DNA from: Deltaproteobacteria bacterium
Lineage (GTDB): Bacteria > Myxococcota_A > Polyangia > Haliangiales > SHYZ01
Direction of reading: 5' to 3'
DNA: 64,000 nucleotides
NCBI GenBank assembly: GCA_016210055.1
Contig: JACQUZ010000166.1
Location: 1 to 64,000, forward strand
The stretch's first letter is position 1; every line of letters begins with the position of its first letter. Position numbers and translations under genes: made by a program. Below are positions 1 to 64,000 of this stretch, in pieces. The notes under the pieces are model-generated. The model saw only the letters and a list, made by a program, of their open reading frames with translations, did no database searches and was not told the DNA's origin.

Positions 1-99
1 GAGCGGGCGGGCTCTCTGGCGGAGCGGGCGGGCTCTCTGGCGGAGCGGGCGGGCTCTCTGGCGGAGCGGGCGGGCTCTCTGGCGGAGCGGGCGGGCTCT
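1..99. repeat. 21-base tandem repeat (in-frame, coding)
   Basis: Four full head-to-tail copies and a partial fifth of a 21-base unit that begins gagcgggcgg and ends ctctctggcg. The array may extend left of the window. It lies in frame in the minus-strand J-domain/PilZ gene, where each unit encodes the seven residues PESPPAP, so copy-number change would lengthen a proline-rich tail without breaking the frame. The copies are identical, which suggests recent expansion. Confidence 0.9.
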
Positions 100-1321
100 G
101 GGACGCGGGCTCGGGCACAGCGGAGGATCCAGGTGTCGGCCTGAAGTCGCCGCTCGCTGGCCCGGATGCTCGTCCAGGCGCCGGTGGGGGCGGCGGCCTA
201 GGCGGTGGCGCATGAGCGGCCGGTGGAGGAGCCGGCGCGGCCTGGGCAGCCTGCGGCGCGGGCTCGGCCGGAACTTGCTCGACCTCTGGGCTCGCACCCG
301 CCTTGCGCAGGCAATCCTCGATGCGCGCCCTCGCTTCTGCGTCGAGATCCACAAACCTCAAGCCCATCCCCGCTGCGTCGCCCTTCGCGCTTCGTTCGGG
401 CGCAACGACCCTCGCCACCTCCGCTTCCAGCTCGAGAGAATGGTTGTCGGGAAGGGCGATGCGGAGCTTCACCGCTGTCCCTACTGCCAGAGGCGTGGCC
501 GCGCGCACGAAAAGACCCCCGCGGCTTATGTTACGGGCGTGGAGCGTCACGAACTGATCCCACGTCCCGCACTTGATCTTGATGGGCTGAAGGAAGCGCT
601 GGCGTGGCTCGGCCCTGGCGAAGATCGGTGCCCCGGTGGGCTGGGCATCGGGTGCCACTTCGGCAGCACTTCGGGGTGAAGCTGGGTCAAAAGCGATAGG
701 CGCCGGTGGTGCCGAGACCGCGGCCACTGGCGTCGCCGAGATTGCCGCCGCGGGGGCCGCCGCGGGGGCCGCCGCGGGCGTCGCCGGGCTCTTGGCTGGC
801 GACAAGCGCGCGAGCGCATCCCGGATGGCCTCCGAGTCCTGCTCCAGCTGCAGCGCCAGCTGGAATTGCATCCGGGCCCCCTTTTCGTCACCCGCACGGA
901 GCCGCTCGTTTCCGAGCTGAAAGAATCGCCGCGCCTTCTCGTTTTTTGGCTCCGAAGGGCGCGACTGCGCCTGCTCGGCCCGGGCGATCTCTTCTTCGGT
1001 CACCCGGAAGCGGCCCCCCGTAAGGACCCGATCGTAGATCTGTCGCCGCACCGGATCGGACAGCATCCGGTACGCCTCGCTAATGCGAGAATAGAGCAGC
1101 GATAGAGCACGACGTCTCTCGAGGTTCTTTTCCCGCGCATGGCGGTCGGGATGCACCGTCCCGACCCGCTTGTAATACGCCGCCTTGATGGCTTCGGGAT
1201 CTGCCGTGGGGCTGACCTTCAGCACGTCGTAGTACGAGCGCTCGTCCAGCCGATCGACCATGGCCAGGGTTTCTGCCCAGAAATCGCTCTGTGGCACCGG
1301 TGGCGGTCCTCCTTGGCTCAT
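1..1321 (-). CDS. J-domain protein with PilZ domain and Pro-rich repeat tail (3' end outside window)
   Basis: Partial gene: 440 codons are visible and the stop lies beyond base 1. Residues about 28-95 form a J domain with the HPD triad at 57-59 (VHPDR), the part that stimulates Hsp70 ATPase. Residues about 120-230 are charged and then Ala/Pro-rich. Residues about 235-330 look like a PilZ domain of the myxobacterial TIGR02266 type, with NISRGG at 264-269 and GMGLRFVDLD near the end. The usual RxxxR of c-di-GMP-binding PilZ is not clear, so ligand binding is uncertain. The tail is Pro/Ala-rich and ends in PESPPAP repeats. It starts 4 bases after the stop of the Hsp70 gene, so the two are very probably cotranscribed partners. 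J plus PilZ in one chain is an unusual architecture. Confidence 0.85.
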   Translation of the reverse strand, partial: MSQGGPPPVPQSDFWAETLAMVDRLDERSYYDVLKVSPTADPEAIKAAYYKRVGTVHPDRHAREKNLERRRALSLLYSRISEAYRMLSDPVRRQIYDRVLTGGRFRVTEEEIARAEQAQSRPSEPKNEKARRFFQLGNERLRAGDEKGARMQFQLALQLEQDSEAIRDALARLSPAKSPATPAAAPAAAPAAAISATPVAAVSAPPAPIAFDPASPRSAAEVAPDAQPTGAPIFARAEPRQRFLQPIKIKCGTWDQFVTLHARNISRGGLFVRAATPLAVGTAVKLRIALPDNHSLELEAEVARVVAPERSAKGDAAGMGLRFVDLDAEARARIEDCLRKAGASPEVEQVPAEPAPQAAQAAPAPPPAAHAPPPRPPPPPAPGRASGPASGDFRPTPGSSAVPEPASQSPPAPPESPPAPPESPPAPPESPPAPPESPPA

Positions 1322-1325
1322 GCCC

Positions 1326-2906
1326 TCACGAAGCCTTGCTCACCTGTTGGGTACCGATGCCCAAGACCGAGAGAGTGGCCCGTTCCTCGCGGTTCGTGTC
1401 CAGGTCGCGGGCCGAAACCTGAAGCGTGCCGTCGGCGTCGAGCACGAAGGACACCTCTACCCGTACCTGCCCGCGCGCCGCCGGCCGGAGCCCGTCGAGG
1501 CGCAACGTGCCGAGGAGCTTGTTCGAATCGAACCGCTTCTCCTCCCCCTCACAGATCTTGAGGAGAACGCTCGTCTGCCCATCCGTCGCCGTCGTGAACA
1601 CGCGGGTCTTCTCGACCGGGATGGGCGTGTTTTTTTCGACGAGGAGGTCCGCGTATCCACCCGCCGTGGCCACCCCGAGCCCATGGGACGTGACATCCAT
1701 GAGCAGGAAGCCGTTGGTCTCGGCTTCGACAGGCGGCGCGAGGAGGAAGTTCGCCTGGAGCGCTGCGCCGGCAGCCACCACCTCCATGGGGTTGATGTCC
1801 GTTCGAGGTGCCCTGCCGAAGTGCTCCGCGACCCGCTGGCGGATCGCGGGGATCTTGGTCGCACCGCCCACCAAGATCACGTCGTCTACCAGGCGAGCAG
1901 CCTGGTTGGCCTCGGAGAGGACTTTTTCGACGAGCATCAGCGACCGATCCACCAGGGGGGAAATCAGGTCTTCAAGATCCTCCCGTGGGAGGTTGAACTC
2001 AAGTGACAGGGCAGCGCCCCCCAATCCATGGGCCAAGTCATTGATCTTGCCCTGGGCAACTTGCTCTTGGGATAGGCGCTGCTTGATGTTCTCGGAGGCC
2101 AAGAGAAGCCGCGCCATCTCGTCGGCGTAAAGGCTGATGTCGTACCGATGCTGCATCAGGAAGTCCTCGGCAAGCTTCTTGGCGAGCGAGCGGTCCATGT
2201 CGTCGCCGCCGAGGTAGGGATCGCCGCCGGTGGCGATGACCTCGAACAGGTTCTCCCTCGCCGCCAGAAGGGTCACATCAAAGGTACCGCCTCCCATGTC
2301 GTAAATGACGATGCGCTGGTTCAGCCTGCGGCCAAGACCATAGGCGAGCGCCGCCGCGGTGGGCTCGTTGAGCAGGCGCAACACGTTGAGCCCCGCTCTC
2401 TCGGCAGCGAGCCGGGTCGCCTCCCGCTGCCCGTCCGAGAAGTGGGCAGGAACCGTGATGACCGCGTTCGACACCCGGCAACCCAGGTGGGCTTCCGCCA
2501 CCTCCCGCAGGTACGAGAGGACAAAGCTCGACACGTCGATGACCGGGAACCGGCCCGCGCGCGTGACGACGATGGGCTCCTCATTGTCCCCTGCGACGAC
2601 CCGGTACGGGAGGGTCGAGATGACCTCCTGTACCTTGGGGGCGTTGAATGGCTGGCCGATGATTCGCTTGGCCGAAAAGACGGTGTTCGCCGGGTCAATG
2701 ATGCGGCGAACACGCGCCGCAGCGCCCACAATCCGCTCGCCGGATGGCTTGAACGCCACCACCGAGGGGTGGAGGCGGTTGCCATCCTTATCGGGAATCA
2801 CTTCCACTTTCCCCTTGCGGGCACAGGCCACCACTGAGTTCGTGGTGCCAAGGTCAATCCCTATGGTGACCTCTTGCTCGTCCGTGGCTTCCGGGAGGGC
2901 TTCCAT
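1326..2906 (-). CDS. Hsp70 (DnaK-like) chaperone lacking the C-terminal lid
   Basis: Cytosolic ATP-driven chaperone of the Hsp70 family. The ATPase domain starts with the phosphate-1 loop IDLGTTNSVV (about residues 17-26) and contains LLNEPTAAALAYGLG, YDMGGGTFDVT and LVGGATKIPAIR. A linker-like GFLLMDVTSHGLG precedes a beta-type substrate-binding domain, and the chain ends soon after it. At 526 residues it is about 110 shorter than housekeeping DnaK, so the helical lid is missing. This suggests a specialised paralogue serving the J-domain protein encoded 4 bases downstream. I chose ATG at 2906; an in-frame TTG at 2939 would add 11 residues, and neither has a convincing Shine-Dalgarno. Confidence 0.9.
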   Translation of the reverse strand: MEALPEATDEQEVTIGIDLGTTNSVVACARKGKVEVIPDKDGNRLHPSVVAFKPSGERIVGAAARVRRIIDPANTVFSAKRIIGQPFNAPKVQEVISTLPYRVVAGDNEEPIVVTRAGRFPVIDVSSFVLSYLREVAEAHLGCRVSNAVITVPAHFSDGQREATRLAAERAGLNVLRLLNEPTAAALAYGLGRRLNQRIVIYDMGGGTFDVTLLAARENLFEVIATGGDPYLGGDDMDRSLAKKLAEDFLMQHRYDISLYADEMARLLLASENIKQRLSQEQVAQGKINDLAHGLGGAALSLEFNLPREDLEDLISPLVDRSLMLVEKVLSEANQAARLVDDVILVGGATKIPAIRQRVAEHFGRAPRTDINPMEVVAAGAALQANFLLAPPVEAETNGFLLMDVTSHGLGVATAGGYADLLVEKNTPIPVEKTRVFTTATDGQTSVLLKICEGEEKRFDSNKLLGTLRLDGLRPAARGQVRVEVSFVLDADGTLQVSARDLDTNREERATLSVLGIGTQQVSKAS

Positions 2907-3038
2907 GGTATGGCGGCTCAGGATAGCGTCCGAGCCCAAGTATATCTCGTCGGCTTCTCGTTAGACAACTAGTGCGACGTGCCCGACTGGGGCACAGGGC
3001 GGTTGCGCAGCTCCGGGGGATGGGGATACGATCGAGCG

Positions 3039-5303
3039 GTGCAGCGTCCGGCCGCCCGGAGGCGTCTTGTCCTGGTCGATCCCGACCCGCGGTTTGGCGC
3101 CGCGGTATCCGAGGCGCTCACGGCACAGGGGTACGATGTCTGCGCGTGCACCGATGCGCCAGAAGGCCTGAAGAAGCTCGCCACCCTAGCGCCTGACGTC
3201 CTGGTCGTGGAGCTGGAAATCCCTGGCCATGACGGCGCGTGGCTCCTTCGCAAGCTGCGAGACGATTACATGGGGCGACGCCCTCGTGTCGTCGTCCTGG
3301 GCAGAGCCGAAGCGATCACCAGTGGCCTGGCCGGGCTCGGGGTGAGCGCCGTCGTGCTCAAGCCAGCCCTTCCGCAGGCGGTGGTGGCGGCATCGACCGA
3401 CGGCGCTGCACGTGATGGGATCGCAAGGGACGCGGAGTCCGTGCGCGAGCTCGTGGAGCTCTCGATCCTCGACGGTGACCTGGCAGGGGCCCTGTCCACG
3501 CTCAGCAAGCGGGTTGCCCTCACGCTGCGTGTCTCGGAGTGCATGGTCATGGGGTCGCTTGGCGAGCGCGAGTTCATGGGCTCGGCAAGCGGACGATCTG
3601 CTGACAGCTCAGGCCTCCCGATCCTCGACTTCTGCCGCGTGGCCGTGGATGCCCGCTCCCCGGTTTTCGCCGCCGTGCGTCCCGGGCGCATTGGCTCGTA
3701 CCTGGCAGCGCCGTTGGAGTCACCCCTCGGGGGAAATCGATTGGGCGTCCTCATGCTCTGCGACGAGAACGCACGGGCTTTTCCCGCGATCATCGTCGAC
3801 AGCCTGCGCGCGTTGGGGCGGCGGCTCTACGGAGAGCTCGTATGGCGCTCGCTCCACGAGCGGATCGCGGCCGATCGGGACAGGCTGCACGAGATATCGA
3901 TGATCGATCCAGCTCTAGGCGTGTGGACGCGTGCAGCGCTCGATCAGGCCCTGCCTGGCGAGGTGTCGGCGTGTCGCCGTCGAGGAGAGCCGGTCGGTCT
4001 GGCCATCATCGACATGCGGGGCTTGCGTCACCTGAACGAGAAGCATGGGCACGTGCTTGGAGACGCGGCTCTCCGCCACGTGGCGACCACCGCCCGACGG
4101 GAGGTGCGGATCCAGGACATCATATCCCGCTACTCTGGGGACACGTTCGCACTGGCGCTGCCTGGCTCCTCGGTGGAAGACGCCGTGAAGATCATCGCGC
4201 GAGTCCAACAGGCGCTCTCGGCCTCGCCGTTCCAGCGTGGAGGGGTGACGATCTCCCTAACGATCGCCGCCGGCGTGTCGGCTCTCGCCGAGATCGACAC
4301 CGCCGAGGCCGCGCTCGCCCGTGCGGCTGCGGCCGTAAAGCTCGCCAAGCAGCGCAGCGAGCCCATCGCCGTTGCGGACGCCAGCATGACTCCCGACGAT
4401 GGAGAGACCGTTGAGATCGTGGAGGCGCGGCCCCTCGAGCCCGGGGCCACCTTGGGGGGGAACTACCAGATCTTTCACGAGATCAGCCACGGTGCCATGG
4501 GGGTGGTGTATCGCGCCGAAGATCTTGGCCTCGGAAGACCCGTGGCGCTCAAGGTGCTCAAGCCAGAGCTAGCGCGCGACAAGTCGGTCGTGGATCGCTT
4601 CCGTGCCGAGGCCGGGATCCTGGCGAAGATCCGCCACGAGAACCTGGTCCAGGTGTACTCATTTGGAATCGACGGCGACGACGTCTACTTCGCCATGGAG
4701 CTCGTCGAGGGGGAGTCTCTTGAAGCCCAGATTGACCAAGCGCGCGATGAGCGACGGCTCCTCTCCCTAGAAGACGTCGAACGGGTCGTCGCCCACATGT
4801 CCGACGCTCTGGATGCCCTCCACAAGGTGGGAGTCCTGCACCGGGACGTGAAGCCAGCCAACGTGCTGATTGATCGCGCCAAGGGTCGTGCCGTGATGGT
4901 CGACGTGGGCATCGCCAAGCGCCGTGGCACGGAAAAGGATCCCGCCGGAACACCAGGATTCACGGCTGTCGAGGCCTTCACCGGCGGCATGGAAAGCCCA
5001 GCGACCGACGTCTACGGGCTCGCCGCCACGGCGTACATGCTCCTCACCCTCGAGCCTCCTTTCGGGGAGGACTCGGCCCAGGCAATCCTCGTGCGCCAAA
5101 TGCGGGGCACGCCGACGCCTCCGTCGCACGTGCGGCCAGGAATGCCGCATGCGGTCAATGCGGTGCTCTTGCGGGCACTCGATCGCAACCCTGCCAACCG
5201 TCACGCCACCGCCAGCGAGTTCGCGCGCGCCCTGATTCAGGCGCTCTCGGATGCGCCCGAGCCCGTGCGCATCGGCAAGGACACGTTCCGGCTCAAGGAA
5301 TAA
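3039..5303 (+). CDS. Hybrid signalling protein: REC-GAF-GGDEF(degenerate)-Ser/Thr kinase
   Basis: Residues here are numbered from this GTG start. A receiver domain (about 7-120) has Glu58 in VVELEIPGHDG where the phosphorylated Asp should be; the switch Lys remains (VLKPA). A GAF-like region follows (about 130-270), then a GGDEF fold whose signature is SGDTF (366-370), so cyclase activity is doubtful. The C-terminal half is a Ser/Thr kinase with ATP-binding VALKVLKP (Lys505), catalytic HRDVKPAN (Asp603) and DVG instead of DFG (Asp622 retained), and it is probably active. The likely output is protein phosphorylation tuned by upstream sensory modules. GTG at 3039 places the receiver at a normal distance from the N-terminus; GTG at 2979 is an alternative. 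It is convergent with the HDOD gene. Confidence 0.9.
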   Translation: MQRPAARRRLVLVDPDPRFGAAVSEALTAQGYDVCACTDAPEGLKKLATLAPDVLVVELEIPGHDGAWLLRKLRDDYMGRRPRVVVLGRAEAITSGLAGLGVSAVVLKPALPQAVVAASTDGAARDGIARDAESVRELVELSILDGDLAGALSTLSKRVALTLRVSECMVMGSLGEREFMGSASGRSADSSGLPILDFCRVAVDARSPVFAAVRPGRIGSYLAAPLESPLGGNRLGVLMLCDENARAFPAIIVDSLRALGRRLYGELVWRSLHERIAADRDRLHEISMIDPALGVWTRAALDQALPGEVSACRRRGEPVGLAIIDMRGLRHLNEKHGHVLGDAALRHVATTARREVRIQDIISRYSGDTFALALPGSSVEDAVKIIARVQQALSASPFQRGGVTISLTIAAGVSALAEIDTAEAALARAAAAVKLAKQRSEPIAVADASMTPDDGETVEIVEARPLEPGATLGGNYQIFHEISHGAMGVVYRAEDLGLGRPVALKVLKPELARDKSVVDRFRAEAGILAKIRHENLVQVYSFGIDGDDVYFAMELVEGESLEAQIDQARDERRLLSLEDVERVVAHMSDALDALHKVGVLHRDVKPANVLIDRAKGRAVMVDVGIAKRRGTEKDPAGTPGFTAVEAFTGGMESPATDVYGLAATAYMLLTLEPPFGEDSAQAILVRQMRGTPTPPSHVRPGMPHAVNAVLLRALDRNPANRHATASEFARALIQALSDAPEPVRIGKDTFRLKE

Positions 5304-5337
5304 CAGTGCCTGTCGCTTGGGGACCGCAGGGCACCTG

Positions 5338-6180
5338 CTAGATCGACGACAGCTCGGACACCCGCTCTGAAAAACGCCTGACCGAGTCGTCCACGCGAGC
5401 AGGGGGGTGGACGAAGTTCTTGATGCTGAGGCGGCTCCGGTCGAGCGGTTCGAACCCAGACCCTGCCCCGGCAAGAGTGGCGAGCTCGTCGGCAGCGGCC
5501 ACGAGCCTCACGATTTCCGGGGACGTGCTGCTCGCCTCGTGGTGCCCCTTCATGACGGCTTTCATGAGAGCCGGGAGCTGCCAAAGGTCGGCCAAGCGTG
5601 CCCCCGCCGCGGTGTGGGTGATCTTGAGAACGCCGTTTATCCCTGCGCCCGAGGCCAAGAGGCCGGCAAACATGGTGACGTTGTCCGACATGAACTTGAT
5701 GAGAACGGCGGCCCCAATGTCGTGCACCAGCCCAGCGAGTCCAGCGTCATCTGCAGGCGTGCGAGACCCGGAGGCCAGGTAGGTGCAGGCTGCCGATACG
5801 GCGAGGCTGTGCTTGCGGAGGCGGTTCATCTCGTCCGCAAACTGATGCGATGTAAAAAGGAGAGGCTCGAGCGACGCGAAGACGAGCACGTCGCGCGCGG
5901 TGGCGAGCCCGATGCGAGTGAGCGCTGCTTGAACGGAGAGCGCGGGGAGTCCTCGTCGATACAATCCGGAATTGGCCGTGCGGAGAAAGCGCACCGCGAG
6001 GAGCTGATCGCGTTCGATCAGCCTTGCGATGTTCCGGATGTCCGCATTCGGCGTGCTCGCGAGCTGCATCGCCTTGCGAGCGACGTCCGGCAGCATCGGC
6101 GGGTGGAAGGAAGGAGACATGATGAAGTGCGAGAGCAATGCGACGGCGCGCGCTTCTTCGTGGTCCTTCGGCAACTGCAT
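5338..6180 (-). CDS. HDOD domain signalling protein
   Basis: A 280-residue single-domain HDOD protein, a catalytically degenerate relative of HD phosphohydrolases used in bacterial signalling. Typical features are visible: SPSFHPPMLPDVARKAMQLA near residue 25, the ARLIERDQLLAVRFLRTANS block, GLATARDVLVF, and LVHDIGAAVLI in place of a metal-binding HD centre. No signal peptide or membrane segment is seen. It lies between two other signalling or metabolic genes, and its 44-base upstream gap is strikingly A/T-rich for this genome, so it probably has its own promoter. The family usually acts as a scaffold downstream of second-messenger or kinase circuits; its partner cannot be deduced here. Confidence 0.85.
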   Translation of the reverse strand: MQLPKDHEEARAVALLSHFIMSPSFHPPMLPDVARKAMQLASTPNADIRNIARLIERDQLLAVRFLRTANSGLYRRGLPALSVQAALTRIGLATARDVLVFASLEPLLFTSHQFADEMNRLRKHSLAVSAACTYLASGSRTPADDAGLAGLVHDIGAAVLIKFMSDNVTMFAGLLASGAGINGVLKITHTAAGARLADLWQLPALMKAVMKGHHEASSTSPEIVRLVAAADELATLAGAGSGFEPLDRSRLSIKNFVHPPARVDDSVRRFSERVSELSSI

Positions 6181-6224
6181 TTTTACACTCTATAACAAAA
6201 GCGCGTTCTCTATTACAGAAATTT

Positions 6225-7436
6225 TTACGCTTGTATTTCCCGACCTCCGACTACATTCCACTGGAAGCGCAGTCGTCCGGCAAGAAACCGCAATAATGCC
6301 TCGGCTTTGGGCAAGAAGCTGGCGAGCTCCACGTACTCGGTCGTGGTGTGGAAGCCCGCTCCCCGGGGGCCAAGCCCGTCGATCGCGGGCACCCCGATGG
6401 CCGCAACGGTGTTCGCATCGCTCCCGCCACCAACGAGCGGCGCCTCACCGTCGCCAAGCGTGGCCGCGCGCTGGCAGGCGGCGTATTCGGAGAAAAGGGC
6501 GGCCTGTTCTTTCGTCTTCTCGAGAGGCGGGCGAGTGATGCCGCCCTCCAGGCGAATTCTCGTGCCCGACACCCCCTGCTCAGCACGCTGCGCCGCCAGG
6601 TGGATCGCGTCCACGAGCGCCTTCGCGTCGTCGGTCGAGTTGAACCTGAGATCGATTTCGCAGCTCGCGCTCTCCGGCACGGTGTTCTTGCTGGTCCCTC
6701 CGCGCACGACTCCTACGTTTACCGTGACCCCCCGTCCATAATCAGTGAGTGGCTGGACGGCGTCGATCAACTTGGCCACGGCCCAAATGGCGTTTCGCCC
6801 CTCTTCGTGGGCATTTCCAGCGTGGGCAGCCCTTCCCGTGGCGCACGCCCGGATCAACCCAGTTCCCCGCCGCCGCGTAACAATGAGATCCCCAGCCCGA
6901 CCCGACTCGAACACCAGCGCGCATTGAGCGCCCTTGGCGACTTCCCGGAGGACAGGGGCAGAATCCGGAGAGCCAATCTCCTCGTCTGCGACAGAGATGA
7001 CGAGGACTGGAAGGTCGGCGAGGAGATTGGCCTCGTCGAGCACGGAGAGCACGGTGCGCACGATGGCGAGGCCACCCTTCATGTCGAGCGCGCCCGGGCC
7101 AAAGGCACGGCCTCCCTCCTCGCACCACCCTTCGAAATGCCCTGGAGGAAAAACGGTGTCGTGGTGTCCGACGAGGACGATGGGGGAAACGCCCTCTTGC
7201 CGAGCCGCCTGAGTGCGCCAGACGAGGTGATTGCCCACCCGATCGCTCTTCTTCACCTCGAGCTCGACGGACGGAAACGCGAACGCATCCTTGAGAAGCT
7301 CACCCACCCGGTTCACGCCTGCGATGTTCTCCGTGAAGCTGTTTACTTCGACCCATTCCCTGGTGAGGCGCCACATCTCGTGCTCGCGGCGCTGAAGCGA
7401 CAGCAGAAGTTCTGGAAAGTGGTCCACGGCAGCCAT
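6225..7436 (-). CDS. M20 family metallopeptidase/amidohydrolase (ArgE/carboxypeptidase G2-like)
   Basis: A 403-residue zinc-dependent M20 enzyme. Metal and catalytic motifs appear in order: VGHHDTVFPPG (His-x-Asp), GALDMKGGLAIV (bridging Asp), ISVADEEIGSPDS (catalytic and metal Glu) and VGGGSDANTVAA. The lid/dimerisation region lies between them (GAAHAGNAH-like RAAHAGNAHEEG). The fold serves acetylornithine deacetylase, carboxypeptidase G2 and related hydrolases. Because it is divergent from argC-argB with only 19 bases between starts, N-acetyl-amino-acid deacylation in arginine synthesis is an attractive role, but the sequence looks closer to the G2-like branch. ATG at 7436 is chosen because AGGA precedes it and longer forms would overlap argC. 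Confidence 0.85.
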   Translation of the reverse strand: MAAVDHFPELLLSLQRREHEMWRLTREWVEVNSFTENIAGVNRVGELLKDAFAFPSVELEVKKSDRVGNHLVWRTQAARQEGVSPIVLVGHHDTVFPPGHFEGWCEEGGRAFGPGALDMKGGLAIVRTVLSVLDEANLLADLPVLVISVADEEIGSPDSAPVLREVAKGAQCALVFESGRAGDLIVTRRRGTGLIRACATGRAAHAGNAHEEGRNAIWAVAKLIDAVQPLTDYGRGVTVNVGVVRGGTSKNTVPESASCEIDLRFNSTDDAKALVDAIHLAAQRAEQGVSGTRIRLEGGITRPPLEKTKEQAALFSEYAACQRAATLGDGEAPLVGGGSDANTVAAIGVPAIDGLGPRGAGFHTTTEYVELASFLPKAEALLRFLAGRLRFQWNVVGGREIQA

Positions 7437-7455
7437 TTTAGTATCCTGTCGCCCC

Positions 7456-8508
7456 ATGACGAAGCGATTCAAGGCAGCCATCATTGGTGGATCGGGATAC
7501 GGCGGCGCCGAGCTGATCCGCCGGTTGATCATTCACCCCGAGGTTGAGCTCGCGCGCGTGGCCTCGGTCGACTACGTCGGGGAGTCGCTGGGTGCGGCGC
7601 ATCCGAACCTCGAGGGGATTACCGAGCATCGGTTCCAGGACGTGCCTCCGGCCGAGGCAGTGAGGGGGTGCGACGTGGCGCTCCTAGCACTCCCGCATAA
7701 GGTGACCGCCGCCAAGGTTCCAGAGCTCGTGGCGACGGGCGTGAAGATCGTCGACATGTCAGGTGATTTCCGCCTGCGGGACGCGGGCTTGTACGAGCGC
7801 TACTATGGCGCTCGCCATCCGCACCCGGAGCTTCTTGGTACGTTCGCCTACGGACTTCCGGAGATTTTCCGAGAGACGATCCACAAGAGCAAGTACGTGG
7901 CGTCTCCTGGATGCTTTGCCACGTCGATGGAATTGGCGCTTTATCCGCTGGCCAAGGCGGGCCTGTTGCGGGGTGCTGTGCACGTGACCGGGCTCACGGG
8001 CTCGTCGGGGTCAGGAATCAGCCCGACGGCGACCACCCATCATCCGAGTCGCGCTGGAAACCTTCGCACGTACAAGCCCCTTGAGCACCAGCATGTTCCC
8101 GAGGTGACCCAGGTGCTTGGCGATGCGGGGGCAAAGGACTGGGAACTGCGGTTCGTGCCGGTCTCGGCGCCGCTGGTCCGGGGCATCTTTACGACGGCCT
8201 ATGTTGAAGTGCCAGCCGACGTCGACGACAAGCGCGTCGCCGCATTGTTCGACGCGTGCTATGCGGGCGAGCCCTTCGTGCGAAGGCCCAAGAAGCGGCT
8301 GCCAGAAGTGGTGGCCGTGGCCGGTTCGAACCATGCCGAGGTGGGGTTCGTGGTGTCGCCTCCCCGCGGGGAAAGCCGAACCGTGGCCTGCTTTGCGGCG
8401 ATCGACAACCTCATCAAGGGGGGCGCCGGTCAGGCTATCCAAAACATGAATCTTGTCCTCGGCCTAGATGAGAAACTCAGCTTGGAGGACCCGGGATCAT
8501 GGCCGTAG
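7456..8508 (+). CDS. argC: N-acetyl-gamma-glutamyl-phosphate reductase
   Basis: A 350-residue NADPH-dependent reductase of arginine biosynthesis, converting N-acetylglutamyl-5-phosphate to the semialdehyde. The Rossmann start AAIIGGSGYGGAELIRRL is at residues 7-24, the active-site Cys lies in YVASPGCFATSM, and the substrate region GSSGSGISPTATTHHPSR and the C-terminal NLIKGGAGQAIQNMN are typical. The length is normal for the family. It overlaps argB by 10 bases, so the pair is translationally coupled. Members of this family also act on LysW-bound substrates in lysine or ornithine synthesis, but no LysW-like gene is visible here. Confidence 0.95.
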   Translation: MTKRFKAAIIGGSGYGGAELIRRLIIHPEVELARVASVDYVGESLGAAHPNLEGITEHRFQDVPPAEAVRGCDVALLALPHKVTAAKVPELVATGVKIVDMSGDFRLRDAGLYERYYGARHPHPELLGTFAYGLPEIFRETIHKSKYVASPGCFATSMELALYPLAKAGLLRGAVHVTGLTGSSGSGISPTATTHHPSRAGNLRTYKPLEHQHVPEVTQVLGDAGAKDWELRFVPVSAPLVRGIFTTAYVEVPADVDDKRVAALFDACYAGEPFVRRPKKRLPEVVAVAGSNHAEVGFVVSPPRGESRTVACFAAIDNLIKGGAGQAIQNMNLVLGLDEKLSLEDPGSWP

Positions 8509-9344
8509 CCGAGAAGGTTGTCATCAAGGTTGGCGGGGAGGTCCTTGCAGGTGACCAGGTGAGGGCGCTCGCTGGGGACGTGCGCGTCTTGTCCTTGTCC
8601 GCCCGCGTCGTGCTGGTGCACGGCGGCGGTCCGCAGGCCACCGACCTGCAAAAGCGCCTTGGCATCGAGCCGGTTCAGGTCGGGGGGCGACGAATCACTG
8701 ACGCCGCGACCCTCGACGTCATGAAGATGGTTCTGGCCGGGAAGCTCAACGTGGACTTCTGCGCCGCCCTGGTTGAAAACGAAGTGAAGCCTGTCGGGCT
8801 GCATGGCGCTAGCGGTCTCGTGGTCCAAGCAAGAAAGCGACCTCCCCGCGTCGTGACGGGGGGTGGCCCGGACCCCGTCGATTTTGGGCATGTCGGCGAC
8901 GTGGTGGGGTTCAATCTCGGGCTCCTCGAGATCCTCTGGGCGGCCGGCTACGTGCCCGTCATTGCTTGCCTGGGTGCCGATGACAAGGGGGGGATTTACA
9001 ACATCAACGCCGACGTCGTCGCCAATCAGCTCGCCGCCACGCTCAAGGCCGATCATCTATTCCTCGTCACTTCGACTCCCGGCGTCCTCCGCGATCTCCA
9101 AGACCCCTCCTCGCGGCTCCCTTCACTGAGTGTCGGTGATGCCCGGCGAGCCATTGCGAGCGGCGCGGTCACGGGGGGCATGATTCCCAAGCTGGAAGAG
9201 GCCATCTCCGTCTTGGACCAGGGCGTTGGTGCCATCCATATCCTTGGAAAGCTTGCTTCTGGCGACCTGCTCCGCGCTTCCCAAGAGCCAGGGGCGGTCG
9301 GGACGACCCTGCGCAGGGACCTGGGAGACCGCGATCACGGATAG
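8499..9344 (+). CDS. argB: Acetylglutamate kinase
   Basis: A 281-residue amino-acid kinase that phosphorylates N-acetylglutamate in arginine synthesis, one step before ArgC. Visible motifs are the phosphate-binding KVVIKVGGEV at the N-terminus, VLVHGGGPQATDLQKRLG, the NINADVVANQLAATL acetylglutamate/nucleotide region and the TGGMIPKLEEA segment. A GGAGG ribosome site at 8484-8488 supports ATG 8499, which overlaps the end of argC. The substrate loop GLHGASGLVV departs from enteric ArgB, so a LysZ-like role cannot be excluded. Confidence 0.93.
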   Translation: MAVAEKVVIKVGGEVLAGDQVRALAGDVRVLSLSARVVLVHGGGPQATDLQKRLGIEPVQVGGRRITDAATLDVMKMVLAGKLNVDFCAALVENEVKPVGLHGASGLVVQARKRPPRVVTGGGPDPVDFGHVGDVVGFNLGLLEILWAAGYVPVIACLGADDKGGIYNINADVVANQLAATLKADHLFLVTSTPGVLRDLQDPSSRLPSLSVGDARRAIASGAVTGGMIPKLEEAISVLDQGVGAIHILGKLASGDLLRASQEPGAVGTTLRRDLGDRDHG

Positions 9345-9383
9345 CATTCGCCTGCTTTACTTCGCCCCACGGCTCATGCTATC
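9340..9383. repeat. 8-bp inverted repeat after argB
   Basis: GATAGCAT at 9340-9347 is matched by ATGCTATC at 9376-9383, with a 28-base spacer. It is directly followed by a small hairpin, CGACC-ctc-GGTCG (9383-9395). Both lie between the argB stop and the sigma-factor gene. There is no T-run, so this is not a standard intrinsic terminator; an operator or a structured leader for the sigma operon is possible. Confidence 0.35.
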
Positions 9384-9429
9384 GACCCTCGGTCGGCCCT
9401 AGGGGCTGGCATGGAGAGGGGGTGACTGG

Positions 9430-10116
9430 TTGTCCGAACCGGCGCAGGAACTTGTCCATCGCGCCTTGGCAGGGGATGCGCCGTCCGTGCGCGCGCTCGT
9501 GGACGCTCTGTCCCCAGTGATTCAGGCGAGAGTGGCCCGAGCGCTCCGGAGGCGGGCCGTGGGGGCGGGTCGTCGTGACTCCCAGCAGGAGGTCGACGAC
9601 ATGACCCAGGAGGTGTTCCTGTCCCTGTTCGAGAATCAGGGCCGCGCCCTCCGGGCATGGGACCCCGGTCGGGGTCTTTCGCTGGTCAACTTTGCTGGGT
9701 TCCTGGCGGAGCGCCAGGTTGCGTCCATTCTTCGCAATGGTCGTCGCAGCCCCTGGAAGGAAGATCCGACCCTTTCAGAGGATTTCGACGCACTGGACTA
9801 CCCGGCGGTGTCGGCACCTGGGCCAGAGCGCGAGGTCGCGTCGCGCGAGTTCTTGTCGACCCTCCTCGATCGGCTTCGAGAGGCGCTAACTCCCAAGGGT
9901 TTTCAGCTCTTCGAGCTTCTCATGGTCGATGAACGGCCGGTCGAGGACGTCTGCCGCATCACCGGGCTGCAAGCCGACGCGGTGTACACCTGGCGCAGCC
10001 GCCTCGCCAAGGTGGTGCGCAAGCTCACGGCGGAGATCGAATCCGACAAGAAAAAATCGGCGGGTCAACGATCGGAAATCGCCATGTCCACGCGTATCTC
10101 TCAGGCAGGGAAGTGA
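9430..10116 (+). CDS. ECF-like RNA polymerase sigma factor
   Basis: A 228-residue sigma-70 family protein with only regions 2 and 4. Region 2 is marked by VDDMTQEVFLSLFEN and by the -10 recognition part around RGLSLVNFAGFLAERQVAS. Region 4 is a helix-turn-helix near LQADAVYTWRSRLAKVVRKL. The linker between them is longer and more acidic than usual. The start is TTG at 9430 behind the purine-rich stretch ggagaggggg. It heads a four-gene operon: the next gene begins 2 bases after its stop. Family knowledge says such factors are held by a cognate membrane protein, and the next product fits that place. Confidence 0.85.
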   Translation: MSEPAQELVHRALAGDAPSVRALVDALSPVIQARVARALRRRAVGAGRRDSQQEVDDMTQEVFLSLFENQGRALRAWDPGRGLSLVNFAGFLAERQVASILRNGRRSPWKEDPTLSEDFDALDYPAVSAPGPEREVASREFLSTLLDRLREALTPKGFQLFELLMVDERPVEDVCRITGLQADAVYTWRSRLAKVVRKLTAEIESDKKKSAGQRSEIAMSTRISQAGK

Positions 10117-10117
10117 C

Positions 10118-10789
10118 ATGACTGACGATCAGCTCCTCAAGGCACTTGGCCAGCTTGCGCGTGAACAGCGAGCGATGGAAGAACCATCGGTCACATCCCT
10201 GAGCGATACCGCGAAGGACAAGCTCGCTGCGCGGCTTCTCGCCGAGGTTAGGCGTGGATCCCAGAATCCGGGACCGACGGGCCACGTCATTCCGTCCCGC
10301 ACGAAAGCGATTCGCGCGTCGATGCTTGGCGTGCCACTGGCGATGGCCGCTGCCCTGGCCCTTTGGCTCACCACCACGGAACGCGCCTCCCTTGCCCCTC
10401 TCCCCAATTATGAAATGGTGGCATCCGGCGGAGCACGCGACTTTCGTTCCGGCGAGCCTTCCCGCGGGGAGGAGCCTATTGTGCTGGTGCCCGGAACCCG
10501 TCTCGACCTCCACTTGCGGCCTGCCACGCCTGTCGTGGGGCGGATTTCCACCCGCGTGCACGCCGTCCAGAACGGCCAGGCGCGCGAGATCGGGGTGCAA
10601 GAGCAGGTGTCGGATGAGGGTGCTGTTCGGATTTCGGTCCCGGCCGAAGCCATCCCGAACCCTGGCGAGTGGGAGGTCGTCGTGGTCCTCGGGCGAGCGG
10701 GGGCAGTTCCTGAAACGCTCGCGGCGGCTGAGCGCGACCGGTCGGTTCTCGTGTTCCGGCGACGGGCTCGCCGCGACGGGGAAAAGTGA
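10118..10789 (+). CDS. Single-pass membrane protein, candidate anti-sigma factor
   Basis: A 223-residue protein with a cytoplasmic N-terminal segment (1-66, charged, helical), one transmembrane helix at about 68-85 (MLGVPLAMAAALALWL) and an exported C-terminal beta-rich domain of about 135 residues. I recognise no named domain and no zinc-binding anti-sigma motif (HxxxCxxC is absent). Assignment as anti-sigma rests on position: it starts 2 bases after the sigma gene and its end overlaps the CHAT gene start by 4 bases. The exported domain (IVLVPGTRLDLHLRPA onward) would be reachable by the two predicted surface proteases encoded downstream. Confidence 0.75.
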   Translation: MTDDQLLKALGQLAREQRAMEEPSVTSLSDTAKDKLAARLLAEVRRGSQNPGPTGHVIPSRTKAIRASMLGVPLAMAAALALWLTTTERASLAPLPNYEMVASGGARDFRSGEPSRGEEPIVLVPGTRLDLHLRPATPVVGRISTRVHAVQNGQAREIGVQEQVSDEGAVRISVPAEAIPNPGEWEVVVVLGRAGAVPETLAAAERDRSVLVFRRRARRDGEK

Positions 10790-13545
10790 ACGGGCATCGA
10801 GCTCTTTCAGCCGTCCTCCTTGCGGCTCTGTGCCCCGTGCTCCTAGGGTGCAAGTCAAGACAAGCGCGGCAGCCCGCATCCCCTTTGTTCTTGGTCGTGG
10901 ACGTGTCGGGTTGTGGGGCTTACCTTTCGGGTTCACGCTGTGAGCTGCCCAGGGACGGGCAGTTGCGCCTTTGGGTTCAGGCGCCAGACGGGGTGTCGTT
11001 TCACGTAGCGACAGAAACGGCGGCCATCACCCAGCCGGAGCCGGCGTCCCCCGCTGGGCGGCTCATTTCAGTGAAGGTGCCGTCTTCGGCCAAGGAACTG
11101 CGCGTGCTCGCGCGCATGGGGAATGCGAGCTCCGACCATGTTCTGCCCCTCGCTCCCGGGGCGAGCGTCCCTCTCCTCGACGAAGTGAGCGAGCTTCGCC
11201 AAGCAGGAAAGAGCGCTGAGGCTCTGGAGCGGGCGAGACAAGGGCTCGGCTCGCTAAGCGGCGGCGACCGGGCCCGCGCTCTTGGCCTCATCGCGCGCAT
11301 CGAGCTCTCGCGGGGCCATTCCGAAGAAGCCATCGCGGCCCTGCGAGAAGGGCGGCCCCTCTATCGTGGCTCGGGGCGAATTTCGGATGCATTCGACGAC
11401 GCCATGCTCCTCGCGTACACCCTCGTTCAATACGGTCCTCGGTACGGCGAGGCACGCAAGGTGCTTGAAGAAGCAGCAGCGGAAGCCGCGGGCTATCCCG
11501 ACGGAAAAGCACGTCTTCCCTACTACCAGGGCTTTGTCGCGGCCCGGACGGGCGACGTCAGAACGGCCCTTGGGAGCTTCCGCGAGGCCCATGCCCGGGC
11601 GTCGCGATTGGGGATGGCTCGGCTTACCCGCGCCGTCCGTCAGGAGCTGGCAGAGCTTTTCCAAGCCCTCGGCCGCTGGGGCGATGCGCTCCAGGAGCTC
11701 AAGGCTGCTCGTGCGGAGACCACTGGACTCACGGGTCCCTGTGAAGAGCCAGACCTCCTCACGAACATGGGCTGGGTTGCGCTTCTCTCACGCGAGCCGG
11801 GAGCGAACCAGGCAGGCGGTTTTCCGGCGCCATCGCCCCTCCTCGAGCAAGCCTTGGGGCTGTACGAAAAGAGCTGTCCAGATCCCCATCGCAAGGGGAA
11901 CGTGCTCCTTAACCTCGCCCTTGCGGCGCTGCAAGAGGGCCGCCCGCAGGACGCGCTGGCTAGGCTTGCCCTCGCACGCCAGGCCCTTTCTTCCCCTTCG
12001 GCGAGCATCCAGCTTTGGTGGCTGGACATCGAAGGGCGCGTCGCGCTTCTCGAAAAGAAACCGAAAGTAGCCCAATCGCTTTATGAGAGGCTATCGCGCC
12101 TCGCCGAGGCCAACCTATCGCCAGAGGCGAGCTGGCGGGCGGCCCTGGGGAGCGCACGGGCACTACGTGATCAACGCAAGATCGGGCCTTCGCTCGAGGC
12201 GTATGCCAAGGCAGAGGCGCTCCTCGACGATCAGCGGCTTTGGGTCCCCGTCGGCGAGGGGAGGGACACCTTCCTCGCAGGGAAGGAGCAAAGCGCCATG
12301 GAGCGGGTGGCGCTTCTTCTCACCGCTGGCCGCGCCGACGAGGCGCTCCTCGCCGCGAGGAGGTCGAGGTCGAGGGTTCTCCTAGCCCTTCAGCGGGCAG
12401 ACCGCTTGGGCCAGCTTGCTCCCGAGGCACGGGCACGATGGGAGGAGGCCATCGGTGCCTATCGACGCGAGCGTGCAGCCCTGGACGTCGAGGCGGCTTC
12501 CGACTGGCAGCTCTCGTCGGAGCGCCTCGCGCTGGTGCTCGAGCAGCGCAAGTCACGCGAGGGTCGGCTCAAGGCCGTTCTAGACGAGGCCTTTCGTGCC
12601 TTGTCGGGGAATTCCTCAAAGGAGCACGAGGTGACGTTCCGGCAGCCGGGCCCTGGTGAGCTTCTCGTTGCGTACCACCCGATACCAGGCGGCCATGCCG
12701 TGCTCGCCGCCGACGGAGCCGGCGTGGTGGCGGAGCACATTGGCATCGTTGACCCCGCGGCTTCGGCAGCGGTCATGGCGGATACCCTGCTGGGCCCGAT
12801 CTCCACAAGGCTCGAGAAGGCGCGCAAGCTTCTCGTCCTCCCGCACGGCGCCCTCGTGGACGTGGACTTCCACGCGCTTCCGTGGAATGGGAAGCCGCTC
12901 GTGAGCTCCAAGATCGTCGAGTACCCGCTGGATCTCCCGGCGCGAGCCGTAGCTCAGGGGGGCGTCGAATCGGTCGCTACGACTGCGCTCGTCGTCGGAG
13001 ACCCACTCGGGGACTTGCCCGTGGCTGGGCGTGAGGCAGAGGCCGTGGCCGCTGCGCTGGGCGTGGCTTGGAAGCCGACGCTACTCCGAGGTAGCGCCGC
13101 CACGAGCGGCAAGGTGCTCGACCTCCTCGGCTCGGCGAGCCTGTTTCATTACTCGGGGCACGGCATGCAGGCCGGCAGAGACGGCCTCGATAGCGCTCTA
13201 CTCCTTTCCGAGGGGGGGCGGATCACCGTCGGAGATGTCCTGGCCCTTTCACGAGTGCCCAAGGTCGTGGTGCTTTCCGGTTGCGAGACCGCTCGGGCAC
13301 CGTCTCCGGGCCCAACCTCCATGGGCCTGGCACACGCGTTCCTCCTCGCCGGCGCTCAGGGCGTTGTTGCGGCCACAAGGCCCGTGGGGGACACGCTCGC
13401 CTCCCAGGTAACCACGATGTTCTATCGCGTGATGGGGGCTAATGATTCGCTCGATGTAGGTACGGTCGTTGGACGAGCACAGGCGGAATTGGCAGAGAGG
13501 TCGCCCACGAGTGATTGGGCGGCATTTCGGGTCTTGATCCCTTAG
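10786..13545 (+). CDS. TPR-CHAT caspase-like protease, predicted lipoprotein
   Basis: A 919-residue protein starting at GTG 10786, overlapping the previous stop. A lipoprotein signal (VLLGC, Cys22) implies an exported, lipid-anchored product. Residues about 45-125 are a beta-rich region. About 130-560 is an array of helical pairs with TPR character (for example ALERARQGLGSLSGGDRARA). The C-terminal CHAT domain carries the caspase-type dyad His792 (FHYSGHGM) and Cys833 (VLSGCETA), so it is predicted active. CHAT proteases are known from separase/caspase relatives and from CRISPR-linked TPR-CHAT. An outward-facing one tied to a sigma factor is unusual. There is no CRISPR or gRAMP gene nearby. 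Confidence 0.88.
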   Translation: MNGHRALSAVLLAALCPVLLGCKSRQARQPASPLFLVVDVSGCGAYLSGSRCELPRDGQLRLWVQAPDGVSFHVATETAAITQPEPASPAGRLISVKVPSSAKELRVLARMGNASSDHVLPLAPGASVPLLDEVSELRQAGKSAEALERARQGLGSLSGGDRARALGLIARIELSRGHSEEAIAALREGRPLYRGSGRISDAFDDAMLLAYTLVQYGPRYGEARKVLEEAAAEAAGYPDGKARLPYYQGFVAARTGDVRTALGSFREAHARASRLGMARLTRAVRQELAELFQALGRWGDALQELKAARAETTGLTGPCEEPDLLTNMGWVALLSREPGANQAGGFPAPSPLLEQALGLYEKSCPDPHRKGNVLLNLALAALQEGRPQDALARLALARQALSSPSASIQLWWLDIEGRVALLEKKPKVAQSLYERLSRLAEANLSPEASWRAALGSARALRDQRKIGPSLEAYAKAEALLDDQRLWVPVGEGRDTFLAGKEQSAMERVALLLTAGRADEALLAARRSRSRVLLALQRADRLGQLAPEARARWEEAIGAYRRERAALDVEAASDWQLSSERLALVLEQRKSREGRLKAVLDEAFRALSGNSSKEHEVTFRQPGPGELLVAYHPIPGGHAVLAADGAGVVAEHIGIVDPAASAAVMADTLLGPISTRLEKARKLLVLPHGALVDVDFHALPWNGKPLVSSKIVEYPLDLPARAVAQGGVESVATTALVVGDPLGDLPVAGREAEAVAAALGVAWKPTLLRGSAATSGKVLDLLGSASLFHYSGHGMQAGRDGLDSALLLSEGGRITVGDVLALSRVPKVVVLSGCETARAPSPGPTSMGLAHAFLLAGAQGVVAATRPVGDTLASQVTTMFYRVMGANDSLDVGTVVGRAQAELAERSPTSDWAAFRVLIP

Positions 13546-13563
13546 GACGGTAGGAGAGGCGAC

Positions 13564-15576
13564 ATGGAGCAACTGAATCGTTTACGTGCCGGTATCTGGC
13601 TTACCGGAGGGTTGATGCTCTCGTTTTCGGGCTGCGCCCAGGGCACCGACGAGAGTCCCGAGAGCCCGGTGGCGACGAGTCGATCGGCGCTTTCCATCGC
13701 AGAGGCGTGTCCAGAAACGCGTTGGGTCGGCTGGAGCGCTGAAGGGGAATGCCCACGCCAAGTCGGCAGCTCGCAGCTCGGGTACTGGCAGGTGACCAAC
13801 TTCCTAGGGAAGAGCGTGCCAGGCTTGGCCGGGTACTGCCTCTACGAGTGGATTCCAACCGATGCGAGTGCTCCTCCGTACACGAAGGGACTTCCCCCCT
13901 TGGGGAGCATCGAGCCGAGCGACTGGCTCGCCCGTGACTGCCAGGTCATCTCCCCCCTCGGAGAGCTCTCAGACCAGGCGACAGTGTGGAAAGAACTGCG
14001 GTCGTCATTCTTGCGCATGGCGAATCGGATTTCGGTCCTCCCAGCGAGAACTGGTGCGCCGCCGGTGCAAGTTCGTGTCGCGGTCGTCGACTCGGCAGTC
14101 GAGGTCTACGCGTCAGGCAAGGCGGGCTACGGGCGGATGGCGCATGGGCGAGCCGTGGGTCGCGCCATTCGTGAGCTGTCCTGCCCGTCCGATGGAAGCG
14201 GGACCACCCCCTGTATAGGAATGGTGTCGAACCATCTCGCCCTTCCGCGAGTCGCACCGGGTAAGGCCGATTACCTAAAAGGTGGATATTTTGGACATCA
14301 GTCAGACCTCGCGCTCGCCATCGTGCGAGCGGTGGATTCGTGGACGCGCTTCAATCGCTACAACCGCGATGGCTCCCTCCAGCCCCGGCTCGTCATCAAC
14401 TTGAGCGTGGGCTGGGACGCCGTCCCCGAATACGGTGGCGCGTTCAAGGAAGACCCCAGGCTGCTCCCTGGGCCAGCCCGCTCGGTTCATTCGGCAATCA
14501 CCCATGCTGCGTGCCACGGTGCGATCGTGGTCGCTGCGGCGGGCAATCGGTCGGGTGGCAAGGCTCCGACGGTAGGACCCATGTTCCCTGCGGCTTGGGA
14601 GACAAAGCGGGCACCTACAGAGGAGGAGTGCCGCAAGTTCGAAGGGGGCCTGACCCAAGGTCCGTACCCGGTGTTCAGCGGCGCCCCCTCGTATCAGCCT
14701 CTCGTGTACGCGGTGGGTGGTGTCGATGCGCGTGACCTGCCGCTCGCCATTACGCGCTGGCGTGGGCGTCCCCGCCTCGCGGCGCATGCGTACCATGTCA
14801 CCTCGAGCGACGGTACTGGACACACCGATATCCTCACCGGCACCTCCATGGCGGCAGCGCTCGTCTCGGGCGTGGCTGCCACGGTATGGGGCTATCGCCC
14901 CTCCCTGACCGCCCCACAGGTCATGGAGCTCGTTTACAAGTCGGGATTGAGCTTGAGCCCTGACCCCTCGGGTGCCAAGGTCTTTGCGGACTTTTCCTTC
15001 CAGAGCTGGATCGATTGGGCGGTGCGTCGGGTGTCGCTGTGTCGCGCTGTCGGAACCGCCTGCGCGAGCGGCCAGGAACGCTGCCCGAGCAGCCTTCCCG
15101 CGTGCTACACGGTGCCGCGTTACGCAGGCAATAACCCAGAGTGGTCCGATGCGACCTGGGCCACCGTGATGGCGAATGTTGGGACGCCAGGGGTGGACTA
15201 CGGCGCCGACGCTCCCGCGATCTTTGCAACCACAGCGGCGCCCGACACGAGCCGCGAGAACAAGTACGCGATGCCATGGGTCAATCCCCAGCCAGGATGG
15301 ACTCAATGCGATGTCTGCGGCTTGTCGACGGACGTCTACGCGGGCACTCTCTATGTGAGCACCTCGAGCTCTGCGACCTACTGGAACACCGCAACCCTGA
15401 CCGTGACGTCGGGCGGAACGCAGGCTACGTACGATCTCTCGTCTTCCATCGACGCGGGCACTCCCTATGCGACCTGGAGCGTGTCGGGAATTCCGCTTTC
15501 GGGATCGGTCAGCAGCGCCACGATGTCGTTCTCGAACGCCTCGTATTCGACCTCGGAGCCGATACTGTTTTGGTAG
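13564..15576 (+). CDS. Divergent subtilisin-like (S8) serine protease lipoprotein
   Basis: 670 residues, with lipobox SFSGC (Cys24) and a good ribosome site (taggagagg) ahead of ATG 13564. The S8 triad is present but divergent. Asp176 is in VAVVDSAVE (usually DTG), His194 is in MAHGRAV (usually HGTH) only 18 residues later, and Ser428 is in the canonical GTSMAAALVSG. The oxyanion Asn is in VVAAAGNRSGG. The N-terminal 150 residues and the Cys-containing C-terminal 170 residues (CRAVGTACASGQERC, CDVCG, then a Ser/Thr-rich beta domain) match nothing I recognise. It follows the CHAT gene by 18 bases and is the last gene of the operon. Confidence 0.85.
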   Translation: MEQLNRLRAGIWLTGGLMLSFSGCAQGTDESPESPVATSRSALSIAEACPETRWVGWSAEGECPRQVGSSQLGYWQVTNFLGKSVPGLAGYCLYEWIPTDASAPPYTKGLPPLGSIEPSDWLARDCQVISPLGELSDQATVWKELRSSFLRMANRISVLPARTGAPPVQVRVAVVDSAVEVYASGKAGYGRMAHGRAVGRAIRELSCPSDGSGTTPCIGMVSNHLALPRVAPGKADYLKGGYFGHQSDLALAIVRAVDSWTRFNRYNRDGSLQPRLVINLSVGWDAVPEYGGAFKEDPRLLPGPARSVHSAITHAACHGAIVVAAAGNRSGGKAPTVGPMFPAAWETKRAPTEEECRKFEGGLTQGPYPVFSGAPSYQPLVYAVGGVDARDLPLAITRWRGRPRLAAHAYHVTSSDGTGHTDILTGTSMAAALVSGVAATVWGYRPSLTAPQVMELVYKSGLSLSPDPSGAKVFADFSFQSWIDWAVRRVSLCRAVGTACASGQERCPSSLPACYTVPRYAGNNPEWSDATWATVMANVGTPGVDYGADAPAIFATTAAPDTSRENKYAMPWVNPQPGWTQCDVCGLSTDVYAGTLYVSTSSSATYWNTATLTVTSGGTQATYDLSSSIDAGTPYATWSVSGIPLSGSVSSATMSFSNASYSTSEPILFW

Positions 15577-17946
15577 CTAGTCCGCCCCAAGCTCCTTCCG
15601 AAAAAACCGAAACACCCTCTCCCAATAGCGCGCCGTGACCTCGGGCTCGTAGAACATGTGCGTCTGTCCAGCGAGGGTGACCAGCTCGAAAGGCTTGCCG
15701 GCGCGAAACAGCGCATCCGCGAGCTTGAGCGCCTGGTTGAAGTGCACGTTATCGTCGGCCGTGCCATGCACGATCATGAGTGGTCGTGAGAGGTTCGCGG
15801 CACCGACGAGGACGCTGTTGGCCTCGTACACGGACGTGTCCTTTTCAGGAACGCCCAGGTAGCGCTCTGTGTAATGGGTGTCGTAATCGAGCCAGTCGAC
15901 CACTGGGGCTGACGCCACTGCGGCGTGAAACACGTCCGGGCGCCGGATGACCGCCAACGCGGAAAGATAGCCCCCAAAGGAGTGGCCAATGATTCCCACG
16001 CGGGTCATGTCCATGGCGGGCTCGCGTTCGCCGAGTGCCTGAAGAGCCAGGACCTGGTCATTCAGCGGCACATCGGCAAGTTTTCCTAGGATCGCCCGCT
16101 CCCAAGCACGGCCACGCCCCGGCGTGCCTCGCCCGTCAAACGCCACGACGATGAACCCATGGTTGGAAATCCATTGCAAGCGGAGAAAGGCGCTGGCGGC
16201 TACCCCAACGACGTTATGGCCAGGGCCGCCGTACACGTGGACGAGGACCGGGTATTTCTTCTTGGCGTCGAACGTGGCAGGACGTACCACGGCGGCCAGG
16301 AAATCGGGATCGTCGCCTACTCGGGCCACGGAGATCTGGGCTCGGAATGGCGCTGCCTCCGCAACACTCGCCAGCTCACCGGCAAGAGAGCCATCCGCCC
16401 TGCGAACTTCTGCCGTATAGAACATGTCCGGGGCTCCTCGAAAAACCACCGCCACGTTGCAGTCCGCAGCGTAGTTGGCTTCGAAGAAGCCCGGCCCGGT
16501 GGTCAGGGGGCGTGGGTTGCCCCCCTTCAGTGGGACGGCGAGCAGGTGCTGCTCGAGTGGGTCGGTTCCGGCCGCCACGATGACCGAATCGCTCTCCATG
16601 TCAATACGGCGGATCCCTCGCAGCCCGAGGCTGGGCGCCGTGAGGGTGCGCACGAACTGCCCGTCTGGAGCCCTGAGCTCGAGCTGCCAGTCACCACCGC
16701 GCTCCGTCGACCAGAGGAAGCCCGAGCCGTCGGGAAGCCACGCGTATTCCTCATCAGCCGTAGAGCGTCCTGCGCCCGAAGCGTCGTAAAGCCTTGGCGC
16801 GAGGATGTTGATGTTCACCCAAGCGTCGTCGCGCTCGCGTAGGAGCTCCCTCGTGGCACCGGTCTCCGGATCGACCGACAGGAGCCAGAGGTCCTTCTGA
16901 TCTCGCGACTCCACGAGGATCGTGAGTGGAGCCCTCGGCTCCCACGTCACTTTCACCAAGTAGGGATACCGGGCGCGATCCCAGCTAACCCACGTGGTCT
17001 TGGGGATGCCCCCATTCCCCTTGGCGTTTCCTCCGGTCGGGATGGAGACGATTCCCAGCGTCACGTCCACGTTCGGCTTGCCTGGACGCGGATACGGCGT
17101 GGGCTCCGCCACGACTGACGGCTTGGCCGGATCTCCCAGGTACAGCCTCTCCACCTTTGAGCTTTCCGCGACCTCGTAGACGAGGCGCGTCGAGTCAGGC
17201 GACCACCAGTACCCGGTGTACCTGTCCATCTCCTCCTGGGCGACGAACTCAGCGAGCCCGTGGGTCTTGGTCGCGCTGGACCCGGCGGTGAGTTGGATGG
17301 GTTTCCCGCCCCGTGACGGGACAACCCACAGCTCGCTTCCACGCACGAAGGAGACCCACGTGCCGTCTGGCGAGAACTTGGGATCGAACGGGGGCGCTCC
17401 GCCTTCGTCGGGGCCCGCCACTTCTCGTGCATCCCGAGTCGCCAGGGTCACGACGTACACGCGGCCGCTCAGGGTCACGAGAACGCTCTTTCCGTCACGC
17501 GACAGCTCGTACGACGTGATCCCCTTGAGGGTGATCCTCATCCTCTCGCGAAGCGCTCGTTCCTCGGGACTCAGCTTCTCGCTCGCGCCGCCCAGGACTT
17601 GCTCTGGAGTGAGGATCTCCATCTCTTTCCCAGTGCCCACGTCGAATGCGTATAGGCGCAGTTCGGGCTTTCGTGCTTCGCCGCGGAGAAAGAGCACCTT
17701 GCTCCCATCGGGGAGCGGCTCCGCCCTCACGGGCCGCCCAAGCCGATAGCCACGGGTTTCTGCGTAGTCCTTTAGAAATGCCAGGTCCCGCTGCAGCTCG
17801 GTGGGGTCGGCCGATGATGCAACGGGGGAGCTCCCTGCCTGCGTTGCCTGCGGAGACGCAGGCGGCTGGCGAGACCTCGTCGCGCTCGCACACCCCACTG
17901 CGAGGATCAGGACAAGTCGCGTGGTGAAGAACCGGGCTCTAATCAT
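15577..17946 (-). CDS. Dipeptidyl-peptidase IV-like S9 serine peptidase, lipoprotein
   Basis: A 789-residue exported peptidase with lipobox AVGC (Cys19). The N-terminal two thirds form the beta-propeller of the DPP4 family, including the EE motif segment AEFVAQEEMDRYTGYWWSPD that binds the peptide N-terminus. The C-terminal alpha/beta hydrolase domain carries Ser656 in GHSFGGY, Asp in HGTADDNVH and His in GQTHMF, so the triad is complete. The role is removal of N-terminal dipeptides from exogenous peptides, consistent with a predatory or proteolytic lifestyle. Its stop abuts the stop of the S8 gene with no spacer, and its start codon sits inside a 14-bp palindrome. Confidence 0.92.
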   Translation of the reverse strand: MIRARFFTTRLVLILAVGCASATRSRQPPASPQATQAGSSPVASSADPTELQRDLAFLKDYAETRGYRLGRPVRAEPLPDGSKVLFLRGEARKPELRLYAFDVGTGKEMEILTPEQVLGGASEKLSPEERALRERMRITLKGITSYELSRDGKSVLVTLSGRVYVVTLATRDAREVAGPDEGGAPPFDPKFSPDGTWVSFVRGSELWVVPSRGGKPIQLTAGSSATKTHGLAEFVAQEEMDRYTGYWWSPDSTRLVYEVAESSKVERLYLGDPAKPSVVAEPTPYPRPGKPNVDVTLGIVSIPTGGNAKGNGGIPKTTWVSWDRARYPYLVKVTWEPRAPLTILVESRDQKDLWLLSVDPETGATRELLRERDDAWVNINILAPRLYDASGAGRSTADEEYAWLPDGSGFLWSTERGGDWQLELRAPDGQFVRTLTAPSLGLRGIRRIDMESDSVIVAAGTDPLEQHLLAVPLKGGNPRPLTTGPGFFEANYAADCNVAVVFRGAPDMFYTAEVRRADGSLAGELASVAEAAPFRAQISVARVGDDPDFLAAVVRPATFDAKKKYPVLVHVYGGPGHNVVGVAASAFLRLQWISNHGFIVVAFDGRGTPGRGRAWERAILGKLADVPLNDQVLALQALGEREPAMDMTRVGIIGHSFGGYLSALAVIRRPDVFHAAVASAPVVDWLDYDTHYTERYLGVPEKDTSVYEANSVLVGAANLSRPLMIVHGTADDNVHFNQALKLADALFRAGKPFELVTLAGQTHMFYEPEVTARYWERVFRFFRKELGAD

Positions 17947-17957
17947 GGCGCGCCATG
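17944..17957. repeat. 14-bp perfect palindrome over a start codon
   Basis: CATGGCGCGCCATG is a perfect palindrome whose left end is the ATG of the DPP4-like gene. It lies in the 103-base gap between that gene and the divergent HEAT-methyltransferase gene. It could be an operator or simply a chance GC-rich palindrome. Confidence 0.4.
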
Positions 17958-18049
17958 CTACTCCGTAGCCACGACCCAGTTCCAGAGGCGCGTGGTCTTG
18001 TCTTTATGGACTGGTCAGCCACCCATTCTCGACGCACCATGTCCCGTCG

Positions 18050-19657
18050 ATGACCACCCATCGTCCAGCTGACTTTTCCCTGGCCAAGGCCGTTGGGTCG
18101 CGATCCTTCACGCCGCGGCGCTCGGACGTCCCGGTGCTCCTCGCACTCCTCGCCGAGGAGGACGACGCCCTTCAACGCGACGTCGAGCTGGCCCTCGCCA
18201 GGATTCATGCTGGTCCTCATGGCGAGGATTCGGTCGTGAAGGAGATCTCGAACGCCCTCCAGGTATCCAAGCCACCCTTGAGAGGGCGCTTGGCGCGTGC
18301 CCTCGGGCGGCTTTGCGCCGCGGTGGATTCGGCCGCGGCGCGCGAGGCGCTGCTCGCGCTTTGCTTTGACGAAGATCAAAAGACGCAGCGAAACGCTGTG
18401 ATCGCTCTCGGCAAGCTTCGCCCCGGCCTGCGCGTGCCCAGCGTTGAAGACACGTTGCTCCGCCTTTGGGCCCGCCCGCTTGCGTCGCCTCTCGCCCGAT
18501 CCGTGGCTGAGGCCCTCGGGAAGGTCGGAGGAGAGCCCGCCTTGGTAGGGCTGCATGCCGCGCGCACGGATGATGCCGAGCTGCGAAAAGCCCTCGACAA
18601 GGCCATCCTGATCTTGACCCGCACGTTGGGCCGCACCGAGACGAAGATCGATCTCGGCGTGCCTCCTCTCCACCCGATCCTCGTTGACCTTCATTGCCGC
18701 CCTGGCCTCGAGCCCTGGCTCATGGACGAGCTTCGCCGACTTGGTGCCCCTCAGCACGGCGGTCACGGAACGGCTCGCTTGCTCGCCGAGGTGCCCCCGG
18801 TGCAGCTGTTCGAATCCCGGGTCTTTACGCGCCTTGGCTTCCCGCTCTCGCCTCGTCGCGGAAGCCTTGAAGAGGCGGTCGCGACCGCCCTTGCCTCAGA
18901 GGAGGCGCACCGCATCCTTGCCACCTGGACCCGTGGGACCATCCGCTATCGGCTGCATTGGATAGGAGGGGGGCACAGGAGGGCGCTTGCGTTTCGCGTG
19001 GCCCAGCTCGTGTCGGCAAGAGCGCCAGAGCTCGTCAACGACCCCACGGAAAGCCCTTGGGTGGCCATGGTGCGCGCGGAGGGGGGATACGTTCACGTGG
19101 AGCTTGTTCCGCGGGTGCCTGATCCTCGGTTCACCTACCGGCAAAGGGACGTGCCGGGCGCTTCCCATCCGACCCTGGCTGCTGCCCTGGTTCGCGCCGC
19201 AGGGGCTCGCGCTGACGACATCGTCTGGGATCCGTTCGCGGGCGCCGCGACGGAGTTGATCGAGCGGGCCCGCGCGGGTCCCTACAAGGAACTACATGGA
19301 ACGGACCTCGACCCGCGTGCTCTCGAGGCGGCCGCGGGCAACCTCGCGGCGGCTGGGATCGCGGGTGTGAAACTGGAACGGGCGGATGCGAGGACCCACG
19401 TGGTGCCAGGTGTCAGCCTTGTACTCACCAATCCTCCCATGGGGCGGAGGGTGCTCCGTGGAGACGTTGGTCCGCTCCTCGACGAAGTGGTTGGCCACGT
19501 GGCCAAGCTCTTGCATCCCAAAGGACGATTCGCCTGGTACTCTCCGCTTCCCCGTCGAACGGCCGCAAGCGCCGTAGCCGTGGGACTCACCATGGTCACG
19601 AGACGCGAGGTTGACATGGGAGGGTTCACGGCCGAGCTCCAAGTATTTCGTTTATAA
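18050..19657 (+). CDS. HEAT-repeat/THUMP-like RNA methyltransferase fusion
   Basis: 535 residues. The first ~200 are helical HEAT/Armadillo-type repeats (VPVLLALLAEEDDALQRDVE, REALLALCFDEDQKTQRNAV and similar). Residues about 215-345 resemble the THUMP/RlmL RNA-binding region. Residues about 350-535 are an RlmL/Trm14-type methyltransferase: the lead-in FTYRQRDVPGASHPTLAAAL, SAM motif I VWDPFAGAATELIE, the acidic loop HGTDLDPRALEAA and the catalytic NPPMGRR. The likely activity is SAM-dependent N2-guanine methylation of rRNA or tRNA. HEAT repeats fused to this enzyme class are not a standard architecture. It is followed 7 bases later by the REC-EAL gene. Confidence 0.8.
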   Translation: MTTHRPADFSLAKAVGSRSFTPRRSDVPVLLALLAEEDDALQRDVELALARIHAGPHGEDSVVKEISNALQVSKPPLRGRLARALGRLCAAVDSAAAREALLALCFDEDQKTQRNAVIALGKLRPGLRVPSVEDTLLRLWARPLASPLARSVAEALGKVGGEPALVGLHAARTDDAELRKALDKAILILTRTLGRTETKIDLGVPPLHPILVDLHCRPGLEPWLMDELRRLGAPQHGGHGTARLLAEVPPVQLFESRVFTRLGFPLSPRRGSLEEAVATALASEEAHRILATWTRGTIRYRLHWIGGGHRRALAFRVAQLVSARAPELVNDPTESPWVAMVRAEGGYVHVELVPRVPDPRFTYRQRDVPGASHPTLAAALVRAAGARADDIVWDPFAGAATELIERARAGPYKELHGTDLDPRALEAAAGNLAAAGIAGVKLERADARTHVVPGVSLVLTNPPMGRRVLRGDVGPLLDEVVGHVAKLLHPKGRFAWYSPLPRRTAASAVAVGLTMVTRREVDMGGFTAELQVFRL

Positions 19658-19664
19658 TTCGGCA

Positions 19665-20870
19665 ATGGCGTCCGAGCCGGCTAGCCCCACCCAAGGTCCG
19701 GGAGGGGGCCGTCCGCCCTCTCAGTCTCGTTTCCGAGTCTTGGTCGTTGACGATGAGCGCCCCATCCTAAATGCGTACGCCCGGGTTCTGTCTGCTGCAG
19801 GGTTTGCGGTGGAAACGGCCCAGGACGGGCGGGTGGCAGCCGACCTCGTCCGTGAGCGTCGCTACGACGTGATTGTGAGCGACCTGGCCATGCCGGGGCT
19901 CTCGGGAATCGATCTCTTGCGAATCGTGCGAGAGCACGATCTTGACGTGCCCGTGATCTTGGCGACCGGATCCCCCACGGTGGAGACCGCGGTCAAGGCC
20001 ATTGAATACGGCGCGATTCGGTACCTCGTGAAGCCGGTCGAGATCGCGGTCCTCAGGAAGGCGGTTGAGCAGGCGGTCCACTTGCACCAAATGGCGAAGG
20101 TCAAGCGCGAGGCCCTGGCCCTCGTCGGTGACGAAGAGCGCCAGCTTGGGGATCGTGCGACGCTCGAGGTTTCGTTTCAACGAGCGCTGCGCCTGATCTT
20201 CATGGCGTATCAGCCCATCGTGGATTGGCCCAAGCGCCAGGTGTTCGGATACGAAGCGCTTCTTCGCAGCAATGATTCCACGCTCTCCACCCCACCGAGG
20301 CTGCTCAGGGCCGCCGAGCGGATCGGCAGGATTCACGATCTGGGGCGTGCCGTGCGCGCGGCAGTGTCGGATCCGGCGGCTGGTTCTCCCCCCCCGGGGC
20401 TGCTGTTCGTCAATCTCCACCCGCGAGAGCTCGACGACGAAACCCTCTACGCCGATCATGGCCCCTTGGCGAATCTCGCCTCCAGGGTCGTCCTGGAGGT
20501 CACGGAACGCGCTTCCCTCGACGACGTGCGAGACCTGCGCTCCAGGATTGCTAGGCTGCGCAAGCTAGGCTACCGAATTGCCGTGGACGATCTCGGTGCT
20601 GGTTACGCGGGACTCTCCGCATTTGCCCAAATCGAGCCCGATATCGTCAAGTTGGACATGTCTCTCGTGAGGGACGTGCATCGGGAGCCGACCAAGCGGA
20701 AGGTCCTGCAGTCGATGGTGTCTCTTTGCAGGGACATGTCGATTGTCGTCATCGCCGAAGGGGTGGAGACACCGAGCGAGCGGGACGCAATCCTGGATTT
20801 AGGGTGCGAGCTGCTCCAGGGCTACCTGTTTGCCAAGCCGGCGACGCCCTATCCAGCTCCGGCCTGGTAA
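19665..20870 (+). CDS. REC-EAL response regulator, c-di-GMP phosphodiesterase
   Basis: 401 residues. The receiver domain (about 22-140) has the acidic pair VVDDE, phospho-Asp in VIVSDLAMPGLSG, the Thr in ILATGSP and Lys in LVKPV. The EAL domain (about 175-395) keeps the catalytic set: YEALLR, NLHPREL, EVTERAS, VDDLGAGYAGL, VKLDMSLV, AEGVET and GYLFAKP. It should therefore hydrolyse c-di-GMP when switched by a histidine kinase, which is not encoded here. ATG 19665 is preferred because it follows the previous stop and leaves a short Pro/Gly-rich N-terminus before the receiver. Confidence 0.92.
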   Translation: MASEPASPTQGPGGGRPPSQSRFRVLVVDDERPILNAYARVLSAAGFAVETAQDGRVAADLVRERRYDVIVSDLAMPGLSGIDLLRIVREHDLDVPVILATGSPTVETAVKAIEYGAIRYLVKPVEIAVLRKAVEQAVHLHQMAKVKREALALVGDEERQLGDRATLEVSFQRALRLIFMAYQPIVDWPKRQVFGYEALLRSNDSTLSTPPRLLRAAERIGRIHDLGRAVRAAVSDPAAGSPPPGLLFVNLHPRELDDETLYADHGPLANLASRVVLEVTERASLDDVRDLRSRIARLRKLGYRIAVDDLGAGYAGLSAFAQIEPDIVKLDMSLVRDVHREPTKRKVLQSMVSLCRDMSIVVIAEGVETPSERDAILDLGCELLQGYLFAKPATPYPAPAW

Positions 20871-20876
20871 GCCTTT

Positions 20877-21587
20877 CTACCGGCGCCGGATCCAGCTCTC
20901 GACAATCGGAAGAAGCGTAGCCGACCCGTGCTGCTGCCGGATGTCTGCAATGGTCTTGGTGAATACCACGCGCCCGCCATCCATGAACGCGAGGTGGGTC
21001 GCCCATTCGTTTAGCCCATCAAAGATGTGGGTCGCGTAAAGGACGGTCGCCTGGCGGGTGATGCTTTCCTCCTTGAGTAGTGCCAGGAGATCGGAACGGG
21101 CGATGACGTCGAGGTCGGTTGTTACCTCGTCGAGGAGTAGGAGTTCCGGTGGTCGAAGGAGGCCGAGAAGTACTTGGACCCGGCGTCTCTGCCCGTCGGA
21201 GACGCGGTGCATGTGCCACTCGGGATCCACCGCAAGGATGTCGAGCAGCCGCGTTCTGCGCGCAGGGTCGATGCCAGGGGTCCTTGTCAGGATGTCGGCC
21301 ACCCGCACGTCGACATCAAAAGGGAACGGTCCCCCGATGAACGACACCACCGCGGACAGGGTGGTGTCGTGGAACGCGGGCCGTCCAAGGACGCGTACCT
21401 TTTCCACGGGCACGAGGTGTCGCCCAGCCACCACGTGGAGGAGCGTGGTCTTCCCGGCGCCGTTGGCTCCTACGAGCAGGCAGCGGCTCCCTTTCGCGAG
21501 ATTGAGGCTTACCTGGTGCAAGACCGGCCGTGGATCGCTGGCGTAGCGAAAATCGAGCCCACGGATGTCGATGGCGGGTAAGGACAC
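20877..21587 (-). CDS. Soluble ABC ATPase, CAF16/ABCI-like
   Basis: A 236-residue lone ATP-binding cassette. Walker A is VGANGAGKTTLL, the signature is VSDGQRRRVQ rather than LSGGQ, and Walker B is LLLLDEVTTDLDVIAR. The tail LYATHIFDGLNEWATHLAFM follows. From memory, this combination (SDGQRRRVQ, DEVTxDLDVxAR, YATHIFDGL) is characteristic of yeast Caf16 and plant ABCI proteins rather than bacterial importers. No permease or binding protein gene is adjacent, which agrees with a non-transport role. It is convergent with the REC-EAL gene, 6 bases apart. Confidence 0.85.
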   Translation of the reverse strand: MSLPAIDIRGLDFRYASDPRPVLHQVSLNLAKGSRCLLVGANGAGKTTLLHVVAGRHLVPVEKVRVLGRPAFHDTTLSAVVSFIGGPFPFDVDVRVADILTRTPGIDPARRTRLLDILAVDPEWHMHRVSDGQRRRVQVLLGLLRPPELLLLDEVTTDLDVIARSDLLALLKEESITRQATVLYATHIFDGLNEWATHLAFMDGGRVVFTKTIADIRQQHGSATLLPIVESWIRRR

Positions 21588-21616
21588 GCTGGAAGCTTAG
21601 CACCGAGGTGTTCCAG

Positions 21617-23929
21617 CTACGGGAATTGCACGCTGAGGAAATACTTGGCGACCGCCGCGTCGTCGCCTGCGGCGATGACGTGGACGTACACCTGGCCTTG
21701 GTCCGGAATCATGTGCACAACTTGGGAGCACTTCTCGGTGCCTGCGTCGTTGTCGCTGTTTAGGATTTCCCCTGCCTGATTGCGAACCATGAGAATCGTG
21801 TCGACTCCGTCGCAAGTCTTGGGGCCACCGGGACCGAACGTCTCGAGCGTCACCGCCACCGGATGGTCCGAATCGTTGCGGACGAGGAAGACGTCTTCGT
21901 CCCCAGCAGGAGAAAGACTAGCTTGGATCACGCTATCTCCCGTGTACGGCCCGCTCGGGCTCGTCGTGCCGAAATCGTTCCCAGTTTCGCCCCCGCCCGT
22001 CGCCGCCTGGCCGTCATCATTGGGCTCGGTCTCGCTGAGATCGTATCGACACTCGGACGAGCAGCCGTCACCGCTTGTCGTATTGCCGTCGTCGCACTGC
22101 TCGTCGGTATCCACGACGCCGTTTCCGCAGATCTCCTCTTGGCGGCACGCTGAGTTGCAGCCGTCACCGCCGGTGGTGTTGCCGTCGTCGCAGGTCTCGC
22201 TCCCCTCCTTCGTGCCGTTGCCACAGGCGGCGTCAATGCCAATCTCCAGGCGATACGCCGAGATATTGCCCCCGTAGGAGTGCTTCACCTTGATGTAATA
22301 CCGGCCGGGCGCGAGCGACTTGGCGCCAAAATCGTTCGTGGCGTTAATGAGTGAGCACCAGCTTTCCCCGTCGTCGTCATCCTCGGCGCGCAAGCTCGTG
22401 CCGTCGGAGTCGTACAGGTAGATGCGCGTGTCGGTGCTCACGCAGCTCGGAGGACCATTGCCGTCGTAGGTCGTGACGCGCAAGTCCGAGGTCGACCTCA
22501 GCACGAAGCGATACCAGTCCTCGTCGTCAGATGGGTTGATGGATCCCTGCACGAGCGAGGGGGCGTGGCCCAAGTTGTTCGCCGTCGTGTAGGTATTGTT
22601 CGACTCGCTCTCCATGAGGATTTCGTACTTGCACTTGGACGAGCAGCCGTCGCCATCGGCGGTGTTGCCGTCGTCGCAGTCCTCGCGCAGCTCCTTGATG
22701 CTGTTGCCGCACACGGGCTGCCGGCACCCGCTCGTGTCGAAACCTGAGCAATCGGCGTTGCACTTGAGGGTGCCAGGGCCATACCCCTTGCCTTCGCAGG
22801 TCCCCTGCTTGAGGTCTGTGCCGTCGCACTGCTCGCTAGACCGGGCCACGTTGTCGCCGCAGACGACCACGGATTTCGCAACGCTCAGCGTATAGTCAAA
22901 AGTCTTCGCCAGGCCGAAGGACGCCCCGCTCACCATGACATAGTAGGTGCCCGCCTTGAGGCCAAGGGATTCGAGCTTGGAGCAGGAGCCGTCGCCGCCT
23001 TCATCGTCAGAACCGAGCTTGGTACCTGCTCCGTCGTAGAGCGTGAGCTCGCTATCGATTTTTTTCGCGCTGCCAGTGGCAGCGCACGACGAAAACGGGC
23101 CGTTGCGCGTCTCCGCGACGAGATCCACGGTGGTCGCCGATGGGACCACGAGCTTGAAGTAGTCCTTGTCCCCATCGGTGGCGACGAATCCCTTGATGAG
23201 GTCGCCCTGGCCGACGGTAGCGGCGTCGTTCGCGAGGGCGAGGGTGTCGTTGGGCTCTATCTCGCAGCCGGGCTCGGGCTGACAGGTCGGGGAGCAGCAA
23301 TCACCGGCCGTGGTGTTGCCGTCGTCGCATTTCTCCCGCCCGGTGATCTCTCCGTCACCGCAGCGCTCCAAGGTGCAAAGGGGGCTGCAGCCGTCACCAG
23401 GCACCTTGTTGCCGTCGTCGCATTGCTCTGGCGGAGTGAGCACCCCGTTGCCGCAGCTAAAGGTGCAGTTGGCGTCACACCCATCACCGTTTATCTTGTC
23501 TCCATCGTCGCATTGCTCCACCCCTTCTTGGATGCGGCCGTCTCCGCACGTGGCTGACACGCAGTTGGGTAGGCATGCATCCGTCGCTGAGGCATTGCCG
23601 TCGTCACATCCCTCTCCAGGATCGACGTTGCCGTCGCCGCAGCGGCCGGGGTTTTGGCAGGAAGCGGTGCAATGGTTCGGCAGGCCATTTTCCGCTCCTT
23701 GGTCGCACTGCTCGACACCTAGGTGGATAAAGCCGTCACCGCACGTGGCGGCCACGCAGCCGGTCAAGCAGGCGTCGTTGTTCTCCGCGTTGCCGTCGTC
23801 GCACGGCTCACCGAAGTCGATGACTCCATTGCCGCAGAGAGCCGGATCGATCGTGTTCTCTACGGTATCCGTGGTGCTGCACGCGCCCAGTACAAGGGCC
23901 CAGAAATACCCCAAAACCAATTTTTTCAT
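21617..23929 (-). CDS. Lipoprotein with myxobacterial disulfide repeats and PPC-like domains
   Basis: 770 residues, with lipobox VLGAC (Cys17) and gagggg ribosome site before ATG 23929. About ten Cys-rich repeats of the form CGNGVxxxxEQCDDGNxxxGDGCSxxC (DUF4215/TIGR02232, typical of Myxococcota) are arranged as six, two and two. They are separated by three beta-rich segments resembling pre-peptidase C-terminal (PPC) domains, each opening with an E-x-N-x-T or EPND motif (CEIEPNDTLALANDA, ESNNTYTTANNLG, ETEPNDDGQAA). No catalytic domain is visible. The likely role is surface display or binding; function is unknown. The repeats make the DNA internally repetitive (gccgtcgtcgca recurs). Confidence 0.85.
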   Translation of the reverse strand: MKKLVLGYFWALVLGACSTTDTVENTIDPALCGNGVIDFGEPCDDGNAENNDACLTGCVAATCGDGFIHLGVEQCDQGAENGLPNHCTASCQNPGRCGDGNVDPGEGCDDGNASATDACLPNCVSATCGDGRIQEGVEQCDDGDKINGDGCDANCTFSCGNGVLTPPEQCDDGNKVPGDGCSPLCTLERCGDGEITGREKCDDGNTTAGDCCSPTCQPEPGCEIEPNDTLALANDAATVGQGDLIKGFVATDGDKDYFKLVVPSATTVDLVAETRNGPFSSCAATGSAKKIDSELTLYDGAGTKLGSDDEGGDGSCSKLESLGLKAGTYYVMVSGASFGLAKTFDYTLSVAKSVVVCGDNVARSSEQCDGTDLKQGTCEGKGYGPGTLKCNADCSGFDTSGCRQPVCGNSIKELREDCDDGNTADGDGCSSKCKYEILMESESNNTYTTANNLGHAPSLVQGSINPSDDEDWYRFVLRSTSDLRVTTYDGNGPPSCVSTDTRIYLYDSDGTSLRAEDDDDGESWCSLINATNDFGAKSLAPGRYYIKVKHSYGGNISAYRLEIGIDAACGNGTKEGSETCDDGNTTGGDGCNSACRQEEICGNGVVDTDEQCDDGNTTSGDGCSSECRYDLSETEPNDDGQAATGGGETGNDFGTTSPSGPYTGDSVIQASLSPAGDEDVFLVRNDSDHPVAVTLETFGPGGPKTCDGVDTILMVRNQAGEILNSDNDAGTEKCSQVVHMIPDQGQVYVHVIAAGDDAAVAKYFLSVQFP

Positions 23930-24054
23930 TTCAGTCCCCTCACGCGTCCTTGGGGGGCGGACCTTACCCATGAAGGAGGCCAGGCGCAAGGTAAACATAC
24001 CTTTCACTACCTTGCACCTGAACCATTCCTGCCGCGCCACGTTCGGTATAGTGG

Positions 24055-24348
24055 ATGCCAGTGAAGAAGGACGACGCGGATACCGACGGGGCCGATGCAA
24101 GCCGAGAGGGCGCGTCCACCCATGCCATTGGCCAAGGTGCAAGGCCGCCGAATTCCGTGCGTCGGTTTCGGCTCACCGTGGTCGAGGGACCCCAAAACGG
24201 CAACTCGTGGGAATCGGCCGGCGACTCCTGCGCGGTGGGCTCCCACCCGTCAAGCGACCTCATGTTGGACGATCCGACGGTGTCTCGGTTCCACTGCGAG
24301 ATTCGCATGGACGCCTCCGGTGCCCGGGTACGCGACTTGGACAGTAGA
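24055..24348 (+). pseudogene. Truncated FHA-domain gene (sigma-54 regulator-like remnant)
   Basis: ATG at 24055 opens a frame whose residues about 38-98 read like the N-terminal FHA domain of myxobacterial sigma-54-dependent regulators: VVEGPQNGNSWES, AVGSHPSSDLMLDD, PTVSRFHCEIR and VRDLDSR. Similarity ends at 24348, just where the FHA core should continue with an NGT-like motif. The frame then runs on to 24534 with Arg/Pro-rich sequence antisense to tcdA. I infer loss of the rest of the gene by deletion. A short stand-alone FHA protein is unlikely because the core beta-strands are missing. Confidence 0.6.
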
Positions 24349-24427
24349 GCACCTCTTCCGGGGCGTCGGGGCTGCGGCCCATGGCTTGGCCAAGATAGCA
24401 TGGGGGGCGTGCCCCCACGTCAACCCG

Positions 24428-25243
24428 TCAGCAGGTCAGCAGCTTCACGGCAGCAGCCGCGGCTGCCATTCCGAACACCGACGGAACGAAAGAGGTCGAG
24501 CCCTCGACGCGCTTGCGGTGGTCGCAGTCATTGACCCCGTTCTGTCCGCCTGGGCATACGCACTCGAACCCTTCGGTGTCATAGGAAAGCGGCACGGGTG
24601 GAATCGGCTGTTCCATGGAGAACACCGCGGTGACGCCGACCGGCTTCGAGAAGGTGAGGCCGTGCTTGGTGCGGAGCATCTTGCGCACGTCCCGGGCAAA
24701 GGGATCCATTTGAGTCCGCGCGAGATCCGCGGTGCGGACGAGGGTGGGGTCGGTTCGCGCCGCCGCGCCCATCGATGAAACCAAGCGCAACTTGTCACGG
24801 ATGCAGGTGGCGATGAGGTGGGCCTTGGCGGTGATGTTGTCGATCGCATCGATGACGACATCCGGCTCGGGCACAAGAAGCCTCTGCGAAGTCGCTGGCG
24901 AATAGAACTCGGCGCGGGCCTCGATGAGTGCGTCTGGGTTGATGGCCTGCAGGCGTTCCGCCATCACCATGACCTTGGACTTGCCGAGCGTTCCCTTCAT
25001 GGCGTGCAGCTGGCGATTCACGTTGGTGACGCAGATGCGGTCAAAGTCGACCAGGATGATGCGTCCGACGCCGCTGCGTGCGAGCGCCTCGGCGGCAAAA
25101 GAGCCGACACCTCCCACGCCAAAAATGGTGACGGAAGAACGAGCGAGTCGCGACACTGCGGCTTCGCCCACGAGTCGGGCAAAACGGTCAAATCGACGGT
25201 GAACTTGGGGAGGAGTGCCCGGATTTTCCTGAACGCCTGCCAC
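24428..25243 (-). CDS. tcdA: tRNA threonylcarbamoyladenosine dehydratase (E1/ThiF-like)
   Basis: A 271-residue E1-like enzyme that uses ATP to cyclise t6A37 of tRNA to ct6A. The nucleotide loop FGVGGVGSFAAEALARSG, the acidic LVDFDRICVTNVNRQLHA, the DAIDNITAKAHLI segment and the TcdA-type C-terminus (MEQPIPPVPLSYDTEGFEC, then GSTSFVPSVFGMAAA) identify it rather than ThiF or MoeB. A conserved Cys lies in ECVCPGGQNG. It is 13 bases downstream of the tatD-like gene, probably in one transcript. Confidence 0.92.
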   Translation of the reverse strand: MAGVQENPGTPPQVHRRFDRFARLVGEAAVSRLARSSVTIFGVGGVGSFAAEALARSGVGRIILVDFDRICVTNVNRQLHAMKGTLGKSKVMVMAERLQAINPDALIEARAEFYSPATSQRLLVPEPDVVIDAIDNITAKAHLIATCIRDKLRLVSSMGAAARTDPTLVRTADLARTQMDPFARDVRKMLRTKHGLTFSKPVGVTAVFSMEQPIPPVPLSYDTEGFECVCPGGQNGVNDCDHRKRVEGSTSFVPSVFGMAAAAAAVKLLTC

Positions 25244-25256
25244 GCGAAAAGTGTAA

Positions 25257-26030
25257 TCAAAAACTCGGCAAGCGGAGGATGCGCCGTGCGTTTTCGGTTA
25301 CCCGGGTCGCCGTGAGGGCGAATTCCTCCTCGCGGGCCCGGGCCAGGCCAGCCACGATTTCGCGAAGGAATGCGGGTTCTGAGCGCTGGCGCCGGTAAGG
25401 AAATGGCGCCTGGTCCGGCGCGTCGGTCTCGGCGAGGAGAAGCTCTGCCGGCACGGCGCGCGCCGACTCGAGGGGACGCCGGGCACCTGGATACGTCACC
25501 GGGCCCGCGAGAGAAAAGGCGAATCCCAGGTCTTGGTAATAGGGAAGCAGGCTGGCGCCCCCTGAGTAGCTGTGCAGGATTCCCCCCACTTCGAAGGCGC
25601 GCTCGCGCTTGAGTAGCCCGGGGGTGACGTCGTGGGCCTTAACGACGTGCACGAGCAAGGGAAGGCGAAGCTCCCGGGCGACGCCAATCTGCGCACAGAA
25701 AAGCTTCTCCTGAAGTTCCTTGCAGGAAGTGCTTCCATCTAGACCGCATTCCCCGACAGCGACCGCACCGGTCCTGGAAATCGCCTCGGCGAGCGAGTCC
25801 ACGGCGAGTAGCTCGTCCGAGCTGACTTCGGGGACGGCCTGCGGGTGAATGCCGAGCGCCAGAAACACGTTCCCATGGCGCCCTTTTAGATTCGAGAGGT
25901 TGCCCCACGTGCTCGGACGAATGGCCGGGACCACGAGCGCCTGCACGCCTTCGGTATGGGCTCGGCGCATCACCTCGTCACGGTCTGGATCGAAGAGGGG
26001 TGAGTCCAGGTGGCAGTGGGTGTCAATCAT
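25257..26030 (-). CDS. TatD family metal-dependent hydrolase
   Basis: A 257-residue TIM-barrel metallohydrolase of the TatD DNase family. Metal ligands are visible in order: MIDTHCHLDSPLF (two His), VGECGLDG (Glu), LPLLVHVVKAH (His), GGILHSYSGG (His) and LLAETDAPDQAPFPYR (Asp). Length and motif spacing are standard. Family members have 3'-exonuclease activity in DNA repair and RNA or DNA turnover. It lies immediately upstream of tcdA on the same strand. Confidence 0.92.
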   Translation of the reverse strand: MIDTHCHLDSPLFDPDRDEVMRRAHTEGVQALVVPAIRPSTWGNLSNLKGRHGNVFLALGIHPQAVPEVSSDELLAVDSLAEAISRTGAVAVGECGLDGSTSCKELQEKLFCAQIGVARELRLPLLVHVVKAHDVTPGLLKRERAFEVGGILHSYSGGASLLPYYQDLGFAFSLAGPVTYPGARRPLESARAVPAELLLAETDAPDQAPFPYRRQRSEPAFLREIVAGLARAREEEFALTATRVTENARRILRLPSF

Positions 26031-26054
26031 GGATGTCGCTTTGGGAATAGAGCA

Positions 26055-26083
26055 GCACGTTGCTCATCTTATGAGCAATGTGC
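26055..26083. promoter_or_regulatory. Imperfect 13-bp inverted repeat (terminator- or operator-like)
   Basis: GCACGTTGCTCAT at 26055-26067 pairs with ATGAGCAATGTGC at 26071-26083 around a 3-base loop, with one G-T mismatch. It lies between the end of the lipoprotein gene at 26095 and the tatD start at 26030, both on the minus strand. No T-tract follows on either strand, so a protein-binding site or a factor-assisted terminator is as likely as an intrinsic terminator. Confidence 0.5.
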
Positions 26084-26094
26084 GAGCACTCCAG

Positions 26095-27000
26095 CTAGCG
26101 AATTCCAAGTACATGCGCGGGGACGCCGGTGCCAGCAAACGCCACCGAGTAGCCGTCTTTGATCCGGGGATCGCAGGCGCACTCACTCCCGTCGATGTGC
26201 GTGCCGTCCCCATCCACGCAGGCGATCACGTGCGTGCCATTTCCGAGTACCTGCTCGAGTCCATCGCCATCTCGGTCAATGTCCGGCGACCGGTCCCAGG
26301 AGTTCGCCAGCTGATCCAGGAACGTGCCACTGCCGCCGCCAGGGAATATCGCCCTAGACAAGCCGCACATGGTCCAGACTGCGCCAGCCTCAAGGTGTAG
26401 GGTCCTAAGATCATCATCCACGCGAAGCTCGAGACGCGCGTCGACGAACTCGACCGTGCCGACGCCAGGTCGGACGAAGCTCCAATACGGCATTTCGCCG
26501 TACACCGTCCGGCCGAGAATCGTGGCGTTCGGGAACGCGCTCGTCGGCTCGCAATTGACGTCAAACTGCTCCGCCGGGACGAAAAAGTTGCCACCGCCCG
26601 TCACGTTGTTCGTCGGATCTGGCGGGTCGTCCGCGTCTGAGCCACTGAAGAACGCCACTCGAACTCTTGTCCTTTCGGGCGACGTCCTGCCGCCCCAGCC
26701 GCCGATGTCCCAGATATAAAACGTCTCTCCCTTGGCGATGGACTCCACCCAGCCATCGTTGGCCGCAACGCCCAGGAACCCGAGCCCGTTGTCCGCCTTG
26801 GAGTCGTTGTTCAGGTCAAACCCCTCGTCGGGACCACGAATCGCGAAGGTGTCCATGATCCAGTTCTTGTCGAACTGGTAGCTGCACGAGGAGACGTCAC
26901 CCGCGTCCGGATTCGAGGACGGGGATTCGGGGGGCGAGCTCTCGATCATGCAGCCGAGCGGACCCAGGGCGAGCACCATGGCTCTAACGATGCGGGACAC
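26095..27000 (-). CDS. Putative lipoprotein of unknown function with Asp-rich calcium-like motifs
   Basis: A 301-residue exported protein starting at GTG 27000 (ATG at 26979 is possible). The N-terminus ALGPLGC resembles a lipobox with Cys17, followed by a Ser/Pro-rich linker. Residues about 44-300 hold a beta-rich domain with many Asp/Asn and Gly/Trp, including DLNNDSKADNG, DIDRDGDGLEQV and CVDGDGTHIDG, which look like EF-hand/thrombospondin-type calcium loops. Six or more Cys may form disulfides. I do not recognise the family. Neighbours (tatD, kinase-SUMF1) give no functional hint. Confidence 0.75.
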   Translation of the reverse strand: MSRIVRAMVLALGPLGCMIESSPPESPSSNPDAGDVSSCSYQFDKNWIMDTFAIRGPDEGFDLNNDSKADNGLGFLGVAANDGWVESIAKGETFYIWDIGGWGGRTSPERTRVRVAFFSGSDADDPPDPTNNVTGGGNFFVPAEQFDVNCEPTSAFPNATILGRTVYGEMPYWSFVRPGVGTVEFVDARLELRVDDDLRTLHLEAGAVWTMCGLSRAIFPGGGSGTFLDQLANSWDRSPDIDRDGDGLEQVLGNGTHVIACVDGDGTHIDGSECACDPRIKDGYSVAFAGTGVPAHVLGIR

Positions 27001-27104
27001 GCTTCAACCTGCCAGCAAGACGCATGCCGGCGCGATGGCGGGGCAATTTCGTGAAAACGCTCGGCGGGAATCTGCGGGAATGCCCCAGGCTGCCGAAAAC
27101 CAGC

Positions 27105-28859
27105 TCAGAAGGCCCCGCGCGCGCACCGGAAGCCACCCCAGGCCATCCGGAAGTGCGGTTCGAACCCCGTGCGTGCATAGGTTCGAAGGGCGCGCACACC
27201 ATCCATCCAGGATCCGCCTCGCATCACGAACACGGGGCGGTCCGCCCATCGCGTGTTCCTCGGATTGCGCGAAGGACCGTCGGCGTAGAACTCCGGGTCA
27301 TCGGCGTCTTCACACCATTCCCACGTGTTGCCGGCCAGGTCGAGAATGCCGTACGGGGAAGCTCCATCTTGGAACTGCCCTACTGGCGTCGTGCCGCCGT
27401 ACTTCTTGCCGAAATTGGCGTTGGAAAGACCGGGCTCCGCACGTCCCCACGGAAACCGCCGGCCATCTGTGCCGCGCGCAGCCTTCTCCCATTCGGCTTC
27501 GGTCGGAAGACGCTTCCCAGCCCACGCGGAGTACGCGGCTGCGTCCCAACGCGATACGTTGGCGACCGGGTGGTTTTCAAGGCCCGAAGGAACTTGTCCT
27601 CCCTGCCAATGCGCCAGGAATCGATGGGCATTGGGATCGGTTGGCCGGTAGCCCGTGACCGAGACGAACTTGTGGAACTGCGCGTTCGTGACCGGCATGC
27701 GGTCTAGGTAGAAGGCGTCAAGATGGACGACGCGACGCTTGGGACCCATCGCGAATGGTCCCGCAGGAATGAGGACCGCCTCGGTGCCATCCGATTCGCG
27801 GATTACGGGATCGAGCTGGGGCTCCGGACCAGACGCGGGGGCTACCCTCGGAGTTTCTTTTCCAAGCGCCACGTCGAGACGCTCCCGGAACTCGGCACAG
27901 CTCGAGGGACGGGCAGCAGGATCTTTTGCGAGGGCATCGAGAATCAGGCGTTCGAGGGATGCCGGGATGTCCGGCCGGTGAACGGACGGTGGCTTTGGCG
28001 CCTCCGTGACGTGCGCCATCATCAGGGCGAAGTGGTTGTCGCTCTGAAACGGCGTGAATCCGGTGCAAAGCTGATACAAGGTCACCCCGAGCGAGTAGAT
28101 ATCCGAGCGGTGGTCCGCCGCCTGGGGGTTCTTCACCTGCTCCGGGGACATGTAGCGGCACGTGCCCAAGAACGCACCACTCACGGTGTAAGTCGTGCAC
28201 TCGAGCAACTTGGCGATGCCAAAGTCGACAATCTTGGGCTGGAGGCCCGATGGCCCGGTCTTGAGGAGGATGTTGTCGGGCTTGAGGTCACGGTGAACGA
28301 TCCCCAGGCGGTGGCCCTCCTGCATGGCATCCAGGATGTCGGCCAAGAAGCCAGCTATCTCGTCGAACGGTATCTTTCCACGCCACTTGCCTAGGTGCTG
28401 GGTGAGCGTGGGCCCATCGATGAATTCCATCACGATCGCGAGCAGGTAGTCGTGTGAAAGGAAGTCGTAGACGGTAACCACGTTGTGGTGGCTCCACGAC
28501 CGAAGCACCTTGGCCTCGCGCGCAAACCGGCGCCTTATTTCCACATCACCCGAGAGGTTGGCGTGCAAGCACTTGAGCGCCACCACTCGGTCGCGCGCAC
28601 GATCATGGGCCCGATAGACGACGCCCATGCCTCCTTCGCCCAGCACTGACTCGATCGTGTAGACCGACGAAAGGACGGTTCCTGGGAGGAGCCGCATGGG
28701 CGGGAGTGGGCGCTCACTCGCGGCCTCCGGTACCTTGTGCCTCGGTTCGACATGAGTCGCGACCCCGAGGCCGCAGCCCGGACAGAAACGCGCACCCACG
28801 GGGAGTAGGGCGCGACACGCCTGACAGGTCGGATTGTCCTCCATGGGTGGGTCGCCCAT
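27105..28859 (-). CDS. Ser/Thr kinase fused to SUMF1-like (FGE-sulfatase fold) domain
   Basis: 584 residues. Residues 12-30 form a zinc ribbon (CQACRALLPVGARFCPGCG). A complete Hanks kinase follows (about 65-330): GEGGMGVVYRAHD, VALKCLH, HRDLKPDN, VDFGIAK and YMSPEQ. The C-terminal ~220 residues have the formylglycine-generating-enzyme fold (IPAGPFAMGPK, VTNAQFHKFV, LPTEAEWEKAARG, GNTWEWCED, RGGSWMDGVR). The two Cys that bind copper in true FGE, after RGGS, are absent (Asp and Leu there), so sulfatase activation is unlikely and ligand binding is more plausible. No transmembrane helix is seen, so it appears cytosolic. Confidence 0.9.
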   Translation of the reverse strand: MGDPPMEDNPTCQACRALLPVGARFCPGCGLGVATHVEPRHKVPEAASERPLPPMRLLPGTVLSSVYTIESVLGEGGMGVVYRAHDRARDRVVALKCLHANLSGDVEIRRRFAREAKVLRSWSHHNVVTVYDFLSHDYLLAIVMEFIDGPTLTQHLGKWRGKIPFDEIAGFLADILDAMQEGHRLGIVHRDLKPDNILLKTGPSGLQPKIVDFGIAKLLECTTYTVSGAFLGTCRYMSPEQVKNPQAADHRSDIYSLGVTLYQLCTGFTPFQSDNHFALMMAHVTEAPKPPSVHRPDIPASLERLILDALAKDPAARPSSCAEFRERLDVALGKETPRVAPASGPEPQLDPVIRESDGTEAVLIPAGPFAMGPKRRVVHLDAFYLDRMPVTNAQFHKFVSVTGYRPTDPNAHRFLAHWQGGQVPSGLENHPVANVSRWDAAAYSAWAGKRLPTEAEWEKAARGTDGRRFPWGRAEPGLSNANFGKKYGGTTPVGQFQDGASPYGILDLAGNTWEWCEDADDPEFYADGPSRNPRNTRWADRPVFVMRGGSWMDGVRALRTYARTGFEPHFRMAWGGFRCARGAF

Positions 28860-29042
28860 GATGGCGTCTTTTTATCACATGGCGGAACCCGCACGTGCCC
28901 TCGCTGCCTGCGGGCAACGGCGGACTGGGACATGTTCTGATTTCCCATGGAAATCTACTAGGATGGCGAGCACCAGGTCGGTGGCGCCGAGAACTCGCTT
29001 GACTTGGTGCCGGAGGTTCGTTAGAGATGACGAGTGGCGTGA

Positions 29043-29063
29043 AAATGAAAGTCGTTTTCATTT
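29043..29063. promoter_or_regulatory. Candidate operator: AAATGAAA-N5-TTTCATTT palindrome
   Basis: A perfect 8+8 palindrome with 5-base spacer (AAATGAAA gtcgt TTTCATTT), strikingly A/T-rich for this genome, 36 bases upstream of the first small Cys-motif gene. The wider half-site GAAAATGAA resembles the GATAATGAA half of the Fur-like box upstream of tonB, so a Fur-family metal regulator is the leading candidate. This is inference from sequence only. Confidence 0.55.
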
Positions 29064-29098
29064 CTGACACCCAGCAACCCAACAAGGAGAAGGGCGCA

Positions 29099-29287
29099 AT
29101 GCACGAGCCCACGCCCCCATGGTTCCCCTGCACGATCTCGCAATGCCCCAATGGATGCATTTGCCTGCAGTTTGGAATGGCGATGATTCACCTTCCGCGC
29201 GGGGAGTTCGCGAGCTTCGTGGCCAAGGCCGTTGAAGCCTTGCAGTCGATTGAGGGGCACAAGCCAGCGGTGGAGATGTGCAACTGA
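29099..29287 (+). CDS. Small Cys-rich protein (paralogue A)
   Basis: A 62-residue protein. ATG 29099 is chosen because aaggag lies at ideal spacing before it; longer frames would read through the operator palindrome. The core motif is FPCTISQCPNGCICLQFG, followed by a short strand and an amphipathic helix (GEFASFVAKAVEALQS). The pattern C-x4-C-x2-G-x-I-x-[LV] recurs in the next gene, so the two are related. Metal or cluster binding is possible from the Cys spacing. No known family is recognised. It is first of a three-gene run ending at 29979. Confidence 0.65.
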   Translation: MHEPTPPWFPCTISQCPNGCICLQFGMAMIHLPRGEFASFVAKAVEALQSIEGHKPAVEMCN

Positions 29288-29299
29288 AAGGTGGTTCCG

Positions 29300-29578
29300 G
29301 TGACGCGAAAGGTCTGCACCAAAGAGACGTTGGCCAGGGGTCCGCTTTGTTCCGTGGAGCTGTGCTCGTGCGGCGCCATCCATGTCCTGGTCTGCTCGAG
29401 CACGCTTTCTACCGACGACAGCGCCGGAAGAGTCATCGCTGAGACTCTCGACGAGGCCATGGAGACGCTGCTCCTGCGCGAGCTTGGCTTGATCAGGGGG
29501 AGCCTGCCAGGCTCCGCGTTCGATGCCGTGCGCGAAGGCGGTGCAGAAGAGGCCGCCATCGAACGAGGTGCACCGTGA
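29300..29578 (+). CDS. Small Cys-motif protein (paralogue B)
   Basis: A 92-residue protein starting at GTG 29300, behind ggtgg; GTG 29291 is an alternative. The core LCSVELCSCGAIHVLVCSS repeats the C-x4-C-x2-G-x-I-x-[LV] pattern of the preceding protein and is followed by a helix (GRVIAETLDEAMETLLLREL). The similarity implies an ancient duplication. It begins 12 bases after the previous stop, and its own stop overlaps the next gene start (gtga). Function unknown; membership of a metal-responsive operon is inferred from the upstream palindrome. Confidence 0.6.
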   Translation: MTRKVCTKETLARGPLCSVELCSCGAIHVLVCSSTLSTDDSAGRVIAETLDEAMETLLLRELGLIRGSLPGSAFDAVREGGAEEAAIERGAP

Positions 29579-29979
29579 GCGACTCGCTTGGGGATTGGCC
29601 CCTTCCTCCGCACGATCCGCGCGAGCGCGTGGTTATCGCCGAGACGCATGGCTGGGAAGTGCGGATGTTTGCCACCGACGACATCAAGCACGTGTACTTC
29701 TCACCCCGGGGACTCCTGCACTTGCAGCTTTGGCATGCCGGGCATCGCCTATCGGTGCTGACCCCGTCGAGGTTGACGCTCGGTCATTTTGAAGCGTATC
29801 CCGTGCGAGGATGGAAGTACCGCCCGCCGGACTACGAAACGTTGAAGCGCGAGCTCAAGGTCGAGCTCAAGGTAGGCCTTCCGCCCCAGGCAGAAGTCAA
29901 GGCCCTCCAGCGTTGGTTCGTGCACCGATACGAGGTCGAAGCCGAACGTAAAGGTGAGCGCACTGCGGAGGGCGGATAG
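29575..29979 (+). CDS. Conserved-looking hypothetical protein, 134 aa
   Basis: Starts at GTG 29575, overlapping the previous stop by 4 bases, so translation is coupled. The protein is soluble, with a beta-rich N-terminal half (VVIAETHGWEVRMFATDD, HLQLWHAGHRLSVLT) and a charged helical C-terminus (LKRELKVELKVG, ALQRWFVHRYEVEAE). No catalytic motif or signal peptide is visible and I do not recognise the family. Coupling to the two small Cys proteins suggests a shared process. Confidence 0.6.
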   Translation: MSDSLGDWPLPPHDPRERVVIAETHGWEVRMFATDDIKHVYFSPRGLLHLQLWHAGHRLSVLTPSRLTLGHFEAYPVRGWKYRPPDYETLKRELKVELKVGLPPQAEVKALQRWFVHRYEVEAERKGERTAEGG

Positions 29980-30002
29980 CGCGCGTGCATGGTTCGGCGA
30001 CC

Positions 30003-30034
30003 CGACAGGCGTGGTTGGGCACGCCTCCCTGTCG
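30003..30034 (+). terminator. Hairpin after the small-protein operon (no T-run)
   Basis: CGACAGG-CGTG at 30003-30013 pairs with CACG (30020-30023) and CCTGTCG (30028-30034), with a 6-base loop and a 4-base bulge. It lies 24 bases after the stop at 29979. The lack of a T-tract makes it at best a weak or factor-assisted terminator. Confidence 0.35.
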
Positions 30035-30056
30035 TGGTCACAAGTTACCAGCGACC

Positions 30057-30166
30057 GGGCAGCGGCAGCAGTGCCGGCAGCACCATGGCCCACGGGCCGT
30101 CCTCTCATGTCATCTCTGGGCAAGCATGACGTGACCGGAATGCTGCCGCTGCCCAGGTCTCCTGGG
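30057..30166 (+). promoter_or_regulatory. Structured leader with competing hairpins upstream of chelatase-like gene
   Basis: GGGCAGCGGCAGCA (30057-30070) is perfectly complementary to TGCTGCCGCTGCCC (30141-30154), enclosing 70 bases. The last three bases of that arm also begin a second perfect hairpin, CCCAGG-tct-CCTGGG (30152-30166), so the two structures exclude each other. The chelatase-like gene starts at 30218. The layout fits an attenuator or riboswitch-like switch. I see no cobalamin B12-box or other known riboswitch core. Confidence 0.45.
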
Positions 30167-30217
30167 TCGGGCTACACGAGGGAGTGGGAGAGACCTAGCT
30201 TTTCCTAAGAGGGAGAA

Positions 30218-31960
30218 ATGAAACGACGACTTTCGTGGGCTCTTTGGTTCTTGTCGATTGCGGGCTGTGCCACGGCAAGCAGCACGGCGCAGCGATGCCC
30301 CTGCTCGACAGGGCCGGGCGCCGAACGGGTGCCATCCCATGAAACAGGTGTGGGGTTCGTAGTCGTGACGCCCGATCGGGGCTTCATGGGGAACACCGAG
30401 GTGGAGGACGCCTTCTCCGTGCTGCAAAAAGAGCACAATTCCGCCTTTGCGGTAGTCACGGACCAGCGGACGAGCAGTGACCTCGCGACCGCACTTCGCA
30501 AGGTCGCGGACCGCGGTGCAAGGCGCGCCGTCGTGCTGCCGTTCTTCCTCTCTTCGGAAGCGAAGTTCTTGCTGTTGCAGCGGCTCGTCACAGAGGAGCG
30601 TTGGCCCATCCCCATCACGCTGGCTCGTCCGTTTGGCCAAAGCTATCTAGCTATCGAGGTTCTTGCGGACCGCCTGCAGGCCATCCGCGAGCCCAAGGGG
30701 CGCAGGGTCGTCATCGTAGGCCACGGCGCAGAGCCATCGTCCGTGGCGCTGCAGGAGGCCGAGCTTCAGCGCATGGCAAACCAGGCATCCGAGGGGTTTG
30801 GTTTCGAGTCGGTTCAGGTCTTGTCATGGCCCGAGCTGGACAAAGAAGACGGGCAGGACGACCACGTCAAGGCAGCACTCAGCGAGCGCCTCAAAGGAGC
30901 CCCACGACCCGTGGTCGTCCCATTTCACCTGGGGTGGAAGCTCGACTCCATGATGTCCTTCACGGCTCTCTTGACCGAACAGGTGAAGGGTCTTGCGGAG
31001 ATCGTCGATGTCGATGTGACCCCGCACTCCGCCGTCGGAACCTGGATGCTCCGGGAGGCCAGGCGGCAACTTGCGCTCCGCGACGAAGACGTTGGCGTGG
31101 TGCTGCTTGCCCACGGGTCGGATTACGAGTGGAACGAGACGATGTGGAGCTCGGTGGCTCCCTTGGCTTCCCGTTTTAAAATCGAGCCTGCCTTCTGCAT
31201 GGCCGATCCCCCGTTGGTGGAAAGGGCGGTGAGGAGGCTGGAAGCCCGAGGAGCACGTGCCATCGTGATCGTGCGGGTGTTCGGGCTGGCGAGGAGCTTC
31301 GAGCGCGACATCGAACGAATGATTGGATGGGACGTGGAAGGTCGAGCTCCATCTGGCCAGGGCGTGCACGAAGGCCACCGAGGGCCGCCTCGTCCGGGCT
31401 ATCAGACAGCGGGTGGCCACGGCAACGGTAGACACGGGCGCGCGGGGCCCGTGCCGAGAATTCGTGCCAGCGTGCCAATGGTTACCGTAGGAGGGCTCGA
31501 GGACGCTCCGTATTTCGCTGATGCGCTGCTCGATCGGGCGTTATCCCTGTCCAAGGACCCGGCGCGCGAAACCGTCATCTTGGTCGCCCATGGGGCCGGG
31601 CCCGATGCGGTCAATGACCACTGGCGTGATGTGCTGGCGTCTATCGCCCAGCGGATCCGGTCGGGGAGGGGAGCTCAATTCCGTGCCGTCAAGGTGGGAA
31701 CCTGGCGCGAGGACTGGCCGGTGAAGCGCGAGCCCGAGGTTGCTGCCATCCGACGCATGGTAGAGGAAGCAACTCGAGACGGGGGGAGGGCGATCGTGAT
31801 ACCAGCCCGAACAACTGGGGTGGGGCCAGAGAAGAGGTTTCTCGCAGGCCTCCCGGTCGAAATCGGGACCGGATTTGCTCCGCACCCTCTCTTTGAGCGG
31901 TGGTTCGAGGAGCAAGTGCGCTTGGGAATCTTGCGCTTGTCGGGTGCTGCTGCTCGGTAA
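30218..31960 (+). CDS. Lipoprotein with repeated CbiX/sirohydrochlorin-chelatase-like modules
   Basis: 580 residues, with ribosome site gagggag before ATG 30218 and lipobox SIAGC (Cys17), so the product should be exported and lipid-anchored. Several half-domains of the CbiX fold are visible, marked by VVIVGHGAEPSS, VVLLAHGSDYEW and VILVAHGAGPDA plus a first copy near GVGFVVVTPDRG. CbiX-type chelatases insert Co or Fe into sirohydrochlorin in the cytosol, so an exported form is odd; metal or tetrapyrrole binding outside the membrane is an alternative. Residues about 375-415 are Gly/His/Arg-rich with atypical codon use (see findings). The neighbouring nitrate/nitrite reductase genes need molybdenum cofactor and sirohaem. 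Confidence 0.75.
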   Translation: MKRRLSWALWFLSIAGCATASSTAQRCPCSTGPGAERVPSHETGVGFVVVTPDRGFMGNTEVEDAFSVLQKEHNSAFAVVTDQRTSSDLATALRKVADRGARRAVVLPFFLSSEAKFLLLQRLVTEERWPIPITLARPFGQSYLAIEVLADRLQAIREPKGRRVVIVGHGAEPSSVALQEAELQRMANQASEGFGFESVQVLSWPELDKEDGQDDHVKAALSERLKGAPRPVVVPFHLGWKLDSMMSFTALLTEQVKGLAEIVDVDVTPHSAVGTWMLREARRQLALRDEDVGVVLLAHGSDYEWNETMWSSVAPLASRFKIEPAFCMADPPLVERAVRRLEARGARAIVIVRVFGLARSFERDIERMIGWDVEGRAPSGQGVHEGHRGPPRPGYQTAGGHGNGRHGRAGPVPRIRASVPMVTVGGLEDAPYFADALLDRALSLSKDPARETVILVAHGAGPDAVNDHWRDVLASIAQRIRSGRGAQFRAVKVGTWREDWPVKREPEVAAIRRMVEEATRDGGRAIVIPARTTGVGPEKRFLAGLPVEIGTGFAPHPLFERWFEEQVRLGILRLSGAAAR

Positions 31961-32029
31961 TTCACATCAGCCAAGCATTAACTCGAAAGAAACCCTTGAG
32001 AAACACGCGAGCGGTACGCTTCCTCATGA

Positions 32030-33691
32030 ATGCGTATTGCGTCGTCAGATGAAGGCCGCCTCCGATTGGTTGAAGCGCTGCTCGCCGAGCAGCAATGCAT
32101 GACCGCGGTGGAGCGTTTCGCTCGCCGAGACGCCAAGGACGATTCCTCGGCAAGACAACGGCTCTACAGCGACCTTATCCCGCTGGAAAAACCCGCCCCT
32201 GGAGAGCAGTACGCCTTTGAAGTGGACCTCGATCGCTGTACGGGCTGCAAGGCCTGCGTTACCGGCTGCCACGGCCTAAACGGATTGGACGAGGAAGAAA
32301 CATGGCGCGGCGTGACGCTGATGCTCGGCGGCTCCCCGAGACTTCCCGTCGTGCAACCAGTGACCGCCTCGTGCCATCACTGCTTGGAGCCCTCATGCAT
32401 GACGGGTTGCCCGGTCATGGCGTACGAGAAGGATCCCAAGACCGGCATTGTCTTCCACCTGGATGACCAGTGCATTGGCTGCCAGTACTGCTTGTTCATG
32501 TGCCCCTACGACGTGCCCCAATTCCTTCCGAAGCGGGGCATCGTGCGCAAGTGCGACATGTGTCGCACGCGCCTGGCCGTCGGAGAAGCACCGGCCTGTG
32601 TCCAGTCCTGTCCGACCTCGGCCATTCGCATTCGTTCCATCAAGGCCGAAACCGTGCGACAGGAAAACCAAGCGAAAGGTTTCCTGCCTGGATCTGCGGC
32701 GCCTCATCACACCCAGCCCACGACGCGCTACCGCACGTCTTGGTCGCTGCCCGACAACATGCGGCAGGCTGAGCACCAAGTGCTACGCCCTGGGCAGCCA
32801 CACCTTCCCTTGGTCCTCATGCTCGTGATGACGCAGTTCTCAGTCGGCGCCCTGGCCGCTTTGTGGCTCATCAATGGCTTGCTCACGGGTGCTGCAGCAG
32901 GGATTGTACCCTGGGCAACCACCATGGCCGTCGGAATTGGGCTGGCTGGGCTTGCGGCCAGCATCGCGCACTTGGGACGACCGTTGGTCGCGTTCCGGGT
33001 GATCCTCGGCCTGAAGACATCGTGGCTGAGCCGAGAGGTCGTGGCGTTGGGAGCCTTTGGGGGCGCCGGAGTGCTGGCCTCACTCGCGGCGTGGGCTCCA
33101 GACAAGGTGCCGACCGGGGGGATTGCGATCATGCCCGTGTCTCTACTGCTGGGGGTGCTGGGGATCTACTGCTCGGCACGCGTGTACCAGATCACGCCGC
33201 GCGTCCTCTTCGGGCGCTTGACCAACCTTCGGTTTTTCGCGACGGCCACGATCCTGGGCTTGGGCCTTGTACCGATGGCCCTCGCGGTGGCCCTGGTCGC
33301 ACTTGGAGAGGTCGGTCAGGTAGCGCGCGGCGTCGGGGCGTGGGCATGCCTCATCCTGCCGCTTCTCGTCGTGTTCAAGCTCATCCAGGAAGCTTCAATT
33401 TTGAACCCGACTGCCGGCAACCCCAATAGGGATCCCCGCGCTCGCGCCCTCGTGCGCGGTCCTCTGAAAGGCGCGTGGACGCTACGCGTGATCCTCGGAA
33501 TCATGGGTAGCATCCTGCCACTTGTCGGGCTGGTGCTCTTCCCACAGGAGGATTCCTCGCCTGCGGTATCGGTCATCTTGGCAATTTCTTGCGGGGCGGG
33601 GCTCGCGGCCCTAGTCATGGGCGAGCTGATCGAGAGGTACCTGTTCTTTACGGCCTGCCTGCCCCCAAGGACAGCAAGAGAGAGTGCTTGA
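32030..33691 (+). CDS. Fused iron-sulfur subunit and membrane anchor (DmsB-DmsC-like)
   Basis: 553 residues. The N-terminal part (about 60-215) is a four-cluster ferredoxin of the DmsB/NrfC type: CTGCKACVTGCHG, CHHCLEPSCMTGCPV, CIGCQYCLFMCPYDVPQ and CDMCRTRLAVGEAPACVQSC. The C-terminal part (about 265-545) is a DmsC-like quinol-oxidising anchor with about eight membrane helices (for example LVLMLVMTQFSVGALAALWL). Such proteins pass electrons from quinol to a molybdopterin subunit. It starts 2 bases before the nitrate reductase gene, so it is the likely electron donor for that enzyme. Fusion of the two subunits is known in some bacteria but unusual for an assimilatory nitrate reductase. Confidence 0.9.
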   Translation: MRIASSDEGRLRLVEALLAEQQCMTAVERFARRDAKDDSSARQRLYSDLIPLEKPAPGEQYAFEVDLDRCTGCKACVTGCHGLNGLDEEETWRGVTLMLGGSPRLPVVQPVTASCHHCLEPSCMTGCPVMAYEKDPKTGIVFHLDDQCIGCQYCLFMCPYDVPQFLPKRGIVRKCDMCRTRLAVGEAPACVQSCPTSAIRIRSIKAETVRQENQAKGFLPGSAAPHHTQPTTRYRTSWSLPDNMRQAEHQVLRPGQPHLPLVLMLVMTQFSVGALAALWLINGLLTGAAAGIVPWATTMAVGIGLAGLAASIAHLGRPLVAFRVILGLKTSWLSREVVALGAFGGAGVLASLAAWAPDKVPTGGIAIMPVSLLLGVLGIYCSARVYQITPRVLFGRLTNLRFFATATILGLGLVPMALAVALVALGEVGQVARGVGAWACLILPLLVVFKLIQEASILNPTAGNPNRDPRARALVRGPLKGAWTLRVILGIMGSILPLVGLVLFPQEDSSPAVSVILAISCGAGLAALVMGELIERYLFFTACLPPRTARESA

Positions 33692-33693
33692 CC

Positions 33694-35898
33694 ATGAAGA
33701 TGGGGCTTCGCCGTGCGGGTGCCTTTCTTCGCGAGAGGGAAGGCAGGCATTCTGAAGAGCTCAAGCTCGCGCCCTCGGGGTTCGGTCTCGCGATGGTGCC
33801 TACTCGGATAACACCCGACGGTACGGTGACAGCGACGTGTGGCTACTGCTCCGTAGGCTGTGGATTGAAGATCCACTTGAGACAAGGGGAGGCGATAAAC
33901 CTATCCCCCGCCCGGGATTACCCTGTGAACCTCGGAATGGCCTGCCCCAAGGGGTGGGAGTCGCTCACTCCTCTCAAGGCGCGGGACCGTGCGGTGGCTC
34001 CACTGCTCAGGGAGGGTAGCGGAGCCCTCCGGCGCGTATCCTGGGACCAGGCGATGCGAGCTCTTGTGACCCGATTCAAGGGGATCCAGGAGCGGCATGG
34101 CAAGGCGGCCGTAGCCTTCCTGAGCACGGGACAGATCGTGACGGAGGAAATGGCGTTCCTCGGCGCCTTGGCAAAGTTCGGCATGGGGATACTCCATGGT
34201 GACGGGAACACGCGCCAATGCATGGCCACGACGGTGGTCGCCTACAAGGAATCCCTGGGCTTCGACGCGCCCCCTCTGGCTTACAAGGATCTAGAGGAGT
34301 CGGACGTCATTTTTCTCTGGGGATCGAACCTCTGTACCGCGCACCCCATCCTCTGGGAGCGCGTCGTCATGAACCGTCACAAGCCGACCGTGGTCGTGGT
34401 CGACCCGCGCAAGACAGAGACAGCGTCGGCGGCGTCCGTTCATGTCGCGCTCCGTCCCAAGTCGGACCTCTACCTTCTCTACGGCATTGCCAACGTCCTG
34501 ATTCGAAACGACTGGATCGATCACGCGTTCATCGCCGAGCGGTCCGTGGGCTTCGAGGCGTTCCGGGAGCACGTGCTGCAGTATTCCCCCGAATGGGTGA
34601 GCGAGCACACTGGCGTCCCGGTGAAGGACATCAGGGCGCTTGCGTCGATCATCCACCGAGGGAAACGGGTGTCCTTTTGGTGGACCATGGGAGTGAACCA
34701 GGGGCACCAGGCAGTGCGGACGGCGCAGGGGATCATCGACCTCGCGCTCATGACGGGGAACATTGGAAGACCGGGCACCGGCCCAAATTCAATCACCGGT
34801 CAATGCAACGCCATGGGCTCGCGCTTGTTTAGCAATACCACCAACCTGCTGGGAGGCCATGACTTCGCGAGGCAGGAGCACCGCCACAAGGTCGCCAGGG
34901 TGCTGGGGATAGACGAGGGGCGAATTCCCAGGGACCCTGGCCTGGCATACGACCAGGTTCTAGACGAGGTGCGGGCGGGACGCATTAAGGGGCTTTGGAT
35001 CATTGGAACGAATCCGGTCCATTCATGGATCGATCGAGGCGGCATCGAGGAATTGCGGCGGAAGTTGGAATTCCTGGTCGTCCAGGACATGTACGCCGGT
35101 ACCGATACAGCGCGAATTGCCGATCTCGTCCTTCCAGCGGCGGGTTGGGGCGAAAAGGAGGGAACATTCATCAACTCCGAAAGGAGGATCAGCACCTGCA
35201 AGAAAGTCGCGAGGGCGCCGGGCGAGGCGTTGGCGGACTTCTCGATCTTCCGGCTCGTGGCCGAGTATTGGGGCGTGGCCGACCTGTTTCAGAAGTGGTC
35301 GTCACCTGAATCGGTCTTTCAGTTGCTCAAGGAGCTGTCCAAGGGTCAGCCTTGCGACCTCTCGGGGATCCAGGATTACGCCATGCTCGATGAGAAGGGC
35401 GGCATCCAATGGCCATTTCCCGAGGGGGAGGAGAATGCGGAGAAAGAACGCCGTCTCTTCGAGGATCATCGGTTTTTCCATGAGGATGGGCGAGCGCGCT
35501 TTTTCTTCGAGGAACCTCGCCCGGTCCCCGAACCGACGAGCGGCGACTACCCGTTGGTCCTCATGACGGGGCGCGGCAGCTCCAGCCAGTGGCACACCCA
35601 GACGCGAACCAACAAGTCGGCCGTTCTTCGCAAGCTCTATCCCGACGACGTGTACGTGGAAATGAACCCCGATGACGCGGCGGCGAGAGGCGTGGAAGAC
35701 GGAGCGACAGTGACGATTTGGTCCCGGCGCGGGAAGATCCAGGCGCGGGCGCTCATCACGAGCTCAATGCAACCAGGTCACGTCTTTATCCCAATGCATT
35801 ACGAGGAGACAAACGAGCTTACCTGCCCAGCCTTCGATCCGTTATCACGCCAGCCCGCTTACAAGATGAGCGCCGTGCAGGTTCAGAGGAGCACTTGA
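33694..35898 (+). CDS. narB: Molybdopterin nitrate reductase, assimilatory type (NarB/NasA-like)
   Basis: 734 residues, the size of NarB. The N-terminal [4Fe-4S] site is CGYCSVGCGLK plus GMACPKGWESL. The molybdenum-binding Cys is in DGNTRQCMATTVVAY, and the bis-MGD binding blocks include LWGSNLCTAHPILWERV, GTNPVHSW and the C-terminal TGRGSSSQWHTQTRTNKS. No signal peptide and no C-terminal [2Fe-2S] domain, so it appears cytosolic and externally fed with electrons. ATG 33694 follows the DmsBC-like stop by 2 bases. Convergent nirBD supports nitrate-to-ammonium assimilation. Its 3' end overlaps the nirD end by 16 bases on the opposite strand. Confidence 0.9.
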   Translation: MKMGLRRAGAFLREREGRHSEELKLAPSGFGLAMVPTRITPDGTVTATCGYCSVGCGLKIHLRQGEAINLSPARDYPVNLGMACPKGWESLTPLKARDRAVAPLLREGSGALRRVSWDQAMRALVTRFKGIQERHGKAAVAFLSTGQIVTEEMAFLGALAKFGMGILHGDGNTRQCMATTVVAYKESLGFDAPPLAYKDLEESDVIFLWGSNLCTAHPILWERVVMNRHKPTVVVVDPRKTETASAASVHVALRPKSDLYLLYGIANVLIRNDWIDHAFIAERSVGFEAFREHVLQYSPEWVSEHTGVPVKDIRALASIIHRGKRVSFWWTMGVNQGHQAVRTAQGIIDLALMTGNIGRPGTGPNSITGQCNAMGSRLFSNTTNLLGGHDFARQEHRHKVARVLGIDEGRIPRDPGLAYDQVLDEVRAGRIKGLWIIGTNPVHSWIDRGGIEELRRKLEFLVVQDMYAGTDTARIADLVLPAAGWGEKEGTFINSERRISTCKKVARAPGEALADFSIFRLVAEYWGVADLFQKWSSPESVFQLLKELSKGQPCDLSGIQDYAMLDEKGGIQWPFPEGEENAEKERRLFEDHRFFHEDGRARFFFEEPRPVPEPTSGDYPLVLMTGRGSSSQWHTQTRTNKSAVLRKLYPDDVYVEMNPDDAAARGVEDGATVTIWSRRGKIQARALITSSMQPGHVFIPMHYEETNELTCPAFDPLSRQPAYKMSAVQVQRST

Positions 35899-36230
35899 AC
35901 GCGTCCCCGGTGGACCCTCACGGGGTAAGTGGGAATTCCCACGGACGGATCGTCGAGGCATTGGCCGGTTTGCAGGTTGAAGCTCTGCTTGTAGAGCGGT
36001 GAGGCGATCTTGGGGACGCCCTGCTTGTCCCCGACGATTCCCCGGGACAGGACAAACGCCCTGCTAAAGGGGTCGAAGTTGCTTATGGCGTAGACCGCGT
36101 CCTCGCCGAAACGCACGATGGCGACCTGCTGCTCGTTCACCCAGGCGCACGCCGCCGTATCGGGCACGATGTCCTCGAGAGAGCAAGTGTCAACCCATTG
36201 TGCGGTGTCGATTTCGGCCAAAGCCTGCAT
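35883..36230 (-). CDS. nirD: Nitrite reductase small subunit
   Basis: A 115-residue Rieske-fold subunit of NAD(P)H nitrite reductase. Segments VDTCSLEDIVPDTAACAWV, IVRFGEDAVYAISNFDPFS and PKIASPLYKQSFNLQTG are typical of NirD; the [2Fe-2S] ligands of true Rieske proteins are replaced, as is normal for NirD. The start lies 41 bases inside the end of nirB and is fixed by a strong ribosome site (GGGGAGG). It partners NirB in nitrite reduction to ammonium. Confidence 0.92.
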   Translation of the reverse strand: MQALAEIDTAQWVDTCSLEDIVPDTAACAWVNEQQVAIVRFGEDAVYAISNFDPFSRAFVLSRGIVGDKQGVPKIASPLYKQSFNLQTGQCLDDPSVGIPTYPVRVHRGRVQVLL

Positions 36231-38775
36231 GATTCAACCTCCCCTTGATGACCTTGAGCTTCTCTTCCCAGCGAGCAGGGCGCTTCTGCCCACGCTCGGG
36301 AACGTGGATGATGCTCGGATCCGGGCCGTCTGCATTGATGAACGCGCGGAACTGCTTTAGTTTCTCCGGATCCTCAATGGCCGCTTTCCATTCGCACTTG
36401 TACGTGCTCACCACGTGCGCCATCTCTGCCTCGAGCTCGGCACACGCGCCTAGCGAATCGTCGATGAGGACCTGCCGCAGGTACTCCATCCCCCCCTCGA
36501 GCTTGTTGAACCACGTGGCGGTGCGCTCGAGACGGTCGGCAGTACGGATGTAAAACATGAGAAAGCGATCCAGGATCTTGACCAACGTCTCTTCATCGAG
36601 ATCGGCCGCCAGGAGCTGGGCATGCTGCGGCTTCATGCCGCCATTACCGCAGACGTAGAGGTTATAGCCCTTCTCCGTGGCAATGACGCCAAAGTCCTTG
36701 CCTTGCGCTTCGGCGCACTCGCGTGCGCACCCAGACACCGCGCCCTTGAGCTTGTGCGGGCTCCGGAGCCCCTTGTAACGATTCTCGAGCCTAATTGCCA
36801 ATCTCACCGAGTCCTGCACGCCATAGCGACACCAGGTGCTCCCCACGCAGGACTTGACGGTTCGCAATGCCTTCCCGTACGCGTGGCCTGATTCAAAGCC
36901 GTGGGCGATGAGGTCTCGCCAAATATCCGGTAGCTGCTCGAGACGAGCGCCAAAGAGATCGACGCGCTGTCCCCCGGTGATCTTCGCGTACAGGCTGTAC
37001 CTCTTTGCCACCCGGCCGAGCGCTGTGAGCTGGTCGGGCGTGACTTCCCCGGCCGGTATCCGGGGAACGACGGAGTACGTGCCATCTCGCTGGATGTTGG
37101 CCAAGTAGCGGTCGTTCGTGTCCTGAAGTGGGAGGTGCGACTTCTCGAGCACGTGCTCGTTCCACGCGGATGCGAGGATCGATGCCACGGCAGGCTTGCA
37201 GGTCTCGCACCCCTTGCCACGACCATGGCGAGCGATGAGCTCCTCGAAAGTCCTGATCTTGTGGAACCTGACCAAGTGGTACAGTTCCTGGCGGGCGTGC
37301 GGGAAGTGCTCGCAGATGTGATTTGAGACGGCGACGCCCGCCTTCTTGAGCTCGCATTTCAAGAGGTCATTAATGAGCGGGACGCACGATCCGCACCCTG
37401 TGCCAGCGCGCGTGGTGGCCTTGATCCCGCCCACCCCAGCGGCCTCTTGGCCGGAAATAGCTTGGCAAATGGTTTTCTTGGTCACGTTGTGGCAATTGCA
37501 AATCGTCGCGTCCTCGGGCAGCGCGTCGACACCCAACCCCGCAGCCCTGGTCGCCCCTCCTTGCCGTGACGGAAGGATCAAATCCTCGGGGTGCGAAGGA
37601 AGCGCAGTGCGATTCTGCAGGAGCTGCAGGAGTTGTCCGTAGCTCGACGCATCTCCAACGAGGACGCCCCCACGGAGCAATTTCTTGTCCGGGCTAATGA
37701 CGAGCTTCTTGTAGACCCCGGTCACGGTATCGACGAAGCTCACCACGTGGGTGCCGGGCTCGGTCGCATGGGCGTCGCCGAAGGTTGCCACTTCGACGCC
37801 GAGAAGCTTGAGCTTGGTGCCCATGTCCTGGCCCGAGAACCGATCGCATCCATCGGTGAGAGTGGATGCCACGACCTTGGCCATGCGATAGCCGGGGGCG
37901 ACCAAGCCATGCACGTGCGTGCGCCCAGGAAGCAAGGCGCAATCACCCAGGGCGAAAATGTCCGGGTCAGAGGTGAGGCAACGCTCGTCGACGACGACGC
38001 CTCCGCGCGAGCCCGTAGCGAGGCCAGCCGCGCGGGCCAGGTCATCACGCGGCTGGATGCCCGTCGAGAAGACCACCATGTCCGTGGCGAGCCCACTGCC
38101 GTCGGCGAAACCGATGCCCTCGCAATGCTCACTTGCGATAATTGCGGAGGTTGCCCGTCCGGTGTGGACCCTTATGCCAAGCGATTCAATGGACTTCTTA
38201 ATCATCTGGCCGCCCGCGTCGTCCACTTGCGCGGGCATTAGCCTTGGCGCGAGCTCCACGACGTGGGTGACGAGCCCCAGGTTCACGAGGGCACCCGCGG
38301 CCTCGAGTCCCAAGAGGCCTCCTCCAATGACCACGCCCACCCTGCACCCTTGGGCGTAGGCTTGAATCGCTTCGAGGTCTTCGATGGTGCGGTAAATGAA
38401 GCAACCTCGTGCGTCCCGCCCCGGTACGGGAGGAAGTAGGGGGGTGGCGCCAGTCGCAAGGACGAGCTTGTCGTAGGGCACGACGCTGCCCTTGGTCGTA
38501 GCCACGGTTTTGGCGTCTCGGTTTATTGCCGAAACAGCTTCCCCGGTACGGATGCTTATGCCGAATCGCTCGTAGAACCCTTCTGGGACTAGGGATAGGT
38601 CGTTGGCGGTCTTTCCAGCGAACAGCGTGGACAAGTTGACGCGGTCGTATGCCACCCGCGGCTCTTCGCCCAAGACGACGATGTTCCAGTCCGCATGGTG
38701 ACCCCCGTCGATGAGAAGCTCGACGAGCTTGTGGCCGACCATGCCATTGCCGACAATGACGAGATTCCGGGGCAT
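36190..38775 (-). CDS. nirB: NADH-dependent nitrite reductase large subunit
   Basis: 861 residues. The N-terminal FAD/NAD domains contain LVIVGNGMVGHKLVELL, VLATGATPLLPPVPG, GGGLLGLEAAGALVNLG and DIFALGDCALLPG. A BFD-like [2Fe-2S] domain (CNCHNVTKKTI ... GTGCGSC) and a second Cys pair (GCETCKPAV) follow. The C-terminal sirohaem/[4Fe-4S] domain has SCVGSTWCRYGVQDS and SGCARECAEAQGKDFGV. All cofactor Cys appear present. It reduces nitrite to ammonium in six electrons. ATG 38775 is preferred over TTG 38790. It is downstream of tonB on the same strand but separated by 191 bases, so it probably has its own promoter. Confidence 0.95.
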   Translation of the reverse strand: MPRNLVIVGNGMVGHKLVELLIDGGHHADWNIVVLGEEPRVAYDRVNLSTLFAGKTANDLSLVPEGFYERFGISIRTGEAVSAINRDAKTVATTKGSVVPYDKLVLATGATPLLPPVPGRDARGCFIYRTIEDLEAIQAYAQGCRVGVVIGGGLLGLEAAGALVNLGLVTHVVELAPRLMPAQVDDAGGQMIKKSIESLGIRVHTGRATSAIIASEHCEGIGFADGSGLATDMVVFSTGIQPRDDLARAAGLATGSRGGVVVDERCLTSDPDIFALGDCALLPGRTHVHGLVAPGYRMAKVVASTLTDGCDRFSGQDMGTKLKLLGVEVATFGDAHATEPGTHVVSFVDTVTGVYKKLVISPDKKLLRGGVLVGDASSYGQLLQLLQNRTALPSHPEDLILPSRQGGATRAAGLGVDALPEDATICNCHNVTKKTICQAISGQEAAGVGGIKATTRAGTGCGSCVPLINDLLKCELKKAGVAVSNHICEHFPHARQELYHLVRFHKIRTFEELIARHGRGKGCETCKPAVASILASAWNEHVLEKSHLPLQDTNDRYLANIQRDGTYSVVPRIPAGEVTPDQLTALGRVAKRYSLYAKITGGQRVDLFGARLEQLPDIWRDLIAHGFESGHAYGKALRTVKSCVGSTWCRYGVQDSVRLAIRLENRYKGLRSPHKLKGAVSGCARECAEAQGKDFGVIATEKGYNLYVCGNGGMKPQHAQLLAADLDEETLVKILDRFLMFYIRTADRLERTATWFNKLEGGMEYLRQVLIDDSLGACAELEAEMAHVVSTYKCEWKAAIEDPEKLKQFRAFINADGPDPSIIHVPERGQKRPARWEEKLKVIKGRLNHAGFGRNRHRTMG
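36237..36246 (-). promoter_or_regulatory. Strong ribosome binding site of nirD inside nirB
   Basis: AAGGGGAGGT read on the minus strand, with 7 bases between GGAGG and ATG 36230. It lies within the last codons of nirB, explains the 41-base overlap and supports coupled, roughly equal synthesis of the two subunits. Confidence 0.8.
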
Positions 38776-38966
38776 TTCCTCACCCAACAAGGAGCATGGG
38801 TCAATTTCCCCGATCGGGTGTTTCGCGGCGGTTTCGTCATAGTTAATTTTGATTTCCGTTAAGAATCGAGCGCGGCGGGCCTCGCGTAGCCCTCAATTGC
38901 TTTTCTAATCATGGTGATCCTCTTTAGGGCGTCGGCTCATGTCGATTCACCCCCGTCGGTACAAGC

Positions 38967-39788
38967 TCACCATTCCTCCTCCACGTGAGTGAGACGAAAC
39001 AGGAGCGGCACCACGAGCTCGACCTGCGGACGACCGAAGTGGCTCGGGAGCGGCGGGAAGGGAGCTGCTCGAGTGACCGCGTTCCTCACCTCGTCGGCGA
39101 GGAGCTCCTGGTCCGCGTCGAGGATGGCGACGAAGAGCAGTTCCCCATCTGCGCGGATGCCCAGCTTGGCTGTGACCCGACCTTCGATGCCCAGGCGGCG
39201 CGCTGCTTTCGGATAGCTCTTTCGCTCGTCAATCCGCCGCTCCACCGCGCGGAGGTACTCGCCGATGGTAGCGGCGGATCCAGGCCGTTCTTCACCCGCC
39301 GTGCTGCCGTCGCCGCCGCCACCCGAGCTGCCGTTCCCATCTCCGGCCGAGGTTTTCCCGTTTTCGACAACCGCCGCGGCGCCGCCCCCCTCGTTCCCAT
39401 CAATAGCGCCTGGGTCACTGGGCGACAGCGGCAAGGGACCAGGAACGGGGACGGCGGCATGAGCGTCGACCGACGCCGGTGCACTTGCGGCTTCGGTGGG
39501 GAGATCTGCTCGTCTCATGCCAGCCGACTTGGGCGCGGGCTGCCGCGAGCGTGCGACCCGTTGGGCCCGGGCTCGCGTGGTTCGCAGGGCGGTGGGAGCC
39601 GGTCCGGTCGCCATGGCTCCTTTCTCGCGCGCCGTGTTCTCTGCGGCGAAAGGCACAATGGCTACGACGATCTGCCCTTTCGACTCCGCTGGCGGCGCTG
39701 CCTGGTTCCCAAGGAAAGCACCCGCTGCTGCCGCGATGGTGGCGTGGCAGAGGGCCGAAAGTGCGAAGCAAGAACCGAGGTAACGCAT
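38967..39788 (-). CDS. tonB: TonB-like energy transducer
   Basis: 273 residues: an N-terminal membrane anchor (CFALSALCHATIAAAAGAFL), a long Pro/Ala/Gly/Ser-rich periplasm-spanning stretch and a TonB C-terminal domain (about 180-270) with IDERKSYPKAARRLGIEGRV, the YP motif included, ending PFPPLPSHFGRPQVELVVPL. TonB couples the inner-membrane proton gradient (via ExbBD, not encoded here) to outer-membrane transport of iron chelates. A ggag ribosome site precedes ATG 39788. A Fur-like box at 39928-39946 suggests iron repression. Confidence 0.88.
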   Translation of the reverse strand: MRYLGSCFALSALCHATIAAAAGAFLGNQAAPPAESKGQIVVAIVPFAAENTAREKGAMATGPAPTALRTTRARAQRVARSRQPAPKSAGMRRADLPTEAASAPASVDAHAAVPVPGPLPLSPSDPGAIDGNEGGGAAAVVENGKTSAGDGNGSSGGGGDGSTAGEERPGSAATIGEYLRAVERRIDERKSYPKAARRLGIEGRVTAKLGIRADGELLFVAILDADQELLADEVRNAVTRAAPFPPLPSHFGRPQVELVVPLLFRLTHVEEEW

Positions 39789-39790
39789 CG

Positions 39791-39922
39791 TTACTCCGTC
39801 TGGGTGGCCGGCGTCGGCACCTGCGGCTTGCCTGGTACGCGGCCATGTGCACGGCGCTTGTGACGCCGCCGAAGAAGCGGAACGAGCCAGAGATAGATGC
39901 CGGTCGCCAGTCGGTGCCCCAC
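39791..39922 (-). CDS. Possible 43-aa membrane-associated small protein upstream of tonB
   Basis: GTG 39922 opens a 43-codon frame with high G/C at third positions. It holds a hydrophobic stretch (TGIYLWLVPLL), then a strongly basic segment (RRRHKRRAHGR) and a Pro/Thr tail. Its stop lies 2 bases before the tonB start, which favours translational coupling. No ribosome site precedes the GTG, which sits just after the Fur-like box, so a leaderless start or a spurious frame is possible. No family recognised. Confidence 0.4.
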   Translation of the reverse strand: MGHRLATGIYLWLVPLLRRRHKRRAHGRVPGKPQVPTPATQTE

Positions 39923-39927
39923 TTCAT

Positions 39928-39946
39928 GAAATTGAAATTCATTATC
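39928..39946 (-). promoter_or_regulatory. Fur-box-like site upstream of tonB
   Basis: On the minus strand the site reads GATAATGAATTTCAATTTC, matching 14 of 19 positions of the Fur consensus GATAATGATAATCATTATC, including the whole left half. It lies 140 bases upstream of the tonB start and directly before the small 43-codon frame. Iron-dependent repression of tonB is the natural inference. Confidence 0.6.
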
Positions 39947-40138
39947 ACGAGTAGCGCGCGGCGGTTCAACCTGTCAATGCCGTGCCCGGCGAGCGTACGC
40001 CCGACCTCCGGCCAGTGCGCGGGGGCAGGGTGGCGATCACGGCGCCGAGCCGAAGACGTCGCGCCAGGGCGACGTGATCGAAGCCGACCCCTGCACCGAA
40101 AACAGAAACAGCCCCCCTCGGAGATGCTGCCCTATCCG

Positions 40139-40211
<73 letters not shown>

Positions 40212-40313
40212 GAAGTGCCCAGCGTTTTTAGACGGACCGGAATTCCTCGTCAAGTGTTTTGATTGCTCCTTTCGGCATGTAACCCGGCGCCGATCTTGAT
40301 AGCCTCCGCCAGG

Positions 40314-42488
40314 ATGGATCTCGAGTCGGCGCTACGTGGCACCTTTGGCCTGGATGGGTTTCGACCAGGCCAGCGAACGGTCATTGAGTCGGTGCTTTCT
40401 GGTCGACCCACCGTCGCGGTGATGCCCACGGGAGCAGGGAAATCCCTTTGCTACCAACTTCCCGCACTGGTCGCTGGGGGGACTTCCCTTGTCGTGTCGC
40501 CGCTCATCGCGTTGATGAAAGACCAGGTGGACGCTCTCGTGTCTCGTGGCATCTCGGCAACCGCAATTACCAGTGCCCAGTCCCCCCAAGAGCAGGCGAT
40601 GCGCCTCACGGACCTGGCCAGCGGCCGCCTTCGCCTCGTGCATGTCGCACCAGAGCGGTTCAAGAGCCCGCGCTTCGAGGAGGCGCTGGACCGAATAGGG
40701 CATGAATTTTCCCTGCTGGCCATCGACGAGGCGCACTGCATTTCCGAGTGGGGGCATGATTTCCGTCCCGACTACCTGCGCCTCGGTGGCTGCGTGGCAC
40801 GATGGCGACCAAAACGGCTCGTGGCGCTCACGGCCACTGCCACGCCCGAGGTACAGCGGGACATCGTACGCCAGCTCGGGATGAAGGACCCCGCCGTGTT
40901 CGTGCGTGGCTTCGATCGGCCGAACTTGCGGTTCTCGGTGGAGCGCGTGGCGGGGGTGGCCGCCAAGGTCGAGCGGCTCAAAGAAATCGTCCGTGGCCGA
41001 GCGGGTGGATCGGCGCTCGTCTATGCGGCCACCCGCAAGAATGCCGAGGCCCATGCGAGCGCGTTGGCTGATTCAGGGCTCCGGGCAGCGTGCTACCACG
41101 CGGGCATGGAGGACGAGGCGCGGTCCCGGGTCCAGGACCGCTTCATGTCGCACGATCTCGAGGTGGTGGTCGCGACCAATGCATTCGGCATGGGCATAGA
41201 CAAGGCTGACGTCCGCCTCGTCGTCCACGCCGACATCCCACGTAGCCCCGAGGCGTACTACCAAGAGGCTGGGCGCGGTGGACGCGACGGGGCGCCGGCG
41301 TCGTGCGTGCTCCTGTTCCAGCACGGCGACGTCAGGCTGCAGGAGTTCCTGATTGACGCGAGCTACCCGTCGCTGGAACTCATGCGAGCCATGTGGAAGC
41401 TGGTGCGCGACGACCCGCGCCTGGGGCGAAGCGCCGGGCTGCTCCATCGCCACCTGCCGGGAAACCCAAGCGATGCTGCCGTGCAGGCCGCGACTCGGTT
41501 CTTGCTCAAGGCCGGCTACATGCGGGAGAACGACGGCGTGCTCGAGGCCGTGCGCGCCGGCGACGATCCATCCCTTCCGGCGCCGGCACCGATCGACGCC
41601 GAGGCCTTCAAGGCGCGGGCGGAGATGGAAAGGCAGAAGCTACGGAAAGTCGTGGACTATGCCTATTCGGCGGGGTGCCGCAGGCGCTTCCTCTTGGCTT
41701 ACTTTGGCGACGAAGACGCAGGGCATGTGTCTTGTGAAGGATGCGACAACTGCTCGGAAGCAGCGCGAGTCGTCCTAGGGCCGACCGAGGAGGCCTGGGT
41801 TCGTGCGGTGCTCTCCTTGGTCGAGTGCCTGCGCGGACGTTTTGGACGAAAGCGATTGGCTTCGATCCTCGTCGGCGAGGAAAGCGATCCACGCCTCGAG
41901 GACTGCCCAGAGCGAGGGGTGCTCCGCGGTAAGGGCGAAAAACATGCCTTGGACCTCCTGCGGGCCGTGGAGGGGGCAGGCCTGGTCGCCGTGTCGCCCG
42001 GAGAGTATCCCACCGTTCAAATCACGCACGAAGGGCGGCGGGTGGTCTTCGGCGGCGCCTTGCCCCGGCTCCTCCTGCCGCCCGAAGGTGGGAAGGCGAG
42101 CAGACAGCGTCGCGCTAAGGTGCGTCCCCCCGCGACAGCGACGGCTGCAACGGCACATGAACCCGTCGACCAGGCGCTCGCCGAGGAGCTTCGCAGGTAC
42201 CGCCAGGAAATGGCTCGGCGAGAATCCGTGCCTGGCTACTGCATCTTTGACAACAAGACGCTCGAGGCCATAGCCCGCGCGCGTCCTCGGGCAATCGCCG
42301 ACCTGCAAGTGGTTCCCGGAATGGGACCTATTAGAACCCAGAAATACGGTGAAGCGATCGTTGGCCTGGTACAGGCTAGCCTATCGCAGGCAAGCGCGGG
42401 CACCTTCTCTCCAGGTGGGAAAGCGGAGGGAGACTCCAAGCTCGGTCTTCATGCGGGTGTTGCAGACACGCCGGTTACCGACGTGTAG
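40314..42488 (+). CDS. recQ: ATP-dependent DNA helicase RecQ
   Basis: A 724-residue 3'-5' DNA helicase for recombination and replication-fork repair. Helicase motifs: MPTGAGKSLCYQLPAL (Lys43), DEAHCISEWGHDFRPDY, TATATPEVQRDI, GFDRPNLRF and YYQEAGRGGRDGAPASCVLLF. The RecQ zinc motif is CRRRF ... CEGCDNC. A winged-helix region and an HRDC domain (LDEALAEELRRYR-like ALAEELRRYRQEM through VVPGMGPIRTQKYGEAI) follow. ATG 40314 is chosen; TTG 40263 would add 17 non-homologous residues. The last ~36 codons lie antisense to the end of the SDR gene. Confidence 0.95.
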   Translation: MDLESALRGTFGLDGFRPGQRTVIESVLSGRPTVAVMPTGAGKSLCYQLPALVAGGTSLVVSPLIALMKDQVDALVSRGISATAITSAQSPQEQAMRLTDLASGRLRLVHVAPERFKSPRFEEALDRIGHEFSLLAIDEAHCISEWGHDFRPDYLRLGGCVARWRPKRLVALTATATPEVQRDIVRQLGMKDPAVFVRGFDRPNLRFSVERVAGVAAKVERLKEIVRGRAGGSALVYAATRKNAEAHASALADSGLRAACYHAGMEDEARSRVQDRFMSHDLEVVVATNAFGMGIDKADVRLVVHADIPRSPEAYYQEAGRGGRDGAPASCVLLFQHGDVRLQEFLIDASYPSLELMRAMWKLVRDDPRLGRSAGLLHRHLPGNPSDAAVQAATRFLLKAGYMRENDGVLEAVRAGDDPSLPAPAPIDAEAFKARAEMERQKLRKVVDYAYSAGCRRRFLLAYFGDEDAGHVSCEGCDNCSEAARVVLGPTEEAWVRAVLSLVECLRGRFGRKRLASILVGEESDPRLEDCPERGVLRGKGEKHALDLLRAVEGAGLVAVSPGEYPTVQITHEGRRVVFGGALPRLLLPPEGGKASRQRRAKVRPPATATAATAHEPVDQALAEELRRYRQEMARRESVPGYCIFDNKTLEAIARARPRAIADLQVVPGMGPIRTQKYGEAIVGLVQASLSQASAGTFSPGGKAEGDSKLGLHAGVADTPVTDV

Positions 42489-43265
42489 ATCGGCCATGTC
42501 GGTGCTCACCGACTCAATCGGGACCGACGGCGGCGGCGCCACGCCGAGCAGGGCGGCAACACCGTCTGCGTGGGCCCTCGCGGTTTCTGGTTGATCGTCC
42601 GCGACGAGGTACACGTGCCGCACCAAGCACGTCGCGGTGCTCGCGGCCACGATGGCGCTCACGAGGTCTTCCACGTGGATGCGGCTGAAGTAGTTCGAAC
42701 CATCGCCTACAACGCGGTAGCCGCCGGCCCTGATGCGCGGGACAATTCCCCGTCCGGGTCCATAGATCGCGGCGATGCGGAGCGCCGCGGCGGAGAGGCC
42801 ATGCTCGGCAGCCGCCTCGAAGTACTCGCGCTCCATGGCGAGCCTCGCGTGACCACGGGGCGTGTCCGGCGACGTGGGCGTGTTCTCTTCGATCCAGCTT
42901 CCGTCGCCGCGTGGGTAGACGGCTGTAGACGAGAGATACACCACGCGGCGGCAGTGGGCTCTTGCGGCCGCTCGGACCACGGCACGGGCATGGGGCGCGG
43001 CGCCTCGCTCGGTCGGGATGGAGTCGACCAGGATGAAACCCTGGGGAAGCCACCCGTCCATGGCACCCGGGACCCGAGGGTCGGCGACACGGGAAGCGAG
43101 CCCAAGTCGAGCGAGCTCGGCGGCTCGCCCCTCATTCCTGACCACGCCGATAACTTGGTCGGCGCCTGTCGCCCCGCAGGTCGGTGAATCCGGGACCCGC
43201 CCGAGCAGCCGAGCCGCGAGGTGTTCACCGGTATAGCCGCACCCCAAAATAACCCAGGAAGACAT
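42381..43265 (-). CDS. NAD(P)-dependent SDR/epimerase-like enzyme (YeeZ-type)
   Basis: A 294-residue atypical short-chain dehydrogenase. The dinucleotide motif WVILGCGYTGEHLAARLL is at the very N-terminus. VVYLSSTAVY has the Ser/Thr, and the expected Tyr of YxxxK is replaced in the region GHARLAMEREYFE. RIAAIYGPGRG and SRIHVEDLVSAIVAA are typical. The substrate is unknown; nucleotide-sugar epimerase-like members of this group are diverse. ATG 43265 places the Rossmann strand at the start; ATG 43277 is an alternative. Its 3' end overlaps recQ on the opposite strand by 108 bases. Confidence 0.85.
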   Translation of the reverse strand: MSSWVILGCGYTGEHLAARLLGRVPDSPTCGATGADQVIGVVRNEGRAAELARLGLASRVADPRVPGAMDGWLPQGFILVDSIPTERGAAPHARAVVRAAARAHCRRVVYLSSTAVYPRGDGSWIEENTPTSPDTPRGHARLAMEREYFEAAAEHGLSAAALRIAAIYGPGRGIVPRIRAGGYRVVGDGSNYFSRIHVEDLVSAIVAASTATCLVRHVYLVADDQPETARAHADGVAALLGVAPPPSVPIESVSTDMADLHVGNRRVCNTRMKTELGVSLRFPTWREGARACLR

Positions 43266-43301
43266 GCGCCAAGCCATACCATGAGGTACGATGGTGCACA
43301 C

Positions 43302-44627
43302 ATGGGGACGCGAATCGGCATTGCCTGCGTCGTGCTTGCCTGCGCCCGTCCGCCTGCGCCGATTGCACCCGTGCCTCCCGTGGAAGTAGATGACCCCGCG
43401 GCCCGAGCCGAGCTCGTCGCTCCAGCCCTCGACGGCTATCGGGCGGCCTTCACGATCAGCTACTCCGGGGCTCGCATTGGTGAGGCGCGCGAGCGTTTTG
43501 TTTCTCACGGGGCGGCCGCTGGCGGTTACCGGTTTGAGCGCACGGAGCGAATCATCGTGCGGCGGGGCGGCGTCGCGGCGCCGTCTTTCACCCAGGTTGA
43601 AATCGACGTGGATCGTTCACTCACGGCACGTCGAATCCTCGTTCGCAGGCAGACAGGCACACTGACCACGGAGTTCCGAGCGAGCCGGCTGGTCGACGGT
43701 GGTTGGCGAGTCTCTCATGGCAAGGCATCCTCCCGCCTCGTCGACGGGGCCGCAGTGCCGTCGACACTCGTCCCGCTTCTCGTCGCGGCTTCTGGGGCAT
43801 GGCCGGGTCGCGCTTTTGATGGCCCTGTTCTCATGGAGGGAGCAGGAATGGCCGCAGCGCGACTCGTCGTGGACATCCGTGACGATCGACGGGTGGCACA
43901 CGGCACCCTCTTGACTGCGGCAGGGATCCTGAGGGCGCGGGCTCTGCTCGATAAGCGCGGGTTTCTCGTTTCTGCCGGTGGAGAAAAGGGGGTAGCGAGT
44001 CGGCGCGTGGACGAGCAGGAACTCGCCCTTCCCTTTGATCCGCCTGAGATCGTCGAGTCATCCGCCCTCAAAGTCGCCGGAAGCAGCTCGGGGCAGGGGG
44101 GCCTCCACCTGCTCGTCCACGGGGCGCGAAGACCGCCGCCGGTTATCCCGGAAATCCCCGAGCAAAGCGTGACGCTCTTGCCTGGAGGAGCGTGGGACGT
44201 GCGAATCGAGCAGGCCACGGAAATTCCGGGGATCGGCGAGATTCACGAGCGGTCGACCTACGTGTCCCAGCTTCTTATCGACGACTTGGCAGTGTTTTCA
44301 CTGGCTCCCGAGGACTCGCTTGTCGTGGGTCGGGGCGACTGCACGGCTCACGCCATCGTTCTCAAGAAACTGCTCGAGGAAAAGGGATACGAGACCCGCC
44401 TGGCTACCGGGTACCTTCTGGGGGACGGGGCACTTGGGCGCCATCGCTGGGTACTGGTCAAGGTAGGACGGCGGTGGATCGGAGTCGATCCGACCACGGA
44501 ACAGGTGCCCGTGGCGCCGAACCTCTTGGCCTTGGCGGTCCACGGCTCCAGCCTCGACGAGCTTGCTTTTGTCGACGAGGTTGCCTTTGCCGGGTTGGAC
44601 GCGGCAGAAGTACGACACGTCCCTTAA
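43302..44627 (+). CDS. Transglutaminase-like superfamily lipoprotein
   Basis: 441 residues with a short signal and probable lipobox (VVLAC). The N-terminal ~300 residues are beta-rich without a recognised family. The C-terminal domain is transglutaminase-like with Cys in VVGRGDCTAHAIVLKKLL, His in LGRHRWVLVKVG and Asp in WIGVDPTTEQVP, the papain-like triad of the superfamily. Bacterial members are usually cysteine proteases or peptidoglycan-active enzymes. It is divergent from the SDR gene (36 bases between starts). Confidence 0.8.
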   Translation: MGTRIGIACVVLACARPPAPIAPVPPVEVDDPAARAELVAPALDGYRAAFTISYSGARIGEARERFVSHGAAAGGYRFERTERIIVRRGGVAAPSFTQVEIDVDRSLTARRILVRRQTGTLTTEFRASRLVDGGWRVSHGKASSRLVDGAAVPSTLVPLLVAASGAWPGRAFDGPVLMEGAGMAAARLVVDIRDDRRVAHGTLLTAAGILRARALLDKRGFLVSAGGEKGVASRRVDEQELALPFDPPEIVESSALKVAGSSSGQGGLHLLVHGARRPPPVIPEIPEQSVTLLPGGAWDVRIEQATEIPGIGEIHERSTYVSQLLIDDLAVFSLAPEDSLVVGRGDCTAHAIVLKKLLEEKGYETRLATGYLLGDGALGRHRWVLVKVGRRWIGVDPTTEQVPVAPNLLALAVHGSSLDELAFVDEVAFAGLDAAEVRHVP

Positions 44628-44643
44628 GCCCTTGCGCAGGGCG

Positions 44644-45240
44644 ATGACTTCCTTTATTACACAGGAAATGTTTACTCGGGCGGTAGCTGCGTGCGTGTTC
44701 GTGGCGGCGCTGGTCGCGCAAGCTGCGGACGTACACGCCTACGAGCCTACATGCTCCATCGAGTGGATATCGGTCCCTCCGTGTATCCCCGGCGATACGG
44801 CCTGCGTGACGCGGATCGATGCAGGATTCGAGAATCCTGCCCCAGATTGTGCGATTCCTGAGCTTCTCCCCGACCTCGACTGCGAGGACGCGCGTTTTGC
44901 CTTGTCCCCATGGCTCGCTGGACTGCTTGGGCTCTGCGACGCTCCATTTGGGCTCGGCATTAGGGTTGGCGTGGGGCGGCATTTCGTGCTCACGCGGATC
45001 ATCGGCAGGCGTCCATTTCGGCCCCTTCCTGCTCGCCCCATGGCCATGCGTGGCGATGCCAGTCCAGGGCACGTGCCCCCTCCGAGGGATCTTTTCCGCG
45101 CAGGTGCCGAGCCGGGAGCTCTCATCGATGTGGAGCTGCTCGCACCCAGTGGGAAGGCCGCGATCTTGTGGCTCCCAGGGGAAATGCGGGAAGGCGCCGG
45201 TTACTCCCGACGAATCGACCGTCCCCCTCGGTTTTCCTAG
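44644..45240 (+). CDS. Putative secreted protein of unknown function
   Basis: 198 residues, starting at ATG 44644; ATG 44668, right after acaggaa, is an alternative. A signal peptide (AVAACVFVAALVAQAADVHA) is followed by a Cys-rich stretch (PTCSIEWISVPPCIPGDTAC, CAIPELLPDLDCED, GLCDAP) likely to form disulfides, then an Arg/Pro-rich tail. No domain is recognised. It begins 16 bases after the transglutaminase-like gene and precedes the DsbA-module genes, which could act on such disulfides. A long antisense frame exists but has no homology signal. Confidence 0.6.
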   Translation: MTSFITQEMFTRAVAACVFVAALVAQAADVHAYEPTCSIEWISVPPCIPGDTACVTRIDAGFENPAPDCAIPELLPDLDCEDARFALSPWLAGLLGLCDAPFGLGIRVGVGRHFVLTRIIGRRPFRPLPARPMAMRGDASPGHVPPPRDLFRAGAEPGALIDVELLAPSGKAAILWLPGEMREGAGYSRRIDRPPRFS

Positions 45241-45321
45241 TGTCTTCAAGCGTTTATTCGTGTAAAGGAAAAGCTCTGCATTGCCTCCGCGCGCCTTGCG
45301 CAGAGGATGAAAGGATTTGTC

Positions 45322-47985
45322 ATGAACAAGGGAGCAGCATTAGTTGCCGTACTCGTTGCCTTCTTGGCCGGGTACTTCGTCCGTGGGTTTACCGGAAAGA
45401 CAGGCGACGGCGGACCGGCCAGTTCGGCTGGCTTCGCTGGTGGCGCGAGCGTTGAGGAGCAGGAACGGTCGCTAGGTCCAGGAAATCCTCAGTCGACTCG
45501 CCAACGCGTCCTCGTCGGTCCAGCTGACGCGGTCAAGGGACCTGCGGACGCTCTCGTCACCATCGTCGAGTTCTCTGACTTCGAATGTCCCTTTTGCAGC
45601 CGTGCGGGGGACACGGTCAACCAAATCGCCGCCGCCTACCCCAAGGACGTGCGGATCGTCTTCAAGCACAATCCGCTCCCCTTCCACAAGAACGCCACGC
45701 CCGCTTCCCATGCTGCCCTCGCCGCTGGCGAGCAGGGGAAGTTCTGGCCGATGCATGACAGGCTGTTCAAGAACCAAAAGGCACTTGAGCGCTCGAGCCT
45801 GGAGCAATACGCCCAGGAATTGGGATTGAACATGGGCAAGTTCAAGGCTGCGCTAGATTCCGAGAAGTACAAGAAGCAGATCGAGAGCGACATGGCGCAG
45901 GCTGCTCGGGTGGGAGCGCGCGGCACGCCGACGTTTTTCGTGAACGGCACCGTGGTGCGCGGCGCACAGCCGTTCGAGCAGTTCAAGACGACGATCGAGA
46001 ATGAGCTCAAGTTCGCTCGCGAGCTCATGGCGCAGAAGAAGATCGCGGCTGCCGCGGTTTACACGGAGCTCATGCGCGACGCCAAGGTGGGCGCTCCGAC
46101 GCCTCCACCGCAGCAACCGATTGGCTTCCCGGATCCGGCCAAGACCTACAAGGTTCCTGTGGGTAACTCGCCCGTCAAGGGGAGTGCCAACGCTAAGCTG
46201 ACCGTCATCGAGTTCTCTGACTTCGAGTGTCCATTCTGCTCTCGTGTGGGTCCGACCCTCATCGAACTCGAGAAAAAGTACGGCAAGGAAATCCGCATCG
46301 TGTGGAAGAACCAGCCGCTTCCATTCCACCAGAAGGCCGTGCCCGCGGCCGAAGCTGCGATGGCGGCGCACGAGCAAGGGAAGTTCTGGGAAATGCACGA
46401 CAAGCTCTTCCAGAACCAGCAGGCGCTCGATCCCGCTGCGCTCGATAAGCATGCGAGCGAGCTGAAGCTCGACATGAGGAAGTGGAAGGCTGCGGTCGAG
46501 AGCCACAAGTACAAGAAAGCGATCGACGAGGACATGGCGCTAGCGAGCCAATTTGGCGTGCGCGGGACCCCCTCGTTCTTCATCAACGGACGTCCGCTTC
46601 GGGGCGCGCAGCCGCTCGACATGTTCGTGAAGCTGTGCGACGAAGAGCTCGCCAAGGCAAGTCAGCTCGTCGCCAAGGGCGTGGCTCCAAGCCAGCTCTA
46701 TGACGAGATCATTAAGAACGGCGAGACCAAGGTGGAGGCCGCTCCGCCGGCCCGTCCGTCCCCTGGCGAGCCGGATCCCAACTCGGTGTACAAGCTCGAG
46801 GTCCAAAGCAGCGACCCCGCTAAGGGACCAGCCACCGCAAAGGTGACCATCATCGAGTTCTCTGACTTCCAGTGCCCGTTCTGCTCCAAAGTGGTCCCCA
46901 CGCTCACGCAGCTTACCGACAAGTATCCAAAGGATGTGCGCGTCGTGTTCAAGCACTTGCCTCTACCCATGCACCCACAGGCGCCTCTCGCGGCCCAGGC
47001 CACGATGGCTGCCCACGAGCAGGGGAAGTTCTGGCAGATGCACGACAAGATCTTCGAGAACCAGAGGGGTATCGACCGCGCCTCCGTTGAGAAGTGGGCG
47101 GCAGAAATTGGCCTTGACGTGAACAAGTTCAAGGCCGCGCTCGACAGCAACAAGTACAAGGCGCACGTGGATCAGGACGCAGCCCTCGCCGCCAAGTTTG
47201 GCGTGAACGGCACGCCGTCGTTCTACATCAATGGCCGCTACATGTCTGGCGCGCTCGATTTCGCGGCGTTTGAGTCCAAGGTCAAGGACGAGATCGCCAA
47301 GGCCGACGCGCTCCTCGCCAAGGGCGTGAGGCCGCAGGAGCTCTACGCCACCATCATCAAGGATGGCAAGACTTCGGTGCAGGCGGGCCCCGCCCCGGGG
47401 ATGCCGCCGGCGGACACCACGGTCTACAAGGTCGACGTCGGCAATTCGCCCGCCAAGGGGAACCCCAAGGCGCCCGTGACGATCGTCGAGTTCTCGGACT
47501 TCCAGTGTCCGTTCTGCTCGCGCGTGGTACCTACGGTCCACCAGATAGCCAAGGCTTATCCGAACGAGGTGAAGATCGCGTTCAAGCAGCTCCCACTGCC
47601 GATGCACCCGAACGCTCCGCTCGCCGCACAGGCGTCGCTGGCGGCGAACGAGCAAGGGAAGTTCTGGGAGATGCACGACAAGCTGTTCCAGAACCAGCAG
47701 AGCCTGGACCGGGCTTCGATCGAGAAATACGCCACCGAGATCGGCCTGGATCTCGGCAGGTTCAAGGCTGCGCTCGACAGCCGCAAGTACGAGGCCGCTG
47801 TTCAGGCCGAGATGAAGCAGGCGGAGTCTGCCGGAATCAGCGGCACGCCGACCTTCCTCATCAATGGCCGCAAGGTCGCTGGCGCTCTGCCGTTCGAGGC
47901 GTTCAAGTCAATCATCGACGAGGAACTCGCCAAGGCCAAGAAAGGCCCCGTTCAGGCGGCTGGCGCTGGGCCGAAGGGGAAGTAA
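45322..47985 (+). CDS. Exported protein with four tandem DsbA-type (Thioredoxin_4) modules
   Basis: 887 residues. A membrane anchor or signal (ALVAVLVAFLAGYFVRGF) is followed by four repeated modules of about 213 residues. Each has IVEFSDF[EQ]CPFCSR with CPFC at 89-92, 303-306, 518-521 and 729-732, a conserved LPFH/LPMH block, GKFWEMHDKLFQNQ, and a cis-Pro loop such as RGTPTFFVNG. All four active sites look intact, so an oxidoreductase or disulfide isomerase outside the cytoplasm is likely. ATG 45322 follows aaagga at good spacing; ATG 45307 is an alternative. A strong terminator follows the gene. The next gene is a three-module paralogue. Confidence 0.88.
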   Translation: MNKGAALVAVLVAFLAGYFVRGFTGKTGDGGPASSAGFAGGASVEEQERSLGPGNPQSTRQRVLVGPADAVKGPADALVTIVEFSDFECPFCSRAGDTVNQIAAAYPKDVRIVFKHNPLPFHKNATPASHAALAAGEQGKFWPMHDRLFKNQKALERSSLEQYAQELGLNMGKFKAALDSEKYKKQIESDMAQAARVGARGTPTFFVNGTVVRGAQPFEQFKTTIENELKFARELMAQKKIAAAAVYTELMRDAKVGAPTPPPQQPIGFPDPAKTYKVPVGNSPVKGSANAKLTVIEFSDFECPFCSRVGPTLIELEKKYGKEIRIVWKNQPLPFHQKAVPAAEAAMAAHEQGKFWEMHDKLFQNQQALDPAALDKHASELKLDMRKWKAAVESHKYKKAIDEDMALASQFGVRGTPSFFINGRPLRGAQPLDMFVKLCDEELAKASQLVAKGVAPSQLYDEIIKNGETKVEAAPPARPSPGEPDPNSVYKLEVQSSDPAKGPATAKVTIIEFSDFQCPFCSKVVPTLTQLTDKYPKDVRVVFKHLPLPMHPQAPLAAQATMAAHEQGKFWQMHDKIFENQRGIDRASVEKWAAEIGLDVNKFKAALDSNKYKAHVDQDAALAAKFGVNGTPSFYINGRYMSGALDFAAFESKVKDEIAKADALLAKGVRPQELYATIIKDGKTSVQAGPAPGMPPADTTVYKVDVGNSPAKGNPKAPVTIVEFSDFQCPFCSRVVPTVHQIAKAYPNEVKIAFKQLPLPMHPNAPLAAQASLAANEQGKFWEMHDKLFQNQQSLDRASIEKYATEIGLDLGRFKAALDSRKYEAAVQAEMKQAESAGISGTPTFLINGRKVAGALPFEAFKSIIDEELAKAKKGPVQAAGAGPKGK

Positions 47986-48025
47986 GGGCAAGGGCAATCA
48001 TCTGAAATAGCTGAGTTGGAAATCG

Positions 48026-48059
48026 AAGGGGCGCCAAGATCAACTTGGCGCCCCTTTTT
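48026..48059 (+). terminator. Intrinsic terminator
   Basis: A perfect 13-bp stem, AAGGGGCGCCAAG (48026-48038) with CTTGGCGCCCCTT (48044-48056), loop atcaa, followed by a T-run. It is the clearest rho-independent terminator in the window and separates the two DsbA-module genes into different transcription units. Confidence 0.92.
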
Positions 48060-48080
48060 ATTCGGATAGGATGCAGGCCG

Positions 48081-50372
48081 ATGACGCGGACGCTCTGGAT
48101 CGGGTTTCTCCTGGCATTACTCCTCGGTTGCGCGCGCAAGGTGCCGCCAAAGGTGCCCCAGGCAGGCACCGCCACGGAGTACGTGGCCTGGTGGAGCATG
48201 GGCGACAAGGGGATGACCTCTTGGATCCAGGCAACCGAAGCAGGGTTTGGCCGGGTTGCGGAGCGGGAAGGCTTGGTGAAGCCCGGGCCTCACGGGCTCA
48301 GCAAGGTAGATCCCAAGCAGCCTGGCGACCTTGGAGCTCCAGCCGACGCACCCGGGGCGGTGCGGAAGTTTTGGGAATCGAACCCCAGCGCCGTTCCCGT
48401 GGCCTGGATTGAAGTCCCGTCGGGCCAGGAGCATGAGTCGTGGCTCGCGGCATTCCTGGTCGCGGATTCACGCGAACCCGTCGCAATGGCGATTGCGCCA
48501 CGGGAAAACGTGTCGCTCGAGGAGCTCGAGAAAGCGCTCGGGCCGGGCAACCCGCAGTCGGAGCGGGTACGCGTCATGGTTGCCAGGCGTGATGTCCAGA
48601 AGGGACCTGCGACCGCACCGGTGACCATCGTCGAGTTCTCGGACTTCCAGTGCCCGTTCTGTCGGAAGGCTGCCGGCACGACGTCGCAGCTCCTGGCCGA
48701 ATTCCCTGGGATCGTTCGCTTGGTGTTCAAGCACAACCCGCTCCCCTTTCATCCTCATGCCATGTTGGCGGCTCAGGCTTCTCTCGCCGCCGGCGAGCAG
48801 GGGAAGTTCTGGGAGATGCACGACAAGCTGTTCGCCGCGCAGAGCTCCATGGATCGCGAGGCGATCGAAAAGCACGCCCAGGAGCTTGGCTTGGACATGG
48901 ACGCTTTTCGCGAAGCTGTGGACTCGGAAAGGTACAAGCCGCAGGTCGAGGCGGACATGGCGCAGGCCGCAAGACTTGGAGCGACGGGCACCCCCACGTT
49001 CTTCATCAACGGCAAGGTTCTGACTGGGGCGCAGCCGCTCGAGGAGTTCAGGCGAGTGATCAACGAGGAGCACTCGTCGGCGGTGCTGTTCATGACCAAG
49101 AAGCAAGTCTCCGCGGAAAATCTATACGACGAGCTCATGCGCGATGCGCGTGTCGGCGCGGCGGAAAGGCCGAGCCCTCGCCCCGTGGTCGCGGCAGATG
49201 CAGCGACGGTATACAAGGTGCCCGTGGGCGGCGCCCCGGTGCTCGGCGAGCCAGGCGCGAAGCTCACGATCATTATCTTCTCAGACTTCGAATGTCCTTT
49301 TTGTGCCCGCGTGGAGCCCACGCTCGCCCAGCTTCGGGCCAAGTACGGTGCCGACCTGCGTCTCGCATGGAAGAACCTGCCGCTCCCATTTCATCCGCAC
49401 GCCGCCTTGGCAGCGGAGGCTGCGTTGGCAGCCAACGAGCAGGGCCAGTTCTGGGCGTACCACGACCGCCTATTCCAGAACCAGCAGGCCCTCATGCGCG
49501 CGGACCTCGAGGCGCATGCTGCCGCCCTGAACCTCGACATGGCGAAGTTCAAAGAGGCCTTTGACAGCGGGAAGTTCAAGAAGAACCTCCAGGAAGACGG
49601 CGAGCTTGCGCAGCGATTCGGGGTCCGGGGGACACCTTCGTTTTTCATTAATGGCCGTCCCCTGCGTGGCGCACAGCCCCTGGAAGCCTTCGTGTCGCTC
49701 TGTGACGAGGAGCTCGCCCGTGCCAACGCTCTTCTCGCCACGGGCGTCCAGCGCCAACGGCTCTACGACGAGCTCGTCAAGGACGGCGAAACAAGGGTCG
49801 AGGCCCGAGCGGAGCGCCGGCCTGGTGAACCAGACCCCGACACGGTGCACGCTGTCGAGATTTCGCCCGATCATCCATCCCTTGGCCCGAAGAAAGCTGC
49901 CGTAACCATCGTCGAGTTCTCGGACTTCCAGTGCCCGTTCTGCGGCCGGGTGGCGCCGACGCTCCGAGAGCTACGAAAGAAGTACCCCAAGGACGTCCGC
50001 ATCGTGTTCAAGAACCTCCCCCTGTCCATGCATCCGGACGCCTTCCTGGCTGCCGAGGCGGCCTTGGCCGCGGGCGAGCAGGGGAAGTTTTGGCAGATGC
50101 ACGACAAGCTCTTCGAGAACCAGGCGCGCCTGGGTCGCGAGGACCTCGAGGCCTACGCAAAGCAGCTTGGGCTGAACATGACCAAGTTCAAGGCAGCCCT
50201 GGATGACCACAAGTTCAAGGACAAGGTCGACCGAGACCTCGCAGAGGCGACGCGACTCCACGTGAACGGAACGCCATCCTTCTTCATCAACGGCCGCTTC
50301 CTGGCGGGCGCCATGCCCTTGGAGACGTTCGTGGCTCGCTGCGAGGCGGCGCTGGCCAAGGTCAAGAAATAG
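48081..50372 (+). CDS. Lipoprotein with three tandem DsbA-type (Thioredoxin_4) modules
   Basis: 763 residues starting at ATG 48081, with lipobox ALLLGC (Cys17). Residues about 30-165 form a unique N-terminal region (EYVAWWSMGDKGMTSW). Three modules follow with CPFC at 191-194, 405-408 and 618-621, each with the LPFHPHA/LSMHPDA block and a GTP[ST]FFING cis-Pro loop. The stretch before the first module (ALGPGNPQSERVRVMV) closely matches the corresponding part of the upstream paralogue (SLGPGNPQSTRQRVLV), so the two genes arose by duplication and then gained or lost modules. A role in extracytoplasmic thiol-disulfide exchange is inferred. Confidence 0.88.
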   Translation: MTRTLWIGFLLALLLGCARKVPPKVPQAGTATEYVAWWSMGDKGMTSWIQATEAGFGRVAEREGLVKPGPHGLSKVDPKQPGDLGAPADAPGAVRKFWESNPSAVPVAWIEVPSGQEHESWLAAFLVADSREPVAMAIAPRENVSLEELEKALGPGNPQSERVRVMVARRDVQKGPATAPVTIVEFSDFQCPFCRKAAGTTSQLLAEFPGIVRLVFKHNPLPFHPHAMLAAQASLAAGEQGKFWEMHDKLFAAQSSMDREAIEKHAQELGLDMDAFREAVDSERYKPQVEADMAQAARLGATGTPTFFINGKVLTGAQPLEEFRRVINEEHSSAVLFMTKKQVSAENLYDELMRDARVGAAERPSPRPVVAADAATVYKVPVGGAPVLGEPGAKLTIIIFSDFECPFCARVEPTLAQLRAKYGADLRLAWKNLPLPFHPHAALAAEAALAANEQGQFWAYHDRLFQNQQALMRADLEAHAAALNLDMAKFKEAFDSGKFKKNLQEDGELAQRFGVRGTPSFFINGRPLRGAQPLEAFVSLCDEELARANALLATGVQRQRLYDELVKDGETRVEARAERRPGEPDPDTVHAVEISPDHPSLGPKKAAVTIVEFSDFQCPFCGRVAPTLRELRKKYPKDVRIVFKNLPLSMHPDAFLAAEAALAAGEQGKFWQMHDKLFENQARLGREDLEAYAKQLGLNMTKFKAALDDHKFKDKVDRDLAEATRLHVNGTPSFFINGRFLAGAMPLETFVARCEAALAKVKK

Positions 50373-50472
50373 GGCAGAGCTCCCGACAGGTCGGCAGTTC
50401 CGAGGCATTCCGCCCCAGTTCTGGGCAATCGATTTCTCACCCCACTGGCGCTTTCTAAGGCTCTCGTCAGCC

Positions 50473-50497
50473 CCTCCGATCGAGTCACGATTGGAGG
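50473..50497 (+). promoter_or_regulatory. Hairpin sequestering the ribosome binding site of the giant subtilase gene
   Basis: CCTCCGATCG (50473-50482) pairs with CGATTGGAGG (50488-50497) around loop agtca: ten pairs with one G-U. The right arm contains the whole Shine-Dalgarno GGAGG of the gene starting at 50508. Closed, it should block translation; opening by heat, a ligand or a protein would allow it. Confidence 0.6.
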
Positions 50498-50507
50498 AAC
50501 AGACAAG

Positions 50508-53500
50508 ATGCGGCGCCTTTGGTGGTTGCATGTAGGTCTTGCCATTGGAACCCAGCTCGGCTGTAGCGACGATAGCCCTCCACGCGACGAAACGATGACC
50601 ACCAGCCAGGGAACACAGTACCTGGCGCATGAAGTGGTCGTTCGTCGCATGCCGGGCGTAGACGACGCGCTGTTCCGCCGGCACATCCGGCTGATCGGCG
50701 GGAAGATCGTCGACGACAAGAGCCTTCTTGCCAGCGACTTGGGCTATTTCCGCGTCGAGCTTCCCACCAGCACCACGGCCGACCAGGCGATTTCTCGCCT
50801 GGTGGCTGCGGGCGCCGCTGAGCGAGCCGATCGAAACTACGTCATCGACCAGATCGCGACGCCGAGCGATCCCTACTACGGCCAGCTCTGGGGGATGGCG
50901 AAGATAGGCGCACCCAAGGCATGGGATCTCACGACGGGCTCGTCGGAAGTGGTGGTGGTGGTCAGCGACACCGGCGTCGACTTCGCGCACCCGGACCTCG
51001 CGGCGAACGCCTGGCGGAATGATCGCGAGGTGCCGGGCAACGGCAAGGACGACGACCAGAACGGCCATGTCGACGACGTCGGTGGTTGGGACTGGGTGAA
51101 TAGCGACAACAACCCCACCGACGACCATGGTCACGGAACGCACGTGGCGGGGACGATCGGCGCCGTTGGAAACGACGGCTACGGCGTGGCCGGAGTGAAC
51201 TGGAAGGTCCGCATCGTGGCGCTGAAGATCTTGTCCGCCGGTGGTTCTGGGACCCTCTGGAATGGCGCCCAGAGCATCTTGTACTCGGCAAGAATCAAGG
51301 CGCGCGTCGTGAATGCGAGCTGGGGCTGCACGGGCTGCTACGCGAACTACCTGGAAGACGCCATCCGTACCCTTGGCGAGGCCGGAGGCCTTTTCGTGGC
51401 CGCGGCGGGGAACAACGGCACGGACAACGACTCTACGCCTCACTACCCGTCGTCGCACGTGAACCCGAATGTCGTCGCCGTGGCCGCGACTGACTCGTCG
51501 GACAACATGGCGTACTTTTCAAACTACGGCGCGACGAGCGTCGACCTTGCGGCTCCGGGCGTGGGGATCCTGAGCACCCTGCCTGGCGGGAAGTTCGCCT
51601 CGTGGAACGGTACCTCCATGGCGACGCCTCACGTGGCGGGTGCCGTGGCTCTCTACCTTGCGATGCGTCCCAGCGCGACCCACGAGGAGGTGAAGGCTCG
51701 CCTTCTTTCGACTGTGACGCCGCTGACCGTTCTTAAGGGGAAGATGGTGTCGGGGGGGCGTCTCTCAGTCGAGCGACTCCTTACGGAAGACAGCATGCCG
51801 CCCGCTGCGCCTACGGGGGTTTCTGCCGTGGCAGGGGCGCGCAGCGACGTCACGGTCTCGTGGAACGCGAGCCCGGAAAAGGACGTGGCGATGTACCGGG
51901 TGCGCCTCGGCACCGCACCTGGAGACTATCCGCAGTCGCGGGACGTGCCCAAGACGGAGACGAGCACGAGGATCGAGGGCCTCCAGAATGGAACCCGCAC
52001 GTTCTTCGTCGTCCACGCCATCGATGGGGCAGGGAACATGAGCCCCGCGTCGGCCGAAGTGAGCGCGACGCCCAAGGACGGGACTTCACCTCCTCAGGTG
52101 GTGGATCTGGCCGCAGCGCCGGTGCCCGGAGAGCCCACATCGGGCTTCGTGGTGTCGGCGAGCGGTGAGTTCTCGGACTACTACGCCGCCGAGCACGCAT
52201 TTGACGGCAGCCCGGACACCACGTGGATCACTCCGCCCCGTCCTGCCCCACAGGAGGAGCAGGTCGTCGCGCTCTTGAACAAGCCCTATTTCATTGACCG
52301 CGTGGAGCTCCTGCCGAGCGCGGCGTATCCAGAGTTCTTCCCGGTCGATTTCGATATTGACGTGTCCAAGGACGGCGCGGCGTGGACGACCGTCGGAGGA
52401 ATGCGCAACGCCCAGGCCTCTCCATTCGAGCCGCAGGTCATCGTGTTCTCACCGACGTGGGGGGAATCCATTCGCCTCCGGGTCCTCAAGAGCTACGAGC
52501 ACCCGTCGGGCTTCTTCTACTCGGGCCTCTCCGAGCTCTTGGTACGCGAGGTCTCGGGCTCGCCCGACGCCCTGGCGCTCACGTTTACGGCGCCCGGCGA
52601 CGACCCAGGGGAAGGAAAGGCGGAGCGGTATGACATCCGTCGGTCTGGCGAGCCCATCGATGAGGCCAGCTTCGCTACCGGCGTCTCGGTCACGGGGCCA
52701 ATCCCGAAGGCCGCAGGCCTGCAAGAGACCGTCCTGGCATCTGGCTTGGCCTACGAGACACGTTACTACTTCGCGCTCAAAGCCCATGACGAGGCGGGGA
52801 ACGTCTCGCCCCTGTCCAACGTGGCCAGCGCTCAGACGGTGGTCATGCCTCCATCGACCGTCGGGGATCTCGCCGTGGCCGCCACGGGCGACGGTTCCGT
52901 TACCCTCACGTGGACCGCGCCCGGCGGTGACGGTGCCAAGGGGCAGGCCGCGCGCTATGAGCTCCGCCATGCCGAGGTTCCCTTGACCGCCGGCAACTTC
53001 CCAGAGGCTACCCTCGTGGAGGGCGTGGCGCGGCCCGCCGCCGCTGGATCGACCGAAACCCACCAAATCACTGGGCTGGTGAACGGGCGCCTCATCTATT
53101 TCGCCCTGCGCGCCATCGACAACGCGGGGGCTGCCGGAGGGCTCTCCAACGTGGTCGCCGCAAAGCCCCAGGATGGCCCCGACGCGGTTCCGCCAGAGGC
53201 GGTGCGCGATCTCTCGGCGCAGCTCTCGATCGCGAGCGTGAAACGGCAGGTCACGGCCCTCTCGGCATCGAGCGGAGTCGGCGGCACCTTTGGGGCAGGC
53301 AAGATCGTGGACGGGTCCCTCGCCACCAACTGGCTTGTAGGAGGAGGCGCACGCGACAAGGTCGAATGGTTCGTCGTCGACCTGGCCGCCGTGGAGCCGC
53401 TCGTCAAGTTCCGTATCCATCCTTCGACCGTGGGATGGTACGTGTCGTTCCTCCCCGAGGACTTCGAGATCCAGGTCAGCATCGATCAGCTCAACTGGAC

Positions 53501-56500
53501 GCCCGTCGTCCACGTCGAGGGGTTGGCTGGCCGGTTCGCCGACTGGCTCGAATACGGCATCCCGGTCACGCATGCCCGGTACGTGCGCTTCTACGTGACC
53601 AAGCATGGCCCTTCGTCACCGAACACCAACCCCGTGGCGTGCTGCTGGTACACTAGCCTCGCCGAATTCGAGACGTACACGCTGACCCCGTCGCTCGAGG
53701 CCGACCTGACCTGGGTGGCGCCCGGTGACGACGGGTACGTGGCCACGGCGGCAGCTTATGACGTTCGCCGCGCCCTCGCGCCGATCACCGACGAGAACTT
53801 CTCGTCGGCGACGCAGGTGCCTTCAAAGGCGCCGCTGCCCGGCGGGAGCCTCGAGCTCCTTCGCGTCCCCGACCTGGAGCTCGAAGAGACCCACACCTTT
53901 GCCCTCAAGGCTCGCGACGAGGCGGGCCTCACGAGCGGGCTCTCCAACGTGGCCTCGCTGAAGACGCCCGGGGTGCCGCCTTCGCCAATCACAGATCTCG
54001 TGGTGGTCAAGGCCACCGTTTCGTCGGTCGAGCTCGCGTTCACGGCGACCGGAGACGACGGAGCCGTAGGCACTGCCACTTCCTACGACTTGCGTTTTTC
54101 CAGGGAGCCCGTCACGCCGGAGAGCTGGGACAGGGCGTTCCGCGTGGCAGGGATCCCAGCTCCCAAGCCATCGGGTGAGCGCGAGACGCTGCTCGTCTCG
54201 GGGCTTGCTTCGAACACCGTCTACTACTTGGCCATCAAGGGGATCGATGACTGGGGGCAGAGCTCGCTCCTTTCCAACGTGGTGGCCATCGAGACCCTCG
54301 ACGGCGTTGCACCCAATGCGGTCACCGATCTCGTCGCTGCACCCGTGGACCCGCGGTCCTCGCCTCCCTTGGCCATGCGTGTCGTCGAATCCAGCGGCGC
54401 CTATTCGCCCGACACCGAGGCGGACAACCTGGTGGACGGTGACCCAGGAACCGCGTGGGTGTCTGCCGGGAGCGCCCAGGCAGGGACAGAGATGGTCCGC
54501 TTTGACCTCGGCGGTGAGCGCAGGCTCGGTCGCCTAAGGCTCCTCGGTGCGAGCGGATATCTCGACCTGTTTCCCGAGGCGTTCCGGCTGGAGGTCAAGG
54601 CCTCGGCAACGAGTGATTGGAAACCCGTCGTGGTCGACTCCGGTCTGTCCACCACGGGCGACTGGGAGGAATGGCAGATCGGCGCTGTCCTCGCCGTGCA
54701 AGCGCGTCTCGTCGTCACCAAGACCCGGCCGTGGGCTGGCAAGTATTACACCGCCCTGGCCGAGGTGCAGCTCCATGAGGACCCTACCGATTACTCGCGC
54801 GTGCGCTTGGCGTGGACTGCGCCTGGGGATGACGGGGACAAGGGGACCGCGGCCCGCTACGAGATCCGGCGCAAGGCTACCCCGCTTGCCGAGGACACGT
54901 GGAGCGATGGCGTGGGAGTCGACGCCCCAGTGCCTCAGCCCGCAGGGTACCTGGAGCGTCTCGAGGTAGCGGGCTTGGCCCCCGAGACGACGTACTGCTT
55001 TGCCCTGCGCGCAGAAGATGAGCGAGCGAACCGCTCCGCGCTCTCCAACTCGCCCTGCACCAAGACGCCAGGACTTCCGCCGTCGACGATCACGGACCTG
55101 GCCGTCGCGCGCGTGGGCGCGACCTCGGTGGGGCTCACGTGGACGGCTCCGGGGGCCGACGGCGTCGTGGGCCAGGCGGCCGCATACGAGCTCCGCATGT
55201 CCTCGAGCCGAATCCACGCCAGCAACTGGGGAAGTGCCATCCCCGTCGAGGGGTTGCCCAAGCCCGAGGCCGCTGGCACGCCACAGCAATACGATGTCAC
55301 GGGCTTGAATGGCCTTACGACCTACTATTTCGCCCTGCGGGCGGTGGACTCGTCCGGTATCCCAGGCGTGGCGTCGAACAACGCGATCGCGACCACGCTC
55401 GACGACGTTCCCCCGGCGGCCATCAGCGACCTGGTCGCGACCACCAACACGTCCGCGTGGGGGAGCCTCATCTTGTCCTGGACCGCTCCGGGTGACAACG
55501 GCCAAAGCGGGCAGGCGTCGCGCTATGATCTGAGGGTATCGCGCCAGCCGATCACGCCAGACAACTACGCGTCGGCCAATGCGATCCCGATTTCGTCCCC
55601 CAAGCCTGCTGGCCAGGGCGAATCGGTCAAGATAACCGGCCTGGATCCCGAAGCGCTCATCTACGTCGCGCTCAAGGCCGTGGACGCCGAGGGGAACGCG
55701 TCTCGCCTCTCCAACGTGGCGTTGGCACGCACGCGAGACGAGGTGCCTTCGCAGGTCACCGACCTATCCGCCGCAGGAAGCGGGAGCACGTCGCTCGTGC
55801 TCAAGTGGACGGCGCCAGGGGATGACGGCGCCAAGGGGACGGCGACGAGCTACGAAATCCGCACCTCGACGAGCCCGATTACCGAGAGCCTGTTCAGCAT
55901 GGCCACCAAGGTGGCGAGCCCGCCCGTGCCGGCACCGGGCGGCAGCGCGCAGGAGTTCGTCCTGGATGGGCTTTCGCCGGGCAGGACCTACTACGTGGCG
56001 CTCAAGGCCGTCGATGACCGAGGGAACGTCTCGCCCATGTCGAACGTGGCCAGTGCGGCAACGCCCGACCAAGTGCCGCCGGCCAAGGTGACCGACCTGG
56101 TCGCGAAGACCGGCCCTGATCTTGGAACGATTCGCCTCGAATGGACCGCACCTGGCGACGACGAGTGGACGGGCCGGGTGGCGGCGATCGACCTTCGCTG
56201 GTCGTACAACCCCATTGCGGTCAACCACTTCGAGGACGCCTTGCCTGTCCAGCCCGAGGTGTCGGTTGTGGACGGCGGACAGGTGCAGGTTCACGTGGCG
56301 CGGAGTCTTCCCAGCGAGACGCGCCTGTATTTCGCCCTGCGCGCGCGCGACGACTCGGGGAACTGGTCCGGTGTTTCGAACGACGCGAGCGCGTGGACGA
56401 AGGACGTGCCCCCCGCCGCGGTCTACGACCTCAAGCAGTCAGGGCGCTCGGCCAATGGAATCACCATCTCGTGGACCGCTCCTGGGGATGACGAGTTCAG

Positions 56501-59264
56501 CGGGACCGCCGAGGAGTACGACATCCGCGTGAGCACTTCGCCCATCGACGCCGAGAGCTTCGACAAGGCGACCAAAGCGGTGGCGCCAAAACCAAAGACT
56601 GGGCTTTCGCCAGAATCCTGGACGATTTCTGGCCTGGATCCGAACGTGAGCTACTACGTGGCCCTCAAGGCGCGTGATGACCGACACAACTGGTCCTCGA
56701 TCTCGAACGTGGTGTCGGCGCGCACCGCCGATACCCTGCCGCCAGCGCAGGTTGCGGATCTTTTGGCCGAGGCGGGTTCCCTGTCTGGGAGCATCCAGCT
56801 TTCGTGGACCGCTCCGGGCGACGACGGAGCGGTGGGGACCGCCGCGCGCTACGAGCTCCGGCGTGCCTTGGAGCCCGTGACGGAAAAGAACTGGGCGTCG
56901 GCTACCACGGTTCTCGGCCTCGAGGCGCCGCGGAGCTCTGGTACCAAGGAGACCTTCCTCGCCGCAGGACTCGAGGGGGAGACCACCTACCACTTCGCCA
57001 TTCGTGCGGTGGATGACGAAGAAAACGCGGGCCCGTTGTCGCCAAGCACCTCCGCGAGTACTCCACCCATTCCACCGTCCCAAGTCACGAACCTCTTCGC
57101 CTCGGCGTCTGCTGGCGCGGTGACGTTGACGTGGACCGCGCCCGGAGATGATCGAATGACGGGCACCGCGACCGAGTACGACGTGCGGTTCGCGACGAGC
57201 GTCGTCACGGCCGCGAGCTACGCCCAGGCGACCCAGGCCACGGGCGAGCCCAAGCCTCAGCCGGCATTCTCGTCGGAGAAGTTCACCATCACGGGCCTGG
57301 CGGAATCCACGACGTACTACTTCGCGCTCAAGACCATCGACGACGCCGGGGCCGTGAGCGGCCTCTCCAACGTGGTCAAGGTGACGACGCCGGATCAGAC
57401 GGCGCCAGCGATGCCGGGCGCCCTTGCGGCAAAGGCACCGCAAGACGATGGCACCCCGGTCGAAGTAACGGCTGCGGAAGCTTCGTCTGTCCTTGGGCCC
57501 TCGTGGGTGGCGGAGAACGTCATCGACTTCAGCGAGACGAGCTCGTGGAGCTCGGAGGGGAGCCCGTTCTCGACTGCGGACTGGCTGAGTGTGGACCTTA
57601 AGGACCGCGTGGCCATTGATCGCATCGGCTTGCGGCCAGACGCCTTGTACTACGACCTCTTCCCACGCGACTTCACGCTCGAGGTCTCGGACGACCGCGC
57701 GAGCTGGACCGCAGTCGTGGTTGAGGAGGAATTCCGCGCGTCCAACGCGGAGTGGCTGCAATGGGGGTTCTCGCCGTTTTCGGGCAAGTACGTCCGCTTG
57801 GTCACCAGCGACACGGCCACGAGCTATGCACGGCACTACGCCGTGGTAGCCGAGGTCGAAGTCTACAAGGCCGCTCCCAGCGACGGGCGCGTGCAGCTCA
57901 CGTGGATTGCGCCAGGCGACGATGGCCAGTCGGGAACCGCCAAGTCCTATCAGGTCTTCCGGAGCCAGGCGCCATTTACCGAGTCGACGGTGGGCAGTGC
58001 GACCAAGGTCTCGGGCGCGCCCACGCCCCAGGCGGCCGGGGCGCTGCAGGCCATGTTGGTAACCGGGTTGCCGGGCGAGACTACGTACTACTGGGCGGTG
58101 CGCGCAGTCGACGAGGCGGGTAACGTGGGAGCGTTGTCGTCGGTGGTATCTGCCTCGTCAAACCCCGTTCCCCCTGCGGCAACCTGGGATCTCTTCGCCC
58201 GTGCGAGAGGCCAGTCCGAGGTGGACCTGACCTGGACCGCACCTGGTGACGATGGGCTCGTCGGGACGGCCGCGAGCTATGAGCTGCGGCACGCTCCTTG
58301 GCCCATCACCTCGCAGAACTTCCCGCTCGCCACGTTGGTTTCAGGGACGAAGACCCCGAGCGCGTCGGGGAGCCTGGAATCCATGCGGGTGAGCGGCCTT
58401 GCTCCTGGCACCCTGCACCGCTTCGCCCTCGTCGCCCGCGATGAGGCAGGGAACGCGTCGTACCTGTCCAACGTGGCCCTCGTCACGACCGATCCCGCGC
58501 CAGACACGACGCCGCCGGTGGCCGTGAGCACTCTCAACGCGCGCCTGCCCGTTGCAGGTGGCCAGCCCATCCAGGCGCGCGCGGCGGCTTGGTCGAGCGA
58601 GCAAGCGCCCGATTTCACGGCGGCGGCGCTGGTTGACGGGAGCATCGGCACCCTGTGGTCGAGCGCGGCGCGCAGCACCCAGCGGGAGGAGTGGGTGCGG
58701 ATTGATCTGGGATCCGCGGTGCGGACCGATCGAGTGCGCGCCTGGCCGGCGGAAGGTTACACGGACCTGTTCCCGCCTTCGTTCGAAATCAGAGTGAGCC
58801 CCGATGGGCTGGCGTGGTCTTTGGTCCTCGGTAAGAGCGGAACCAGTGCCTCTCCCGGCAAGGCGGTCGAGGCGACCTTCGCGACCACGGCCGTGCGTTA
58901 CGTGGAGCTCCGTGCCACCGAGCTTGCCCGGCACGAGAACGGGCTGTTCTACGCCATTGTCGCCGAGCTCGAGGCGCTCACTGCCCAGGAGCCTCCCGGC
59001 ACGGTGCTCGTGAGCTTTACGGCGCCTGGCGACGATGGCACGAGCGGCCGAGCCTCCGAGTACGACCTGCGGGTGGGCGCGTGTCCATTCGATTTCGACT
59101 CCGCGAAGAGGTTGTCCATGGATGCACCGCTCGCAGCCGGTAGCCCCGAGCGAGTGACCGTGACGTCGGTACCCAAGGGCGAGGCCTGCTTTGGCGTGGT
59201 CTCAATCGACGACGCGGGGAACCGCAGCGCGCTCTCAAACACGGCGAAGGTGGCGGTGCCGTAG
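50508..59264 (+). CDS. Giant secreted subtilase with fibronectin-III and discoidin arrays
   Basis: 2918 residues. The export signal ends near QLGC (Cys19). A propeptide-like region precedes an S8 domain with the full triad: Asp154 (VVVSDTGVDFAHPD), His209 (HGHGTHVAGT) and Ser370 (NGTSMATPHVAG). About 2480 residues of adhesive modules follow. There are 16 fibronectin-III-like repeats, 15 of them with the hallmark TAPGDDG and a [YA]DxR strand, and five F5/8-type discoidin domains beginning near residues 545, 905, 1290, 2315 and 2680. Discoidin and Fn3 domains bind carbohydrate or surfaces. The likely role is a prey- or matrix-attached protease, or an adhesin. The repeats are diverged, arguing for old amplification. 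Convergent with the chitinase. Confidence 0.92.
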   Translation: MRRLWWLHVGLAIGTQLGCSDDSPPRDETMTTSQGTQYLAHEVVVRRMPGVDDALFRRHIRLIGGKIVDDKSLLASDLGYFRVELPTSTTADQAISRLVAAGAAERADRNYVIDQIATPSDPYYGQLWGMAKIGAPKAWDLTTGSSEVVVVVSDTGVDFAHPDLAANAWRNDREVPGNGKDDDQNGHVDDVGGWDWVNSDNNPTDDHGHGTHVAGTIGAVGNDGYGVAGVNWKVRIVALKILSAGGSGTLWNGAQSILYSARIKARVVNASWGCTGCYANYLEDAIRTLGEAGGLFVAAAGNNGTDNDSTPHYPSSHVNPNVVAVAATDSSDNMAYFSNYGATSVDLAAPGVGILSTLPGGKFASWNGTSMATPHVAGAVALYLAMRPSATHEEVKARLLSTVTPLTVLKGKMVSGGRLSVERLLTEDSMPPAAPTGVSAVAGARSDVTVSWNASPEKDVAMYRVRLGTAPGDYPQSRDVPKTETSTRIEGLQNGTRTFFVVHAIDGAGNMSPASAEVSATPKDGTSPPQVVDLAAAPVPGEPTSGFVVSASGEFSDYYAAEHAFDGSPDTTWITPPRPAPQEEQVVALLNKPYFIDRVELLPSAAYPEFFPVDFDIDVSKDGAAWTTVGGMRNAQASPFEPQVIVFSPTWGESIRLRVLKSYEHPSGFFYSGLSELLVREVSGSPDALALTFTAPGDDPGEGKAERYDIRRSGEPIDEASFATGVSVTGPIPKAAGLQETVLASGLAYETRYYFALKAHDEAGNVSPLSNVASAQTVVMPPSTVGDLAVAATGDGSVTLTWTAPGGDGAKGQAARYELRHAEVPLTAGNFPEATLVEGVARPAAAGSTETHQITGLVNGRLIYFALRAIDNAGAAGGLSNVVAAKPQDGPDAVPPEAVRDLSAQLSIASVKRQVTALSASSGVGGTFGAGKIVDGSLATNWLVGGGARDKVEWFVVDLAAVEPLVKFRIHPSTVGWYVSFLPEDFEIQVSIDQLNWTPVVHVEGLAGRFADWLEYGIPVTHARYVRFYVTKHGPSSPNTNPVACCWYTSLAEFETYTLTPSLEADLTWVAPGDDGYVATAAAYDVRRALAPITDENFSSATQVPSKAPLPGGSLELLRVPDLELEETHTFALKARDEAGLTSGLSNVASLKTPGVPPSPITDLVVVKATVSSVELAFTATGDDGAVGTATSYDLRFSREPVTPESWDRAFRVAGIPAPKPSGERETLLVSGLASNTVYYLAIKGIDDWGQSSLLSNVVAIETLDGVAPNAVTDLVAAPVDPRSSPPLAMRVVESSGAYSPDTEADNLVDGDPGTAWVSAGSAQAGTEMVRFDLGGERRLGRLRLLGASGYLDLFPEAFRLEVKASATSDWKPVVVDSGLSTTGDWEEWQIGAVLAVQARLVVTKTRPWAGKYYTALAEVQLHEDPTDYSRVRLAWTAPGDDGDKGTAARYEIRRKATPLAEDTWSDGVGVDAPVPQPAGYLERLEVAGLAPETTYCFALRAEDERANRSALSNSPCTKTPGLPPSTITDLAVARVGATSVGLTWTAPGADGVVGQAAAYELRMSSSRIHASNWGSAIPVEGLPKPEAAGTPQQYDVTGLNGLTTYYFALRAVDSSGIPGVASNNAIATTLDDVPPAAISDLVATTNTSAWGSLILSWTAPGDNGQSGQASRYDLRVSRQPITPDNYASANAIPISSPKPAGQGESVKITGLDPEALIYVALKAVDAEGNASRLSNVALARTRDEVPSQVTDLSAAGSGSTSLVLKWTAPGDDGAKGTATSYEIRTSTSPITESLFSMATKVASPPVPAPGGSAQEFVLDGLSPGRTYYVALKAVDDRGNVSPMSNVASAATPDQVPPAKVTDLVAKTGPDLGTIRLEWTAPGDDEWTGRVAAIDLRWSYNPIAVNHFEDALPVQPEVSVVDGGQVQVHVARSLPSETRLYFALRARDDSGNWSGVSNDASAWTKDVPPAAVYDLKQSGRSANGITISWTAPGDDEFSGTAEEYDIRVSTSPIDAESFDKATKAVAPKPKTGLSPESWTISGLDPNVSYYVALKARDDRHNWSSISNVVSARTADTLPPAQVADLLAEAGSLSGSIQLSWTAPGDDGAVGTAARYELRRALEPVTEKNWASATTVLGLEAPRSSGTKETFLAAGLEGETTYHFAIRAVDDEENAGPLSPSTSASTPPIPPSQVTNLFASASAGAVTLTWTAPGDDRMTGTATEYDVRFATSVVTAASYAQATQATGEPKPQPAFSSEKFTITGLAESTTYYFALKTIDDAGAVSGLSNVVKVTTPDQTAPAMPGALAAKAPQDDGTPVEVTAAEASSVLGPSWVAENVIDFSETSSWSSEGSPFSTADWLSVDLKDRVAIDRIGLRPDALYYDLFPRDFTLEVSDDRASWTAVVVEEEFRASNAEWLQWGFSPFSGKYVRLVTSDTATSYARHYAVVAEVEVYKAAPSDGRVQLTWIAPGDDGQSGTAKSYQVFRSQAPFTESTVGSATKVSGAPTPQAAGALQAMLVTGLPGETTYYWAVRAVDEAGNVGALSSVVSASSNPVPPAATWDLFARARGQSEVDLTWTAPGDDGLVGTAASYELRHAPWPITSQNFPLATLVSGTKTPSASGSLESMRVSGLAPGTLHRFALVARDEAGNASYLSNVALVTTDPAPDTTPPVAVSTLNARLPVAGGQPIQARAAAWSSEQAPDFTAAALVDGSIGTLWSSAARSTQREEWVRIDLGSAVRTDRVRAWPAEGYTDLFPPSFEIRVSPDGLAWSLVLGKSGTSASPGKAVEATFATTAVRYVELRATELARHENGLFYAIVAELEALTAQEPPGTVLVSFTAPGDDGTSGRASEYDLRVGACPFDFDSAKRLSMDAPLAAGSPERVTVTSVPKGEACFGVVSIDDAGNRSALSNTAKVAVP

Positions 59265-59293
59265 CGCCTTGCTCAAGAGGAGCCGCGTCCCGC

Positions 59294-60991
59294 TTACTGG
59301 TTCAACGTGCGGTGCAGCGTGCGCAGGAGCGACGCTTCGGCATCGTCGCCCGAGAGCTCCCAGAACATGACGCCGCCCAAGCGCTTGTCACGCACGTATT
59401 GGGCCTTGATTCCCAGGGACTCTGGGTCGTCGTAGCTGATCATGATCCCCGTCGCCGGGTTGTACAGCCACGGCACCTTGGCTTCCTGGTGGAAATAGCG
59501 CGTGTAGCGAGACAGGTAGTTGAGCTTGATGTCCTCGTAGTCAAAGACGCCCGCTTCCCAAGTGCCTTGTGGGAGCCCGCTCGCGCGCTGATACAGCCCA
59601 CTGTTTATGTTGGGCACGCCCTGCCACCCTCGACCATAGAAGGGCACGCCGATAACGATCTTGTCTGTAGGGACGCCTCCTGCGAGGTACGCGCGAACTG
59701 CCGCCTCCGTGTTGAATGACGTACGGATCGATTCAGGCGAAGGATCGGATGAAGATGCGTAGAGCGGGGAGTTGAAATTGGTCACCGACTCCCAGCCGCC
59801 GTGGAAGTCGTAGGTCATGATGTTGATCCAGTTCAGGCTCCTCTGGATGTTGCCGAGCTCGATGTTGGCGATCATGTTGGGGCCGGAGGGGGCAGCGATG
59901 GTGAGGAGGTACTGACGTCCATCCCTTTGCCCTTCCTCGTTGAGCTTCTTGCGGAGGCTCTCGAGGAGAAGCGTGAAGTTCCGCTTGTCTTCAGGTCGCC
60001 CTGTGGCGAGGCCGCCGCCGCCGGGGTATTCCCAGTCGATGTCGATTCCATCGAAGCCATAGCGCTTCATGAACGCCACGCAGGACTGGGAGAACCGATC
60101 GCGATTGGCCGCGGTGAGCGCCGCTTCGGAGAATCCCGAGGACCAGGTCCAGCCGCCGACCGAAATGAGCGTCTTCAAGTGCGGATTTGCCCCTTTCAGC
60201 TTCTTGAGCTGCCCAAAGCTGCCGCGCAGCGCGCCGGCGTCCCACGTGTCACCGGGGTAGAACTTATCCGTATCTGCATAGGCATCGCCGAGCACGCACT
60301 CGCCGTTGGCAATGTTGGCGAACGCGTAATTGATATGGGTGAGGCGGCTGGCAGGGATGTCCGCCACGTGGTAGTTGCGGCCGTACACGGACCACGCGGT
60401 GAAGTAGCCGATGATGCGCTTGGCGCCACTTCCGGTCCCGGGATTGGGGCCGGCGTCGGGCTTGGGGTCGGGGCTGGCGTCAGGCCTGCTCGGTCCAGCG
60501 TCGGCGGTGTTTTGGCCGTCGGGGGTTCCACTGCACGGCGTGGGAGCTCCGCCGCTTCCGCCTCCAGGGATGAAACGCGCTCCGCTCCAGCCGGCGAACT
60601 TTCCTTGGGCGCAGAAGCCGACGTCAATCGTACCCCCGCGCGCAGGGAGCTGCTTGTTCCACGTGGCGTCCACGTGGACGGTCCGCCCGTTGCGGGTGTG
60701 CCTGCCGTTCCAGAGACTCGTGAGCTTTACCTGGCAGTCCAGGTCGAACTCGAGGGACCAGGGGGAAATGCTGGAGTCGCCATGGTTCACGACCGTCACG
60801 CCTGCGCAAAACCCTGTTCCCCAGTCCGTATTCTTGCGAAAGCGCAGCTCTACCTGGTCGGCGCGGCAGACCCCATCTGCGCCAACTGCGCATTGGACCG
60901 ACTGGGCGGCAATCATCTCTTCGGAGGCTGTGCATCCGCTCAGAATGAGGGGCATGAGGAGAAGGCGAGCACTAAGCGAAAAGGTCGACAT
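59294..60991 (-). CDS. CBM2-GH18 chitinase, lipoprotein
   Basis: 565 residues with lipobox LSGC (Cys20). Residues about 45-140 resemble a family 2 carbohydrate-binding module (FCAGVTVVNHGDSSISPWSL, SLWNGRHTRNG, GTIDVGFCAQGKFAGWSG). A Pro/Asp-rich linker leads to a GH18 barrel (about 195-560) with catalytic DGIDIDWEYP (Asp319, Glu321) and IMTYDFHGGWE. It should hydrolyse chitin endolytically with substrate-assisted catalysis. An aggag ribosome site precedes ATG 60991. Lipid anchoring would keep it on the cell surface, fitting a predatory or scavenging lifestyle. Confidence 0.93.
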   Translation of the reverse strand: MSTFSLSARLLLMPLILSGCTASEEMIAAQSVQCAVGADGVCRADQVELRFRKNTDWGTGFCAGVTVVNHGDSSISPWSLEFDLDCQVKLTSLWNGRHTRNGRTVHVDATWNKQLPARGGTIDVGFCAQGKFAGWSGARFIPGGGSGGAPTPCSGTPDGQNTADAGPSRPDASPDPKPDAGPNPGTGSGAKRIIGYFTAWSVYGRNYHVADIPASRLTHINYAFANIANGECVLGDAYADTDKFYPGDTWDAGALRGSFGQLKKLKGANPHLKTLISVGGWTWSSGFSEAALTAANRDRFSQSCVAFMKRYGFDGIDIDWEYPGGGGLATGRPEDKRNFTLLLESLRKKLNEEGQRDGRQYLLTIAAPSGPNMIANIELGNIQRSLNWINIMTYDFHGGWESVTNFNSPLYASSSDPSPESIRTSFNTEAAVRAYLAGGVPTDKIVIGVPFYGRGWQGVPNINSGLYQRASGLPQGTWEAGVFDYEDIKLNYLSRYTRYFHQEAKVPWLYNPATGIMISYDDPESLGIKAQYVRDKRLGGVMFWELSGDDAEASLLRTLHRTLNQ

Positions 60992-61104
60992 GAACGTCTC
61001 CTGTCTCTCCCGGCACTTGGGAAAGAGGGAGGGCGGGCGAATTTCGGGTCACTCGGTTCAAGGAGCCCTGAACACCCATTCGATCCTGCTTAGTTCTTCA
61101 ATGG

Positions 61105-62178
61105 ATGCCCTTTGCTTGGAGCTTGAAGACAGTCGTCCCGCCGCATGTGTTGACTGCGGGGGACCTGAAGCGGCTGGGACGAGAGATGCTTGGCCACGCG
61201 ATTTCTGGGGGGCCCGACGCCTTCGATGACCTCGTGGAGCGAACGTGTATCGAGAGGCGATTCCTGTCGCGGCCAGCGGAGGAGCTTGTCGTGCCGCGCG
61301 CCCTGGAGATGACGACGTCATGGCATGCGGAATCGGCACTGCGCCTTGCAAAAGAAGCGCTGGTGCAAGCCATCGACGAGGCCGGCGTGTCCAGGCCCGA
61401 GATCGATGCGATTGTCGCCTGTTGCTCGACGGGGTTCATGATTCCGTCACTCGACAGCTACCTCATCAACGAGCTGGGTTTCCCCGCAACGACCCGTCGT
61501 TACCCGTTCACCACCCTCGGGTGCGCGGGAGGAGCGGGAGGGCTGATACGCGCGGCCGAAATCGCCTGCGGGTTGGGTGATCGAGGGACGGTCGCTTTGG
61601 TAGCCGTCGAGACCCCGACGCTCACCTTCCGTCCCAGGGACCTTTCCATGCAAAACGTCGTCTCCGCGCTGCTTTTCGGTGACGGCGCGTCGGCCATGGT
61701 CGTTCGTTCATCCCCCCCACCTGGCCGAAGGTCGGTTTTCGTGAAGGGATCATCCTCTTTCTTGCACCGGGACACCTATGACGCCATGGGGTTCGGCGTA
61801 GTGCCCGACGGATTCAAAGTGCAGCTGTCCCCGAAAGTCCCCGAGCTGGCGGCGCGGGACCTGCGCTCCCTGGTCAGTGCCCTGCTCAAGAAAGCGGGCT
61901 CTTCCGTGGATGAGCTCGCCTTCTTCGCATTACATCCAGGTGGGCCGCGGGTCCTCAAGGCCGTGGAGGCGGAGCTCGGCCTTACGCGGGCGCAGACGGC
62001 CGCGTCATGGAAGGTCTTGCGTGAGCACGGAAACATGTCCTCGCCCACGGTCATGTTCGTTCTCGCTGAAATCCTTGGCTCCCAACCCCTGCCGATAGGT
62101 GCCTTGGGGGTGATGGCTGCTTTTGGCCCTGGCTTCGCGGTCGAGCTCGCCCTCCTTGAAGTGACGGGGCCCGGTTGA
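61105..62178 (+). CDS. Type III polyketide synthase (chalcone synthase-like)
   Basis: 357 residues. The catalytic triad is complete: Cys140 in PFTTLGCAGGAGGL, His277 in FFALHPGGPRVLKA and Asn310 in REHGNMSSPTVMFVL. The C-terminal AFGPGFAVELALLE is the family's GFGPG-like loop. The enzyme condenses an acyl-CoA starter with malonyl-CoA to make pyrones, phloroglucinols or alkylresorcinols. It overlaps the ICMT-like gene by 4 bases, the same gene order as bpsA-bpsB of Bacillus subtilis, which make methylated alkylpyrones. Divergent from the chitinase (113 bases between starts). Confidence 0.92.
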   Translation: MPFAWSLKTVVPPHVLTAGDLKRLGREMLGHAISGGPDAFDDLVERTCIERRFLSRPAEELVVPRALEMTTSWHAESALRLAKEALVQAIDEAGVSRPEIDAIVACCSTGFMIPSLDSYLINELGFPATTRRYPFTTLGCAGGAGGLIRAAEIACGLGDRGTVALVAVETPTLTFRPRDLSMQNVVSALLFGDGASAMVVRSSPPPGRRSVFVKGSSSFLHRDTYDAMGFGVVPDGFKVQLSPKVPELAARDLRSLVSALLKKAGSSVDELAFFALHPGGPRVLKAVEAELGLTRAQTAASWKVLREHGNMSSPTVMFVLAEILGSQPLPIGALGVMAAFGPGFAVELALLEVTGPG

Positions 62179-62765
62179 GCAACTTGTCCGCATGGCAATG
62201 GGCGGTGCTCGAGCTGATCGGGCTATTTGCCCTCGCGCGGGGTCTCGAGGTGTTCTCGTCGCTGGCCCGGGCGCGGGCGGCGCGAGAGGAGCAGGGCGTC
62301 CAGGTGTTCAAGGAGCCCGGGTGGGGTCAGATGGTGCTCACCCACGTGGCGATTTTCGTGGGATCCGCGGCCAGCGTGATCCTTGGACCCACGGTACCTG
62401 GAAGGCCACTTGCCATGGCCGCCCTAGTCATCCTAGCCCTAGCCACGGCACTGAGGGCGTGGATGCTCCTTTCGTTGGGCGGCAGGTGGAGCGTCCTCGT
62501 CATTGACCCCGGGGACGTGGTCACGACCGGCCCCTATCGATTCATTCGGCACCCGAACTACTTGGCCATCGTGCTCGAGGTAGCGGCTCTTCCCCTCGTC
62601 GCTGGCGCGTACGGAGTCGCGGCGTGGGGTACTCTCGCCAACGCGCTTGTCCTTGCGCGCCGGATCCCCTTTGAAGAGCGATTCCTTGCTGCGAGATTCC
62701 GCGCGTACCGGGAGGTCATGATGAAGCGGCCTCGGTTCCTGCCTCGCCTGGTTGCTCGAAGCTAG
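62175..62765 (+). CDS. Isoprenylcysteine carboxyl methyltransferase-like membrane enzyme (BpsB-like)
   Basis: 196 residues starting at TTG 62175 inside the PKS stop (ttga overlap). Several membrane helices (for example [46 protein letters not shown]-like [19 protein letters not shown]). The ICMT signature is present: [21 protein letters not shown] and the C-terminal [20 protein letters not shown], which bind SAM. Next to a type III PKS it is expected to O-methylate the polyketide product rather than a prenylated protein. Confidence 0.88.
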
Positions 62766-62790
62766 GCCGCTGATATGGTATCAACGCTGC

Positions 62791-63816
62791 ATGTTGATCC
62801 TCATGAAGCCTGACGCCACCCCCGCGGATATCGACGGTGTCTGCGGTCGGGTTCGGGAGCTCGGCTTCACGCCGCACCTCATTCCAGGCCAGACGCGGGT
62901 GGCCATCGGCGTGACCGGAAATCAGGGGGCGATCGATCCCTCGCTGTTTGCGCATTTCCCGGCGATTGCCGAGGCGGTTCCTGTTTCGCGTCCATGGAAA
63001 CTCGTGTCGCGAGACGTGAAACCCGACCACACGATCATTCCACTTCCTGGACCAAGAGCGACCTGCGCGATTGGCGGTGGGACGTTCGTCGTCATGGCGG
63101 GACCGTGTGCGGTCGAGGGGCGAGAGCAGCTCATGACCGCGGCAAGGGCCGTGTGCGACGCGGGAGCCCGGGTGCTGCGCGGCGGCGCGTTCAAGCCGCG
63201 CACGTCTCCCTATAGCTTTCAGGGGCTCAAGGAAGACGGGCTCAAGCTCCTCGCGGAAGCACGCGAAGCCACGGGCTTGCCGTTCATCACCGAGGTTGTC
63301 GACACGCGGGACGTGGACTTGGTTGCCGAGCATGCGGACATCCTTCAGGTGGGAGCGAGGAACATGCAGAATTTCGCGCTCCTCGAGGCGGTGGGGAGTG
63401 TTCGCAAGCCCGTGATGCTCAAGAGGGGGCTTTCCGCCACGATTCAGGAGTGGCTCATGGCGGCCGAATACATCATGGCTAAGGGGAACTACCAAGTCAT
63501 GCTTTGCGAGCGGGGCATCCGCACCTTTGAAACGATGACCCGGAACACGCTGGATCTTGGCTCGATCCCCTTGGTCAAGCGCCTTACCCACTTGCCCGTG
63601 ATTATCGATCCTTCGCACGGTACCGGCGACTACCGATCCGTGCCGGCCCTCGCACGCGCCGCCGTCGCCGTTGGAGCTGACGGGCTCATGGTCGAAGTCC
63701 ACCCGGATCCTGCCCGTGCCTTGAGCGACGGTCCACAGTCCCTCACCCCAGCCAACTTCGCCAAGCTCATGGAAAGCATCAGCGCCATCGCCAAGGTGCT
63801 GCAGATGAAGATCTGA
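62791..63816 (+). CDS. aroF: 3-deoxy-7-phosphoheptulonate synthase (type I-beta)
   Basis: 341 residues. An N-terminal ferredoxin-like regulatory domain ([20 protein letters not shown]) precedes the TIM barrel of the KDOP/DAHP family. Catalytic and metal motifs: [69 protein letters not shown] and [18 protein letters not shown]. It condenses PEP and erythrose-4-phosphate, the entry to aromatic synthesis. ATG 62791 lies 25 bases after the ICMT-like gene on the same strand, so it may be cotranscribed with the PKS pair. Confidence 0.93.
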
Positions 63817-63820
63817 CCGC

Positions 63821-64000
63821 CTACAGGTCGCATTCCCCCGGCCGGCCGGCAAGCCCCAGGAGCCCGCGGCTCCCTTCACGGAGTGACAGCGTGACAGGGC
63901 GATCGGGGCCCGTGCGGTACCACGACTTCTCGCTTGGGGGAGAGCCCCCCGGCCACTGGGGACAGAAATACCCCGACCGAAACCAGCAAGCACGCGAAAG
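63821..64000 (-). CDS. Partial open frame entering from the right edge
   Basis: A minus-strand frame of 59 codons ending in TAG at 63821-63823, 4 bases from the DAHP synthase stop; its start lies outside the window. The visible tail is Gly/Pro/Arg-rich (RSGYFCPQWPGGSPPSEKSW, TLSLREGSRGLLGL). No family is recognised. Codon third positions are moderately G/C-rich. It may be the 3' end of a convergent gene or chance open sequence. Confidence 0.35.
   Translation of the reverse strand, partial: LSRACWFRSGYFCPQWPGGSPPSEKSWYRTGPDRPVTLSLREGSRGLLGLAGRPGECDL

Follow-up and report, generated by a model that had tools for sequence, protein, structure and literature searches.

A conserved set of sigma factor, membrane protein, TPR-CHAT lipoprotein and subtilase genes as a candidate envelope-sensing switch

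How might two proteases predicted to act outside the cytosol be connected to a sigma factor encoded in the same operon? The question is raised by four consecutive genes, here called SIG, MEM, CHAT and S8 (Table 1), in the window, that is, the whole 64,000-nucleotide stretch of contig JACQUZ010000166.1 that was analysed. A sequence-only reading of this DNA had described four open reading frames in a tight operon, and all four are present where it placed them. Of the spacings that it gave, the 4-base overlap of MEM and CHAT and the 18-base gap between CHAT and S8 are correct, whereas the gap between SIG and MEM is 1 base rather than 2. In our analysis, the chances are about even that the operon is an envelope-sensing switch in which the periplasmic TPR-CHAT protein cuts MEM to free the sigma factor; within this reading we infer the binding of the sigma factor, the cleavage, the signal and the role of S8.

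Table 1. Positions and properties of the operon features in the window
Feature	Coordinates	Strand	Properties
SIG, ECF-type sigma factor	9430..10116	+	TTG start, TGA stop, 228 aa; divergent region 2 / region 4
MEM, membrane protein, probable anti-sigma factor	10118..10789	+	ATG start, TGA stop, 223 aa
MEM cytosolic N-terminal segment, predicted sigma-binding region	10118..10318	+	two-helix, residues 1-67; leave-one-out scores are lowest at loci with a sigma of a different lineage
MEM single membrane helix	10331..10387	+	residues 72-90; structure model
MEM periplasmic Ig-like beta domain			residues 98-219; model pLDDT about 97; Ig-like fold matches
CHAT, TPR-CHAT lipoprotein	10786..13545	+	GTG start, 919 aa
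CHAT lipoprotein signal peptide	10786..10851	+	lipobox LLGC, Cys22; from sequence; comparable signal in at least 34/42 homologs
CHAT domains			N-terminal beta domain 37-124; TPR superhelix 129-484; further helices to 607; CHAT domain about 625-918
CHAT catalytic His792	13159..13161	+	conserved in 41/41 homologs covering the site
CHAT catalytic Cys833	13282..13284	+	conserved in 41/41 homologs covering the site
S8, subtilase lipoprotein	13564..15576	+	ATG start, 670 aa
S8 parts			lipobox FSGC (Cys24), conserved in relatives; own conserved N-terminal domain; catalytic residues Asp, His, Asn and Ser; conserved PQP..C..C in the C-terminal domain

The comparative data confirm the four genes as a conserved unit. 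Around some 61-62 sigma loci from Myxococcota and Acidobacteriota, SIG, MEM, CHAT and S8 are the only families that recur. Among the uncut loci, SIG and MEM are found together in 27/27, CHAT in 22/27 and S8 in 12/27, the latter always together with CHAT. Because the same four-gene order on one strand is repeated at 15 loci in these two phyla, and because CHAT presence tracks SIG presence among 95 relatives (Fisher 1.5e-13), the set goes beyond what chance would produce. The sigma clade occurs in 11 of the 95 relatives, all of which carry the CHAT family. In a twelfth genome with CHAT (G044), the gene adjoins a divergent sigma factor and two MEMs. The distance matrices of sigma factor, MEM and CHAT correlate (rho 0.56-0.65, 0/500 permutations), which in part reflects the shared ancestry of the genomes. 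Co-occurrence in related genomes, which the sequence-only reading had named as a check, was found, and the lack of linkage that would have spoken against it did not appear. Five of the 27 uncut loci have SIG and MEM without an adjacent CHAT, so control of MEM may be possible in its absence; one genome with such a pair (G094) nevertheless carries CHAT elsewhere (L188).

SIG was described from the start as ECF-like, and this holds for a divergent protein: in the family search, Sigma70_r2 (E 3e-4) and TIGR02937 (E 4e-9, spanning 37-198) both match under their cut-offs. As in ECF factors, sigma-70 regions 2 and 4 only are present, and both align; the paired anti-sigma gene expected of this group would be MEM, which lies 3' of SIG on the same strand in every uncut locus. 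Orthologs in other families of the class are 36-54% identical. The position of SIG below the curated sigma cut-offs was counted against the reading of the operon as a switch. So was the lack of a shared promoter motif: a dyad search 5' of 60 SIG genes gave nothing above shuffles, and autoregulation is thus unsupported.

MEM has no match in the family search, nor does its profile match PDB, and its model resembles generic Ig-like folds only, with low TM-scores. The model puts a single helix in the membrane, in line with the initial description of a one-helix protein. The indication of function comes from three loci with a sigma factor of another lineage, where the Ig-like outer domain of MEM is retained and the cytosolic N-terminus is not. 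At L063 and L061 the ectodomain scores 84 and 64 bits, whereas the cytosolic parts, at 7 and 9 bits, are the least recognisable of 18 in leave-one-out scoring; both MEMs of G044 match outside the N-terminus only. Given this exchange of the N-terminus with the type of sigma factor, MEM evolves as an anti-sigma partner would, and it is probably one. The HxxxCxxC motif that marks the cytosolic domain of class I zinc anti-sigma factors is absent from MEM of the window and occurs in 1/57 MEM proteins, in the N-terminus at L063, adjoining a canonical ECF gene.

The two remaining products were correctly recognised as a TPR-CHAT protein with an intact dyad and a divergent S8 protease, each with a lipobox, and both are predicted from sequence to be exported. 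CHAT matches PF12770 at 2e-28 (positions 4-286 of 289) as well as TPR_12, and thus combines a TPR array with a CHAT domain containing the His/Cys dyad, as TPR-CHAT proteases do. The best structural matches of its model are the anti-sigma factor DdvA at the top (structures PDB 8rot and 8rw5), Csx29 and separase. This likeness emerged by fold comparison only: a profile search of PDB sequences returned TPR proteins only, and a single-sequence search nothing useful. No DdvA-type fusions with a zinc motif were found among the weak CHAT matches in relatives (L152-L164, L168, L169). S8 matches PF00082 at 2e-11 and has the Asp/His/Ser triad and oxyanion Asn of peptidase family S8, conserved in relatives (D 24/24, H 24/24, S 24/24, N 24/25).

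If these parts work together as a switch, MEM would be a single-pass anti-sigma factor whose short cytosolic N-terminus may hold the ECF sigma factor and whose Ig-like domain would lie in the periplasm, where the TPR-CHAT lipoprotein could act as a caspase/separase-like cysteine protease and dedicated controller of MEM. A signal, probably read by the N-terminal beta domain and the TPR superhelix, would activate CHAT, which might then cut MEM in its periplasmic part or where it meets the membrane. The sigma factor would be freed once an RseP-type intramembrane protease, together with cytosolic proteases, has removed the remainder of MEM; an M50 site-2-type protease gene is present in the genome. 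S8 would be an optional, CHAT-dependent add-on, likelier a response effector or a CHAT-processed protease than a trigger. The scheme resembles RseA/RpoE and similar regulated intramembrane proteolysis in having a single-pass anti-sigma factor whose periplasmic domain should receive the first cut and whose membrane part the next; unlike in those systems, the first cut would be made by a caspase-like TPR-CHAT lipoprotein and not by a DegS-type serine protease. More tentatively, the set may represent a modular outside-in switch, in which a periplasmic caspase/separase-like lipoprotein makes the site-1 cut in an Ig-type anti-sigma factor as its dedicated protease, the cytosolic half of that factor can be exchanged to suit each sigma lineage and a CHAT-dependent subtilase is the executor, as a split, catalytically intact counterpart of DdvA.

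The assertion that no described pathway has such a set does not hold, as DdvA/DdvS, Craspase/CASP-sigma and the gene context of ECF54 are precedents. DdvA is reportedly a single chain of zinc anti-sigma domain, membrane helix and TPR-CHAT, the dyad of which is incomplete. As in DdvA/DdvS, the window has an ECF sigma factor and a membrane anti-sigma factor, the latter probable, with a TPR-CHAT fold on the periplasmic side; by contrast with DdvA, TPR-CHAT here forms its own lipoprotein whose dyad is intact, the anti-sigma ectodomain is Ig-like, and the operon also includes a subtilase. The related loci, like the window, encode MEM and CHAT separately. The DdvA/DdvS pair of Myxococcus xanthus, a transmembrane anti-sigma factor and an ECF sigma factor, controls a CBASS-CRISPR defence island (Sci Adv 2024 eadp1053; PMC4374960, PMC12288465). 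Craspase/CASP comprises the TPR-CHAT protease Csx29, the inhibitor Csx30 and CASP-sigma (PMC10028731, PMC9729208); in Craspase, a TPR-CHAT protease cuts a sigma inhibitor (PMC10028731). The window likewise encodes a TPR-CHAT protein with a His/Cys dyad, the model of which matches Csx29, together with an ECF-like sigma factor and a probable sigma inhibitor, MEM. However, Craspase is cytosolic and RNA-guided, whereas the set in the window lacks a Cas gene and combines a protease predicted to be exported with a membrane-spanning inhibitor whose outer domain is likewise predicted to be exported; with no other family recurring around the loci, the Cas7-11 (gRAMP) gene and CRISPR array that define type III-E beside TPR-CHAT are missing. 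ECF54 sigma genes are reported to adjoin conserved CHAT and subtilase genes (PMC8999054, citing Huang 2015 and Casas-Pastor 2021), and proteolytic control has been proposed; the group is described without an anti-sigma factor and with a carboxypeptidase neighbour. Measured against that description, the sigma factor of the window shares the CHAT and subtilase neighbours and differs in the nearly constant presence of MEM and the lack of a recurring carboxypeptidase, a distinction by gene context. What is new relative to these precedents is the split architecture, the intact dyad, the Ig-type anti-sigma factor and the linked subtilase.

The same gene set could be explained differently. SIG and MEM could be an ordinary ECF/anti-sigma pair under standard envelope proteolysis, with CHAT and S8 as output proteases for predation, envelope remodelling or defence. 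This would fit the position of CHAT and S8 downstream of SIG-MEM in the operon, the SIG-MEM loci without CHAT, and the S8 homologs in Plesiocystis and Enhygromyxa, which, with neither CHAT nor MEM beside them, adjoin unrelated canonical ECF sigma factors and convergently oriented WD40-kinase genes, as expected of an ECF-controlled product. Outputs should vary by genome, yet CHAT is the sole recurrent partner besides S8, is present in all 11 genomes with the sigma clade, can lie upstream of SIG in some loci, and has a fold that a known anti-sigma factor carries on its periplasmic side. We consider this explanation rather unlikely. The defence label is unsupported, since PADLOC gave weak matches only.

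The outside-in relay initially proposed is improbable in the form in which CHAT would turn the S8 zymogen into the protease that cuts the exported domain of MEM and frees the sigma factor. That S8 never occurs without CHAT in uncut loci, and that it has its own N-terminal domain ahead of an intact catalytic domain, would agree with such a zymogen. An adjacent S8 is missing, however, from 10/22 uncut SIG-MEM-CHAT loci, which means that the switch does not depend on S8, and the association of its family with the other ECF modules weakens its place in a relay; S8 is more likely an output than a trigger. From that proposal, the conserved unit, the anti-sigma-like MEM and the predicted export of the proteases stand.

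Similarly improbable is a role of CHAT as a ligand-binding co-sensor on the Ig domain of MEM, which would shield MEM from or expose it to a housekeeping site-1 protease while its own protease activity is aimed at itself or S8. The MEM ectodomain is indeed kept with CHAT when the sigma factor changes, and the incomplete dyad said to occur in the CHAT-type periplasmic domain of DdvA implies that the fold can serve an anti-sigma factor without an ordinary active site; the dyad here is invariant, so catalysis is apparently needed. A chance arrangement peculiar to a single genome is refuted by the comparative data, with the identical arrangement in two phyla against it and no point found in its favour.

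Most of what is known of caspase-like CHAT proteases concerns cytosolic defence enzymes triggered by ligands. If a lipoprotein CHAT cuts an anti-sigma factor from outside, as in the proposed switch, regulated intramembrane proteolysis would have a first-step protease of a new kind, the relation between fused (DdvA) and split systems would be shown, and uncharacterised ECF/CHAT/subtilase gene sets would gain a testable mechanism. It is testable because there are cultured carriers, Sorangium (among them Sorangium cellulosum So ce26, with locus L077), Polyangium, Plesiocystis and Enhygromyxa.

Among solved structures, mycosins are nearest to S8, which has the S8 catalytic core in common with them and with subtilisins; it differs from mycosins in its N-terminal domain and its C-terminal PQP..C..C domain and scores far below the mycosin cut-off. 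By family search, the neighbours of the operon are argC, argB and a DPP-IV-like gene.

The window operon encodes a divergent ECF-type sigma factor, a one-helix membrane protein (MEM), a TPR-CHAT lipoprotein (CHAT) and a subtilase lipoprotein (S8), with argC and argB upstream, 85 bases separating their end from the start of the sigma gene. The sequence-only reading had placed the four genes exactly and was right about the 4-base overlap and the 18-base gap, but the sigma–MEM gap is 1 base, not 2. In Pfam and NCBIfam, the sigma protein matched Sigma70_r2 (E 3e-4) and TIGR02937 (E 4e-9, below cut-off), CHAT matched PF12770 (2e-28) plus TPR repeats, and S8 matched PF00082 (2e-11); MEM matched no family in either. 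CHAT is the sole CHAT-domain match in the entire 5.4 Mb assembly, and the adjacent S9 gene is not conserved among related loci.

Genes of the window operon and its flank, and the related set in genome G044
Feature	Position	Strand	Remark
Sigma gene	9430-10116	+	TTG start
MEM	10118-10789	+	1 base after sigma gene
CHAT	10786-13545	+	GTG start; 4-base overlap with MEM
S8	13564-15576	+	18 bases after CHAT
DPP-IV-like S9 lipoprotein gene	15577-17946	-	convergent; ends one base after S8 stop
G044 set	L187:4566-9705		divergent CHAT-sigma genes, then two tandem MEM homologs

When the sigma and MEM proteins were searched against 95 relatives, co-linear sigma–MEM pairs turned up in further families of the class, and a collection search with a narrower sigma alignment yielded 48 named loci, including Sorangium, Polyangium, Labilithrix, Plesiocystis, Enhygromyxa and Sandaracinus as well as a second phylum, Acidobacteriota (Thermoanaerobaculum and Holophagales among them). 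Neighbourhoods were mapped with profiles of all four proteins. The co-occurrence anticipated from the sequence was borne out, with 17 loci carrying the four genes on one strand (15 in window order, 2 with S8 ahead of CHAT) and a sigma/CHAT association across the 95 genomes of Fisher p 1.5e-13 (CHAT/S8, 4e-9), p-values that ignore shared ancestry; 11 genomes have the sigma clade, 12 a CHAT-family member and 8 an S8-family member. The twelfth CHAT genome is G044, where the sigma next to CHAT is divergent and two MEM genes are present beside it. All-against-all comparison of neighbouring ORFs gave clusters for sigma (62 loci), MEM (55), CHAT (39) and S8 (24). Beyond these, real genes formed just one further cluster of any size, protein kinases (15 loci), which are plentiful in these bacteria; every other large cluster seems to consist of antisense or alternative-frame ORFs of the same genes. 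Inter-locus distances correlate for every protein pair, with the highest values (rho 0.56 to 0.65) among sigma, MEM and CHAT. Where the neighbourhood is untouched by a contig end, MEM is present in 27/27 loci, CHAT in 22/27 and S8 in 12/27, always alongside CHAT; profile mapping recognised no MEM near clade sigma genes in L052, L098 and L101.

In its model, MEM has a pair of helices at the N-terminus, followed by a membrane helix (72-90) and an Ig-like beta domain (98-219) that is predicted with confidence. The strongest evidence for a putative anti-sigma role is a natural domain swap, observed when the cytosolic and outer parts of 18 MEM proteins were profiled separately with leave-one-out. 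The L063 sigma is a canonical ECF outside the window clade and that of L061 is divergent; their MEM outer domains score normally (84 and 64 bits), and their cytosolic parts (7 and 9 bits) are the least recognisable of all 18. The G044 MEM proteins match only beyond the N-terminus. Thus the cytosolic half tracks sigma and the outer one remains paired with CHAT, as expected, albeit from only three loci, if the former binds sigma and the latter meets CHAT. At L063:1150-5451, where CHAT and MEM accompany the canonical ECF, a zinc anti-sigma type replaces the MEM N-terminus and the outer domain is kept; its HADDCQTC fits HxxxCxxC, the pattern of zinc anti-sigma factors.

The intact CHAT dyad and lipobox read from the window extend to its relatives: His792 and Cys833 are conserved in 41/41 homologs covering them, and an automatic scan marked 38/42 proteins as having a hydrophobic stretch with a Cys after it. 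Since inspection showed an internal conserved GC without lipobox in L072, L078 and L112 and a stretch resembling a membrane helix in L188, we count at least 34/42. In the CHAT model (mean pLDDT 84, pTM 0.79), a beta domain at the N-terminus precedes a long TPR superhelix, and the CHAT domain is complete. The model's best PDB fold matches were, in order, DdvA (8rot, 8rw5), Csx29 of Craspase and separase, with low global TM-scores (about 0.3) that indicate shared domain make-up, not identical arrangement.

In the favoured model, the exported TPR-CHAT protease would control MEM through cleavage, followed by intramembrane proteolysis; the genome encodes an M50 protease. The likely controller is CHAT and not S8, since CHAT accompanies sigma from genome to genome and S8 is missing from 10 of the 22 uncut sigma–MEM–CHAT loci. 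The chief alternative makes both CHAT and S8 outputs of the sigma system. No common promoter was found in 60 regions upstream of the sigma genes. For S8 itself, an effector role is probable, since in Plesiocystis and Enhygromyxa the family adjoins canonical ECF and convergent kinase/WD40 genes with neither CHAT nor MEM beside it. This ECF–subtilase–kinase arrangement is a separate, repeated module. S8 homologs retain Asp, His and Ser (24/24) and Asn (24/25); 18/24 carry a lipoprotein-type signal and several others an ordinary signal peptide. About ten S8 paralogs occur in one genome (Plesiocystis G072: L170, L172, L174, L175, L178, L179; also L186 in G089), several of them with a canonical ECF sigma gene beside them and, in convergent orientation to S8, a very large protein kinase/WD40 gene.

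DdvA is the transmembrane anti-sigma factor of M. xanthus, and the 2024 Sci Adv study of DdvA/DdvS reportedly describes a fused chain with an incomplete dyad and suggests an RseP step. DdvA/DdvS thereby already couples an ECF sigma to a periplasmic TPR-CHAT domain; the window set is split and its dyad is intact. The DdvA paper (Sci Adv 2024 eadp1053) appears in the reference list of PMC12288465. In Craspase, a TPR-CHAT protease is tied to the release of an ECF-like sigma that an inhibitor holds (PMC10028731, PMC9729208). ECF54 sigma genes also adjoin CHAT and subtilase genes, as well as carboxypeptidase genes, but there proteolytic control without an anti-sigma was suggested (PMC8999054, review), whereas the window set has MEM. 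With these precedents, the set is a variant of a known theme: the interpretation drawn from the sequence holds in outline, with cleavage as its proposed step, but its claim of no described pathway falls to Craspase and DdvA/DdvS. New are the split architecture, the intact dyad, the linked subtilase and the probable Ig-type membrane anti-sigma, a type that may have been overlooked before. At L061:2717-3790, a TIR-CHAT fusion protein with a ThsB-like TIR (PADLOC) is encoded between the TPR-CHAT and sigma genes.
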